A DNA stretch of 64,000 bases from Polytrichum commune (lineage: Eukaryota > Streptophyta > Polytrichopsida > Polytrichales > Polytrichaceae): NCBI GenBank assembly GCA_950295325.1, contig OX485804.1, positions 43,636,429 through 43,700,428 of the forward strand. Direction: 5' to 3'. Below are positions 1 to 64,000 of this stretch, one piece after another. Numbering within the stretch: the first letter of the stretch is position 1; the number at the start of each line of letters is the position of its first letter. The position numbers and the translations under genes are program-made. The notes below the pieces were generated by a model that saw only the letters and a list, made by a program, of their open reading frames with translations, did not search any database and was not told where the DNA came from.

Positions 1-22
1 ATGACGCCGCAAATTACGGAAC

Positions 23-760
23 TTTACGGACGCGCGTCCGTAAACATTACATCTCTTGACTTATTTGCTTATTGAATATCTCATATCTTATTGAATCTCT
101 CAGTGGCTTGTTGCATCATTGAGTATCTCAATCTATTTTCATTGGCTCATTGAGCATTTACAAGTAGGTTTACGGACGCGCGTCCGTAAACATGCATCCT
201 TTTGGTGTCACATGGTGGTATGTCATCTACAATGTGGGTTGTGAATTATTATCTGTTTTGATAGTATGCATATTTGTTCTGATGAATATTTACGGACGCG
301 CGTCCGTAAATCTTGAACCTTTTGCATCTGTTCTAGTAATGAGGTAAAGGTAGGTTTTCGGACGCGCGTCCATAAATATACAAACCTCTTGCATCTGTTC
401 TAGTAATGAGGTAAAGGTAGGTTTACGGACGCGCGTCCGTAAACATACAAACCTCTTGCATCTGTTTAGTAATGAGGTAAAAGTATGTTTACGGACGCGC
501 GTCCGTAAACAGACAAACCGTTGGTACACATTCAAATACATTACTGGTAAGGCCAGGAGGTAAAATTTAGTGTAAATGTAAATGGGGCTGGGACTTCTTG
601 GTTCCTTGCAACCCTATTTGTTTTGGACACAATTATCATTTGACATAGGGATGTTTACGGACGGGCGTCCGTAAACATACATTGTTTAATTTGCCAAGAC
701 GTTTGCGCCTAACCCTGACATCTCTTATCAGATAATGATTTGCGGACGGGCGTCCGTAAA
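23..760. repeat. Array of eight 22-bp palindromes upstream of the transposase gene
   Basis: Eight copies of a dyad-symmetric site (half-site TTTACGGACGC followed by its exact reverse complement) lie at 23-44, 169-190, 289-310, 355-376, 422-443, 488-509, 654-675 and 739-760. The first, second, third, fifth and sixth are perfect. The fourth has two substitutions, and the last two carry GGGC instead of GCGC at the centre. The array stops about 50 bp before the transposase ATG. Such subterminal or promoter-proximal dyads are typical of transposase-binding sites in DNA transposons, so the likely role is end recognition and/or autoregulation; that role is inference. The array may continue left of the window. 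Confidence 0.85.
289..509. repeat. 66-67 bp tandem repeat carrying the palindrome
   Basis: Within the palindrome array the sites at 289, 355, 422 and 488 are spaced 66, 67 and 66 bp apart. The DNA between them is also repeated (CTTGCATCTGTTCTAGTAAT, then GAGGTAAAGGTAGG). This makes it a true tandem repeat of about four units rather than scattered sites. The other palindromes of the array have unrelated spacers. Confidence 0.8.
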
Positions 761-813
761 CATACACTGCTTATATTTTATCTCATTCTTCATTTGGCTC
801 TCTTGTAGTGGCC

Positions 814-3800
814 ATGGATTCCGACGTCGGTGAAAGTGCGTCCGATTTCTCCTCGGAACCGTCAAGCTATGCTAGCGAGTTTGAAGATGTCGTGGAACAG
901 GAAGCTACAAATGGTGTGGCCGATGCAGATGATGAAATCATACCACCATGTGAGGGTTATTCGCGGGAGCAGTGGGTTGATCTTGATGTTGTACTACTCA
1001 ATGCATGTGCCGTTCCCGTGGCCAACGGTGTTTGTAGGAACTCGAATCCAACGGATTGTATTGATGCAAAACCCCTCGGGGAGGACGATGTTGGGGTGTG
1101 CATATTGAACTCCTTACTTCCATCGGAAGTGCCTCTTGGTTGGAGGTTCTCTCTCCGTCGATGGCCTTTGCGAAGTGTTCATCACGATGGTGTGAGCTTG
1201 TGGGATCAATCCCGCCGATTTGAGCAACTGCAACAGTCTTTGTTCGCTACAATGCGTCCCAGACAAGGTCGTCGTAAATATGATTCCGTTCGTGTGCCTC
1301 GTGAACCCACGCAGCGTCGTCGAGATCATACATTGGGAGACACATCTATTAGGTCCGTAGCCACAAAGGATTGTTGTGCGAAGAAGTGCTGCCAACTATT
1401 TCCCCGTGGCAAAATCAAATCTTTGAGGCAAGAGATGTGGCTTGCCGACTTTCATATGCGGTCTGCCAAGAAACTTGAAGTACATTGCAACATGCACTTG
1501 GATGCCGGAGGTTGTAAGGTTGTGACCTTGGAAAATATAGAAGTTTGTTGCCGGGCATGGTACATTATTCATGCCGTTTCAAAGGCAGATTTTTATAGGT
1601 TCTGGAACTACTCGCTGCAAGGAAGGCGTTCTCGGTTTCATGGCAACTCAGGTACAAAGAAGCCCAGGGAGGCAACACTCCAAGCGGCTGCAACTCTGTC
1701 AACCATTATTATGCCATTAGCGGATGCGATGCCACACAAGACACGCACTTTGCCGTCGGGGGAAAAGGTTGTTCAGATGGTTTTACCCACAGGGACAAAA
1801 TGGAAGAACATACTCGTGGATGTTAATGAAGTTGGTGAAAATGTTGGATGTGGGCCGATTTCGTTGTCAAAATTGAGTGTGATCAAGAATCAACAGTTCG
1901 CTGAATACATTACGAAGAGACCCGGGGATAAGTTTGCTAGGTGTTCTACTTGTGAAAAATATAAAGGCCTTCGAAACGCACATCCAATAGGGACCGAGTC
2001 GCACACCAGACATCAACAGAAATACATTGAGCATGTCAACAACCAGGAGGCACACCGTCAAGACTACTACAAGAATCGCGCCTTATCGATAATGAGGCCG
2101 AACGAGGTGTTGACAATCATTCATGACAAAATGGACCATGCGAAGACCGCTTGCCCTTGTTATGCGCGGAAAATAAAGGCCACAGATGGATATTTCAAGT
2201 TGCCAATATCTGTCACAGGTTCGTTGGTTTTCATTTTTTTGGCGTGCCCACATACTCATTTTTAAGAGTTACGGATGCGCATCCGTAACTCGTCTGTGCA
2301 TGGTTGTTCCTTACTTGCGGCAATATCATATTTCCTTTATATATATGATATTGGAATGTACTTCTCATTTGTATGTCTTAATTCAGGTATGATTGCACAT
2401 GGCCATGTGGACGTCAAGTATGCAAAATATGGCTTGGATTTCTATCCAGGCGACGCCAATCATACCGTAGGGTCTTTTGCAAAACTTCTACGAGATCTTG
2501 AGAGTCCGCCAACATCATCCTCGCGTGCTCTTTTTGTTGGATGTGGAACAACTCCGATTTATGAGGCTGTGCTAGAGGGGAAGGAAGTTTGTCTATCTTC
2601 ACTTCAAGAACCGCCTGAACAACCCGTTCTTGCTAAACCTTTGCCTCGAACTCTACACGTGCAACTTGACAATTGTGCCAAAGATAACAAATGTCGATAC
2701 GTGTTTTGTTTCTGGTCATTGCTGGTAGCCAAGGGCATTTTCAAAGAAGTGTTTGTGTCTTTTTTGATGGTTGGCCACACGCACGATGACATCGACGCTT
2801 CATTTGGACGTTGGAGTATGAAGTTGCACGAGGAGGATTTTCCGACAATTCCTCTTCTCATGAAATCATATATGGATTTGGACAATGTGCCAGTCATTCC
2901 ACATTTGATTGAAGAAGTGCCCGATTTCAAATGGTTTATAAAACCATTCATTCTTAAGGGGTCTGACCGACTAGTGGGCCACACCAAGGCTCAACAATTC
3001 CGATTTTATATGCGTGACGATGGTCTGCCCGCCATGCAATTCAAAGTTTTGTGCACTTCCCTGAATTGGGGTCCGGAGGAAGGGATACTCATTTGGCACA
3101 AAAACGAAGATGGCAAATGTGTGCTACCTGATGGTGAGCCGAAGCCTTGCACACCCAACCCCATGAGGAATGGGCCAGAAATCATCAAAGGTATATCTGG
3201 ATTCATTGAGTATTGGAAAGAATTGTGCGAGGAAGACATCACAAGACGTGTTAGGGATACCCACGAACCATTGATTGCGTATTGGGATCGCATTCGCACG
3301 GCATTGATAGCACCCGATGTTGATACACATTCATGTTTGACACAAGGGTTTTGGCCACAAAGTCGAGTGACAGTCGTGGAATCTAAGGCCATGTTGTTTA
3401 ACAATGGGGACGTTCGTGAAGAGTTCGCTGCGGACGATCATTATGTTGGCCCTGCTCGCAATCGACCGGAGCCGTCGTTTCGTGTTGGGGTTGATTGCCA
3501 CGAAGGTTATTTGCTGCTCGTACGTGCTGGGGATGAGGAGCATCCCAAGCCAATTTGGTTGGTGAAAGCATTGTCATCACCAAACTTTGTTTCAACTAGT
3601 CCAAATTTTCGCCAAATTGAGGTGGAATATTGCCGTCCAAGCACCAAAGATCAAAATGTGCTCCGGACATATTTAGGGTGGGACACCAAAAAAGGTTTCA
3701 AATGGACAATGGACTCATCATACGAACCGGTTTGGATAAACACAAATGCCATACTTTGTGCTTGGAAACCACGCAAAGGTTCGAAATCAGAGACAATGAC

Positions 3801-3921
3801 CATCCCGCAAAAACATATAGATTTTGCCAAAGACAACTTGGCACGTATCGCAGCTGCGGAAAACGATCTTGAAAATGGAAATGAAGTTGAAGATGAAGAT
3901 GAAGAGAGGGAATTATATTGA
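814..3921 (+). CDS. DUF7869-like transposase, two exons, apparently intact
   Basis: Exons 814-2218 and 2387-3921 join in phase across a 168-bp intron (donor ACAG|GTTCGT, acceptor TTCAG|GTATG) to give 979 residues. The open frame begins at a GTG at 808, but the first ATG is 814, which I take as the start. The N-terminus is acidic, then Cys-rich (DCCAKKCC near residue 190, CSTC near 378). Candidate catalytic acids are HDKMDH (D438/D441), QLDN (D563) and GHTHDDID (D602-D605). The LDN plus HTHxDID pair is the hallmark I associate with the DUF7869 family of plant, fungal and animal transposon-derived proteins; this is assigned from memory without a search. The C-terminus is acidic (EVEDEDEERELY). 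No internal stop or frameshift is seen, so the element may be recently active. The upstream palindromes and the intronic palindrome are probably its binding sites. Confidence 0.75.
2266..2291. repeat. Perfect 26-bp palindrome inside the transposase intron
   Basis: The half-site GAGTTACGGATGC is followed immediately by its exact reverse complement. It is the upstream palindrome with symmetric C-to-T and G-to-A changes (GGACGC to GGATGC and the mirror change) and with two extra paired bases at each end. It lies in the 168-bp intron, so it could be a transposase-binding site or affect splicing; neither is shown. Confidence 0.8.
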
Positions 3922-4052
3922 CGTACGTCGGGACCAAAGTTAGTTGAAATGTGTATTTGTTTGTCATTAATATATGACATTGGGGTTGAATATTATATTA
4001 GACACATTTTATAGATTACAACTAGTATAATATCATTGCATGACTGTATTGA

Positions 4053-4497
4053 TTTACGGATGTGGAATCACCCTTCCCATGCGCTATCAAATGTTTTCTA
4101 GTATATGTTTATATTTACGGATGTGGAATCCAAACTATTTAATATTGCATATTATGTTAATTTGTAAATTCCAATTAACATTGTCAATTTATTTTAAGTA
4201 TTGTTGCAGTTGGGATGTGCCATTCAATTCAACCACAATAGGCCAAGAGCTTTATGTTTCGGATGCGATTCCAAGAGTCAATACATATAAAATTAGATGG
4301 CTATTTATGGATTCATTACTTTTGTTCAACACAATCCCAAAAAAACAAATAATCATGTAATTGTGTGATTTGATTCTCATCCCCATACTTACTATATTTA
4401 GTAATATATATAGTTCCATCGCATATGGATTTCTAAAACATTATGATGTAATTGTTCCCGATGTTCCCTACGTTCACAATATTCGCATCCGAAACTA
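4053..4497. repeat. Degenerate palindrome copies downstream of the transposase
   Basis: Four decayed relatives of the upstream site occur: TTTACGGATGTGGAATC at 4053 and again at 4114, TTTCGGATGCGATTCC near 4257, and an inverted copy ATTCGCATCCGAAAC at 4481-4495. They suggest that the right subterminal region of the element lies here. I could not find a convincing terminal inverted repeat or target duplication that fixes the element's ends. Confidence 0.5.
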
Positions 4498-5570
4498 TGG
4501 GTCCAATTTATTTTGAGACTTTCCAAAGTCTCCAAATAACGAATATAGTGTTATTAACTCTTGGACGCTCACTCTTCACAGCTTTGTCTTACTCACTTTC
4601 TATCGCAATCACACGCTCTATTAATCGCAATGTAATAATAACAATAGGTTGTTATCTCTTACTCACTCAATCGTTACAGACGCACATTCTGTCTTGATCA
4701 ACAATGTTCTCAATCTCTCACTCAATCGGTGGCGACTTCAACAATGGACAATAGTTCACAATTCTCATGACTTCTCCGAAACCAGAAAATAGTTCGACTC
4801 ACTTCAGTCGTTTAATATAATCAAAATCAAAATCAACAATAAACTTCAGTAGAATCCAGTGTCCCGCAATCACTGCGGTGATCACTATATTTACCCTGAA
4901 GATAGTTTAACAATGAAAACCTCACACGACTCTTGTGCTGAGGGAGACAAGCCCATAAGTTCAACTATGCGCTCAAAAATAATCGAAGGAATGTCTGCTC
5001 TGTCCTTCTGCGCCTCCCCTCTTACAGGGCGAGGGAGACGATAGTTTTCCTAACTACCTGCTAGGGCCTCCTATGGCCGTGACCATAGTTATAACTTCCT
5101 CCTATGGTTTAACTATATTCCTCCTATTGGATGACTCCATCCGAATTAAACTATAAGCCTATAGTTGAACTGAAATGACCAAAAATTTGGCTCACAGAGT
5201 ACACACATGATTTACGCTTTGGCTAGTTCCATTTCCAATATTACTGAACGAGGTAATAACGGCCAACTTTAAATTTTTTTATCATCAATGACTTGGCAGT
5301 GAGTTGATTTATAATTAAGCACATTCACCCTTGGAGCATTGCACAACACCCAAAAGAAGGCTACCAATTACCTTATAATTGTGGGCATGCCTATACTTAG
5401 CCCCAACGATGTCATCCACCCATCGCATAACTCTTGAAATATCCATGTTGGTATCATAATCACGACACCAACCATAACCGCTTGCGCAAATGTCATGCAC
5501 CATGATTGCGTTCTAGATCGTGTCATTATGTCCGCTATCCCCCCCTCTTTTCCTACTACATTGTTTATGG
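4498..5570. other. AT-rich sequence without a gene
   Basis: Only short, non-conserved open frames are present. Around 5040-5160 there are repeated short words (CCTCCTATGG, ACTATAG) in both orientations, possibly an old MITE remnant. Nothing else is recognised. Confidence 0.5.
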
Positions 5571-5762
5571 TATTTAGTGTCACTTACTATTTGGAGTTAC
5601 ATACTGCTTAAATATTTTATTGTTAGTGTAATTTTTTACTATAGTTTTAATGTTCTACAATATCCAAGCAACCAATTTGACATTTTTTTGGTAAAAGACT
5701 AGATCTACAATAATAGAATTTTATAGCACAATGTAGGTCCAAATAGAAAGTGACACTAAATA
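5571..5762. mobile_element. MITE, ACTATTTGGA family, copy 1
   Basis: A 192-bp segment has matching inverted ends: TTTAGTGTCACTTACTATTT on the left, and on the right CCAAATAGAAAGTGACACTA, its near reverse complement. There is no coding capacity. Four further segments in this window (12129, 35181, 50408, 54367) share the subterminal words ACTATTTGGA and GCAATGCTATA or close variants, so this is a small non-autonomous DNA transposon family. The superfamily is not clear from the ends. Confidence 0.7.
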
Positions 5763-7489
5763 CGCAAAAATGTGTCACCAAAGTCGACCTAGGATCCAAA
5801 GGATGATAGGTTTGTACTTTCATCTCATAACAGAAGCATTGACTTAACGCACATAGGTAGCAACAACGCCAAAACTATGCACCCAACCTTTGAAAATTCA
5901 CATCTAATGCATTATCTAATCAAATCACACATTCTAAGCAGCTTTAGAAATCTAGAAAAGGAATTTATTCGGAAAAATATGACATCAGAAGTTAAAGCTT
6001 ACTTGAAGCCAACATATTTGATCCAACAACCGTTGTCCGAATGAACACCTTACTTTATACTCCAACTTTGAAAATCCAAAATGCCTTGCACCCTCAACCA
6101 ATTCACAAAAGAAAAATGTCTATGGAAAGTTAGAGAGAAGATCTACAATAAAAAAATAATAATGAGTCTTCCATTCAAAGTAGTAACTTGAGCATTTTTG
6201 TCATTAGCCGCCAAGGTCCATAAGAACTAAATTCTAAAACATGAAATCTAAACCTACCACCAAAGGAGAGGGAGCAAAAAGTCTACACACACACACATAC
6301 TCGGAAGGGAGAGAGACAGAATCAAAGAAAATAAAGATGTCCAAGGAAAGCTACCCTCTTGCACCTTAGTTGTCAAGCTGCAAAAGACTTTGGTAAGTCA
6401 CCTTTAAGCTTCCCCGGTCATTTACCAAATTTAAATATTTTTTCTACCACACAAAGATGGTTTTCATATACCATGCCATTTTTCACCCAATTAATTTGTT
6501 TCTACCCCAAATCATCACCTATTGTTGTCACCTTGGTTGCCGCTTGAAAGGTCTTCATTCCCCTTCCATTTGATCTTCATTTAGTTCTTCAAAAATCTTT
6601 GTCTTTAACAAGTCTTGTAATCGCTTTCACCTCCTATTTGCCTTTTACTTGCTATCCAATCCAAACTATTTTTTTCTAAATTTCAAAGTCTTTTTTTAAT
6701 TAACTTACAACTGGAATTAAACATGTATCTAACAAATCATCTTAATATTAATTTCTAACACAATGTTTTCTAAATACCCTCATTGATTAACATTTTAAAT
6801 TTAAATGCTAGGTGAGTCAAGATTTTTGGATCACACAATTTAATTAGAGTAAGACGTTCAATATATAACATATATTCATTTTAAAATATAGAAAGCTTAA
6901 AAATAATGGAATTTTTTTATTGATGATACAATAATAACTTTAAAAATGACGGAGCTAGCAATACTTGATATATGAAATCATTGCATAAACCCAAACTAAA
7001 CAACACAAATAATGTAGTGAGGAGTTTATCTATAATAACCTTGGAATATATCAAGGTACAACACTTCATTAGAAACCTAAGTAAGATGCCAAGAGGATAG
7101 TGTAGAGCTTTAGCCAAGAGAACAAGAGGTATCCATAATCACCCAAAAACTAAGGGACATCGCTACCATGGGATGCATTAAATAGTGTACCATTCATTGC
7201 AAGTTGGTAGAGAGTTGATTGGCGAAGCACTTAGGCGTAATTAGTCGAGTTGGACATGCATAATATTATTCAACCATTTACATTTGGATGCCAATTACAT
7301 TTGGATAAACTAGATTAAATTGTTACTGTCTAAGGATGAAGAATTAGAGGCCAAGGGCGGTAGATTAGCAGACTTTTGAGTTCTTGAGCTCAATGCCAAA
7401 AGTTGGCAAAGACTGAGATAAAGATTTGGAGTGTTTGAGCAAGCTTGAATTATGTTTAAGGAATCTGGCTCAACTTTGATTGTGGGGAC
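5763..7489. other. AT-rich intergenic sequence
   Basis: No open frame has recognisable protein features. Poly-purine and poly-pyrimidine tracts and a short CA run near 6285 are the only structure seen. Confidence 0.5.
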
Positions 7490-7492
7490 TAA

Positions 7493-8007
7493 GGGCCGCT
7501 TTACACCTAGAGGCCGGCCCAATTCCCCTTGAGGCCGATTGCATGAAATTTCAGCCCCTGTTGGGTTGGAGGCCGGCCTCAACTACACATTATAATAAGA
7601 TTATAATGGGGGCCAATTTTCCCATATGTAAAGGCCTTAGGGTCAAGAAGCTAGGTCGATTCAATAAATCTAGCACAATCCAACGGATCTAGCATAATCT
7701 AGCATAGAGCCGTTCATATTTCCACATAATCCAATGGATATGGTTCGCTAAAAAATCATATTTTATTCAAGAAAAATTTCTTAATTGAAATTTGACATTG
7801 GCCTTCCATTTTTGGTGCATCCAATTCAACGAGCTCGGGCCGTGTCATACCATGCATTTTTTGATTGAAAATTTCATACCAACAAATCGGCCTGGCCTCT
7901 AGGTGTAAAGGGTTTGGGACCGATTTCAGCCTTTTGGCCAATCACAAGTGAGGGTTTCAAGCCTCTTACACAACGAATTGGCCAGGCCTCTAGGTGTAAA
8001 GCGGCCC
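7493..8007. mobile_element. MITE with TAA target duplication (GGGCCGC ends)
   Basis: The left end GGGCCGCTTTACACCTAGAG and the right end CTCTAGGTGTAAAGCGGCCC are exact inverted repeats, extending inward imperfectly (AGGCCGGCCC against a GGCCAGGCC mirror). TAA flanks both sides (7490-7492 and 8008-8010), the 3-bp TWA-type duplication of PIF/Harbinger (Tourist-like) elements. An inner inverted copy of the CCTAGAGGCC word occurs near 7890-7910, so the right half has a partial internal duplication. It has no coding capacity. Confidence 0.75.
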
Positions 8008-8312
8008 TAAGTTTTGGCATCTCACATGAAGGGTTGTGCGCATTGCTGGCGATTCCAAGGGCTTTTGGAAATAGCCTCCCATAAATTGAAGAAGATCTTG
8101 GGTCCAAAAAGAAGGCACACGTGGCTGTGGTCTCTGACCTCAGTGCCTTGCATATTTGTGCTTACAAGTCCCGGAGAGGCTGGGAATTGGCAAGGGCCGT
8201 CAAAGGAGGGCCTATTATTTGAACACAAAGGTTTGGTGGCGAAAGAGGCTTCTGGTGTCGATGACAAGGTTTAAGGTGGAGATATCTTTGAAGAAGGTGA
8301 GTAAGTAATTAA

Positions 8313-9005
8313 GGTAGAGGGTGCTAAAACCAACACCCCATCCAAAACCAACATCTGTAAATGCCTCCCAATTGCCAACACTCTACGACCTTGAACCGTA
8401 TCTGGCGGTGTAGGAGCGTTTGGGCGCACGGAGTGACGGTTTTAGGTGTCATTAGTGGTGCCACCTCATAGTGGCCTCCACTACCTCCATGTAGGGTAGG
8501 TAACGGGCTCCACTTTATCTCGGGTTGGTTCAAGGTGGGATTAGGGTGGCTTGTCAATGCCTATTCTAGCCATTCTATCACAACGTCAAGGAGGTAGGCC
8601 CACAAAACACACAAGGGTTTTCCCGGGATGCAAGGTGATGGTTTTGCAAGTGAATCGGGTGGGAACATAAAGGTAGCCGTGTGGCTTTGCATACCATTAC
8701 TACTTGGGTTTTGATGTAGTTTGGGTCTAGTACCCAACTATGTTGTGTTGCTTCTAGGCAATGAAGGTGGGGGTCCTCATCATATGCGAGGTTGTCATGC
8801 ACGGGGCCTATGGATTAGTTTAAGGCAGCTAATAGTTTTGACTTTGAATATTCATCAAACATTCAATTGAGACTAAAAATGCTTTTTTCCTTTCTTGATA
8901 CCTATGTTTAGCCCAAAGGCTAATATAAATTTATATTTTTTATATCAACCACATAGCCATATGAACGTGCAATAGTTTAAAGTGTTGGTTTAAGCACCCT
9001 CTACC
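8313..9005. mobile_element. Terminal-inverted-repeat element (GGTAGAGGGTGC ends)
   Basis: The left end GGTAGAGGGTGCTAAAACCA and the right end TGGTTTAAGCACCCTCTACC are inverted repeats about 25 bp long with one mismatch. The flanks are TAA on the left and TTA on the right. They could be a mutated TWA duplication or simply extra paired bases, so the superfamily is uncertain. The 693-bp interior shows no conserved protein; it is noncoding or a deleted derivative. Confidence 0.6.
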
Positions 9006-9011
9006 TTAGCA

Positions 9012-9255
9012 GGTTCAAGAACATGTGGTTGGCGCAGTGCCCGGGAAGTTTTTGGGCATATATAGTCAGTCCAGATCCTAGTGATTCTAAATCCAACCGG
9101 TTACATGTTGACATCTTACAATTTTTCTTTAATCATTTGAGGTATATTCTCCATAGATTCCTCAAATGATCCGGTAATCCTCCTGAAGTCTCCAACTTCA
9201 ACCGGTTATTTCTCAAACTCAACCAGTTCATCTGTAACTAACCGCAGGTTCATCC
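9012..9255. repeat. ACCGGTT-rich dispersed repeat, single diverged unit
   Basis: This segment contains, in order, TTTTTGGGCATA, GATCCTAGTG, ACCGGTTACATGTTGACATC, CATAGATTCCTC, CTTCAACCGGTTATTTCTCA and GTTCATCTGTAACTAAC. That is the same order as the tandem units at 40.9-41.9 kb. It is an isolated, diverged copy of that repeat family. Confidence 0.7.
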
Positions 9256-11029
9256 CAAGCCCTGGGCTGGCAGATTGGTAAATTGCCAAACATGTATTTA
9301 CCTTAAACCCATCCGGATAATAGGAAAATAGTTGATATACTAACTGAGGCCCTTTGCACTTTGACATTGGACCCTCCAGGAAAGCCAGTCAGTTTTAGTA
9401 GTAATAACAGTTATTACCTCAAGTCAGGTGGGAAAGCCCAGTGTTCAATATTGGAGTCTTTAACACCTGTCAAATGCCATTTTGGCCGTCAATTTTAATT
9501 TTTACTTTTTAAAGTTTTTTGGGGGCACTTCACAAAAATGTGCTGTGCAAAGTTTTCATCAGCCACAGTGAAGGCCTCTCCAAAAACCACCTATCACACA
9601 ATATTGTGGTTGCAATTTGCACATAGAAACATAGCTGGACTCCAATCTTGGCACTATGGCATACACTTCCAAATTCCAATAACTTCTGCAATTTCGACTT
9701 TGCAACTTCGACTTGGCACCGACTGCAACTTTGGCTTGGCAAGCACAACTATATGTGAATGTGGATTTTCCAAACAGAGTTGGTGAAGAGTGATTGTAGA
9801 AGTCGATTGAAACTTGAAACATTGGATGTATTGATACAAGTGTCCTTATGTGGTCTTCCGATGGAAAATATGGATTGGACTAGAATTTTTGACACTTGAA
9901 AATCGACCAAAAACCAAAGGGCTTTGCCTTTGGAGTTGAATGATGACTAAGTGCATTATGTAGGAAATCTAAATAATCTTAGTACACATTTTATTGCAAG
10001 TACTTGTTCAATATAGTGAGGCATCATATTATTTTCATATTCAATACAAAATGGCCAATATCAAGTTCTTTTTTCTGTGAAGTGTTGCAAAAAAGTCTGA
10101 AAGTTTGAGTAAGGTGTGAATATTTTGAAGCCCTTCACATTGAAATGCATGTGCACACTTCAAACTTGAACACTGGGGAGGCCAATTTAGCCATGTACCC
10201 GTTATCATGTATGACTGTTCAAATATGGACTATGATAAAGCTTTCTATCTTGAAACAAAATTTTTTTTGAGACAGAAGGCCAACCGGGCCAACGCCAAAT
10301 GAATTGAAACCAAAAGAAAAGAACGCGCCCTCACAGAGGGGAGGCGGAACCCCTCGGACGCGCGACACCGCCACGTAAAAGAACCCGATAGACGACCACC
10401 ACCAAGGACAACCCCCACAACCACCCAACCAAGGACCACCCCCACCCCACCGACCGAGGACAACCCCCTAACCAAGAGAACCACTAGAACCCCCTAACTG
10501 TTGCCTAATTGTCTTTTCCAATTCCATTCGACGTGCAAATTATGTCGCTTGCAGAGCACATTCCTAGCGCCCCACGTTTTGTCGAAAGCTTGAAGTAAAC
10601 TAACCGCCGCGAAAGGACAAATCTTGATGTGTTTGATCACCCGCTTCCAGGCCATCTTGAAATAGATTGCTATCGGCTTTTCATTATGAATGTTTTTCAT
10701 AAGAGCTGAGAAACTTCTAAATTGAAGTAAAATGCTCATAATAGATTCAAAGGTCTGACATATTCTCTATACACAACCATTGATAAATTTTTTTTATAGA
10801 TAATTACTGGAGCATATGATGGAGGTTATTAGGTCCTTGAGAAAAACATGCTACTTCAAATTTGGTTTATTATACAAACCAAAAGTGGGCCAAAATGTTG
10901 CTTGGAATTACACCGTGCATGAGTTCTTAGGCGGATCAACCAATAAAATGACGTATGTGGGTATGAGTACAGTTTATTCAAATTGTTTTTTAGGAGGAAA
11001 TCTATAAATATTGGAGCATTTGATCCAAT
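9256..11029. other. Gene-free sequence with a GC-rich insert at about 10260-10500
   Basis: Most is AT-rich with no gene. From about 10260 to 10500 the composition changes sharply to C-rich (ACCACCCCCACCCCACCGAC and similar) and includes GGCCAACCGGGCCAACGCC. This block looks inserted from another source, such as a transposon fragment, but I recognise no protein or element in it. Confidence 0.4.
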
Positions 11030-11140
11030 GAACGGGGAAAACGGACTGCTAGTCATAAATGAACCTGTTGAGTTTGAGAAATAACTGGTTGAAATTCAAG
11101 GCCTTAGAATAACTGCCGATCATATTATATGAATCTATGG
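11030..11140. repeat. ACCGGTT-family remnant, inverted orientation
   Basis: The words GAACCTGTTGAGTTTGAGAA, ATAACTGGTTGAA and CCGATCATATTATATGAATC match the reverse complement of the ACCGGTT repeat unit with many substitutions. It is a short decayed copy. Confidence 0.55.
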
Positions 11141-12128
11141 AATATGCCTCAATTTGATAAAGAAATACCCGAAAGATCACAAAATGTAACTAGTGGGACT
11201 TGGAAACACTAGGGTTTTGATAGATTATGCTCAAAAAACTCCCCAAGCATTGTCTAGAACAAAAAATTTAGGCTATAGTATGAATAGAAGTTTTTGAGTT
11301 TGTGTCTTTTGGAATTAAGATGAAATTTTGGTTGTAGTCGGAGGAATTTCATTTACAACCAATTGTGGCAACAATAGGCACAAGATAGAGGTTATAACTG
11401 TCTACTAGAGACGAGGATAATAGACTATTGCCTACGGTAGCAAGAAGGCAACTTTCCAATGAGGACGGTTTGGCAACAAGTTGTATAGCAACAAGAGGCT
11501 ATACACATGAGATGGAAATAGATAGGCAACTAAATTACAAAATGTTAAATTTTATTCCAGCTGAGAGTCAAAGATGAGTGATAAGAATAACATGAGTGAT
11601 TGTAGACTCAACATATCGTTCCGTAGTGGTCAAGCTTAGAAACACTTCTACGTAATTAGGGTACAAAACTTGTTCACCATGCCAGTAAATAAAAACCATA
11701 CGTACGATGCCACCATATGAATGCACAGCAAAACATTGGGTGGAGAATGTTGAATTAATTCGGATCGGATTGAAAGAGAGAATATGCCTTTTGGAAGTTT
11801 GTGGATTGTCCTCGTCATTATCTTATGCCCATGGACTGGAGGCCATCATTGACCTTTATAACCTACATCCACCACCCCTACATGGATTGCATTATCGATG
11901 TGAACTATATAATAAGTTATGTGCTTAACTTATGGTCCATGCTGTGTATTGCGGATTCGGTCTCTTGCATGGATGGAAGGAACTACATGTTCCGCATGTT
12001 TTATACCTGGATACAGCCACTTATAAGTACAATATCCATGTGTAAATGCAAACAGTCGGTCTGGCACTTGCAAGGAAGGAAATGACGACCCTCAAGACAG
12101 GATGCAAGCGATTACTGCACTTAATATA
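11141..12128. other. Gene-free sequence
   Basis: Short open frames only (for example 11707-11928), with no domain, repeat or codon signature I can support. Nothing else seen. Confidence 0.4.
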
Positions 12129-12328
12129 ATATTTGGTGTCACTTACTATTTGGAATCATGCAATGCTATATCTATTTACTGTATATTCCATACTTTACTA
12201 ACAAATGTCAAATGGGTGGTATGGACATTACAGAACAGTAACAACTTTACTTGGTAGAAAGTTACATTAGCAATGGAGAGATATAAAATATATTGCATAA
12301 TTCCAAACAACAAGTGACAAATAATATC
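12129..12328. mobile_element. MITE, ACTATTTGGA family, copy 2
   Basis: The left end reads ATATTTGGTGTCACTTACTA, then TTTGGAATCATGCAATGC. The right end carries the inverted counterpart GCATAATTCCAAACAACAAG, then TGACAAATAATAT. It is about 200 bp with no coding capacity, and the ends match the copies at 5571 and 50408. Confidence 0.65.
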
Positions 12329-12690
12329 ATATATAGTGAATGTTTTTACCCGAGGCTGACATGTATTAACGCACAATATTGTTAGATGACGAGCGGTCAA
12401 TTTTTTTTAAACTCCATGCAAGTTATTGTCAAAGGTAAATGTGAGTTTTGAAGAATACTCGTTGGTAGAAATAGGTTTGCCCACAGTGAATGGAAAAGCA
12501 AAGGCTTGGACAAGTGCTCACAGGAATGTGCAAAGACTCTGACACTTATCGGCCTTGTAGTCCTCCTAACTTCGATGAATGCACCATGATTTAAGCGTAA
12601 ACTTATCCCCACCTTGGCAACGGACGACGTCCAAGATGACATGGGTTTGACATGGCCAAGGCTACCCCCACTTCAAATCTAATATTTGTT

Positions 12691-13212
12691 ATGCCCCCTC
12701 CCCACCCGACTTTACCAAATAACCAAAGTCTCTCCTAAAATTTGGGTAAAGCTCCCACGGTTATAGCGGAGGCGTCTGGCTATCCCAATGCACCTACAAG
12801 AACTTGCTCCAGAGATTGTAAAGTAGCTTTTAGTTACGTAGCTTTCACATATGGTCATTGTTTTATCTACCAAGCAATGAATGTTGGATAGTTTTTGTCC
12901 CATCCCCAAATGTCTTACTACTCATCTATCTTAGCATCCGTTTTTGTTAATGAAGCTCCTCAGTCCCTCATAGCTAAGACTAAGAGCAACCCACCACAAG
13001 GGCGGGAGGTGACACTTTTAAGGGTCCTACATTCTTGCCTCATGTCTAGGTACCGATGGGAGGGTCAGTGTTTGAGGCTTACAACCTCCACTTTTAAACC
13101 ATGCCACGTCATTTGCCAACTAGGCTCGGCACTAGATAATGTCCATGGTGTGAAGGCCGTGTTTTTAGAACCAATTGTTAGGCTTAGCTAAAGTCAGGTG
13201 GGGAGGGGGCAT
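12691..13212. mobile_element. Terminal-inverted-repeat element (ATGCCCCCTCCCC ends)
   Basis: The left end ATGCCCCCTCCCCACCCGAC followed by TTTA mirrors the right end TAAAGTCAGGTGGGGAGGGG followed by GCAT: 24 bp with one mismatch. The enclosed 520 bp has no convincing protein. No clear target duplication could be assigned from the flanks. Confidence 0.6.
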
Positions 13213-14172
13213 TAGATTGGCTAGAAGGGTGTCATCTAAATGTCATTCCGGTGTCCCCTTGACCCACCTTTCCATAGGAGTGATTCCTAGTGTGGCGGAG
13301 GTCGACCCACATTATTTCAAACCCCGCTAGACAATTAGAGTGGCCCATACTTCTTATTTCCATTCTAATTCTCCACCCACACTACTGTAGTAAGACTATT
13401 TTGTGCACACTGATATGTGCAATAAGGTTGCCTTTGTGTATAGGTTGCCTCATTACCCATGTAACATTTCTTGGGTCAAAATTAGATCATGCAAAAACTC
13501 CTAATTGCCCATTATTCAGCTGCATGGTTGTATTCCATTCTATATTTATCATCGAACAATGGACCTCCACTATCTTACCTTAATGGGAAGAAACTTAAAA
13601 ACTTAGGAAGAAACTAGAGCCGGAACGAATAACGTATAGTGTCAACATGAATAGTGCCAATTTGAATATTAAGTACATTGTGAATAGTGTCGATATTTTC
13701 AATGATAGCTCAAGTATGAATAGTAATTTTAGGGAATAATATTGAGATGAACAATGTTTCTTGATAGTGCCAAGAATATAACTCCACCCAAATTTGGAAG
13801 CTCATCCTAAATGTACATATAATAATAGAATACATACACTTTGTCCGGGGACCCATGGAATCCAATTGACATAGTCCGGGGTCATTGGAACCGACCCACA
13901 TGATTGAATAATGTAGTGAACTACGTGATTGCGTAACTTATACATATTTAATCATGTGTATGCGGGAATTGTGGTTGCCGTGCAAGGAGGGCTGCCAAAA
14001 GCTCTTAGAAATTGGAGTTTATTGATCATGTCCCAAGGCACCGAGTGGGGGATCAGTTGTCTGCAAGCCTAGTTGCATCTGCCATCCTCCGACTACCACA
14101 CAAAATACAAGATTCAGTGCCATCAATTCTAATTGTCTTGCTCAATACAAATTGAAAACTGCAGTGTAGTGC
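13213..14172. other. Gene-free sequence
   Basis: No gene is seen. Around 13640-13740 a loosely repeated phrase (GAATAGTGCC, GAATAGTGTC, GAATAGTAAT) recurs at 30-40 bp spacing, probably a short decayed tandem repeat. Confidence 0.4.
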
Positions 14173-14175
14173 TAA

Positions 14176-14692
14176 GAGCATCCTCAGTCGGTCTAGGTAA
14201 AGCTCACTGCAAACCAAAACCTATCTTTTGACTGACCTAAAATTAGAAACTGAAATTACCATCATTAGAAGCACACCTAAATAAACGTGAGATATTTCTC
14301 AAGAAAAAAGAATTGTAAAAATTTGACGTAGGTGAAATCCCTCATTGAAAACACCACATTTTCAAAATTTAGAGGGAGTGCACCAAATCTTGCTTTAAAA
14401 TGGAAAGATCCTCCCACACTCCCTCCAAATTTTTGACATTTAGAGGGAGTGTGGGAGGATCTTTCCATTTTAAAGCAAGATTTGGTGCACTCCCTCTAAA
14501 TTTTGAAAATGTGGTGTTTTCAATGAGGGATTTCACCTACGTCAAATTTTTACAATTCTTTTTTCTTGAGAAATATCTCACGTTTATTTAGGTGTGCTTC
14601 TAATGATGGTAATTTCAGTTTCTAATTTTAGGTCAGTCAAAAGATAGGTTTTGGTTTGCAGTGAGCTTTACCTAGACCGACTGAGGATGCTC
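14176..14692. mobile_element. 517-bp near-perfect hairpin MITE with TAA target duplication
   Basis: Two arms of about 250 bp (14176-14425 and 14443-14692) appear to be perfect reverse complements around a loop of about 17 bp. The ends are GAGCATCCTCAGTCGGTCTA and its mirror, and TAA flanks both sides (14173-14175 and 14693-14695). TWA duplication and GAGCATC-type ends fit Tourist-like PIF/Harbinger MITEs. Two 63-codon open frames (14400-14591 on plus, 14277-14468 on minus) are identical outside the loop and simply reflect the palindrome. Near-identical arms imply recent formation or arm-to-arm conversion. A transcript would fold into long double-stranded RNA. Confidence 0.9.
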
Positions 14693-14780
14693 TAAATATC
14701 ATATTTAGTAGTGTAGTTGTGTCCGGAAGTTAGCTTTGCTACTGTGCTTAAGTTAGAACTCCTCCCTCATGGCTTGTGAA

Positions 14781-15272
14781 TCACCCTCCAGACACCGCAT
14801 GTGGTGGAGTGCGCTCTCCTTCCCAAGTGATGTTGTAATTATCTAAACTTCCAACTTCCAAGTGCCTGCTGTCCGCATTGCCGGATCCATCTTGTGCAAC
14901 TAAAGTGAGCACTTCCAACTGAAGCTTCACAGAGAACGCAGATTCTGCCTTCTGCTCTGGATCTCGCTTTGTGCTCGTGGGTGGGAGGGTTTCATGTGTG
15001 AGACAAGCTTGTTGACGTGTTGTGCGAAATGATAGACGAGACCTGTCGTTGTTCAAGTACTTGTGCAATTTACACAGTCTGTGGCAGAGGCATAGAGCAT
15101 ACAGACAAACTTGATGTTGGAGTTGCAATTTTGGACTACTTACAGGTTCGTTAAGGAATAAGGTGACCTCTGCGATCGGGCAATGGTAATAGAGTACCTT
15201 CAAAGGTGGAATAAAGCCATAGCCATGCTCCTCTACTGTAAACCTGTTGGAGGGGATGTAGTGAATCGCCAT
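14781..15272 (-). CDS. Hypothetical 163-codon open frame
   Basis: This is the longest open frame between the hairpin MITE and the PNL locus. The product has a Cys-rich stretch (CLYALCLCHRLCKLH) and no domain I recognise. There is no neighbour, splice pattern or repeat that supports it. It could be chance, an exon of an unknown gene, or a transposon remnant. Low confidence. Confidence 0.15.
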   Translation of the reverse strand: MAIHYIPSNRFTVEEHGYGFIPPLKVLYYHCPIAEVTLFLNEPVSSPKLQLQHQVCLYALCLCHRLCKLHKYLNNDRSRLSFRTTRQQACLTHETLPPTSTKRDPEQKAESAFSVKLQLEVLTLVAQDGSGNADSRHLEVGSLDNYNITWEGERTPPHAVSGG

Positions 15273-17538
15273 CCATTTAGTTTTCCTAGTTCGAATCTAG
15301 TGCTTATGAGTTCCACTTGAATGTTCATGATGGTTGTGGAAATCAAGTGTTGGATCTCAACTAGCGGAGCCTTATAAGTTGAATGCTTTGGTCATTGGTG
15401 GTCTAGCTTTCTTTTGTTTAGAATCATGCATGTGTAGTATTTTACATCATTATGTATGTGGATTTCATTAGGTTTTTGGTGGTGGGTTTAGAGATAAGGG
15501 TCGTTGAGTTTTGTGATTGAGTTTTCAAAACACCTAGTTGTCGTACATGGTGATGTTGCATCATTTCGCTTTAAACTAGCAATCTCTTGAAGTTTGATTC
15601 ATACTGTTGAGAGCATTAGAGTGGGCGGATCGGTTAAGGTGGTTAGATGAGGTTCAATTTGGTGTAAGGGATGCGGGTTGGGTTTAAGTAAATCCCGATT
15701 GTTACGGATGTTTTGAAGTATCTAGTAGGTGACATTGGTACACCTACCATTATCTGGGTAGTGGGAATTGACGTGACGAACTTTAGGGTTTGTGAGGAGG
15801 AGGAAAGAGCGGCACATGTGAAAGATGAAGGTGCATATATGTGGTGGCCCTATTTACCAAGTTTCAACTAAACTTAAGTGACAAACCAACTTCTTAAGTT
15901 CGGTCTCACTTTATCTCTTTATCCAAGACCACTGCACTCCGAAGCTGGAGGGCTGAACCTAATGTGTGAGGCTCGGCCCGAACTTGCGCCTTCGTTTTTT
16001 GGTTGCTTCAAAGAGAGCTCCTCCCTGCCGTCTCCTATTGATCAAACATTGACCGATTCCATTGCATTTTGACTATCATGTCGGGACTCAACACCTAGCT
16101 TGGCAGAGGCAAACAATTATGACTTTTCTCAAGAGCAAGACGATCTAGATGTGGAGGATTTGGAGAGGTAGGGAGTGTGGGATCTACAAGTCTATCGAGA
16201 GCTTTTTGTTGCATCAAGTTGGAGATATGCTTATGGCGATCCAACGCCAGACATCCCCAATTTCATTAGCCTCGTGATTCATGTAAGCTCCTACTTCCAT
16301 TATCAATATTTTGGCGTTATGTACGAAGTTGAATCTTGTATAGCAACATAGGTGGAAGTCGAGAAGGAGTATATATTTTGTATCACTATCTTTTAATCTA
16401 TATATATTCTTTGGACTATCATTGTTTTTGGAGCGACAAGGGACTCATTGATGCTCTCATCCTTTATCTTCACACATAGTTTAGTCTTTTCTATCCTGCA
16501 ATGGTAAAAGGATGTTTTCTCATTTTTCCAACGGTATGTAATTTTGCAAAAGGGAAACTATCTTTTTGTGTTTGGGTGTGGTTTCCATCCAAAGGTTTGC
16601 AGTCAATATCCCTGGTTTTAGACCGTGTGTTTTGCTTTGTATGTTTTTTGGCTCCTCAGTAGTGAAAACCAATGAATTTCAATGATTTTTTTGTCCATAA
16701 CCTTGTCCTTAAATCGAACATTTGGATAAATGTTCTTTGAAGTCCCCAAGACATGAACTTTCCTTTTCCATTTCTATTTTACTTGACATATTATTGTTCA
16801 AAAACATATAAGCAAATGCAACCAAATTCATTAGGCTAAGCTGCATGTATAGCAACTTGTTTGCTTATATCTGCGATGGAACTCTATAGGGCATCCCCTA
16901 TGATAAGAATCGATAATGCAATCGGTATTGAAATCAACATATATGGCTTATTGTTTGAAAATTTTAATGTAATCTTTGCATTTTGTGCTTGCAAAATACT
17001 TGAGTCTTGTAACTTCACCACGGTAGATGAAAATAGGATCTAATACCATGTTTTATCACCTGTACGAGGAGGTTGCCTACGTTACTCATTGGATTTCCTA
17101 TGTTAGTCATTGTTAATGATTAGTGATGCATACCATGAGTTTTTGAATTGCATGGGAATTCCCACAAAAACATTTCCCTGAGCAATATAAGTGAGCTCAC
17201 ACAAAAACGTGTGGCCATGTTATTAAGGTTGGGAGAATTAGAAAGAACAAAGATTTAATTACGAGCATAATTAGCCGAGGAGAACAAATGAAACATGCTC
17301 TTTAGAGGGTTTTTATTTATTTTTGTTGGCCCATTGTCCATCTTTTCTGGAAATTTCAGGGCCTCACCTAGATCGAGAATTCTCAAGTAGAATAAGTTTT
17401 GCAACTTGTGATTTGCAGAGGTGTTTAAGATAATTGTTTGTGCTAAGTAAAATTGGGAGTATGGGTTTTGTGTATGTTTACAAAGTCATAGATTGAAATG
17501 TTGGCAAAATTGATGTAAAATGTAGGTTTGATTTCGTC
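15273..17538. other. Gene-free sequence upstream of the PNL locus
   Basis: No supported gene. Around 16095-16275 a stretch reads as acidic peptide (QEQDDLDVEDLE) before a stop and could be a decayed exon, but it cannot be assigned. The 5' UTR and promoter of the PNL locus should lie in the last few hundred bases; I found no decisive promoter motif. Confidence 0.35.
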
Positions 17539-19179
17539 ATGGCCATCGAGCTGCGGCAATTATTGGTGAAGCAATTGTCAATGTTGTGGCGGTTCATCAT
17601 CACTTGCTTCGTATACTTCTTGACACTTGTTGACAAAAAGACACCACATCAATGTGAGTTTTTGGAATTTTTGCAATGGAAAGCAAAAGAAATGATCAAA
17701 ATGCAAACTATTCTCCGACGAGATGATGTGTTGAATAAGCGACAATGCACAAGTCTTGTCACCAAACTTTCTACAACCATGCATAATATTATTGAGATGA
17801 TGACATCCATCGAGCAATCCATCGAAGTTAGGGTTGTGGTGATGGAGTTACATCATATCATACAAAAAGGGGGAGCATTGGTGTATGAATGTGGGAGTGG
17901 AGATTGGTGCCGTGCAGCTCTTTTCCAATTAAACAACAAAGAGGCCTTTCGGGAACTCGTGTTTGATATGGAGTGTTGCTGGGAGGGAGTGCACGAGATA
18001 TACTTGACAAACCATCCAAATCCACAAAACTACACAATGTGTAAGGATTTGAATGTGGCTACTTTGAAGGAAGTTGAAGGCGATGAACAAGACTTGCAGA
18101 ACAAACTTGAAAGTGCGCTTGAGGACTCCGAAGAATATAGATTAGCAAAGCATTTGTTGAAGAGATTGAAATGTGACTTGCAACAAGTAGAAGGCAGAGA
18201 ATTGGATGCTTTGGAAATACCTAAAGACTTTCCAAAACCTGCGCTCGAAGAACTACTGGGTGTTGGTGCTTGTGGATCAGTGTACAAGTCAAAATGGTTG
18301 GGATTACCAAGTGCAACAAAAACGGTGAAGGTTCTAGAGGATTGTTCTGGTTTTCGCAAAGAAGTTGGGATTTTGGCAGGCTTGAGCCACCCAAACCTCA
18401 TCAAATACTTTTGTTGTGGAATAGACGAAGATCGTAAGGAGTTACATTTGGTGACGGAGTTGATGGACACGAGTTTGACAAAAATGTTGGAGAAGGGCAA
18501 TAAGACATACTTACCATACGTTGTTGCAATTGATGTTATGCTTCAAATTGGAAGTGGCATGTGGTATCTTCATGACATGCATGTTGCCCATCTTGACTTA
18601 AAGCCAGACAATGTGCTTTTGAGCTCCATGACCATTGATGGCGCAAAGGATACAAATCCTTATCATTGTAATGTCAAATTGATTGATTATGGCACTTCCA
18701 AATTGGAAGTTCAAACCAAACCGCAAACAGGAAAGGATAATTTTATTGTGGGTACACCAAGGTATATGGCACTTGAGGAAATGGACAGAAACCTAGTTTG
18801 TATGGCATGTCCTTTCCAAGCGGATGTATGGTCTTTTGCTATGACATGTTCAGAGATCCTTTCCCATAAGGTACCATTTCATCGCACACATAGTATGAAA
18901 GAAATTCTTCTAAAAATAAAGAAGGGTGAAAGGCCGGAGCTACATGTCAATTGTGGGGAGCTTACCAAATTGATCGAGGAGTGTTGGAGGGAGGATCCCT
19001 TACAAAGGCCAACATTCTTTGATATTTGCAAGAGACTTATAGGCTTGAAGAAAATGTTCATGAAGGCGACATCTTTGAATGACATGGTTCCGCAATTTTA
19101 TGGAGTTAGGAATCTTTTCCAAAAGATGTCAACAACATCGAAAGGTTGGAAAAGAGAAATGAATCACGGTAGTGAGAAG
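17539..19179 (+). CDS. PNL exon 1: helical N-terminus and protein kinase domain
   Basis: 547 intact codons starting at ATG 17539. Residues 1-200 are helix-rich with a hydrophobic segment (LSMLWRFIITCFVYFLTLV) near the start. They resemble the helical-bundle region found ahead of kinase domains in moss kinases and MLKL/RPW8-like proteins (loose resemblance, inference). The kinase spans about 235-505: G-loop GVGACGSVY (241-249), lysine K264 in TVKV, catalytic loop HLDLKPDN (351-358), DYG (383-385) in place of DFG, and ALEE in place of APE. The essential K, D and N residues are all present, so activity is possible. The donor is GAGAAG|GTAAATG. If that intron is retained, the frame ends at 19234-19236 after 18 more codons. 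Confidence 0.8.
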
Positions 19180-19336
19180 GTAAATGCCACTTCCATTACA
19201 ATGCGCTCACTTTTCAAGTTATTCTCAATTTACTAATTGCTTTGATTTATTATTGTGAATGTTTGAAGTTGAACATGCATTTTTGGTGGTAAGGTATACT
19301 ATTGTTTATTGACATATTTATATGTTGTACATACAG

Positions 19337-20389
19337 GTGTTTGATGGAACATTACTCAATGATCCAATGGTGGTTGGTCTTGAGAACAACCTTGCAAGAG
19401 TGAAAGATCACCTCAGAGATGTGAATACCTTGGGTTTTGTCGGTATGGGTGGAATACGGAAGACCACATTGGCGAAGGCCGTATTTGATGATGTGAAGTT
19501 CACATATGATGTTTCATGCTTTGTCGGGCAATTAAAACGTAGGAGTCCGCTTGATATTCTACGTGAAATTTTATCAAGATCTGGCGTGCACAAAGAAGCC
19601 CAGAATTTATTGCATGCGCACAAATTGATGGAAGAATTGTTGGACGAAAAGAAAGTCCTTTTGATCTTGGACGATGTTAAGGATGAAGCTCAAGTGGATG
19701 ATATTATACCAAAGGTCGTCTTAGATCGGAGCAAGGGCTCCACACTTATTATAACAACTCGTGATTGGGGTGCAATTAGAAATCGTGTGAGGGCGAGTGG
19801 TACAAGACTTGATGTGAGCAGGTTAGGTGATGATGCAGCAAAAACTCTCTTCAACATTCATTCTTCTTGGGAAACATCTCATTTGTCACCACAATTCAAT
19901 GATATACATGACATAATTGTTGAAGCTTGCAAGGGCTTGCCTTTGAGTTTGAAAGTCGTGGGGGCATACTTACGTGGGAAAGGATAGTTGCAAAGTTGGG
20001 AACGCGCATTGCAAAGGATGAAAAGGGGAAGAAATTTGGACGGGTAGGATGATGAGATATGGAATACCTTGAGAGTAAGCTTCGATGATGGTTTAACACA
20101 AGAAGAGAAAAATATGTTTTTGGACATCGCTTGCTTCTTCGGTGGAGATGTGTATCCTAGTGGCATGTCAAAAGAAAGAGCCCTACGCATATGGAGCAAT
20201 AACAACATCCCTCCAATTTCCGCATTGGAGAATTTGGTCCATCGGGCATTGGTAATCATAGAAATTGATGGTGTTGGTGATGAAATTTTGCAAATGCATG
20301 ACCACCTATGTGCCATGGGACAAATGATTGCTGAGAAAGAATATGCAGGTACTCGAATTTGGAACGCAAACGGACTCACAAGCTGTTTG
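19337..20389 (+). pseudogene. PNL exon 2: NB-ARC domain with two in-frame TAG stops
   Basis: The acceptor is TACAG|GTGTTTG and the donor is TTTG|GTATTTT, and both keep phase 0. NB-ARC motifs appear in order: P-loop GMGGIRKTT (Arg, codon 19457-19459, replaces the usual Gly before Lys), kinase-2 KKVLLILDDV, RNBS-B STLIITTRD, GLPL as CKGLPLSLKVVGAYL, FLDIACFF, and MHD as ILQMHDHLC. TAG stops at 19985-19987 and 20045-20047 sit inside otherwise well-conserved coding (LQSWERALQR between them, DDEIWNTLRVSF after). FLDIACFF is the TIR-type variant of RNBS-D although no TIR domain is present. Confidence 0.8.
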
Positions 20390-20626
20390 GTATTTTACTA
20401 ACATTGGCTATACCAAGACATTGTCTTATGTATTATAATTGTGAATGATTTCTTAAAACATTTGGCTGGATGCAAAACCTTCAATTGAAAATGACATTTT
20501 GGTTGAATATTTGGTAAATTTTTAGCATGTTATAGATGCTTAGCATAAACTGATGTTATGTACTAGCACTTAGGAAAAACTACACAAGTACAATATGCTA
20601 ATACTTTCATGTATTCTAAAAAACAG

Positions 20627-23020
20627 GATGTGGAAAAACTTCAAGGTTGTTTTTATTTTGGCGATGGAATAAGCCACAACCTATTTCAAGTTCGACAAAT
20701 CCAAGATGGTGGTCTGAGCTATCTTCGGCTATTGAGATTTCATAGCAAAGACAAGGAGATCTCAAATATCATCAACAACATACAGTCCATTTGTTCACTT
20801 GCTGCACGCTCTTTCAACTTGAAATGTTTTATAATAGACTTACAATCATCAATTTGGGGTGAGACGGATTTGTGCAATTGGGATGAATTGAGTTTGGAGA
20901 TTTGTGAGAATCTATTAACAAACACACATCTTTGGAGAATTTGTGACAAATTACAAGTATTGCAATTGCAAGGATGTTCATTCTTGAATCTAATACCCAA
21001 AGAAATATTTTCAATCACCACTTTAATGGACGTTGATCTACAAGGTTGTTCAAAATTGATAACGATACCGGAGGGATTGGGAAACTTGAGTTCTTTGATA
21101 ACCCTTGATTTGCAAGGGTGCAAGAGCTTGACAACGATACCGGAGGGGTTGGGGAACTTGAGTTTTTTGACAACCCTGTCTTTGAGTGGGTGTACGAGCT
21201 TGATAACGATACCCGAAGGATTGGGAAACTTGAGTTCTTTGACATACCTTTATATGGGATGGTGTAGGAGCTTGACAACGATACCGGGGGGATTGGGGAA
21301 CTTGAGTTCTTTGACAACCCTTAATTTGACGTGGTGTACGAGCTTGACAACGATACCGGAGGGATTGGGGAACTTGAGTTCTTTGACAACCCTTGATTTG
21401 CGAGGGTGCCAAAGATTGACAACGATACCGGAGGGATTGGGGAACTTGAGTTCTTTGACAACCCTTGATTTGGGGTGGTGTATGAGCTTGACAACGATAC
21501 CGGAGGGATTGGGGAACTTGAGTTCTTTGATACACCTTCATTTGGCAGGGTGTAGGAGGTTGACAACGATACCGGAGGGATTGGGAAACTTGAGTTCTTT
21601 GATATACCTTTATTTGCAAGACTGCTAGAGCTTGATAACGATACCGGAGGAATTGGGGAACTTGAGTTCTTTGACAAGCCTTGATTTGACGTGGTGTACG
21701 AGCTTGACAACGATACCGAAAGGATTGGGGAACTTGAGTTCTTTGACAACCCTTGATTTGCAAGGGTGCGAGAGCTTGACAACGATACCGGAAGGATTGG
21801 GGAACTTGAGTTCTTTGACCTACCTTTATTTGCAAGACTGCAGGAGCTTGATAACGATACCGGAGGACTTGGGGAACTTGAGTTCTTTGACAACCCTGAC
21901 TTTGAGTGGGTGTACGAGCTTGACAACGATTCCGGAGGGATTGGGAAACTTGAGTTCTTTGACATACCTTAATATGGGATGGTGTAGGAGCTTGACAATG
22001 ATACCGGGGGGATTGGGGAACTTGAGTTCTTTGACAACCCTTGGTTTGCAAGGGTGCGAGAGCTTGACAACGATACCGGAGGGATTGGGGAACTTGAGTT
22101 CTTTGACAACCCTTTATTTGCAAGGGTGCAAGAGCTTGACAACGATACCGAAGGGATTGGGGAACTTGAATTCTTTGACAACCCTTGATTTGCAATGGTG
22201 CGAGAGCTTGACAACGATACTGGAAGCATTGGGGAACTTGAGTTCTTTGACAAACCTTGATTTGCGAGGGTGCAAGAGCTTGACAACGATACCGGAGGGA
22301 TTGAGCAACTTGAATTCTTTGACAACCCTTGATTTGCAATTGTGCGAGAGCTTGACAACGATACCGGAAGGATTGGGGAACTTGAGTTCTTTGACCTACC
22401 TTTATTTGCAAGACTGCAAGAACTTGATAACGATACCGGAGGAATTGGGGAACTTGAGTTCTTTGACAACCCTTGATTTGCGATGGTGCAAGAGCTTGAC
22501 AACGATACCGGCTGGATTGGGGAACTTGAGTTCTTTGACAACCCTTGATTTGCGAGGGTGCAAGAGCTTGACAATGATACCGGAAGGATTGGGGAACTTG
22601 AGTTCTTTGACATACCTTTATTTGCAAGACTGCAAGAGCTTGATAACGATACTAGAGGGATTGGGGAACTTGAGTTTTTTGACAACCCTTGATTTGCGAG
22701 GGTGCAAGAGCTTGACAACGATACCGGAGGGATTGGGGAACTTGAGTTCTTTGACAACCCTTGATTTGCGAGGGTGCAAGAGCTTGACAACGATACCGGA
22801 GGGATGGGGGAACTTGAGTTCTTTGACAACCTTGATTTGCGAGGGTGCAAGAGCTTGACAACGATACCGGAGGATTGGGGAACTTGAGTTCTTTGACAAC
22901 CCTTAATTTGAAATAGTGTACGAGCTTGACAACAATACCGAAGGGATTGGGGAACTTTAGTTCTTTGAGAACCTTTAATTTGGGTAGGTGTACGAGCTTG
23001 ACAACGATACCGGAGGGATT
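20627..23020 (+). pseudogene. PNL exon 3: leucine-rich repeat domain, interrupted
   Basis: The acceptor AAACAG|GATGTG keeps phase. About 145 codons of linker (DVEKLQGCFYFGDGI onward) lead into LRRs of 24 residues with consensus LTTLDLxGCxSLTTIPEGLGNLSS. A TAG at 21626-21628 replaces the AAG/AGG codon found at the same place in sister units. The frame then continues open to 22858, where one C lost near 22832 shifts it. A G is lost near 22873, and the repeats fade out at 23020 with no tidy C-terminus. Confidence 0.8.
21050..23020 (+). repeat. About 27 tandem 72-bp LRR-coding units
   Basis: A 72-bp unit (containing GATACCGGAGGGATTGGGGA, ACTTGAGTTCTTTGACAACC, TTGATTTGCGAGGGTGCAAG) repeats almost without length change for nearly 2 kb, each unit encoding one 24-residue LRR. 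Variation concentrates in the xxLxLxxCxSL segment. Near-identity of many units points to recent expansion or conversion. Long open frames on the minus strand here are by-products of the repeat. Confidence 0.9.
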
Positions 23021-24853
23021 GGGGGGAGCGCTATCATATGAGCGGTGAGCAGTGAGCGATGAGTAGTGAGCAGTTACTAATGAGTAGATTAGGGTGAGAA
23101 AAATTTCAGTAACATACCCATCACCGTGGGTTTGGTATCTTATTACCACATATTTGTAGCTCAAACATCAACACATGTTACATGTTGAAAACTAACTTGC
23201 CAATTGATTGTTCCAATTCATATGAACATTTGAAATCATGATGGAAGCTATAAAACAATGATGTTGTGGAAATCATTAGGATTTAGGGATTTTTGACAAT
23301 GGTCCCACAAATCAATGTCCACTCTTAGTGGTTATTTTATAAAAACTAGATAATTGCTACAAAAAAAACATGTGCACATATATACCAAGTCATGTGCAAG
23401 ACCTCTTCATGCACCTATATTTTATTTTATTATCTATTATTCTTCTTATTATTACAAACACAAACATTATATTCATCTGGCTTTATATCCATGAATGCCA
23501 AGATACAAAGATCATAATGTTTAGATCTACTTTGCCTTGGAGGTGTAATAACAGTTGCTAACGGTATCGCCTTAGACTCGGCATACACAGGGCTCGGGGA
23601 GTTCACTGCGATAATATTAGAAAACAACGTGCGGGAAAATATAGGGTAATTTATATTCACAAAAGAAAAAACTTAGAATTTTCTTAGAAGTAATATAGGT
23701 GAGTATGTATGATAAAATTTGTATTATAAATAATATAGGCTTGATACAAATAATGCATATTTTTAAAATATTTGTAAAAATATACCGTAGGATTTTAAGG
23801 ATCCTAGGGTTTTTTTTTGAAAGAGGGTGTCCTTTGTGTTCAGAGGCGGGAAGATTTTGGATGAAAAACTAGGAGTTTTGGTTGGTCTTGTATTTGTCTG
23901 CTTCAAGCAGGATGTTGTAGTATTAACTCTATACCCTTCTGCATTATTGCATGGACCCTGTTTTTGCTTGCTTTGTTGTTGGTGTTTGAATTGTTTTTTT
24001 TGACACTCAGTACTGTTGTGTTTAATTGTGTGTGTAACTTGATTGAGGAACATGGGTTGATTTTCTTGTTTGAAACTGTTTATGAACACTCTTAATGTAA
24101 AACCTTGTTGTGCCTTGGATTTTGGTGACTTAGCACTTTGATTTATTGCTCATTGCTCATTGCTCGTGTCTTAGCTTTCCTCTATACTTGACCATGCTTG
24201 TTTCCCTTAGTATTTATGGCTCACTCTCATTAGACTTTGATCATTCATAACAACTCGAGATTGACTCACAAATTGTCTAAGATTAATAAGAGCTTCTTCA
24301 TATACTATTTGTAGACGCATTGCAAGCTCAACCTCACGAATCTGAGCAGTCTAGTTAAGCAAGTATCAAAATCAACCAAATAAGGCCCATCCACCTTATT
24401 TAATACACCCCATCCACATTCCACATCATAACTCAGGCATGAACTGTACATCAAAATTCAATCTAATCATGCCCTAGATTTTGGTCACCGTGTTACTCAA
24501 CTCCCTTGGGGGGTTCATTGGCGAAAATCGTAGAACAACGTGTGATAAAAAATAGGGTCTAATATATTCATTGTAGATAAATTTTGTGAAAAAAATTACA
24601 TATAATATAGGGGGTTTTAAAATAGTGAAAAAGGATTACATGTAAAATACCATTACACCTTTATTTTGAAAAATACCATACCTTATAATATTTTCTGCAA
24701 GGTAAATAGCCCCCCAATAAATAGGTCCCGAACGCATGTGTATGCAAAATATAAGAGGGAGTGAACCCCCCGAGTCAACTCCTTGCCAGCTACATTCGTG
24801 AGACCAGGTGTCAAACGAGCATAATTTGCCTTTAATTATGGGATGTCCCTTTT
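23021..24853. other. Gene-free sequence
   Basis: Begins with a short repeated phrase at about 23037-23085 (GAGCGGTGAGCAGTGAGCGA and variants). Similar phrases recur at 24149-24165 (TTGCTCATTGCTCATTGCTC). The rest is AT-rich with no supported gene. Confidence 0.4.
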
Positions 24854-25316
24854 AAAAACTCACTTATATGCTATAGAATTTTTGATAAGCATAGGTATTT
24901 AATTACAGGCTCTTTCTTTGGAAAAAAGACCATCATGTAGCTGCTTAGTAATGTTATGGTATTTTCTAGGTGCCAAGATAGAAAGCCAAGGTCAGGTGAT
25001 GGCCACTGAGCCTTGCAGCAAAGCAGTTGAGTTTCCTCCACACAAGACTCTTTCTCTCTCTCTCTCTCTCTCTCTCTAAAACAACGAAAAAACTCACTTA
25101 TATGCTATAGAATTTTTGATAAGCATAGGTATTTAATTACAACCTCTTTCTTTGGAAAAAAGACCATCATGTAGCTGCTTAGTAATGTTATGGTATTTTC
25201 TAGGTGCCAAGATAGAAAGCCAAGGTCAGGTGATGGCCACTGAGCCTTGCAGCAAAGCAGTTGAGTTTCCTCCACACAAGACTCTTTCTCTCTCTCTCTC
25301 TAAAACAACGAACAAA
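24854..25316. repeat. Tandem duplication of a 234-bp segment upstream of the chloroplast protein gene
   Basis: Copy 1 (24854-25087) and copy 2 (25088 to about 25316) are nearly identical, from AAAACTCACTTATATGCTAT through GGCCACTGAGCCTTGCAGCA to a CT microsatellite followed by AAAACAACGA. They differ by a few substitutions and by the CT-run length (longer in copy 1). Copy 2 ends about 35 bp before the ATG at 25351, so the duplication covers the likely promoter and 5' UTR. The CT run resembles a plant pyrimidine-patch core promoter; that role is inference. Confidence 0.85.
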
Positions 25317-25350
25317 CAAAGAAGAAGAATAGAGTTGGGAGAGAGCGGCT

Positions 25351-25920
25351 ATGGCTATGGCTATGGCGTCCATGCACTGCTTCTCCCTCCTGGCCTCCAC
25401 GCCACGAGCCACGCAATCTTCTCTCCTCCTCAATTCCTCGGTTTCGCCTTGCTCTCGATTCTCCTACTGCACGCTCCCATGTCTTCGCATTAAGAAGAAT
25501 TCAAGAAATGCGCGCCTACGAGTGGTGTCGCAACAAACCCCCGATGCGGAGGCATCCGACGTCGGCGCAGCGGGCGTGGCCGCCATAGCTGGAGGCTTGA
25601 TTGCCAATCCAGTGGTGGCGTGGTCGCTCTTCACGCTGAAAACCACCGGCTGTGGATTGCCTCCCGGTCCTGGCGGTGCAATTGGAGCTGTGGAAGGTGT
25701 GAGTTACCTCGTCATTCTTGGAGTCATTGGCTGGTCGACATACTCGAAGGTGAAAACCGGGTCGGGACTCCCCTCTGGCCCTTACGGCCTTCTTGGAGCT
25801 GTGGAAGGCCTCTCGTTTCTTAGCGTTCTTGCTATTTTGGTAGTCTTTGGTCTACAGTACGTCGACTATGGTTTTATTCCTGGCCCTGTGCCCAGCGACT
25901 TATGCTTTGGCTCACCGTGA
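25351..25920 (+). CDS. Chloroplast-targeted thylakoid-type membrane protein, single exon
   Basis: 189 codons. Residues 1 to about 58 are Ser/Ala-rich with Arg/Lys and few acids (MHCFSLLASTPRATQSSLLL region), a typical plastid transit peptide. Three hydrophobic segments follow, at about 73-95, 115-135 and 150-168. The last two lie in an internal repeat of the form GLPxGPxGxxGAVEGxSxL. The C-terminus GFIPGPVPSDLCFGSP is polar and conserved-looking. I recognise the overall pattern of a conserved, poorly characterised green-lineage plastid membrane protein but cannot give a symbol or reaction. The start has three closely spaced ATGs (25351, 25357, 25363) followed by ATG at 25372; I chose the first. 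Two decayed copies of its 3' half follow directly, and its 5' region is duplicated. Confidence 0.8.
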   Translation: MAMAMASMHCFSLLASTPRATQSSLLLNSSVSPCSRFSYCTLPCLRIKKNSRNARLRVVSQQTPDAEASDVGAAGVAAIAGGLIANPVVAWSLFTLKTTGCGLPPGPGGAIGAVEGVSYLVILGVIGWSTYSKVKTGSGLPSGPYGLLGAVEGLSFLSVLAILVVFGLQYVDYGFIPGPVPSDLCFGSP

Positions 25921-26045
25921 AATTCAATTTATGAGGCTGCATTTTAGAGTTTGATGTCTATTGTGGCATTGCATCTTGAGGAAGAGACTCTGAGTGTGTA
26001 ATGGTTGCTCATTCTTCCTCGTATTGAAAAACACATTCCTCGTAT

Positions 26046-26410
26046 TGCTGCGGATTGCCTCCCGGACCGGGTGGTGCAATTGGAGCTGTGGAAGGTGTGG
26101 GTTACCTCAATCATTCTCGGAGTCATTGGCTGGTCGACGTACTCGAAGTTGAAGACGGGGTGGGGAATCATCTTTGGTCCCTTACGGCCTTCTTGGAGCT
26201 GTGGAAGGCCTCTCGTTTGTTAGAGTTCTTGCTGTTGTGGTAGTCTTTGGTCTACAATACGTTGATTTATGGCTTTATTCCTGGCCCTGTGCCCAGCGAC
26301 TTATGCTTTGGCTCATCGCGAAATTCATAATGCTGCAATTTAGAGTTTGATGTCTACTGTGGCCTTGCAACTTGCGAAAGAAACTCTGAGTGTGTAATGG
26401 TTGCTCATTC
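26046..26410 (+). pseudogene. Decayed tandem copy of the 3' half of the chloroplast protein gene
   Basis: Starts at the GGATTGCCTCCCGGACCGGG word that matches 25655 onward and follows the parent through the GAVEG, GWSTYSK and FIPGPVPSDLCFG regions into the 3' UTR (GAGTTTGATGTCTACTGTGG). Indels break the frame (for example TGGGGAATCATCTTTGGTCC and TTGATTTATGG), and it lacks the transit peptide and first membrane segment. It is offset about 398 bp from the parent. Non-functional as protein. Confidence 0.8.
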
Positions 26411-26417
26411 CTCGTAT

Positions 26418-26660
26418 GGAAAACCATCGGCTGTAGTATATTTGGAGGTCAGTGGAAGGTGCGAGTTACCTCGTCATTCTTGGAGTCATTGGCCGGTGGA
26501 CGCCAAGAATGACTTAAGAATCGGAAGAATGAAAAAGAGTGGCGTCATGGGCTGGTGACTTAAGCTTCGGCACAGCTTGAATTCAAATCATGAGGCTGCA
26601 ATGTAGGATTCTGCGAATTGGATCTTGAGAAAGAAACGTTGAGTACGTAATGGTTTTCTC
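26418..26660 (+). pseudogene. Second, more decayed copy of the same gene's 3' part
   Basis: Contains ACCATCGGCTGTAGTATATT, GTGGAAGGTGCGAGTTACCT, CGTCATTCTTGGAGTCATTG and then a 3'-UTR-like block (ATGAGGCTGCAATGTAGGAT, GAGTACGTAATGGTTTTCTC). Most of the coding middle is deleted. With the parent and the copy at 26046, it makes a three-step tandem series. Confidence 0.7.
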
Positions 26661-28320
26661 ATTCCTTGTGTTCTTGTGAACTTCCGCCATTGTATTCTTG
26701 TGTAATTCATAAATGATGTGCATGTACGATATGCAGAAATTCGTATGTGTCGTTGAACTCACTATCTTCAATATTGTCCGCTCTTGATCTTGCCTTCCTT
26801 TTTCTGTTCTTGATTGCGCCCTAATTTTGAAACCTCGCTTTGGTGAGCATGCAGACACATTATGTGACTACGGTTGCAATGCATTTCCATCGTGTCTAAA
26901 TATCCACTAAGAAGCTTGAAATTTTAGTGAATGTTCGGATGCATGTAGTTAACCAGGCGATTTCTTGATTTTCAGTGTCCAAAGATTCTTTACTATGTCT
27001 GTTTCCTGGTCATACATCAAGCTAATTTATTTCGGCAATGCTCATTGTAACTACGAATTTGTCTGTATGTTGTGGTGTTTGACATGTTCACTCCTTAACA
27101 CTACGACGACGACGGTTCCGAACATGGTAGACACTAAGAATTTGCAAACCGTTGTGATTTGTCCAATCTCCACGGCACGCAGACATCGCTCAAGTTTCCC
27201 ATGGCGACAGGAAGTTCGAATAAGGATTTGAGAGCTCAGGCTTTCAACCACTCTATCCAGTGTTATTGTAGACCTCTGTTGGACTGGTATCGTCCTGTTT
27301 TAATACCACTTAATGAGATTTTTTTATTTGTGGCACTATTCGGGTCTATATACCGTCCAGGAATCTTCATGCTTGGTATCAATATGGTTTAGTATGGTAG
27401 TGATCCAAGTAATTACTCGGGTATACAAAGATTCTCTCATCTTGCAATATCCACCAGTATCAATATTACAACGGTGTTTGAATTTTGATACCAGTTGGTA
27501 GGTTCTTTGATACCACTATTGATATTGTATATTGATACCATGTGTTCACCGATATACTGGTCTAACATTGGTATGGACCACCTGGTACTCGCAAATCACG
27601 AATGGCTCGTGTATGTGGTGATCAACCCAGGCAACATGTCTAAAGCCTACCGGCCCTTCGCTTGTTCAGGTAAGCTCTTGATCTGAGCAGCTTTGCTTGG
27701 CAACCTAGTTTGGTATTGTCATTTTGACTTGGCACCTTGGATCTAGCTTGCAGTTTCTTTGATTGAAGTTGTTGAGACGCTATACTCGCAGGCACCAAGT
27801 CGGGAAATATTTCTCTTTTGATGATCCTAATTATCTATTACTGTAGCCACAGATGTTTATTGGAAATGTTGCAGAACTTGTCAGAGATGCATTGTAACTG
27901 GCAAATGCTATCCATCCATCTTGGTTGTTTTCTCAAATTTTTCTGTATGTTTCTTTGTCACATACAATGAGCCAATTTCCTTAAGCTTTGTGTATGTAAG
28001 TGTGAATTTGTCCCCATGTGGTTTTTTTGACGTGTTCAGTCATCTTCCTCAACAGTCCGACAATGGAGTTAGAACCTGGTAGACACTGCAAATTTGCAAA
28101 CTGTTGTACATTTTCCACTCTCTATGCGATGATTGTGTGCAGAAATATTTCAGGTTGCACATGGCAACAGGAAGTTCAAAGAAGGACGGGTTTAATATGG
28201 CTCAAGTGCATGTTGAACATATCCTGATCGATGGAACTGTAAGATTTTTTCCTATTTGATGGAAATTATAGATCCACAAGGAACATTCCGCGTCTGCAGA
28301 TTGAATATGTGGATACTAAT
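26661..28320. other. Gene-free or decayed-gene region with an internal duplication
   Basis: Segments at about 27040-27240 and 27985-28205 are related: AATTTGTC, GTTCA near TCCTTAACA/TCCTCAACA, GGTAGACACT, AATTTGCAAAC, and CATGGCGACAGGAAGTTCGA against CATGGCAACAGGAAGTTCAA. The second copy reads as a short exon-like stretch from ATG 28160 (MATGSSKKDGFNMAQVHVEH) up to a GTAAGA donor at 28240. This could be a gene fragment, but I cannot identify it. Between the copies (27289-27580) the word TGGTATCAATA and its inverse GATACCA recur many times. Confidence 0.4.
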
Positions 28321-28425
28321 TTTGTGAATGGAATTTTGTTGCAGGAAATCAGCAAGGAGACTCTAGGCATTACTTGCTCCTGACCAGAGTCTCATTGATT
28401 CTTGCAACAAAATTCCATTCACAAA
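28321..28425. other. Imperfect hairpin of precursor-miRNA size
   Basis: The left arm TTTGTGAATGGAATTTTGTT and GCA pairs perfectly with TGC and AACAAAATTCCATTCACAAA on the right. The stem continues with a few mismatches (GAAATCAGC then GGAGACTCT, opposite AGAGTCTCATTGATTC), leaving a loop of about 20 nt. The total is 105 nt with a stem of about 43 bp. It has the size and shape of a plant miRNA precursor, but an inverted MITE fragment is equally possible. I know no mature miRNA matching it. Confidence 0.35.
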
Positions 28426-31400
28426 TTTACCATCCAAAATTGCAATCTGCAGAGAATGCAGATATCACTTACATTCAGAATGAATACAAGATGTTCTCTT
28501 GGAAGTTTCTGACCATTTACTATTCAAGAGAAGGAGGGGCATGAGAGACTTGGTGATTGTCCAACATGCTGAACCGTTCACTCGTCCAGGAAGTCCTTAT
28601 GGTTTTGGTGCAAACAACCAATATTGTAACTACCGGAGATTGACACAGACGTCCAGATCAGCAGATGCGACTCTCACATTCTGAAGGCCAGAGGTATTCC
28701 AGTGACAAATAGAATTCCACAAGGAACGTTCATGTAGCAGGCAACCTGAGTCCCCGCCATTTTCTTCTTTGCGCTCTGTGACTCAGGTGGTAAACTCTTC
28801 ACTCCAATTCTGTTTTCTGGTTTCGACTCATGGAAAGTGTATCAAAGCCCACCAGCTTAGGGTAAGGTCTGCTCAAAATATATAAATTGAAGCTCAATTT
28901 GGAGGTGTGTTGTTGAGCCCAGAAGAGTTGTTTTTAGTGCAGGAAAGCAGTGTAGAAAATAGAGACTCATGGGTACTGCTCCATTTTGCCTCCTAAATTT
29001 TCTTAAAGCGAAGAAATAAGTTGGGTTCTTACTCAGTCACAATTCAATCAAAGAAATAGCTTGGATTCACGCGAAAAGTAGCAAAAACCTTACAATTACC
29101 TACCTAAGGCCATGTTGGATCATCTTATGGGGCCTCGCAGGTTTACCTCCAAAGCACTGAGCAAGGTGACGGCTAGTACCACATCTCCTCGTTTCAGGAT
29201 ATGGTCAGAAAGAATGTAAGTTCTACAGCTTTGCTCAAGCTAATTGCCAATGCGCAAACTCAAGCAGAATGTGGTATCCCTAAATTCCTTGTCTTAAGAA
29301 AGCCAACATGGTATTTTACAGAATTTGTTGCATCGAAATCAATGAGGACTAGCTCTAGATGCTCAAGTCTAGTCTTTGCAGATACTACACCATTGTCTAT
29401 GACAGTGCGTGATTCATGTCCCACATTCGAAGCACATTCTAAGGAATGGAGTTTCAATAATCAAGGTTATCCTCGTTTTTTGTGCTGTGGGCGTACCAAA
29501 AATGGTGCACTGTGTATCCTATTATCTTGCACACTGTTTCATGCTGGCAAACCAGACACATGCTCTCCAAGAATCAGGTTATCGTCGTCGCCCGTAACTC
29601 TCATGCATAAAAACCACACATCAGCTTAAGTTCCCTTGTGTATTCCCGAAAATGTACATTGTTCTACAGATTTTAGCAAAAAGAGTCACTGTGCAAATCA
29701 GGGCTCAATTGCCTAAGAAATCTTAAGCACATAAAGCATAGTACTGTTCATTTTATTTCTTGGACTATGGGGAAAACTGGATTTTGCAGCTAGACCTCCC
29801 TTGATTGGGGTTATTGAGTCAAGACTTTTGAAATTTACACCATTTTGGATGCCAGGTACGCATACAACTCATTACTTGTTAGTTGGGCTTCATCCTTGAT
29901 GGGCCCAGAACTAAGCTCTCAACAAAGACTTTGGCGAAGATTTGACTTTCTGGTCACTAGTTCAAGGACAACATTTCGTATAAAACATGGCTCGTAAAAA
30001 TTGGGTATATATGTCGTGCATTGGGCCCCTACACCCTTCAAGGGTTAAAGCCCATTATAATGCCAAGGCACTGGGAACTTACCATTTTGTCATTCCTTAC
30101 CCCTCCTTGCACCTTGCTCCCAATCTTCTTCTTTTTTTCTTTTTCTTTTTTTTTTTTTGCACAAATTGAGAAATTCAATTGCAAAGGTAACCCAAAAGCT
30201 CCCATTCATTGTTAGTAGGTGTTTTTATTTGTGGTCCTCCCCAAATTGATATCCCAAAATTGGATACAAAGCATATTTCAAGTCCTCAACAAGTTTTTAA
30301 TTCAAATTTATTTTGTGTATGATCTTTACATCAACACTCATTGTAATGATTGAGTGACATTATGATCAAATATTACATGTGACAATGGCAATCAATCAAG
30401 TTGAAGCTTTGCGACGTGAAGGTGAATTCATCCATTATGGAGGAAGACTGACTTCAATTAAAAGAAAACCCATCTAGGTTTGAGGGTTGCTTCATTCTAG
30501 TTGGGTCCAACTAGGTTAATATGGTGTTTACAAATGTCATTTTCTGTGCCAAAACAATTTAAAAATGGATAAATTCATGATATAAAATAGTTCATTATAT
30601 TTTCACCCTCCATGTGGATGAGTCTACATAGATGTCACAAATCTCTAGCCCATCATGCACATTAGTATAAAATAGGCACATCATGCACATTAGTATAAAA
30701 TAGGCATTTGAGCTACGATCTCTTATGTATATGTAACATTTGAAATGAACAATGATGATAGGTGTAATTGAGTTCAGTCCAATAAGGGCCACATTTGACA
30801 TCAAGGGGACATGAATGACATTATAAAAAAATTCATGTATTTATAGGCCCATGTGGTAACCTTTTGAACCTTTTAAATATTAATTTGGGTGGGATTTGCA
30901 CATTGCTAGAATTATAAATTTTCAATTGCATAAGACATGTGCTATGGGAATCTAATGATGACTCATCATGAAGCCCTAGGGCATAAACAAGAAGGAAGCT
31001 CCAACTCAATTGGTGTACATCAATTGTCACTAGATTTCATGGTAACGACCTTCCAAATGGAAGACAATATTCTTATCATGAAGTTTTTTTTTTTTTTTTT
31101 TAAAAAAAAAAACATGATTAGTGCGAGGGAAAACGGTCACCCATTCACGTTGGTGTAAGAAACATCAATTTTTATTTTATTGTATTTTATTTTCTCACTA
31201 AATTATATACCTTGTGTGATTGGACTAGTTGCTCTTGTTCCCACTCCCATGCGTAATCTCAAAATTTCTTGGAGAAATAGGATTGGTAAGGTACATGACC
31301 CCATTATAGGATACTTTGACTAATGGGTCAAAGTGCAAATCACATAAATATTCATTTCAAGTTTCAAAATTGGAGTAGAGATGTAAAAATTATAGAAGGT

Positions 31401-34400
31401 CAAAGTGAAGTTACTCATCCTTTTTAAGTGGTCACATAATCCCTCCAAATTATGTTAACTATTGAGTCTAGAAGGGACAATTAATTTCAATCACATAGTT
31501 CAGTCTCACTATAACACATGTTGTCCTTTAGTATCCATTTTTCCACTACTATAGACATTGTCATAGAAGTTAGACATGTGTTATTCAAACACCAACTTCA
31601 TCAAACTCTTACTTGTGAAAAACAAAATTGTTTAATACTCTTATGGTATTTTTCTAGGAGTAACACGACATGTCACTGGTCGGGATAGGCAAAAAGTCAA
31701 AGCCCAATACTTGCTTAAGATTGACCACTTTAGGCCCACCTATATAACCATTTTAGAAGATCGCATATATGCCCTTCAAAATCCATCGAACATTTGAAAT
31801 TTAAATAACCTTAATCTTATCCTTATGATAGCATTACTCATGCCTACATGGAGGCTCCCTTTTCCATATGGGGAGGGGTAGCAACCTCGCCACGGGTCTT
31901 GTACATACCAACATGTAGCGGTTGGATGTGTTTGTTTTTATTTATTAAAAAAAAATCATTGCAGAGTGAACAATACCCAAGTTGAGTATCCTTCATTTTG
32001 CAAGGATGGCTCAACATAAGGGGCGACTAATCTTAATATAGTTACCAACACTATCATAACATAATTACTAAGTAGCTAGATGATGGTCTCTTTCTAAAGA
32101 AGCATGTTTGTGATTGAAAGACTTTGATAAATTATAGTTGTAGTCAAATACTCTACAACACACAATATGACACTTGGCATTCATATGTGCTTACCTGTAT
32201 CTTGGCATGAGCATGTTCAATAGTGTTATGTGGTGTATGCCTATGTTACAAAATGGTTCACAAGTTCACTAATGTGTACACAAATGATACTTGGCATTAG
32301 TATGCTCAATAATAATATCTTCCTCTTGCATACTCAAATGTAAACACATGACACTTGCCATTAGTATGCCCAAATCATATCTCTCTTTGAACACTAAACC
32401 ACAAAACTATCACCTCAAGTATCCCAATGAGCTATGCTAAATGTCATAATGTAAATAATCTCTCGCTTAAAGAAATTACTTGCTTTGACAAATAGCATCA
32501 TATTGGCAACTAGCAAACGCGACACTTGGAGACCTCTGAACATCTAGTTTAGGCCCTTCGCAAACAGTGCACGTGACACTAAATAGCATAAACGGTGCAG
32601 CATACGAGTCATACGCAATCGCCCCATGTCGATGAAAGAGCAATGCGATCTTACCACTGGAGCAGATTCGCAGAATCTCCAGTTACAATAGGACAAAGCT
32701 TCCGGTGACGTGGGTCATTTGCCTAGGATTCATATGCTTGTAGTGGAGTATCAATTGATGGAGGACCGGGACAACCTCATAGGAGTATTATATAATTTGA
32801 TAGTTGATTCGTTCAATGCAAGGCCCCGTGCAAAGGTGGAATGTGTCAAGCAAGTGGGGGTTTTGTAAACACCCATGAAACTTTGGTATTACTTGGAGGA
32901 AGGAGCTTGGCTCATTGAACTCAACACGAGCTCAAAAATGGTCCAAATGACAGTGTGTCAAAAAGAGGCGTGTGGGAGTGTCAATCCGGGTTGAAAACGG
33001 TCCATTTTGATACCAAAAGCCTCATATTAAATGTGTGCAATTTGGACCAAAATCCAGTCAAAATCTACAACATGACGGAGTTGTATGATGTGAGCCTCCG
33101 ATAGAATTGCAAATACAGACACAGTTGTGATGATAATATCAATCTAGATATTTTGAATGGAATTGCGTTATTTTTATCTAGTGATTTTATAGGTTTGAAT
33201 TATGTGTCGGAGTCGTTGGTTTGGTTTTCTTTTCCATTATACTTTAATTATGAAATGTTCCATAGAGCATGGCAAGACAAGTTTGGCCTTGATGAGCCGA
33301 TATAGAAAGTTCTTTCAGTCAGTCAAACCTCCACACCAACTCCGAACATGCACTGAAACCTTACCGCTGCGTAAAAAAAATTGTATCTTAAAAAAACAAC
33401 CAACTCCCAACCAAAACTCCGGTTGGATTAAAGGCTAACGCAAATGGATCATTGACGAGGGTCCACAAATCTCCCATGAAATCTACATATATTGAAAGTG
33501 TATCAACAGATTCGCCCATAGATATAAAGTTAACTTAAAAGTCGAGAATGTGAGAGCATGTTCTACTTTACCTAAACTTTAGTTCAAAATATGGCCCCTT
33601 TCGACAAGCTTGTTTCCCTCATATTCTTAGAACTCACATGAATGTTTTGTAATTCATCATCAAAGTGAAGATTATCATTCTTCTTAAATGATCATTTAGG
33701 TCCTCCAAATTAAGTTTCCTATTGAACCTAAAATAGTCCAATCCCCTTGGAACACATTCTTTTTTTATGCACGTTCTTAGATCTACGCCTAATTACACTC
33801 CGCTCAAATTCTTATTAAAGATAATCAACCCACATAAAGTCCGTTTACCTTAAGAATGTGCTTGAGACCTTCATAACATTAGTCAGCACATACGTTTAGT
33901 TGGGGTGGGCTACGGAATCCTAGGAGTATAAACATAGCATCTTGCAAATTTGTACACTTCACGCTACAATGCCAGCCCAATGATGTAGGAAGACCCTTAC
34001 TCTGCTGAGTAATGTTATGTTTCTTGTCTCTTGAGAAGGAATATTCTAGGAAGGTAGTAAGAAGTACGAGAGAATATTGACATTTTAGCTAGCACACGCG
34101 GTGCAACTCACAAATGCTATGGGAGTTGTGTGGTCGTCTAAGTGGATTACTAATTCGAACGAGTTCAAGAAGATTTAACCCCTCATTTAACTTGCAAGAA
34201 AGGCTTACTTATTCCAAGGCTCATCGGTTCTTTGAAGTTGTTCCAATCAGAAATGTTTGCGGTTAAGTTAACCCGTAACTTCCCAAGCCTATGAAACGGT
34301 TTTTTTGAGTGCATTTCACTCAATGTTAGTAGTGGAATTTTCATGGACAAGTTTTGAGGTTAAAATGGGATTTGTTTGTAGGATTTTGAAACATGGGAGA

Positions 34401-35180
34401 TGAGTTATTTAGAGGAGGGGGAAAATGGGCATGAATAACCCTTTAGGTTTCTAAAGTATAAAAATGGAAGGAAATGATGTACAAGAAAAATGTCATGTTT
34501 TATCCCCTAAAAAGACCTTTGACCAACCAAATTCACCTGGAAAAAGAGCAGAATGCTTGTGTGATCCACTAGATAGGAATCACTCACTAATTGAGCACCT
34601 TCACAAATTCTCATGCCAACTTGTGCAAACCACAATAGGCCAGCCACCTTGCATTTGGACCATATTTCCAACCACATATATGAAAAATAATTCCCCAAAA
34701 AGTAGAGTGTGTCAAAATTTTAAATTGAACGGTTGATGTGAGCACAAAGGCCGGTTTTACATGAACACCCAAAATGTTTCACTTATACCAAAATAACCTT
34801 CATTAATGTTCATGCAAAGTTGGCATTGAATTGGCGACCATTGATTGGAGCCAACACCCTCGCATGAGCTTCCAACAACAACAAAAACATGACCACTTCC
34901 CACTTTGACATTTTTGTCCTACATTCTAATCATTTGCAAATTCCACGGCTCATGTGTCTATCGGTAGATGCCCATGTTGGCTTGATGATGATAGTTATTT
35001 TGATTGCGGATGAATGTATTAGGCATGGTTAATGTAGGAAAGAAATCATCCATCAACCCAAAATGGGTTGCTTGAGAAGCTAGGGGTTAATTCAAGTGTA
35101 TGGGTCCAAAAAGGCAAGCACTAAGTCCCGGTCTATGGATATGGTGATTTGATTGCTACACTAATTTTCCCAATTAGCAT
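28426..35180. other. Long gene-free stretch
   Basis: No supported gene in about 6.7 kb. It holds a T-rich tract near 30130-30160, a direct duplication of about 26 bp (CATGCACATTAGTATAAAAT) at 30654-30706, a poly-T/poly-A block at 31086-31110, and a loosely repeated phrase GACACTTGGCATTAGTATGC between 32160 and 32370. The 142-codon open frame at 29201-29629 has no recognisable features and is not called. Confidence 0.45.
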
Positions 35181-35345
35181 GTATTATTATTTGGGGTTAT
35201 GCAGTGCAATAACGTCTCTTACTTAGGAGTTCAATATTTTACTACAGAAGTGCAATAGGTTATTTAAACATTATAAAACAAAAATGACTTTGCTTGGTAA
35301 TTTATTACATTGTCATTAAATAGTTATAACACATTCAACCTAAAC
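35181..35345. mobile_element. MITE, ACTATTTGGA family, decayed copy 3
   Basis: TATTATTATTTGGGGTTATG and CAGTGCAATAACGTCTCTTA match the left half of the copy at 54367 (ACTATTTGGAGTTACGCAAT, AATAACGTCTTAC), and the interior words TAGTTATA and ACATTCTCAT/ACATTGTCAT are also shared. The right terminal repeat is lost. At 35440-35475 a separate fragment, GTCACGGCTCTTGGCTCATG then AGTGAAGTGGCCCTAA, matches the right end of the element at 48378. Confidence 0.5.
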
Positions 35346-37440
35346 CACAATTAATCTTCTTGTGTAAATGTAATGACATATGTCTATTCCCCCCTATTAG
35401 TCCCACCCTTGACAATCGGTCAACAACTCTCACAATGTCATGGTCACGGCTCTTGGCTCATGAGTGAAGTGGCCCTAAAGTTTCTCTACTAGAATTTGAT
35501 AGCAGACAATTTTTTTTAAATAAAAATTAAATCTCAACAAACCCCGCATTCAAAGCATCGATAGCGCTTAATTCTTTCCCTAAATTCTATATATCTCCTC
35601 GAGAAGAATGGGCCATGGCCCTACTGCTCAGAAAGAGCATCAAGAGCTTCAAGACGATGTTCGACCAAGTAGTTGTTTCTTGAGGTGGAAGTTAGAACTC
35701 CGACAACGAATTTGAAGTACGTAGGTGTTATTCGGTTACCTTCCTTAATTGGACACTTTTATTTGACTGCCGTGTGGTTAGGGTGAGGGTCAAAGAATAA
35801 ACAAAGAGAAAGGACCGTCGTTGTTCGTTTTACAATAACATGCGGAGTTTATTCACGGCCTCTAGTCCATGTCTGCGTGGTCATGGGGGAGCAGACTATT
35901 CCTTTGTCAACGCCACACGCCATGAGTGACGCGGCGCCAAAGAATAAACATGATTCAGACACGTATTTTTAAAAGAGCTTGGACTACGTCTTCAAATCTT
36001 ACTAAGTACTCTACACTCAATGGTGAACACAATTATGATGTATATAAGTTAACCTAGGCATATTTACAAAATCTAGGCTTTTTGGTTGCTTCGATTTTAT
36101 CATAGGATCCTCCCATACACATTTGTTATACTTGAATTTTATGGGAGATATGTGAATCCTTAGAGATTACTTGAAATTTTATGCAAATAAAATACGTTGA
36201 AAAAGAAAGAAAAAATCTATTTTTAATGTTAAATATATAGAATAAGATTCTAATAGTGAAAGTATAAACAAATAAACTACTATAATATTATCATAATCAA
36301 CTCTACATAATCTATTGTATGATCTTACCCTACAATCCTATCGTAGGATCTTGTGATAGAATTCAACATGTAATAATTTTTTATTTGGACTTAGTTCAAA
36401 TTTACTTAAATAAGTGTTTTCTAGGAGGCCCTATATATTCAATTAAGGAATCAACAAACCTCCATTTCCAATAACCATAACTAAAGCATGAGATTTATTT
36501 ATTTATTTATTTTTCTTCTTCTTCTTCTTCTTCTTCTTCTTTTAATGCTTCATAGCAAGTATGATAATGCAACAAACTTTTGTTGTGTAAATGTAATCGA
36601 TAGGATTTGGAGAACATAAAAATCAAGTAAAATAAAATAATTAAATTAGAATATTGAATTGATTGACACCCACATACCCTACAGTGAGATTGTGCAAGGC
36701 ACAACTAAGGTTTGTGAGTCTAGAACAGACAACGAATGTAATGTGGTCATATTCTTTCTAGATTATATCTAGTCCTTCTAGAACACAATTCTAAGAACCT
36801 TTTACACTGGTCATGTTTGAAGAAACGTATCCGTTTTGGGCTCACACACCTTAATTATGTGAGAGTGCAGTGGCTACAAGCCTAAGTTAGAAGCACCTAT
36901 CATAAACATGCTTCTTAAGTAAGGTACGTATACCCAAAACCAACACTATGTACCATAATCGTACAATTGGGGCTTTCAAATGTGCGTCAATGAGACATAA
37001 TAGGACATAATCTTGGTTTAAGGTAATATGCGGTTTCGGGTTTGCTTGCCTTTAGTCACTATCTCCTAGAATGTAGCATGTCTATGCATTTTGGAGCACA
37101 AACTCAAGACAATCATACAGTGGTAGTTTTCTTGGAAGGATGTTTGTAGTAGGCCTCTCCATGTTCCATAAGATAGGCACCATAGGAGTGAGGCAAGTTT
37201 GTCACTAAATGTTCATTTATTGGATGAACACGTCATAAGACTTTCTATATGTTGTCGTCATTGGTTCCAAAAAAACAAAACACATAGATCTAGGAAGTGC
37301 CCTAGAACCTTGATGGAGATAGCATGGCGTTGCATTTGGTTTCGTTGTTCCTAGATCAAGTATTGAGGATTTCATCATCGTGGTTGCAAATTTTGACTTA
37401 TTTTGCATTGAAAAAAAGAAAAAAAAGAAAAAAAAGATTA
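35346..37440. other. Gene-free sequence with a TTC microsatellite
   Basis: No gene is supported. A TTTA then TTC simple repeat occupies about 36490-36541, and an A-rich GAAAAAAAG tract lies at 37410-37437. Confidence 0.4.
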
Positions 37441-37640
37441 TTAATTAGTCAACAAACCAAGGTCATTGGTCCAAGATGACCCTAAAATACCGGATGATAG
37501 TGGAGAGGTACCCAAACCGAACAAAGTGGTTGGCGGTTTGATTCCTGGCCATGAAATTGTCTCTCTACTTGACGGAAAATTGACTAGGTGGTCAAGTGCC
37601 TCCTGTGTTGCCCAAAACAAAAACCCAAAAAAAAAGGTCA
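37441..37640. mobile_element. Possible SINE-like retroposon
   Basis: A 200-bp segment lies between an A/G-rich tract and an A-rich end (AAAACAAAAACCCAAAAAAA). It includes GGCGGTTTGATTCCTGGCC, which resembles a tRNA-type B box (GGTTCRANYCC). The upstream A box is poor. The translated product is not protein-like. Only a tentative call. Confidence 0.2.
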
Positions 37641-40559
37641 TATCATCGTTGTAATAGATATATGAGCTTTAAATGTATGATGACTACCTTGAAGATTTGA
37701 AATGTTTCTGCAAAAGTTGGATGGTTGTGGTGTCAATATAACCTCGTCATGATGGATGAAGTTCTAATAAAATCAAAGTCTCTCTAAGTTGAAATGTAGT
37801 ATTATTAAGCATTGTGCATCCATTCATGTGGGCCTTCAGAATATATAACCATGGGAGACCTAGTGCAAGGACACTCAAATTAAAGTCTTAATCCGCACTG
37901 GGTTGGGGCATCCCTTGGTTATATGCTCTGGACCCACATGAACGAACGCACATTGCTTAATAATGCTATGAGGTCGATTCATTCCAAGTAAATCCCAAGA
38001 GTGTAATTAATGTCTATGATGCCGTTCCAAAGGTGGCACCGAATTTTAGTGTTATGATTTAAAAGACTCCATCACGACACACTGCGTTCTCACCTTCCAA
38101 TGGCACACAAACCTCATGCTCTGATCACACCAAACTTTCTGTGTAGTTCTAGCTATGAAATTGCTGGGGATTATGTTGAGAAATAGATGTTGGCCCACCA
38201 CTTTTCACATCATTACAGCCGGAGATGTTGATGGATGGTGCTAGAAATGGCCGGTGTGATCGGCCCCTCAGTCTTCACGCATAAAGATAGGCTCTATGTA
38301 TCAACCCACGGAATTGCATGTTCATACTATGACTTACATTACGTCGTATGTGAGACATTAAAGAAATGACAAGAAAATATATATGCATATTGTTGCATAC
38401 GAGCATACTTCTCACCCATCCATCCATCCATGTTAGCAACCCACGGGGAGGTCACTTCATTGTCAAGTTGAGTCAGACACCACGTGCGGACAAAGTTTGC
38501 TACCCCTATATTACATGCCATATATAAATTTAAAATTTATGATATTTTTTCTACATATACATAACCATTGATAGTGTCTTTTGTATACTTTTTTGAAATT
38601 TATAGTCATCTTTATTTTTTAGTAATTGTTTTAGTTCAATTCTGTGTCATTCTAGTTAGAAATGGTATGTTTTATGAAAAAAAAAAATCATCAAATTTAG
38701 TTACTACTTTTGACTATGTCATAGGTACTGTGTATATCTACTCATGAAAAAATTTTGATAAAATTTTGACCCATTTTGGTGGTGCAACTTACCAAAAGAA
38801 GATTTTTTTTGGTCGCACGTGGTGTTCAACTTGACAACGGAGTGATCTACCCGTGTAGCAACCTAACCCACTTATAAAATTTTGGTTGATTCATTTCGAA
38901 TGTGCCCAATGCTCAACTAATTTGGGGCCCATTAGGTAGCTTTGAAGCTCAAAATGATCATTCCGGTGTCATTGGCCACCTCCAAATTCTTAAGAATCTA
39001 AGTCTTTCTAAGACAACATTCACTTTAGCTGAATTACGGTAAACGTTGGCACCATTCTTTGTCTTCGAGTGAGCAGCATAGATAGTTGGACCTGGGATTT
39101 GCAGCTTGCTCCCTTAGTTCTTGTGATCAGATTCGTTTAGTCTTGGATCCGGCTATGTGCTCGTGATTTGTGATTCTTAAAATGGGCAATGGAATATTCT
39201 TTTGTTTATTCGATGGCTTTGTGGATAAAGTAGCCAAAAGTGTTCCTAAACTTTACAAAAGCGGATGAGATTGTCAACTTTGAAATGAACGTGTATAGAT
39301 TTGGATGAAAATTTTGTATAAGCATCCATATATGGCTTTGCCACTTCAATAGTTGTAGCCAATGCTCCTCTCTTCAAATCTTGAAATAAAAATCATTGTT
39401 TGTGATGAATAACTTAGTGTCTAAGCATCTATATGGAGAAAGTATTTTTGGTTGTCGTTAAGTGTCACGTAAGCTAACATAAGGTACATGTAAGTAAGCC
39501 TTGTGCAATCACTCTTTTCTTAATTGGACACCTATATTTGAGTGGCATATATTGTAAGGTTTGCAGTTGACAATGGACATCAAAAAGACATGTATCATCA
39601 CAATGAGAGCAAGATGAGGTTGTACTAAGTGCTAAAATGTAGATACTCTACTAGGTTTTAATACACTAGACACATGAGTTAGTGTGGTTGCTCATTATTG
39701 ACCCATGTAAAGTGTCTTGCAATCACTAGGTGGCAACCATAGAAGGTGCATGGGACATGGATTTGTTGCCATGGACATGAAAAACCATGAAGGCCAATCT
39801 AATCAGCGTGGTATATCAGTTGAATCCCACACTAAATCACATATTTAATATAGTGAACAAAATTGCAAAAAAAGCACATGTGATCATTCAATGCATTCTC
39901 TTAGAGGAATACGGCACTTTGAGCTCTCACGACTTTTGCATCACAACTCGCTATTCTTGAACTCGAAATGACAATCTTTGTGATTCGCAATTGCAAACCA
40001 ATGAAACAAAACATGAGCCGAACCAACGTTCAAAATCGTAAAGCAAATAAAGCTAATTTGGTGACTCCTCCCAACCCAATGGAACTCATCTAACAAACAA
40101 GAGGTATCAACGGTTAACTTTTCTAAACCGGACACATGTACTTGAATGTTGTGTGGTTAAGTATGGATCTAAGAACAAAATTCACAAAGACAAATGTTTA
40201 GGAGAGATAGGGCCACATCTTCAAATTTTGTTAACTACTCTACACTCAACAATAAGAATAATTACTGGGACCTTATACGTATGTGTTTAAGAAATCAACA
40301 CAATATGTGCTTCCAAAAACCACGACTATTTCAAAAAAGAAAAAGAAAAATGATTTTCAATTTGGATTTTGTCGATGCTCCATCATAGATTCATTAATAC
40401 AACACACACTTCAAGACATAAATTTGATCAATAGAAGATGGAGAAGAAAGAAACCTAACCTTATAAACCACATCCATCTCGTCGGCCTTCAAAGTGACTC
40501 GATTGGCAAATGGAACCACAAAGGCGCCACAAGGCAACCACATATGTTATTAGTTACCC
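37641..40559. other. Gene-free sequence
   Basis: AT-rich with only short unsupported open frames. A short TCCATCCATCCATCCA run lies near 38410. Nothing else seen. Confidence 0.4.
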
Positions 40560-41934
40560 ACCAATGATCGCGGAGAAACCGGCCGCTAGTTACAGTTACA
40601 CCGGTGGAGTTAAAGAAACAACCGGTTCAAATCCAAGACTTCGGGACATTACCGATCCGTGTAGAGGAATCCGTCGAATATTCCTTGCTTCAATAAAGAG
40701 CCCCCGAAAGGTGTCAACATGTGACCGGTTGGTATCGGAAACACTAGGATCTCAACCGTTTAACCCTATGATCGGGGAGAGCCGGTGGTTACGTACAGAT
40801 GAACCGGTTGAGTTTGAGAAAGAACCGGTTGAAGTTGAAGACTGCAGGAGAATTACCGATCGTTTTAGAAGAATCTATGGAAGAATATACCACAATCTAG
40901 TAAAGGAACATCGGAATTCAATGCAAGGTTGACCAGGGAGATTTTTGGGCACACTAATCGGTTGAGATCCTAGTGTTTGCAAGTCCGCCTGGTTACATGT
41001 TGACAACATCCTCCGGTGTTCCTTTATTAAGTAGGGGTATATTCTTCTATAGATTCCTCTAAAATGGTCGGTAATTTTCCTGCAATCTTGAACTTCAACC
41101 GGTTATTTCTCAAACTCGACCGGTTCATCTGTAACTAACTGCCGGCTCTCCCCGATTATAGGATCCTAGTGTTTGGAAGTCTGACCGGTTACATGTTGAC
41201 ATCCTTCGGTGTTCCTTTACTAGATTGGGGTATATTCTTCCATAGATTCCTCTAAAATGATCGGTAACTCTCCTGCAGTCTTGAACTTCAACCGGTTATT
41301 TCTCAAACTCAACCGGTTCATCTGTAACTAACTGCCGGTTCTCCCTGATTATAGGATCCTAGTGTTTGGAAGTCCGACCGGTTACATGTTCACATCCTCC
41401 AGTGTTCCTTTATTAGATTGGGGTATATTCTTCCATAGATTCCCCTAAAATGATCGGTAACTCTCCTGCAGTCTTGAACTTCAACCGGTTATTTCTCAAA
41501 CTCAACCGGTTCATCTGTAACTAACTGCTGGTTCTCCCCGATTATAGGATCCTAGTGTTTGCAAGTCCGACCGGTTACATGTTGACATCCTCCGGTGTTC
41601 CTTTACTAGATTGGGTATATTCTTTTATAGATTCTTCTAAAATGATCGGTAATTCTCCTGCAGTCTCCAACTTCAACCGGTTATTTCTCAAACTTGACCG
41701 GTTCATCTGTAACTAACTGCCGGTTCTCCCCGATTATAGGATCCTAGTGTTTGGAAGTCTGACCGGTTACATGTTGACATCCTTCGGTGTTCCTTTACTA
41801 GATTGGGGTATATTCTTCCATAGATTCCTCTAAAATGATCGGTAACTCTCCTGCAGTCTTGAACTTCAACCGGTTATTTCTCAAACTCAACCGGTTCATC
41901 TGTAACTAACTGCCGGTTCTCCCCGATCATTGGT
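40560..41934. mobile_element. Fold-back element built of ACCGGTT-rich 193-bp units
   Basis: The outer ends ACCAATGATCG (40560) and CGATCATTGGT (ending 41934) are inverted repeats. On the right, five direct units start near 40966, 41161, 41354, 41547 and 41739 (spacing 192-195 bp), each with GGATCCTAGTGTTTG, ACCGGTTACATGTTGACATC, ATAGATTCCTCTAAAATGAT, CTTCAACCGGTTATTTCTCA and CTAACTGCCGGTTCTCCCCG. On the left (40560-40930) are about two units in opposite orientation and more diverged. The ACCGGTT motif is itself nearly palindromic and recurs many times. No coding capacity. It is probably a non-autonomous DNA element whose subterminal repeats have expanded. Confidence 0.7.
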
Positions 41935-42099
41935 CACTGCTTTAACCAATGCCGTAAAATCTCTCAGGCCATCGGTACCTTATACTGTACTCAGCAGTGA
42001 CAAAAAGCTACATAAAGTACTGAGGAAGTTTTATTATAACGCACCATGAGCATATATGCATGCATTCGGCGTCAGGGTTGACCCAGTCAAAGACCAAGC

Positions 42100-42240
42100 A
42101 AACAAACAACCAACCTGCCCGCCGGGAGGGGGGGGCGGGGTCGGCACCGGCCAAGAGTACCAGTGGGCCCTGGTGGGCCCCGCCCCCACTACAACCACCC
42201 CTTCTTTCTATTTGTTCGTACAAATCAGTGTCCGGGGAGA
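42100..42240. other. GC-rich insert
   Basis: A C/G-rich block (GGGAGGGGGGGGCGGGGTCG, then GTGGGCCCTGGTGGGCCCCG) interrupts the ACCGGTT-repeat neighbourhood. Its composition is very different from its surroundings. It has no identifiable gene, and its origin is unknown. Confidence 0.4.
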
Positions 42241-42279
42241 TTCTTGGACAGAAGGTGTGAGGGTATTATTACATTTGTT

Positions 42280-42600
42280 TTCTCATCTATGTCCGGGAAG
42301 AACCGGTGGTTAGTTACAGATGAACCGGTGGAGTTTGAGAAATAACCGGTTGAAGTTGGAGACTTCCGGAGAATACGTTTTCTCATCTACGTCCGGGAAG
42401 AACCGGCGGTTAGTTACGGATGAACCAGTGGAGTTTGAGAAATAACCGGTTGAAGTTGGAGACTTCCGGAGAATACGTATTCTCATCTATGTCCAGGAAG
42501 AACCGGCGGTTAGTTACGGATGAACCGGTGGAGTTTGAGAAATAACCGGTTGAAGTTGGAGACTTCCGGAGAATTAGTGATCGTTTTAGAGGATGAATCA
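42280..42600. repeat. Three tandem 100-bp ACCGGTT-family units
   Basis: TTCTCATCTAYGTCCGGGAA recurs at exactly 100-bp spacing (about 42280, 42380, 42480). Each occurrence is followed by GAACCGGCGGTTAGTTACGG, ATGAACCGGTGGAGTTTGAG, AAATAACCGGTTGAAGTTGG and AGACTTCCGGAGAATA. The third unit runs on into a longer unit-like sequence to about 42600. It is in the inverse orientation to the five units at 41 kb. A separate small hairpin (arms 42766-42779 and 42795-42808, CTAATATCACGTGC) lies just beyond. Confidence 0.75.
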
Positions 42601-43440
42601 AAAGATGAATATACCTCCTCAAATGAATGAAAGCAAAACCGGGAGATGATGTCAACATGTAACCGGCTGGATTTAGAATCACTGGGATCTTGACCGACTC
42701 TATATGCCCAAACTTCTTCCCGGGCATTGTTTCTCATGTTCTCTAGCTTCTGCACTCTAGCCTCCCTAATATCACGTGCCCGTCGCAACCGAGGTGCACG
42801 TGATATTAAGGAGTTCTCCAGTGTTGACGTGGATGTGTGATAGTAGAGAAACGGTTTGGCATGTGATGTTATGGAAGAACGCAAAGCCAACATTGCAGTA
42901 ATAATTAACAATGATGATAATGATGACGACGTGATGTGTGCGAGTGTGTGGTTTGGATTCTTTGGTGGGTTCGTTTAATGTCGAACTAGTGTTGTCTTTA
43001 AATACATTTGACTTCATAAATTTAGCATCAAAGACACCAAATTAGTTTACTGGAGTTTAATGGAAATGAATCGGCCCTCAACACTATAGGGAGTTTATTT
43101 CTACTAGGGTTCCCTTCATTCGTGGTGGACGGGCTTATACCATGACACCACGAATCCCAAGCCATCATGCACTGTTCTAGACCCACTAGAATGCCGTCTA
43201 AGTAAACGTTTGAGATTCAATGCTCTTTGTAAGGTATGTGGCTTTGTTATGGGCACTTCCAACTCCACATACACTCTTGGTTGTTGGAACAAGCTAGGAA
43301 GTTCGGTCTCACCCAAAAAGAATGTCATTGTCTCAAGGTCCGAGATCGGGGTTGAGGTCCAGAAGTTATAAGAGGTCAAATTGAAGATTTTCTTTTTGTC
43401 TCTTCTATGATCCTAAAACACTTGGAAAAATATTTGTTGT
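42601..43440. other. Gene-free sequence
   Basis: Diverged ACCGGTT-family sequence fades out by about 42720, then follow AT-rich bases with no supported gene. Confidence 0.4.
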
Positions 43441-43449
43441 GTTCACAAA

Positions 43450-44226
43450 GGGGGGGGGGGGGGACGTGAAACCTACATGCTTTCAGGGGGAGGTGGATAG
43501 GGGCTGAGGCAACCCCCCAAAAACATTTTGAATTTTTTTGATCCCAACCAAAAATTGTTGCCCGCCTTGCCCAACTTCCAAAAACACATTGTCCTTGCTA
43601 TCTTGAAGGTTGTTTGTCCACAGAACCCATATTGAATGCACTTCACCTTCAAGGGACAAAATCCAATATATATGTGCATTTCCACTTAGTAAATAAGCAA
43701 TTGACTGGGATTTCATTCCCGAAGTGAAACTGTCAATAAAGCATGTAGTTTAGTTGGAAGTCAAACACATTACAAAATCATCATTAGCATTGAGGTTATA
43801 TTTTTGTGACTTGCCATTTGAAAGGGTCTTTGTCATTCTAAAATGAAATTGAGATTAGTGTGCTATTTCTAGTATGCATAATTTACAATAATTTAGGTAA
43901 TGCCTTCTACTTTCACAAGTATTCACACACATTCAAATTTACTAAGTACAATTTAATGTAATGTAGCATATTTAGCCTAATTAAATCGGACATTTTGCTT
44001 ACCAATTTAATGAAGCCTAATTTATTCTAAAATGGGTGCACTCAATATGGGTTTTGTGGACAAGCAACCTTCAAGAATGCAAAGGCAACATTTTTTGAAG
44101 TTGGGCGGGGTGGCCAATAATTTTTGATTGGGATCAGAAATTTTTGAAATGTTTTTTTGGGGGGCTACCTTGGCCCCTATCCACCTCCCCTTGAAAGCTC
44201 GTAGGGGGGGAGCTTTAACGTCCCAC
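43450..44226. mobile_element. Mutator-like non-autonomous element with 9-bp target duplication
   Basis: GTTCACAAA occurs directly outside both ends (43441-43449 and 44227-44235). The terminal inverted repeats are about 195 bp. Left words are GGGACGTGAAACCTAC, GCTTTCAGGGGGAGGTGGAT, CCCAACCAAAAATTGTTG and CAGAACCCATATTGAATGCA. The right side carries their mirrors TGCACTCAATATGGGTTTTG, CCAATAATTTTTGATTGGGA, ATCCACCTCCCCTTGAAAGC and TTTAACGTCCCAC. Long terminal repeats with a 9-bp duplication are the hallmark of MULEs. The roughly 390-bp centre has no coding capacity. The left end carries a poly-G run, probably a later slippage expansion. Confidence 0.7.
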
Positions 44227-44235
44227 GTTCACAAA

Positions 44236-46146
44236 AGGTCCTTCTTTATCGGAATTCCTTCCTTTTTTTTAAGGTTAAGACATTATGAGGGGGACCAGTG
44301 CGATAGGTATGGCTTGGATTCACAACACCGTATGATTTCTCCCTCATGTCTTGAGTAGGGGAAGGCCCTAAAGGGAGGGCCTCCCATGCCCCACCCCATT
44401 TGTGTTGACCAGTGAACCTAGAACATGTCTATATTTGTGCCTAAAGCTGAATAAAAGAAGAATGGTGTTTGTATTTTGAGCACATATATATTACAGTCTC
44501 ATATTTACACATGTGTTTGTGGTATCCATTCTTGAGTACATGGCTTGGTATATACCACTCAAATATAGATGTTTGGTTGAGAAAAGTGAGTTTGTTAGGC
44601 CACATACCTTCCACTTTTTTGATCGGATATCAAACATATGATAAGTTAAGTGGACCTTTGAGCCAGACATGTTGTTCTTTCGATTAGCCCACTTATCTTA
44701 TGATATTGAACACACAACTAGTACATGATGACCAACATACCATAGCTTGGTGACCCTTGTTCGTCATTTCTTAATCATAAAAATCGAAAATATAAAAACA
44801 TGCAAACTCTTGCAGCCTCAAGGATGAAATCTTGGCAAAGCACACGTTTTGATGTAAGAGCAACGAAATGAACACATTGTCCTTCATATTCTTATGCAAC
44901 ATGGCCTACCTTTGCTTGTCGCACTATATTGCCAACAGGACCAAGGCTTACAATCATTCATTTGAGCTTTGTGTTTCGATGAATTTGTGCCTAAACCTTA
45001 TTTGGTTTTAAACCATTTTTGGGAAACACCTTAGCTGAGGTGCCTGCGAAAGAATTTGCGCCGAAGAAGAAAAGCAGTGAAAATCCAAACATTATGAAAG
45101 AGCTAAGCGAAGAGGTTGCAATGACATTATGATCCTTGCAAAAGAGTTTCACCTTCTTTGTTCAATGTAGTGACGTACCATCTTATAGAGGAGTTGGACC
45201 TCTGTGATCTTTTGCACACCATATGGATGTACTTTATAGAAAAGGTACATGAAGACATTGAAGTATCTTGTACGAAATAGGGGAAGGCCGGAGAGAGCAT
45301 GGCTAAGGGATACTCATCGAAGATCCAATCGGATTTTGTGCATAGTACATAAAAAGACTCCAAGAGCACAAAGACACGAGTATGGGGTGACCGTGAAGAT
45401 CCAAGGATGTATGATGAAATGACAGAATGAGAGGGCATGACATGATTATGCTTGCTATCTCAAGGGATTAGGCACATCCGTTGTTTTAAAAAATGCAGTC
45501 GCATTGCATTATAACCTTGAAAAAAAGTAGAATCTCATATGTATACATATAGATAGGCCCATATTTAAGTTCGGTCTACAATGACAGCCTACTATGCTTA
45601 TGTGTTCTCTGTTCGACATATATGGCCTAGCATGTTGTATTGAAGATCGTGTGTTCTATTTCAAATTGCATGCAGTGAATAACAATGGCTAGCAAGTGGA
45701 GCACTTAATGGTACCACACCCTATCATATATGTGATTTCTTACTATATTGTCAAAATCAAATGCCTCCATGACTTTTATACCTAATTTTATGATTGTAGG
45801 AGGTACAAAGGCGTCGTGGAAGCTCAAGGCATAGCTTGATTGTAGGAACATAATAGTAGGAGGGGGGGGGGGTTAGGGCAAGGTTACAATTTCCAGCTGA
45901 GTTGAAGTTGTTGTTGTGTTATGAAAATCAGATACTACCAACCATTAATGATGGAATAACTTGATTGCATTGGTTCTAATGGAGGTCATTGAATTGAGCA
46001 TACCTCATACCATGAAAGCTACTGCAGACATGTTATGTATTTATATGGAAATGGCATCCGTGTGAAGAGTGTTGAAACCAAATCTAGTTACCATGGACTT
46101 TAATGTTGCAACTATATTTGGGACAACGTATTAGTCAAGTGTTAAT
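44236..46146. other. Gene-free sequence
   Basis: No supported gene. A run of G (GGAGGGGGGGGGGTTAGG) lies near 45860. Part of 45650-46146 probably belongs to the same decayed CACTA element as the transposase remnant that follows, but the reading frame cannot be traced. Confidence 0.35.
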
Positions 46147-46655
46147 TACAGAAATCCCACTGATGCATAGGTTGAATATGTAGGCTTTATGGAGGAGATC
46201 TTGGAATTAGACTATGGTACCATGTGTGTGATAGTGTTATTATGCAATTGAGTGAGAGCCAATTATAGAGGAGCAAGGGCTACTATGAAAAGTGACGAGT
46301 ACGGTTCACTTTGGTGAAGTTCAAGCAAATGTTACCCCTCAATGAAGATTCTTTTGCATCTCCAATGCACGTTGAGGAGGTACTTTGCTCAAATGATCTT
46401 GGTAGTGAACTTGCATGGAAAATGGTTTTAAAGAATGAGCCTTCTAGCCAAAGAGTAGAATGTGCCAAGTTTAAAAAATGGCATAGGTGCCTTGTCTAAC
46501 CTAAATTAGGAAATGATAGCAACTATTTGGGCTTGGCAGATCCCACACTAGATGCAGGTCATGTGGAGCATGATGATTGTGCAAATGCAAATGATGAGGG
46601 GCAAGATATTAATGAGGTTGAGTTTGACCCAGAGGACAATTCTCTATTACTTTAA
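46147..46655 (+). pseudogene. Decayed CACTA (TNP2-type) transposase C-terminus
   Basis: Reading across frames gives YRNPTDA, stop, VEYVGFMEEILELDYG, then CVIVLLCN, stop in place of Trp, VRANYRGARATMKSDEYG. After a one-base loss near 46303 it continues as FTLVKFKQMLPLNEDSFASP, MHVEEVLCSNDLGSE, LAWKMVLKNEPSSQRVE and an acidic tail ending LLL at TAA 46653-46655. The order 'I-x-ELDYG, YGFTLVN-like, hydrophobic, QVFY-like, W-x-VVL' matches the C-terminal part of plant CACTA transposases as I know them. At least three lesions make it non-functional. Terminal CACTA ends were not found. Confidence 0.55.
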
Positions 46656-48374
46656 AATTTCATCTTGAGATGAAAAATGAATGTCTTATTGACCAATGTG
46701 TCTCATATGTACAAAGTTTTTATTACATGGTGCAAATAAACATGCTTTTTATTCAATTTGTATTTGATATGCCCAAACTCATGTAAAACCATGTGCCATG
46801 CATGTATTTTATCAAACTTGCTAGTTGAATGTAGTTGTTGGAATGAATACATGTTGTATGTTGCCAACAATGTTCTTTTCCTCATGCTTAATTAGACTAT
46901 GTTTAGTAAACAATTTTGGATGCATTGCTGAGTCAAAATTACAAATGCAATAGATAGGTTGCTTCCTACCAATACTATATGTCTCCTCAAGATTTTAAGA
47001 TAGTATCTAGTCTTAATGTGTGATTGGGCTTTAAGTCAAAAAATAACATATTCAATTTATAGTTTGCTTGCTCTTAATAATGTTTGCATGCTCTGATTTT
47101 GTGGACTATGTTTACTCAATAAGTGTGATTAGGTCGTTGAGTCAAATAAACCTAGGGAGGTTTGGGACTTGGTTAGTAAAAAATAACCACCCCAACTATG
47201 AGGTTGGGCTACCTCCGTGAAATCAATATGGATAATCAATTGTGCTGGCACATTAAGCCATGGTCTTGTAGTAGAGCATGTTGACTATTGAGTTCAAAAT
47301 AGTTAATAATAATTCTAAGAGTGGATTTACACTAGGGTCCATGACAAAAAGAAGAAGAAGAAGAAAGGACTTTGTAGTTTGGCGATCCTATTGGTTGAGA
47401 GAGACATTAAGGATCCAATGTCTTTACACTAGGATTTGCATCCAAGGCATGAAAAACCAAAGTGATGCTAATGTAGCATCACTTGCCCGCCAAATCTTGG
47501 CGGTCCCGACTCAAGAACATTATACTCCCAGTTTGAGAAACAAGTTTTCAAGCTTGGGTCCAATTCCAAGTCCAAAAAGTAAGGTTTGTTGAGATACATG
47601 TGCCTAAATGCAACAACTCTAAAGGGGTACAAAGCTCGGATTGATTTCAATACAAAATTACAAGTCTGCGAATGTCTCAAGAGTCAAAACTCCATAAGAT
47701 AAATTAAAATTACATGCACCCTCCGAGATTACAAATTTTTGCCTAAGTTGTCTTAGGCAATAGGCCTTTATCACTACACCACTTTTTTTGGGGGGGGGGG
47801 GTGAGAGAGAGATTCATGCCGCATTGTTAGGTGAGAATGGCCCTCAAAATCAACCTTGTAGCAACTTGAGAGTGCTATATATGAATTTTCTGTGGATGAC
47901 AACACTTCTTACAGTGCCTCAATCAGCGGGTTGATCCTAGATTAGCCATTGAGATTGGCCAAAAAGTTAGTACTTTCATGAACTGTTCTTTGGTCCTTCT
48001 CACATGGCTACTGTGATGGGCCAAGTTGGTGCTATTTTGTACTCACCATGACATATAATCACTTCAAAATATCGACTTACAAACTGCACCGTCACACTCA
48101 CTTGTTGACACTTTAAAGATGAAAAAATAGACGTCACTTTGAAAAGTGGTGTTACTTTTAGGCACACATACCCTCGTAAGCAATAGAAACAATCGAGGAA
48201 ACAATCAACACAGTATCGCCAGTGAGGAGCAAGCTGGTTCCTAGAATTCCACCCCAAGTCTTATGAATCACGCCACCTACAATTCTTTGGTTGGTTGGTT
48301 GGTTGGTTGTCAAACTAACCTTGGGTCGCTGAATTCCACCAAGATTTTAATCCACCTCATTGACTAGGTGGCTC
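46656..48374. other. Gene-free sequence
   Basis: Short open frames only. An AAG run lies at 47348-47366 and a poly-G run at 47790-47800. The GGTTGGTTGGTTGGTTGGTT simple repeat at about 48286-48308 is immediately upstream of the next MITE. Confidence 0.4.
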
Positions 48375-48377
48375 TTA

Positions 48378-48855
48378 GGGCCACTTCACACACGAGACTG
48401 AGAGCCCGTGACCATTCCACTTCAAGCACTCTCATTGGTGGGAAAGGCGGAGCCGGTCCAAGTTCGTTACACACTACGCTTGAGGGACCAACGGAGCATG
48501 TGAATGCAAGATGGGTGTACAGTCTACATGGATTCCTACATGGCATCGAATGGATCACGTTTCATGGTCACATGGATTATTTTCAAAAACCACCTCTTGG
48601 AGGTAGGTTAACACAAAATCGGGAGACCATGACACTCCGAACGCTCACAATCGTTGGTTTATTTTATTTTATCATGTGTGAGGACCCGCATGAATGAGGT
48701 TTTATCGAAATAGCATTTGGTTGGGGGTCTGGTCACATATGGCTTCACATTACACTTGAGGGTCCAAGACAAGTGTCTTGGGACGGCCTTTGGACACTTT
48801 CTTTTTGGCTCTCACAATTTCACGGTCACGGCTCTTGACTTGTGTGTGAAGTGGT
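48378..48855. mobile_element. MITE with TTA target duplication (GGGCCACTTCACAC ends)
   Basis: The left end GGGCCACTTCACACACGAGA and the right end TGTGTGTGAAGTGGTCC form an inverted repeat continuing for about 45 bp (GAGAGCCCGTGACC against GGTCACGGCTCTTG). TTA flanks both sides (48375-48377 and 48856-48858). The end consensus GGGSCRSTTYACAC is shared with the elements at 7493 and 53756. No coding capacity. Confidence 0.75.
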
Positions 48856-48894
48856 CCTTATTATACAAACACCATGATAGATATCATGATACTA

Positions 48895-48935
48895 TTGGGG
48901 GGGGAGAGAGAGGGGGTGAGAGAGAGGGAGAATTG
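48895..48935. repeat. G/GA-rich simple sequence
   Basis: TTGGGGGGGGAGAGAGAGGG followed by GGTGAGAGAGAGGGAGAA; a purine-only simple repeat just beyond the MITE's right end. Confidence 0.7.
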
Positions 48936-48938
48936 TCA

Positions 48939-49240
48939 TATATGAGTGTACCTCTCATTCACCATAACATGAAAGCCAAGTTGACATAGTATGCAACCTG
49001 GAGATTACTTTTTTCGGATTCATTTGACACCGGAAATGGTGTTAAAGACCCCGAATTAATCTACTCAACATCAATTGAGATGAATAAGAAACAAACCCGT
49101 TGTGTACCTCTCATTCATCATAACATGAAGACCTTGACCCGAAGATTACTTTATTTGGATTCATTTCACACCGGAATTGGTTTTAAAGACCCAGAATTAA
49201 TCTATTCGACATCAATTGAGATGAACTGGCAATGAACCCG
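48939..49240. repeat. Two tandem copies of a segment of about 150 bp
   Basis: GTACCTCTCATTCACCATAA and GTACCTCTCATTCATCATAA begin the two copies. Each continues with GGATTCATTTGACACCGGAA or its variant, AAAGACCCCGAATTAATCTA and CATCAATTGAGATGAA. The copies differ by point changes and a small gap. Noncoding. Confidence 0.7.
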
Positions 49241-49385
49241 TAGTGGGTCAAGTTTTTGGTGTTGGATGGGACGAGAAGAGGTACATTCGTGTACGATAAT
49301 TTAATTTAATTCCCTCTCTCACTCTCTCTCTCTCTTTCATACGTAATATTGTAGCGGTTGTCAACTCATGTGACCGCAAGGTGAG

Positions 49386-49387
<2 letters not shown>

Positions 49388-49434
<47 letters not shown>
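49388..49434. repeat. (AC)n(AT)n microsatellite
   Basis: An uninterrupted run of AC dinucleotides (about 28 bp) passes into TA dinucleotides (about 18 bp). Confidence 0.9.
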
Positions 49435-49604
49435 ATGATTATGAACACTTCAATAGAGCTACTCAAGGCCTTCCGCTTGGCTCATTCGTGCGGTTACCAA
49501 ATCTACATGGCGACAAATTCAATGCCAATTCGCACTCGAAATCGGAAGAAGATTTCACGAGATCAAATTGCGTCGATCCGATGCGATGCGGAGACGTTGA
49601 CTTT

Positions 49605-49810
49605 TGCTGGAGATTTTTGGGGCATAATCGGTCAAGATCCGAGTGTTTCCAAGTGCAGCTAGTTACATGTTGTGATGATCTTCGGTTATTCTTTATTAGT
49701 TTAGATTAGATTCCATTAGATTCCTCCAAAACGATCGGTAATTTCCCTGAAGTCTTGAACTTCAACCGGTCCTTGTGCAAGCAACCAGTGGCCAGTTCTC
49801 CCCGTTCATT
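49605..49810. repeat. ACCGGTT-family repeat, single diverged unit
   Basis: Contains GGAGATTTTTGGGGCATAAT, AAGATCCGAGTGTTTCCAAG, GTTACATGTTGTGATGATCT, TAGATTCCTCCAAAACGATC, GTCTTGAACTTCAACCGGTC and GGCCAGTTCTCCCCG, in the same order as the 193-bp units at 41 kb. An isolated copy. Confidence 0.65.
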
Positions 49811-50407
49811 TCTTTGCTCCTTTCGAGCCAATGACGTGAGCTATGTACTTCAAGGTCCTCAAAATTACATGAAAATATACATGTTTCGGGTCCAAAAATG
49901 TGTGGTGAAAACCCTAGAAGAAGGAGCCCCGGTCAAGGGTAGGAACCATTTTGTGTGGTGATCTTGTGAGGTTCAAGAGGCCCATTTTGGACCTCCATGC
50001 CCATGTCGTACGCTTGTGGTTTAGGGTTGTTTATAGTTTTTCTTGGTTGAAAATGTCAAGAGTGAATCCACGCAGAACTAGCTCAGATTCTAATTGCATT
50101 TACCTAGTCGAGGCACATATATAGGTGAAAATGTAACATAGGACATAACGTTACTTCACCGATGAGCTGTGTTCACTTGCCTTGACTTCAAATTCAGTAT
50201 GAAGCAATGGACTTCCGGTATTCGGAGTCTTTATTCTCGAATCTATTGTTGGGCCCACGAACACAACTCATCAACTAAACAATGTTGTGGAACATTTGAG
50301 TTTTTATAAAACCATTGTCAAGGTTCAAAGACATATCATATTTTTTAAAAGGAAAAAAAAGCTTCACCACACATGGTTACATTTCATTTGTTGATTGCAT
50401 TACACTA
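49811..50407. other. Gene-free sequence
   Basis: No gene or repeat recognised beyond an A-rich tract near 50350. Confidence 0.4.
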
Positions 50408-50608
50408 AATATAATAGCTAGTCTCACTTATGATTTGGATTTACGGAGTGCTATATATTTTTACTATTGACGTAGTTTTGTACCAACTAAAGTTGTTAAT
50501 GTTCTATAGTGTCCAAACAACCAATTTAACATTTGTTGATAAAATATGATCTATATAGTATATAGATATAGCACTACGTAATTCCAAATAGCAAGTGACA
50601 CTAAATAT
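50408..50608. mobile_element. MITE, ACTATTTGGA family, copy 4
   Basis: The left side has TCTCACTTATGATTTGGATT and ACGGAGTGCTATATATTTTT. The right side has the mirrors ATAGCACTACGTAATTCCAA and ATAGCAAGTGACACTAAATA. Internal words (TTCTATAGTGTCCAAACAAC, CAATTTAACATTTGTTGATA) match the interior of the copy at 5571 (CTACAATATCCAAGCAACCA, ATTTGACATTT). Confidence 0.7.
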
Positions 50609-51569
50609 CATATTTGGTGTAGTTTGTATTAGATATGAATGTGATATCATTGACCAAGTATAATCTTATTTCAATATTTTTGATAGTCCATGGTCTAAAA
50701 CTTATTGAGGATTCATGGCGGCCATGTTAAGAACCTATTCATTGTAAAGTGCTATGGCTTGATTCATCCATACAACACACATGCTATTCCATGTGCTATT
50801 GGGCATGCCCAAAGACCACCGGACGTGACCTATTTGACAAGCTCTTGCCCCAAACAACCATACAATCTTTTATGCTCCAAATTTTTTGTAAACCCCCAAA
50901 TCTTGGAGACATGATGGGAAAAAAGAAAAAAAAAAAGAAAAAAAGAAAAAAAGAACTACCAACCCTCAACATGTAGCGGCGCTTGCAAGTACACCCCCAA
51001 GAATCTCATTCTCAAATGATGGATCTCAAAAATAAGGTCGAATCCATCAAGATATTGTATATATATGTACCTTGTATAACCAATATCTAGGTAATTATAG
51101 ACGTTTTCCCCCAATTCCAGACTAAAATGTTGTCACACACCCACGTTAATATCTCCACCATGGTGTGAAATGTTTGCATACATCATGTCCACAATCTTGT
51201 TAATATACAAATAACAAAACTTGAAGCACGAGTGTTCTCATTTTTCAAAATTACTTGCTTATTTCTAAACTTGTCAAAAGTCTGGAACTACCTATATATA
51301 TTAGTTGTAAGGATTGCAACATGAATTTAATTAAATTTTAAAAAACTTGTGTCATGTGCCATGTGCCATGCCTACATTGCTGGAAACCTCATAATAAGTA
51401 AAATAAAAGTAACGCATGTATTCAGGTACTAGCATGAATGTGAGCCAGTTAGCCGTATGTTGATCACAATTAACCATGATGTGACATAGAGTGTCATGCC
51501 TCCTTTGGGAGGTGGGCTCTGGTAGTAGAGTAGCCATCCCAAGTTCATTTGCGGGGTAGTGGTGGTGGT
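50609..51569. other. Gene-free sequence
   Basis: Includes an A-rich tract (about 50920-50955). No gene supported. Confidence 0.4.
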
Positions 51570-51963
51570 TTGGAGGGACGGGTGCTTGTTTGTTGTCAAG
51601 TTTTCTTTTGTTCAAGACTAGATAAGTGAGATATTTGATGGCGTTTTGATGTATGTTTTTCAAGAGGGTTATAATATTTGATTTTGGGATGTTTAGGTTG
51701 GTGAGTTTTTTAATGAAGTGTTTGTGTATGGCTCCTCTCACCCCAGCTGTGATGGTAATTGGGGGGGGGGGAGGGGACGGGACGGGAGCTTGTTTGTTGT
51801 CAAGTTTTCTTTTGTTCAAGACTAGATATATGAGATATTTGATGACGTTTTGGTGTATGTTTTTTCATGAGAGTTTTATATATTTGATTTTGGGATGTTT
51901 AAGTTGGTGCTTTTTTCAATGGAGTGTTCGTATATGGCTCCTCTCACCCCGGTTGTGATGAAA
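51570..51963. repeat. Two tandem copies of a segment of about 205 bp
   Basis: Both copies contain GCTTGTTTGTTGTCAAGTTT, TCTTTTGTTCAAGACTAGAT, GAGATATTTGATG, ATTTGATTTTGGGATGTTTA and GGCTCCTCTCACCCC in the same order. Starts are about 51580 and 51785. A poly-G run (51762-51771) lies at the junction. Confidence 0.75.
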
Positions 51964-52621
51964 TCGAGGGGTTCATTTTCCCATCCGTTATTTTGTATGA
52001 AAAAACCTTGGAAAGGTCCATATGTGTCATGTGATCTAGAAACTCAATTGTTTCGGTGAGAGTTGTCTAACCTCATAGGCACATATCGTAGAAAGATAGG
52101 TAGGTGAGTAGCCGAGACCAAAAAGGGGTTAAGAGATATACCTTGTCACGGTTCTCACTCCATGGACTCATTCTACACAAGAGCCTGGTGGACTTGGCCA
52201 AAGGCATAGTAATTTATATGGTAGTATCTTAGGCACCAAGTATTCTTCTATGTGACTTTAATACTTGGGATACCTCTATAGTCGGCTAGTATTATAGGTG
52301 GCTACTATATGAGAAAATACTACATAAGTCAATCCAATGGGCCTTTAGTACTTACTTAGTACCAAACGTGTACAGGAAAATGGGCAGCATGGCCGCCCAG
52401 GCTACTACTACTGCTCCAGTATGTGGTCATTCTTTGTGAGACCAAAAACCCTAATATCTGCAACATAATAGCATTACTAATTAAGCAGCTACGTGATGGT
52501 TTCTTCCCAAAAACGAGGCTCTAATTAAAAAAAAGCTATGATAATTTACAGCTGCTTGTTGAAACTTGAGTCCACAATGCATGGCAACACGAGTGTCCTC
52601 CGTAAATGGGATATCCCAAAA
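51964..52621. other. Gene-free sequence
   Basis: No gene recognised. A segment at 52470-52530 (CATAATAGCATTACTAATTA, AGCTACGTGATGGTTTCTTC) resembles phrases at 32060-32090 and 24940-24960 (AGCTGCTTAGTAATG, mirrored), suggesting another dispersed repeat. Confidence 0.35.
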
Positions 52622-53110
52622 TCAAAGGAGAATTCTGCTCATGTGACACATGGTCCCACGGAATGCAACCAAGGATTTGTGTCATGGTATGAAGGTTCGT
52701 TGTTACTAAATGGACATTACAAAGGAGAATTATGGTCATATGACACCTGGTCCCACGAAACGTGAGCCAAAGAGTTGTGTCATGTTATAAAGGCTTGTTG
52801 TTACTAAATGGACATCAAAAAGGATAATTCTGCTCATATGATACCTGGTCCCATGGAACGTAGACAAGGAGTTGTGTCATGTTATGAAGGCTCGTTGTTA
52901 CTAAATGGACATTACAAAGGAGAATTATGGTCATTTGACATCTGATCCCACGAAGCATAACCCAAGGAGCCGTGTCATGTTATAAAGGCTCGTTATTACT
53001 AAATGGACATTAAAAAGGAGAATTCTGTGCATATGACACTTGATCCCATGGAACGTAGTCAAAGAGTTGTGTCATGTTGTGAAGGCTCGTGGTTACTAAA
53101 TCGACATTAA
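52622..53110. repeat. Five tandem units of about 97 bp with A-B-A-B-A alternation
   Basis: Units begin near 52622, 52718, 52815, 52914 and 53011. Each contains GGAGAATT, a GACACCTGGTCCCA-like phrase, GTTGTGTCATGTTAT, GCTCGTTGTTACTAAATGGA and CATTA. Odd units read AATTCTG and TATGAAGG or TGTGAAGG, while even units read AATTATGG and TATAAAGG. This points to a dimeric higher-order unit of about 195 bp. Noncoding. Confidence 0.8.
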
Positions 53111-53755
53111 AAAAAGGGCACATGCTACCATTTGTAGGGTCAGTAGTTAACGTGATTGAGAGATGTGATCATTAATTTAGACAGGGAAATCAAAAGAATC
53201 CTCACTTTGATTTCTCAACGATTTTTTTTGCATTTCAACTTCAATTCCGAAACTGGAAATGACGATCTGCGTGACACACGATTGCTAATGAGATGAGTCG
53301 ACAAGTCCCCATTCGATTCAACGGCCAAAATTGTATGCGGTGTTGGAAACGCCGCCACCCACAGTACTGTTAGGGCCACCGTAACTTGAGGTGATATTAA
53401 GAAGTTATATTATGCTGGTCCCATAGGGGACTCATTATTTGTAAGGAAAGCAGTCAAAGCAGGGTCAGAAGTGAATGTGACGTCAAAGGGGTTCTGATTA
53501 CAAAAGTTTTCAAGTATCGGTCCCACTTTGCCAGATTCTTCTTCACTGATTCTTCTTCTGGGCTGTAGGTGCCACTCATAAACACATTTTGATATTTGTT
53601 GGAGGTTGTGCAATTGATCTAGGCTACCGAGGTTTAGTACAACAACATAACTAATAGGAGAATTGGTGTGTCGGAATCCAGCAGCGACTTGAACTATATC
53701 TACAATCGACAACAATATTCAAATAGGTCGTAACTTACACTAAATATTGGACTTA
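53111..53755. other. Gene-free sequence
   Basis: A minus-strand open frame at 53410-53715 (101 codons) has no recognisable motif and is not called. Nothing else seen. Confidence 0.35.
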
Positions 53756-54200
53756 GGGGCGGTTTACACTACGGACCATGAAGTCGTCCCACGTAAGAGG
53801 CCTATTTTGCGTGGGACGACTTCATGGGACGACTTCCATGGTCCGAGTTACTAAAATATTAGTTTTCATGGTTCATGGGCCCTTCACTAGGTGTAAACCG
53901 AATGTGGACCATGAAGAATGACCATGCACCAAAAAGGCTTAAAACGGCATTTTTTTGACATGGGTCCTTGCTCTTTTTCCCGGACCACCTCTTTTGCTTG
54001 TCCCAACGGAAAACCCGTTGGACCATGGCAGTGGATAGAGTAGGCTTAAAAAATAATATTTTGTGGACCTCAACCTCCGTGGTCACTTTGCCATTTTTTC
54101 CTTGGTGTAAACCCAAGTCGTCCCGGGACGACTTCAACGTCCAATCACATCGCTTAGACAGCCGTGGGACGACTTCATGGTCCATAGTGTAAACCGCCCC
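53756..54200. mobile_element. MITE with TTA target duplication (GGGGCGGTTTACAC ends)
   Basis: The left end GGGGCGGTTTACACTACGGA then CCATGAAGTCGTCCCACG mirrors the right end CGTGGGACGACTTCATGGTC then CATAGTGTAAACCGCCCC over 38 bp with one mismatch. TTA flanks both sides (53753-53755 and 54201-54203). GGACCATGAA and CGTCCC words recur inside in both orientations, so the element carries subterminal repeats. It is a PIF/Harbinger-type MITE by its duplication, with no coding capacity. Confidence 0.85.
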
Positions 54201-54366
54201 TTAGTGTCACCAATTCTATTTGTCTCGCTCAATACGAAGTGTTAACTTCACATTCTCTGACGATTTTCTTGTAAACAAATTGTTGTTACATTGGATGAAT
54301 GAGAGGTGCCCTCGTATCCAATAATTCCCTTCTTCCCTTTACTACATTGATTATCTCAATTAACGC

Positions 54367-54545
54367 GTGTTACTATTTGGAGTTACGCAATGTAATAACG
54401 TCTTACCCAAGAGTTCAATATCTACTAACGAAAGTTCAATGACTTGTTTGGACATTATAGAACATCGATGACTTTTGCTTGGTACAAATTACATTCTCAT
54501 GAAATAGTTATATAACACTGCATAACTCCAAATAGTAACACACAC
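54367..54545. mobile_element. MITE, ACTATTTGGA family, copy 5
   Basis: The left TGTTACTATTTGGAGTTACG then CAATG mirrors the right ATAACACTGCATAACTCCAA then ATAGTAACACA. The size is about 180 bp. It is the best-preserved partner of the decayed copy at 35181. Confidence 0.75.
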
Positions 54546-54589
54546 TCATTGGGATAATCTTGGTTCACCTCGGGTATCAGTATATGCAC

Positions 54590-56050
54590 ATGTATGTAGT
54601 GGAAAGTGAAATAAATGGTACCCGTACAGCACTGGTTTTTACAAGCCCCCTTACATGGCTGCTGCGAATCTCAAGCCCTATCCATGTAAAATCTACACCC
54701 TGCGTACATATCTCTTGGGAACCCCCTCTTAGCCTTTTCTTTTATTTTATTTTCTTTGGCTTTAGCTATGATTCCCAAGCCCTAAGTTATGTATGTGAAA
54801 AATGCACATGACTTAACTTACATATCACATGGAGCGGCCACCAGCTTCTCCCCCCTCGTTTCCTCTGCTTGAGATGTCGCTGCAGACAGGATTATGATTC
54901 CGATATGCTTACACACTGGAACATTTATTCAGCTCTTCAAAAATGCCATGACCTACGAATGCCCTACTGAGTATCGAATTCTAATTAAATTCCCCTTACA
55001 TACCGGTTAGAAAAAGTAAATCATATCACCCACACAACCCTGATTTTTATCCTTACCCCCTTGCTTCCACGTCTCTCTGGCCCTATCCGTCTGTGTGAAA
55101 TGTACAACCCGTGTACAGACCCCCCACTAGCCTCTCCTTTCATTTCTCCTGACTCTGCAGCCACCCAGCCTTGTGTCAATAAATAATGAAAATGCACAAA
55201 ACCCGTATGTAAAGACCTGACCCTAATTTCTGTTTGGTTATGTCAGGGCGCCTCACGTTGCATAATCTCCCTCCGGATTTCTCAGAGCGCATGATGATTT
55301 CCCATAACTTTTGCTCTGTCGAACCGGCGCTTTAAGAACGCGTAGAAACTCTGTTGCTGCCCACTTAAATGTGTGGAAACATCCAAAAATTAGAGCCAGG
55401 TCTTTACGTGCGGTGAGGCCCTCGAGACATGGCATTTGGAAATAAGACTCCCGCTCAGGCTCCCACCCTTGGGGAGCCTTTATTTTTCCGATAATGCCCT
55501 ATCACTCGGACCCGGACCACTTGGACTGCACCTTCGTCGGGCTTTACAGCCATGAATCCTCAGCCTGCCTGCTGGAAAATGTTCGCGGTCTGTAGATTTA
55601 CGGCCACGAATCCTCGGCCTGCCTGCTGGAAAATGTTTGCAGTCTGTGGATTTCATGCGGAACCGGCACTAGCCTTTCCTCACCCTTTTCTTCAGACTCT
55701 GCCTGCAGCCATGAATCATCCCATCCCACGCCATGCCCTGTGTTGAGTGAAATGTAAATAGAGGTGTTCATAATATAATTACTTTTGGTACCTTCTTTTC
55801 TTCCACATTGTTGCAGCCACGAATCCCAAACCCCAGGCTGGGTGAAATGTAGGCAAGCGGTACATATGCCAGGGATTTGCCCAGCAGAGAGCCGTGGTTG
55901 CTCTTCCCTTTTTCTTCCGCTTTGCAGCATTGCTGCGGAGGGGACTGGACGACCTTTCCACCGCGCATGCTCTTTTTCTGACTCTGTCCACCCATCTCTC
56001 TCTCCGGACTTCTTCAACTCCTGCGGCTTCGACATAAGCTATTGTACCAC
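54590..56050. repeat. Degenerate repeats of a GTGAAATGTA / CTAGCCTTTCC / GCAGCCATGAATC phrase
   Basis: A phrase of roughly 100-130 bp recurs loosely. It consists of GTGAAATGTACAACCCGTGT, CACTAGCCTCTCCTTTCATT, CTGACTCTGCAGCCA, TGAATC near CCCAAGCC, and a GCCCTGTGTTGAGTGAAATG junction. Copies can be seen around 54690, 55090, 55660 and 55800. A clean 54-bp tandem duplication sits inside at 55550-55657 (GAATCCTCAGCCTGCCTGCT, GGAAAATGTTCGCGGTCTGT). Short open frames here are by-products. Confidence 0.5.
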
Positions 56051-57361
56051 ACACTAAAGGAAGCAGCGCAATTTACACAGCCTTGCAGGATACTCTTACT
56101 CACTCTGTAGACCCTTCTTCCAGGCAACTTGCCGGGATCAGCTGAGACCCAATATCGACACAATATTACCATCACGGGCACTGGACTCAGCACAATTGTG
56201 AATCTTTGTCCCACAGCCAGAGCTTTCCGCCGCAGGCAGCTTGAGAAGATTTTGGGTGGGTTGGTTGGTTGTGTCTGGCGCAATTGGGGACGGGTGGAAT
56301 GTGTGGTGAATCACTAGGCAGGTGAAGGAGGTGAGCAAAGGGGACTCAAATCGATCTGTGAATAGCAGCAGCATGTGTTAGGATTTGTGTTTCGGTCGAA
56401 GGAAAAATTCTTGCGACTTAGATGAGTGGATTCCCTACCTGTGTCTCTGATGCATAATTTGCATGAATTGTTTGTGCAGCTGGAGAAGTTCAGGCCGGAA
56501 GTACATCGAGACGTACTCTGCAAAGTTTGTGTGTGTGTGTGTGTGTGTGTGTGGGGTTGATCAATCGGTGCAGAGCTCTTGATACCGGCCGGTTTGCTGG
56601 GCGATTTGGGCTCCGAACGACATGAGTCGGCTACTGGTACATATATTCAGCTCTTTAATTAATTGTTCGGGACTGCTCTGTCTTTGTGACCTGCTATCCT
56701 CGTGCTTGATAGAAGTCGTCGTCGCCAACAACATGACGAATTAGACATCGTTGCGTCGACCCAGTCGCATGGGTTGTAGACTTCTGTGCGCTCATTCTGA
56801 CCTGCGTAGGCGCGATAGTTAGCATCGTTAGAAACAGACAGCTTCTGATCAATAGCCTCCCAGGGGAGAGTGAAGCAGATTAATGCGTGGTTCAGGTGAG
56901 CTGTAGGATGCCTCAAGCGATTTTGGAAAAGTACTTACCCTCACTTGAAATGAAGTTCCATCCATTTGAATTCTTCCGGAAGACCTCATAGCCAATCTTG
57001 TGCCCTGCAAACTCTCATGCAAGCGCTTTAGGTTCTTGCTCTCTAGCTTTGACAATTGGTGTGCTCGAAAAGAGGAAGCTTGAGAAGCAGGCGACCGATT
57101 CTACGAACTACTCGATTAGCTACATAGGTCTCCCAGTGGAAGTAACTCCGAGTGGTCTTTGATCAAGGTTCAGACACGGAATCTGGAGTTTGGGAGTCAT
57201 CAATTGTTCTCAAAGTTTACAGACTCGTCTCCAATTCTGTTGCTTACGCAGGTAGAAAGGGGAAGGCGTAATGCGAGTGACCCTTGAAAGAGACAGAGTC
57301 CGTTACGGACAACTTACATGCATTCGGAAGACCAGGATAGGTGACTGAAAAGCAGAGAAAC
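56051..57361. other. Upstream region of the large membrane/HMA gene
   Basis: No separate gene supported. It contains a TG microsatellite at 56527-56553. An in-frame TAG at 57338-57340 precedes the ATG at 57362, which supports that start. Leader exons of the downstream gene could lie here but were not identified. Confidence 0.4.
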
Positions 57362-60300
57362 ATGTGGTTCCTTCCGGAGTTCCTGTCGCCCTTCGGCCCG
57401 GACTGCACAAGATGCAAGACCTCCAATAATGGCTCCTTCGGGGATTCGGTTCCGGCAGCAATTTTGATCGGCTTGTTTTTCGCGTACGTATGGGCGAGGC
57501 TGAAGCCATGGGTGTCGCCCCAGCCCGACGACAGCAAGGACTACATTATGCAAGATTTGCATCGTGCGAAATCGTTCTTGAGCAACTTACATGACCTAAT
57601 GTGGAGTGAGAAGTCGCCTCCGCAAACGAATGAGAGCATCTCGAAAGAGGGAGAGGACATCCTCTTGTCGAAGACGCACTTGCGCGGAGCCGGCTCCATA
57701 GCCACGAAGAAAAGCACCTCGGAAACGATTACAGGGACTTTGACGATCGGTACCCACATCGATAAAGAGGAAGTCGAACGGTTGAAGCATAAGCTCCACG
57801 TGCTCGGCCATGGCGATTACGTGTATCAGGTGCATGAGCCTTCGGTCCTTTTACAGGCGAGGCTGCCGATCACCTCCGAGCTTCTCAGTCAAGCATTCGA
57901 AGTGGCGCGGCAAGGGGTTGCACTTGACCCGCAATGCACTCTTCAACTCGGGACTTGGGGTGTCATCTTGGAGTCAGGTAATCTTGTAAACGATCGAATG
58001 CTTTTCCGATTTTATGTCTCAGGCGAATCGAATTAAGTTACATTGAATTTCTTCACATTGGCTCCATCTTTTTGACATTGTCGAGTTGATGAATGTATGC
58101 AGAGGGTGACATGAAGCTCCTGCGGCTCCGGGATGGAGACGCACCTATTTTGCTCGAATCGTTCCAGGAGGAAGGTAGCGCCCCCCCTGCCCTGCCGTTT
58201 GATTGAGCTCCTCGGAATTCAACATGAATAATTTCGGGACAAAATCAATTGCACTATGCTTTATTCTTTTCTTTTCCCTGCCACAATTTAGCAATTCTGA
58301 TCCACGTTGCCGGGCTTGTGTGAACATTGAACAGACGAGGACCTGAGAGTGGAGGGGATGTTCCTTCAAGGAGTGCAGTTACGAGCTGTGACGGGTGAAG
58401 AGAGTTCTGCATTGAAAACCAAAGCCCTCCTCAAGGTGAACCAAACATTCAACATATATTGTCAGGCATTTTATGTGAGGATTTCTTGCCGGAAATGAGA
58501 ATAGGTAACTTAGAACTAGGTGTCAGGACAGATTCTTACATGTACTTGGTGGAAGTAGTAATACGGTCCCGACTGGCCGATTCTGTGCAGGAAGGGTCGG
58601 TGTGGGTGGATGCGCTCATAGTGTGGGCGCCAACAAATGACGTCAACAAGACGTCGTTGCTGTATGCCACGAAGATTGTGGAGTTCCAAGGGTTAGCCGT
58701 GGAAGTTCGCAGCGGCTTCATTCCCGTCAGCTTCAAGTTCAAACCAAGACACGAAGGTTCTCATTCTTACCCTTGCATTTGAAGTTACTTCTATCTCCTT
58801 TTCTTCAAGCTGGCTTGTTTGGTGAAGTTTTTGAGATCATGGCAATCATTTGGTCGAGTCGATGGTCCATTAACGACTGCCTCCGAGCTTACCCTTAGTG
58901 ATCCCCAAATCATAGCAGAATTCTTTACTGCATTGCAGTCACTAGAAACATAATCACTTTCTGCCGAAATTGCCACTGTGTGTTGTAGTCTTGGATGCAC
59001 TGACAGTCAAAAGGCGATGGCAGATCATACGGGCTTGTACCTGGCGGGAGCACTTGCGGTCACGGTGGCCCTCATGCCAAGCCAGTTCTGGTTACCGATC
59101 CTCGGCAAGATTGGAATGCTGTTTCTTCCGATTATGCAGCTAGCTGCGGTAATTCTCGGTTGGAATTTTGGCCACTTTTTGATACTCGGAGAGTGGCCGA
59201 CCACGAAAGGGTAAGATCTCTATGTGATTGTAAAGATTTCCTACATTGTATCGATAATCTCCACACTCGTATTGGTAAGATAGACTCCAGATGATAGGAA
59301 GAGAAAGAGCATTAAGGCAAGTATACCTCAATTACGTAACCTCAGAATGGCCGATGAAGTGACCTATGTACATGTCATGTTTGCAGAGCGCATGAACTGA
59401 AATTAGATGCGCATGCTGTCAAGAAATTGGACCACGACCTTCATCGCTACATTACTCCATGGGACAGGTAGGCATTCTTGCTTGTTTCATATCGATCGCT
59501 TTGTCATGTTGTAGTTTGAAGCATTTCGATCTATGTCAAAAATTCCGTCGACACATAGCAGGACAATCGACTAAGAGAATTTTCTGAAGTTTACCTTGTT
59601 GTCAACTTTTCTTCTCCAATATATTTGCCGCCACTTGGAAAACTCAACATTTTTTCTCTAATCATCTTCGAAGAGATAATGGTTGCCGATGTACGCTGAT
59701 GATTAGGGCTGACAATGGTGAGTAAAAGTTTCAGCTTAAATAATCATGTATTTGGTTCTGACAGTGTGGTAAGGATGGAAATGAGCGATCTGGAGAGAGG
59801 ACTGGTGCAAAGACTAGACAGGCGACCTAGCTCAGCAAACACAGGGATATACGCGCAACAGGCGGATTACCGCACCGAATTTTGGAACAAGGGTGTTACT
59901 GAAATGAACGAGGCAATCGAAATTGAACCTGAAAATGAGCTGCCGTTCCGGTGAGTGACCTTAACAAGTAAATGTGTCTTACAATATCACACCATTCATG
60001 TCCACCGGGAGACAAGGAATGTATGAAGTGGTGTATCTGTCATTTTGAAGCCCGATTCTTGGGTTGTTCATTATCACATGTGAAGGTGTCAACGTGTGGC
60101 AGGGTACGAGGTTGCATTAAAGGACTGGCAGGCAATTACGAGGAAGCGTTGAAAGATCTGGACCAGGCCATTGAGATGAAACCAGATGATGTCCTGGCAA
60201 TTGTCGATAGAGGCGTCTTCAGATTCTTGAACGGTGACTTCAAGGCTGCATTGGCAGATCTCGACGAGGGCATCAGACTTGAACCCCTTCAGCCTCCAGC

Positions 60301-63088
60301 GATAATGAGGCTGCGTGAGACCATCCTCCAGGTTAGTATTCGAAGCACCAAAATACTTAGCAGCTTGAAGGAGCTCATGCATTATGGACGGTTAGTGTTA
60401 GCTTTTGCTCCTAGAATATTTTTCCGTGACAAGGGCTAGAAATTCACGTCGAGTACGTCATTTCTCGTGCCCTGCGGGTGCTCTTAAAAGTGCGCTAGTA
60501 GACTATCATAAACTAAAGCGCATTTCGAAACATTCCATGATAGCACTGCCTACATGAAATTGCCTTATGAGTAAATCGAGACATAATAAAACATAAATGA
60601 GATTCCTGTAACAGAAAGTTTCGTTTGATGAATTTAGATTTTAGAAGACCAAGCGGACCTAGCCCGGCTTCGAGAGGAAAACCCCAGACTGAAGGAGGAA
60701 TTAGAAGCAACACGTGCGAAAGCTGCGGCCGACCTAGAAGCAGCTGAAGCCAAAGCTGCGGCCGAGCTTGCAGATGCCCAAGCCCGAGCTGCAGCCGAGC
60801 TAGAGGCAGCCATAGCCAAAGGTGCGGCTGAGTTAGCTGCTGCTCAGACCCAAGCTGCTGCTGAGCTAGAGGCAGCCATATCTAAAGGTGCGGCGGAGCT
60901 AGAGGCAGCCATAGCTAAAGGTGCGGCGGAGCTAGAGGCAGCGCAAGCCAAAGCTGCGGCTGATCTAGAAGAGCTGCGGGCCAGACTCCAGGCCGAGATG
61001 GCAGACTTGCGATCCAGACTCGAAGGGGAGATGGCTGAGTTGCGGTCCAGACTCGAAGGGGAGATGGCTGAATTGCGGTCAAGACTCGAAGGGGAACTGG
61101 CAGCGGTGCGGTCCAGGCTTGAAGGGGAGCTTGCGGACTTGCGGTCTACATCCGAAGCGGAGATTACGGACTTGAAGTCCCAAAATGAACAATTGCGAGA
61201 AGATCTCACCAAAGCCGAGGAAATTATTAGCAAGTTGCCAACAAATCAAGTAAGTTATTCCAACCACTTCGACGAGTCAATTTACTCAACAAGTTTCAAA
61301 GACTGATTCAGACCGGTAGACCTATTAATCTTTGAAACTCTTCTGCCGATCAGAAAACGTGAACGACACCCAGCGCTTGCATCTCCATTGTTCACCTCCT
61401 TATTTTGGAGTTTCCACGTTTCCAGCTGGTATCCATCCGCTCTGTAGACGGATAGTTTATCATGATTCAAGCCGAATCCTTTTATCGTGTTTGCACTCAA
61501 CGAGACTCTGCTGAGCTCATTTCAACAATATACTCATCCGCATAGATCTACTACTGATTTATTGTTCCTCCGTTAGTTTACATAAAATGCTGCATTCTAT
61601 TACGTACTCATTGGAACTGAAAAACCTAGGTGGATTTGTCTGCATTACTGCAGTTTTTGTGTGGCATATCTGCTAGCAAGAGTCTTGGCACTACTACTAG
61701 CTACTTAGCAATCCCACACTTGAGTTCTAAGCTCCTTAGAATTTCGTCAAGTGATGTCACCAAAACGACCTACCTACAAGGCCGATAAATCTTTGAACCT
61801 GTATATGTTGATAATCAGATACACATGCTGGGCTGGAGTTAGTTTGCCACTCCGTCTCTTGACCCGTTTCACCAGAGGTAGAGCAAAATTCAAGTCAGTC
61901 CAGAACTCGCGTTGTTGATCATCTGTGATAATTTGGACGTTTCTTGGCTGCAGACATTAACAATACAATACAACAACCTTTGTTGCGAGAAGTGCGTCAA
62001 AGACATCAGGGCGGTACTCACGAAGAATGTTCCTGGTAACAACACAGTCTACCACACTCCACCAAGTTTGTGATGATGAAAATAAACTTATTTCTGAATC
62101 GCTCAATTCTCACAGAAACAATGCTTCTGTGTAAGATGCATCGTAATCTTAACATGTTTCTGTGTGTCGCGCTACAGGGGTTGAAAAAGTGATCGAGGAT
62201 TTCATGGCCAACACGATCACAGTCATCGGCCTCGTCTCCACTGCAGAAGTATTAAGAGTCTGCAGAGAAAAATCTCCGAGGAAGGCCATCAACCTTATTG
62301 GCGAAGCTCCTGGAGTTCCACTTGAGACAATGACCAAGGGCTACGAATCTGACCAGCATCATTATGAACCTCAGGCTACACCAGAGCCAGCACCAGCTGC
62401 TCCTGCACAAGAACCCCCAGCCGAGGCTGCTGCTCCGGAACCGGCACCGGAGCCCGAAGCTGTACCCGAACCGGTCCCGGAGGCTGAAGGCGCACCCGAG
62501 CCTGCTCAGGAGCCCGAGGCTACACCCGATCCCGCACCGGAATCTGCTTCGGAGCCCACTCCGGAGCCTGAGTCTGTACCCGAGGCTGCACCGGAACCGG
62601 CTCCCGAGCCTGCTCCGGAGCCTGAGGCTGCACCTGAGGCTGCTCCGGAGCCCGAGGCTGCACCTGAGCCTGAACCGGAACCTGCACCAGAGCCTGAAGC
62701 TGCACCCGAACCCGAGCCGGAGGCTCCACCGGCACCGGAGCCAGAAGCAGCACCCGAGCCTGAAGTTGCTCCTGAACCCGAGCCTGCACCGGAGCCGGAA
62801 CCGAAGCCGGAACCGAAGCCCGAAGCAGCACCCGAGCCTGAAGTTGCTCCTGAGCCCGAGCCTGCACCGGAGCCGGAACCGGAGCCCGAAGCTGCACCTG
62901 AGCCCGAGGCACCATCCGCACCTCCCGCACCAGAGCAGGAGGTAGCCTCGGCACCTCCTGCATCTGAGCCAGAGGTTACACCTGACGCCGAAGGAGAACC
63001 GACGACAACACAGGCAGAAGAAATCTTCGAGTGGAAACCTAAGGAGAATGGTGAGGTACAGCACGAAGTGGAGGCTGTTGCAGGTTGA
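57362..63088 (+). CDS. Large membrane protein with TPR, coiled-coil, HMA and Pro-Glu-Ala domains
   Basis: Eleven exons chain in phase: 57362-57977, 58103-58174, 58335-58394, 58466-58756, 59024-59210, 59387-59467, 59765-59950, 60103-60331, 60638-61249, 61954-62035 and 62178-63088, giving 1108 residues. Exon 3/4 borders are ambiguous: 58335-58435 with 58480-58756 also fits and adds 9 residues. Domains in order: membrane segment about 29-47; a globular part of unknown type; a second hydrophobic region about 350-395 ([20 protein letters not shown]); two to three TPR units about 465-570 ([19 protein letters not shown]); an Ala-rich then hendecad coiled coil about 575-778; an HMA domain about 779-850 with LCCEKC (CxxC = C789/C792) that would bind a soft or transition metal; and an acidic Pro/Glu/Ala tail ending VEAVAG. 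There is no CaaX box, so it is not a HIPP. The role is unknown; a membrane-anchored metal-binding scaffold is inference. Two adjacent genes split in the 61250-61953 intron is the main alternative. Confidence 0.65.
60900..61170 (+). repeat. Repeated coiled-coil units in the large gene
   Basis: An 11-residue (33-bp) unit, [11 protein letters not shown] or a close variant, repeats about five times in a row at 60995-61160. It is preceded by an imperfect Ala-rich unit ([11 protein letters not shown]) of the same 11-residue length. The 11-residue periodicity is the hendecad form of coiled coil. Near-identical DNA units imply recent in-frame expansion. Confidence 0.8.
62380..62960 (+). repeat. Pro-Glu-Ala low-complexity repeat coding the C-terminal tail
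   Basis: Roughly 190 codons are made of [14 protein letters not shown]-like units, using GAGCCTGCACCGGAGCC, GAGCCCGAGGCTGCACC and similar interchangeable 6-12-bp blocks. The composition is Pro, Glu and Ala only, with a few Ser, Val and Thr residues. It is expected to be extended and disordered, a spacer or bristle. Four reading frames stay open here because the repeat lacks stops in any frame. Only the plus frame joined to the HMA exon is supported. Confidence 0.85.
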
Positions 63089-64000
63089 AATCGAGGAAGA
63101 AAATCATGATCTGTAGCGTACATGTGTAGCGTTTCGTCACTCTTTTTGAAGCCGATCGTTGGCTGCCATAATCTGAGTGCCGAGAAACGAAAGGAGGGCG
63201 GGGGAAGTAGATGAGCAGTAGATTACAGCATCTGTTAGGCTGGTGATTCAGTGAGTCAGGAAAGACAGAGTGTTCGACAGAAACGAGCTGGTTTCATGCA
63301 ACGTTAGGAAATGTGACAGGCTTGAAGGCTCTCAAGAAGCCTTCGTCCATAGATTAGATGCACTCTAGAAAACTAACCAATATGTAGTAAGTCATTTATT
63401 TGCTGTTCCAGAAAACTGGACCTATAGGATTATGATGTTCACCGTAAAAATCGCAATACGGCAATGTCGCCTGTTTTTTCTTCTCTTTCGAGATCTATTT
63501 GAGTTGCTTAACCAGTGTCAGCTTACGAGCGTCCCCACGGCATGCTTGTCCCTCCATTCATAACCAAAATTGCTTGTTGTCCACTTAAAACCTATCTGCA
63601 CAGCAATCTCATTCTGGCAAACTGTGAACTACTAAGCGTTGAGAAGAGCTTAATTGGCCCTCAAATGCTGCAGTTATCAATCGGGAATAGGTCGTGGAAG
63701 GAGTGATTGCAACAAGTACGTAAATGTGAGCGAGCATTCATTAATTTTCAAAAAATTCAAATGCTGCGTCAGATGAGGTTGATAAGCACCTGTCATGAGA
63801 AAATTAAATTCTCTATCTGGAATTCATTGCAAACCTGCACGTATGTTGACAGTGCACAATGTTCATGAATGCATTCTCTACCTATGACAAAATGGGTGAA
63901 AGTTTTTGTTTGTTCCTCTGGGAAACCTAGCCAGTTCCTCGCACATGAATCTATTGAAACTCTATTGAAAGAAGCCCTGTTTCACAGACATGGATAAACT
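63089..64000. other. 3' region of the large gene and window end
   Basis: The 3' UTR presumably begins at 63089. No further gene is supported. The 63-codon open frame at 63515-63706 has no recognisable feature. Confidence 0.4.

Follow-up and report, generated by a model that had tools for sequence, protein, structure and literature searches.

A predicted moss gene that joins hydrophobic segments, TPRs, a long coiled coil and a divergent HMA-like domain

A membrane-anchored multidomain protein appears to be encoded by one plant gene, most likely a moss gene, in genomic DNA of Polytrichum commune, and this explanation is favoured as a whole with moderate confidence. The DNA analysed is a window of 64,000 nt (assembly GCA_950295325.1, contig OX485804.1, positions 43,636,429-43,700,428 of the forward strand), and all coordinates given here are those of the window. 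The predicted gene lies at 57362-63088 on the plus strand. A preliminary description of this region had proposed one gene with membrane segments, TPRs, a coiled coil, an HMA domain and a Pro-Glu-Ala tail. A single spliced frame with these parts in this order was recovered; nevertheless, the HMA match falls below the Pfam cut-off, and exons 1-4 are linked to the remainder by a poor splice pair.

The predicted gene and its exons

The gene was rebuilt exon by exon from the DNA. It has 11 exons and encodes 1080 aa with no internal stop; all ten introns have GT/AG borders, and the sole stop is the last codon. Exon 1 (57362-57977, plus strand, as are all the others) begins with the start ATG and encodes an N-terminal CTRC motif, a hydrophobic segment at residues 29-47 and a predicted ferredoxin-like fold at 57716-57970. 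Exon 2 (58103-58174) ends at a weak donor at 58175, which scores 1.39 with the weights of an approximate plant consensus, so that absolute donor scores here and below are rough. Exons 3 (58335-58435) and 6 (59387-59467) follow from the rebuilt frame. The 3' end of exon 4 (58591-58756) is uncertain, with an alternative donor at 58692, and so is the 5' end of exon 5 (59024-59210), which carries the second hydrophobic region and has an alternative acceptor at 58989 and an alternative start ATG at 59017. A first, degenerate TPR is encoded by exon 7 (59765-59950) and two clear TPRs by exon 8 (60103-60331). Exon 9 (60638-61249) encodes a long helix of 11-residue repeats and contains 33-bp DNA repeats at 60719-60969 and 60975-61164. 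The contested intron 9 (61250-61953) opens with the strong donor CAA/GTAAGT and is 704 nt long, against 125-306 nt for the other nine introns. The first half of the HMA domain, with its CEKC motif, is encoded by exon 10 (61954-62035), which would gain 24 in-frame residues if the acceptor at 61882 were used instead. Exon 11 (62178-63088) supplies the second half, the Pro-Glu-Ala tail from about 62370 and the stop TGA; the predicted C-terminus is EAVAG.

It had been claimed earlier that phase is kept with GT/AG borders at each junction from 59024 to 63088, that exon 9 ends in phase 0 at CAA/GTAAGT (61249/61250) and that exon 10 starts in phase 0 at GCAG/ACATTA (61954) with TLTIQY...LCCEKC. The rebuilt chain agrees with all of this. 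The length of 1108 residues and the CxxC position of C789/C792 had to be corrected to 1080 residues and C761/C764. The whole model holds only eight cysteines, and four of them are in two CxxC motifs: C15-T-R-C18, on the N-terminal side of the segment at residues 29-47, and C761-E-K-C764, which belongs to the HMA domain. No tRNA was found by ARAGORN, and no Rfam family at gathering scores.

Domains of the predicted protein

The TPRs are significant in a Pfam profile search (best family E 1.4e-11). A 160-aa piece gave 44.6 bits for TPR_9 (cut-off 35) and 39.1 for TPR_1 (cut-off 27.8), so that the tandem TPR motifs clear the curated thresholds. The HMA-like domain occupies about residues 751-820, with C761 and C764 as its CxxC pair. 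As a 92-aa piece, it matches the Pfam HMA profile with 22.3 bits and E 1.8e-4, and inside an 840-aa query with 18.4 bits and E 0.0028, both below the curated cut-off of 24.8. The domain search that had been suggested as a check of the model bore out the TPRs and left HMA short of the Pfam cut-off. The best NCBIfam match, CopZ (E 7.4e-5), reaches 23.1 bits where the cut-off is 85. By its sequence, the HMA domain is taken to be divergent.

Among the 32 distinct PDB sequences matched by the HMA piece up to E 10, the best is the plant protein HIPP6 (E 1.3e-4), and its alignment spans the junction of exons 10 and 11 and therefore supports that splice. Three yeast copper chaperones for SOD1 come next (E 0.0096-0.012). 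Hedgehog proteins make up 19 of the 32, all at query residues 54-91 only and at E 0.078 or worse; these are probably chance matches.

The helix of exon 9 is rich in Ala, Glu and Leu and is composed of the 33-bp DNA repeats. Its strongly hydrophobic residues repeat with spacings of 4, 7 and especially 11 positions, which is an 11-residue coiled-coil pattern. A sub-threshold match to the Apolipoprotein profile (44.5 against 90) probably reflects the same periodicity. Three amino acids account for 196 of the 240 tail residues: P (78), E (66) and A (52).

For the N-terminal 408 aa, no Pfam or NCBIfam family was matched up to E 1 and no PDB chain up to E 10. A tblastn search of the gene against the 64-kb window returned the self-match and three matches of E 2.7 or worse. 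In searches that reach close relatives only, the N-terminal 408 aa had 14 pattern matches in the collection genome_contigs, and the HMA piece had 13 in viral_contigs; none was confirmed in either.

Membrane topology and the N-terminal segment

Hydropathy places the hydrophobic segments at residues 29-47 and about 320-376. Past the second region, windows of at least 1.2 on the hydropathy scale occur only in the HMA core (782-806), and for this reason the part from the TPRs to the tail would sit on one face of the membrane. Such an arrangement had already been put forward in the preliminary description, and the hydropathy backs it. The region at about 320-376 may form one span or a hairpin. A hairpin would put the TPR-to-tail part on the same face as the soluble N-terminal part, whereas one span would put the two on opposite faces.

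Structure prediction gave the segment at 57716-57970 a ferredoxin-like fold with low confidence (pLDDT 59). HMA domains belong to the same fold class. A Foldseek search with this model gave 1718 PDB matches (E up to 10), and the best 50 of these are mostly designed or generic ferredoxin-like folds, with none at E 0.001 or below and none named HMA. No HMA profile or HMA PDB chain was matched by the segment itself; the few weak matches up to E 10 are to unrelated families. Its alignment to the C-terminal HMA domain was no better than that of shuffled sequences (fractions of 0.74 for local and 0.44 for global alignment, in 3000 shuffles). Homology of the segment to HMA was thus rejected by the profile, PDB and shuffle tests, and it is kept as a fold lead: the soluble N-terminal part may hold a ferredoxin-like fold, of the HMA fold class, without a CxxC pair.

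Coding signal along the gene

Differences among the repeat copies of exon 9 were counted by codon position over all pairs, so that the counts are not independent: they are 42/46/93 in the first array (seven copies) and 21/8/48 in the second (five copies). This excess at the third position indicates that the protein sequence has been kept, as is expected for translated, constrained sequence. In the tail, too, the third codon position is the most variable (entropy 1.39/1.31/1.93). A 78-bp duplicate in the tail differs at 2/1/2 sites by codon position; these five differences show no position bias and are too few to be informative.

A codon score was trained on exons 1-8, where coding windows average 0.48 bits per codon (sd 0.18) and intron windows -0.61 (sd 0.39). 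Exon 10 scores -0.164, the HMA part of exon 11 scores 0.081 and the tail -0.21, unlike exons 1-8. GC3 declines irregularly towards the 3' end, with 0.69 in exon 1 and 0.46 in exon 11, and thus exons 10-11 may owe their different codon usage to a gradient.

The two contested junctions

The junction of exons 4 and 5 is the weaker one. Its donor at 58757 is the poorest of the ten (-0.21), and its acceptor at 59024, with a pyrimidine fraction of 0.29, ranks last for the pyrimidine tract among the 12 that were scored. An alternative pair, 58692/58989, is in frame, scores better and gives a product ten residues shorter. As this splice pair is poor and alternatives are present, exons 1-4 are less certain than the remainder. 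They may even form a separate gene ending at 58782, with the membrane-TPR-coil-HMA gene beginning at the ATG at 59017. This ATG, a possible separate start, stands in the context GCGATGGC, which we take to be a good plant start context, and read-through of exon 4 meets a stop at 58780-58782. Such a division would, however, leave just about 234 nt between the genes, which is very short for a plant, and two in-frame splice solutions (58757/59024 and 58692/58989) already join the exons; it is regarded as unlikely. The join of TPRs, coil and HMA would be unaffected by it, since the membrane region, TPRs, coil, HMA and tail remain in one frame with either splice pair or with the start at 59017.

The join of coil and HMA across intron 9 is favoured, with good confidence, as lying within one gene. 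Stand-alone HPP/CCH-type genes often have a short first exon that ends in phase 0 right before the first HMA strand, which lends weight to a reading with two neighbouring genes: a membrane-TPR-coil gene stopping at 61304-61306, and a small HPP/CCH-type gene for HMA and the Pro-Glu-Ala tail with a short first exon within 61307-61953. Intron 9 is over twice as long as the next-longest intron, exons 10-11 differ from exons 1-8 in codon usage, and HMA plus an extension makes a complete known gene type, as far as the available text of PMC11330527 and PMC10459601 describes it. On the other side stands the donor at 61250. It scores 4.52, and sites of at least 4.5 occur at 0.38 per kb on both strands of 1-57000. 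Of the 247 other ORFs that reach 60 aa or more, eight carry such a donor within the 60 nt that precede the stop, and three carry it in phase 0; counted over the stops of any frame, the phase-0 figure is 46 of 6090. Hence, a strong phase-0 donor at the end of the upstream gene would be a coincidence of about 1% (3/247). Read-through beyond 61250 (18 codons to the stop) is intron-like at -0.376 bits per codon, against 0.197 for the last 18 codons of exon 9. A separate HMA gene would also need a start of its own, because Met is absent both from exon 10 and from the stretch upstream of it, back to 61882, over which its frame stays open. Intron 9 offers at least eight in-phase combinations of ATG and donor at 40 nt or more ahead of the acceptor. 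The best of these micro-exons start at 61754 or 61805 and use the GT donor at 61838, so that an in-phase ATG exon is present at 61754-61837. Its donor scores just -1.24, a value that 81% of 2000 shuffles in two-base blocks reach or exceed, and its codon score is -0.199; still, a micro-exon with a weak donor is possible, as one accepted donor of the gene scores just -0.21. In base composition, intron 9 has a T content of 0.317 against 0.320 in the other introns and 0.266-0.284 in the flanks, and it is richer in C than the other introns (0.239 against 0.198). The stretch directly upstream of exon 10, 61882-61953, has a codon score of 0.025; with the acceptor at 61882 adding in-frame residues, this leaves the start of exon 10 not fully certain. 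The comparisons of donor, acceptor, codon score and ORF ends make a break in the 704-nt intron less likely, and two genes are accordingly the less probable reading. It may also be asked whether the gene is a decaying or never-translated fusion, or the join just an occasional chimeric transcript. Repeats and a low-complexity tail could expand without function, and the 78-bp tail duplicate has no codon-position bias. Against this are 1080 codons without a stop and the third-position excess among the exon 9 repeat copies, which render such an origin very improbable.

Comparison with known systems

The familiar forms of HMA protein in plants are small soluble, prenylated and ATPase-linked modules, besides decoy domains within immune receptors. 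HIPPs carry one or two HMA domains with CxxC; the single-gene model resembles HIPPs and HPPs in its HMA-like domain with CEKC, which scores 22.3 bits against the Pfam cut-off of 24.8 and has HIPP6 as its best PDB match. The Pro-Glu-Ala tail also recalls the proline-rich stretches that commonly follow HMA in HIPPs, according to the available text of PMC10459601. However, the moss model ends in EAVAG without the C-terminal CaaX isoprenylation motif, and its HMA comes only after the membrane segments, the TPRs and the long helix. Lacking CaaX, the predicted protein is, by its sequence, not a HIPP. HPPs are defined, in the accessible part of the same source, by HMA domain(s) without CaaX (PMC10459601); here, CaaX is absent and the HMA score lies below the Pfam cut-off.

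With the copper chaperones CCH and ATX1, which bind copper and pass it on to ATPases, the likeness lies in an HMA-type domain followed by a C-terminal extension, as in CCH. Their MxCxxC motif, as given in the available text of PMC5661435, is altered here to LCCEKC, with both cysteines kept and Met replaced by Leu. CCH is a small soluble protein with an N-terminal HMA, whereas here, provided that the gene is one unit, HMA would follow hydrophobic segments in a protein of 1080 aa and would be tethered to membrane and coil. Poplar CCH genes are described with one intron in 15 of 21 and two in six (PMC5661435, in the text available), and citrus HIPPs, in a source likewise available in part, with 2-5 exons.

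Membrane-anchored TPR receptors of the TOM70 type also combine a membrane segment with TPRs, and TOM70 is among the TPR sequence matches. The model differs in having just two to three TPRs, plus coil, HMA and tail. The carboxylate-clamp Lys/Asn/Arg of Hsp70/Hsp90 TPR co-chaperones were not seen when the repeats were compared by eye with the clamp positions. No membrane-TPR-coil-HMA combination was recognised in a literature search covering titles and abstract starts of open-licence papers among the matches listed. The parts are known, and their combination appears to be new.

Other features of the window

A gene resembling PK-NBS-LRR immune receptors is predicted at 17497-23024. It has, in order, a kinase ORF (17497-19233), an NB-ARC ORF (19313-19984), a winged-helix ORF (20048-20398) and LRR ORFs, and its LRR array consists of 27.4 copies of a 72-bp repeat with 85% matching. 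A class of genes with this order is on record for the moss Physcomitrella patens (PMC3352924, in the text available), a likeness that by itself points to a moss as the most likely source of the window. A long ORF at 2266-3918 carries DUF7869 (E 3.1e-38) and is preceded by another long ORF (760-2262) with no Pfam match up to E 0.01. At 24854-25301, a 234-bp unit is duplicated in tandem almost perfectly (1.9 copies, 99% matches), and right downstream of it is a 195-aa ORF (25333-25917), again with no Pfam match up to E 0.01. Long tandem arrays are present at 40966-41927 (period 193 bp) and 52624-53113 (97/195 bp).

Proposed architecture, origin and meaning

The encoded protein would be anchored by the hydrophobic segment near the N-terminus together with the second hydrophobic region. 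Its TPRs most likely serve as a docking site for a partner protein. The helix of 11-residue repeats, roughly 200 residues long, would probably self-pair into an oligomeric rod, which could be as long as about 30 nm if it is helical throughout. The rod would carry at its far end a tethered docking or metal-handling module, HMA, with an acidic and probably disordered Pro-Glu-Ala tail behind it; the role of this module can be likened to that of free HPP/CCH proteins in solution. The extension of CCH is disordered and stabilises dimers, as stated in the available text of PMC11330527, and the tail may similarly aid self-association. Metal binding of the predicted HMA is plausible because both cysteines are kept; docking is as likely, since some HIPP functions are independent of metal in the part of PMC10459601 that is available. 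A metal-responsive scaffold, as the preliminary description had it, is a weaker suggestion here than there.

The HMA exons were probably captured through an intron from a stand-alone HPP/CCH-type gene. The phase-0 border right before the first HMA strand fits such exon capture, if set against the intron positions of known genes. It is suggested, tentatively and with some doubt, that a membrane-TPR-coil gene captured a stand-alone HMA metallochaperone in the moss lineage, giving rise to a membrane-tethered, rod-mounted metallochaperone or an HMA docking scaffold.

HIPPs are the prenylated, membrane-targeted form of HMA protein, and they are reported only from vascular plants, as far as the available text of PMC10459601 goes. 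If the model is true, a moss would bring HMA to the membrane with a protein anchor and a rod in place of a lipid; it would have solved the same problem independently, and the gene would be a clean case for testing exon capture.
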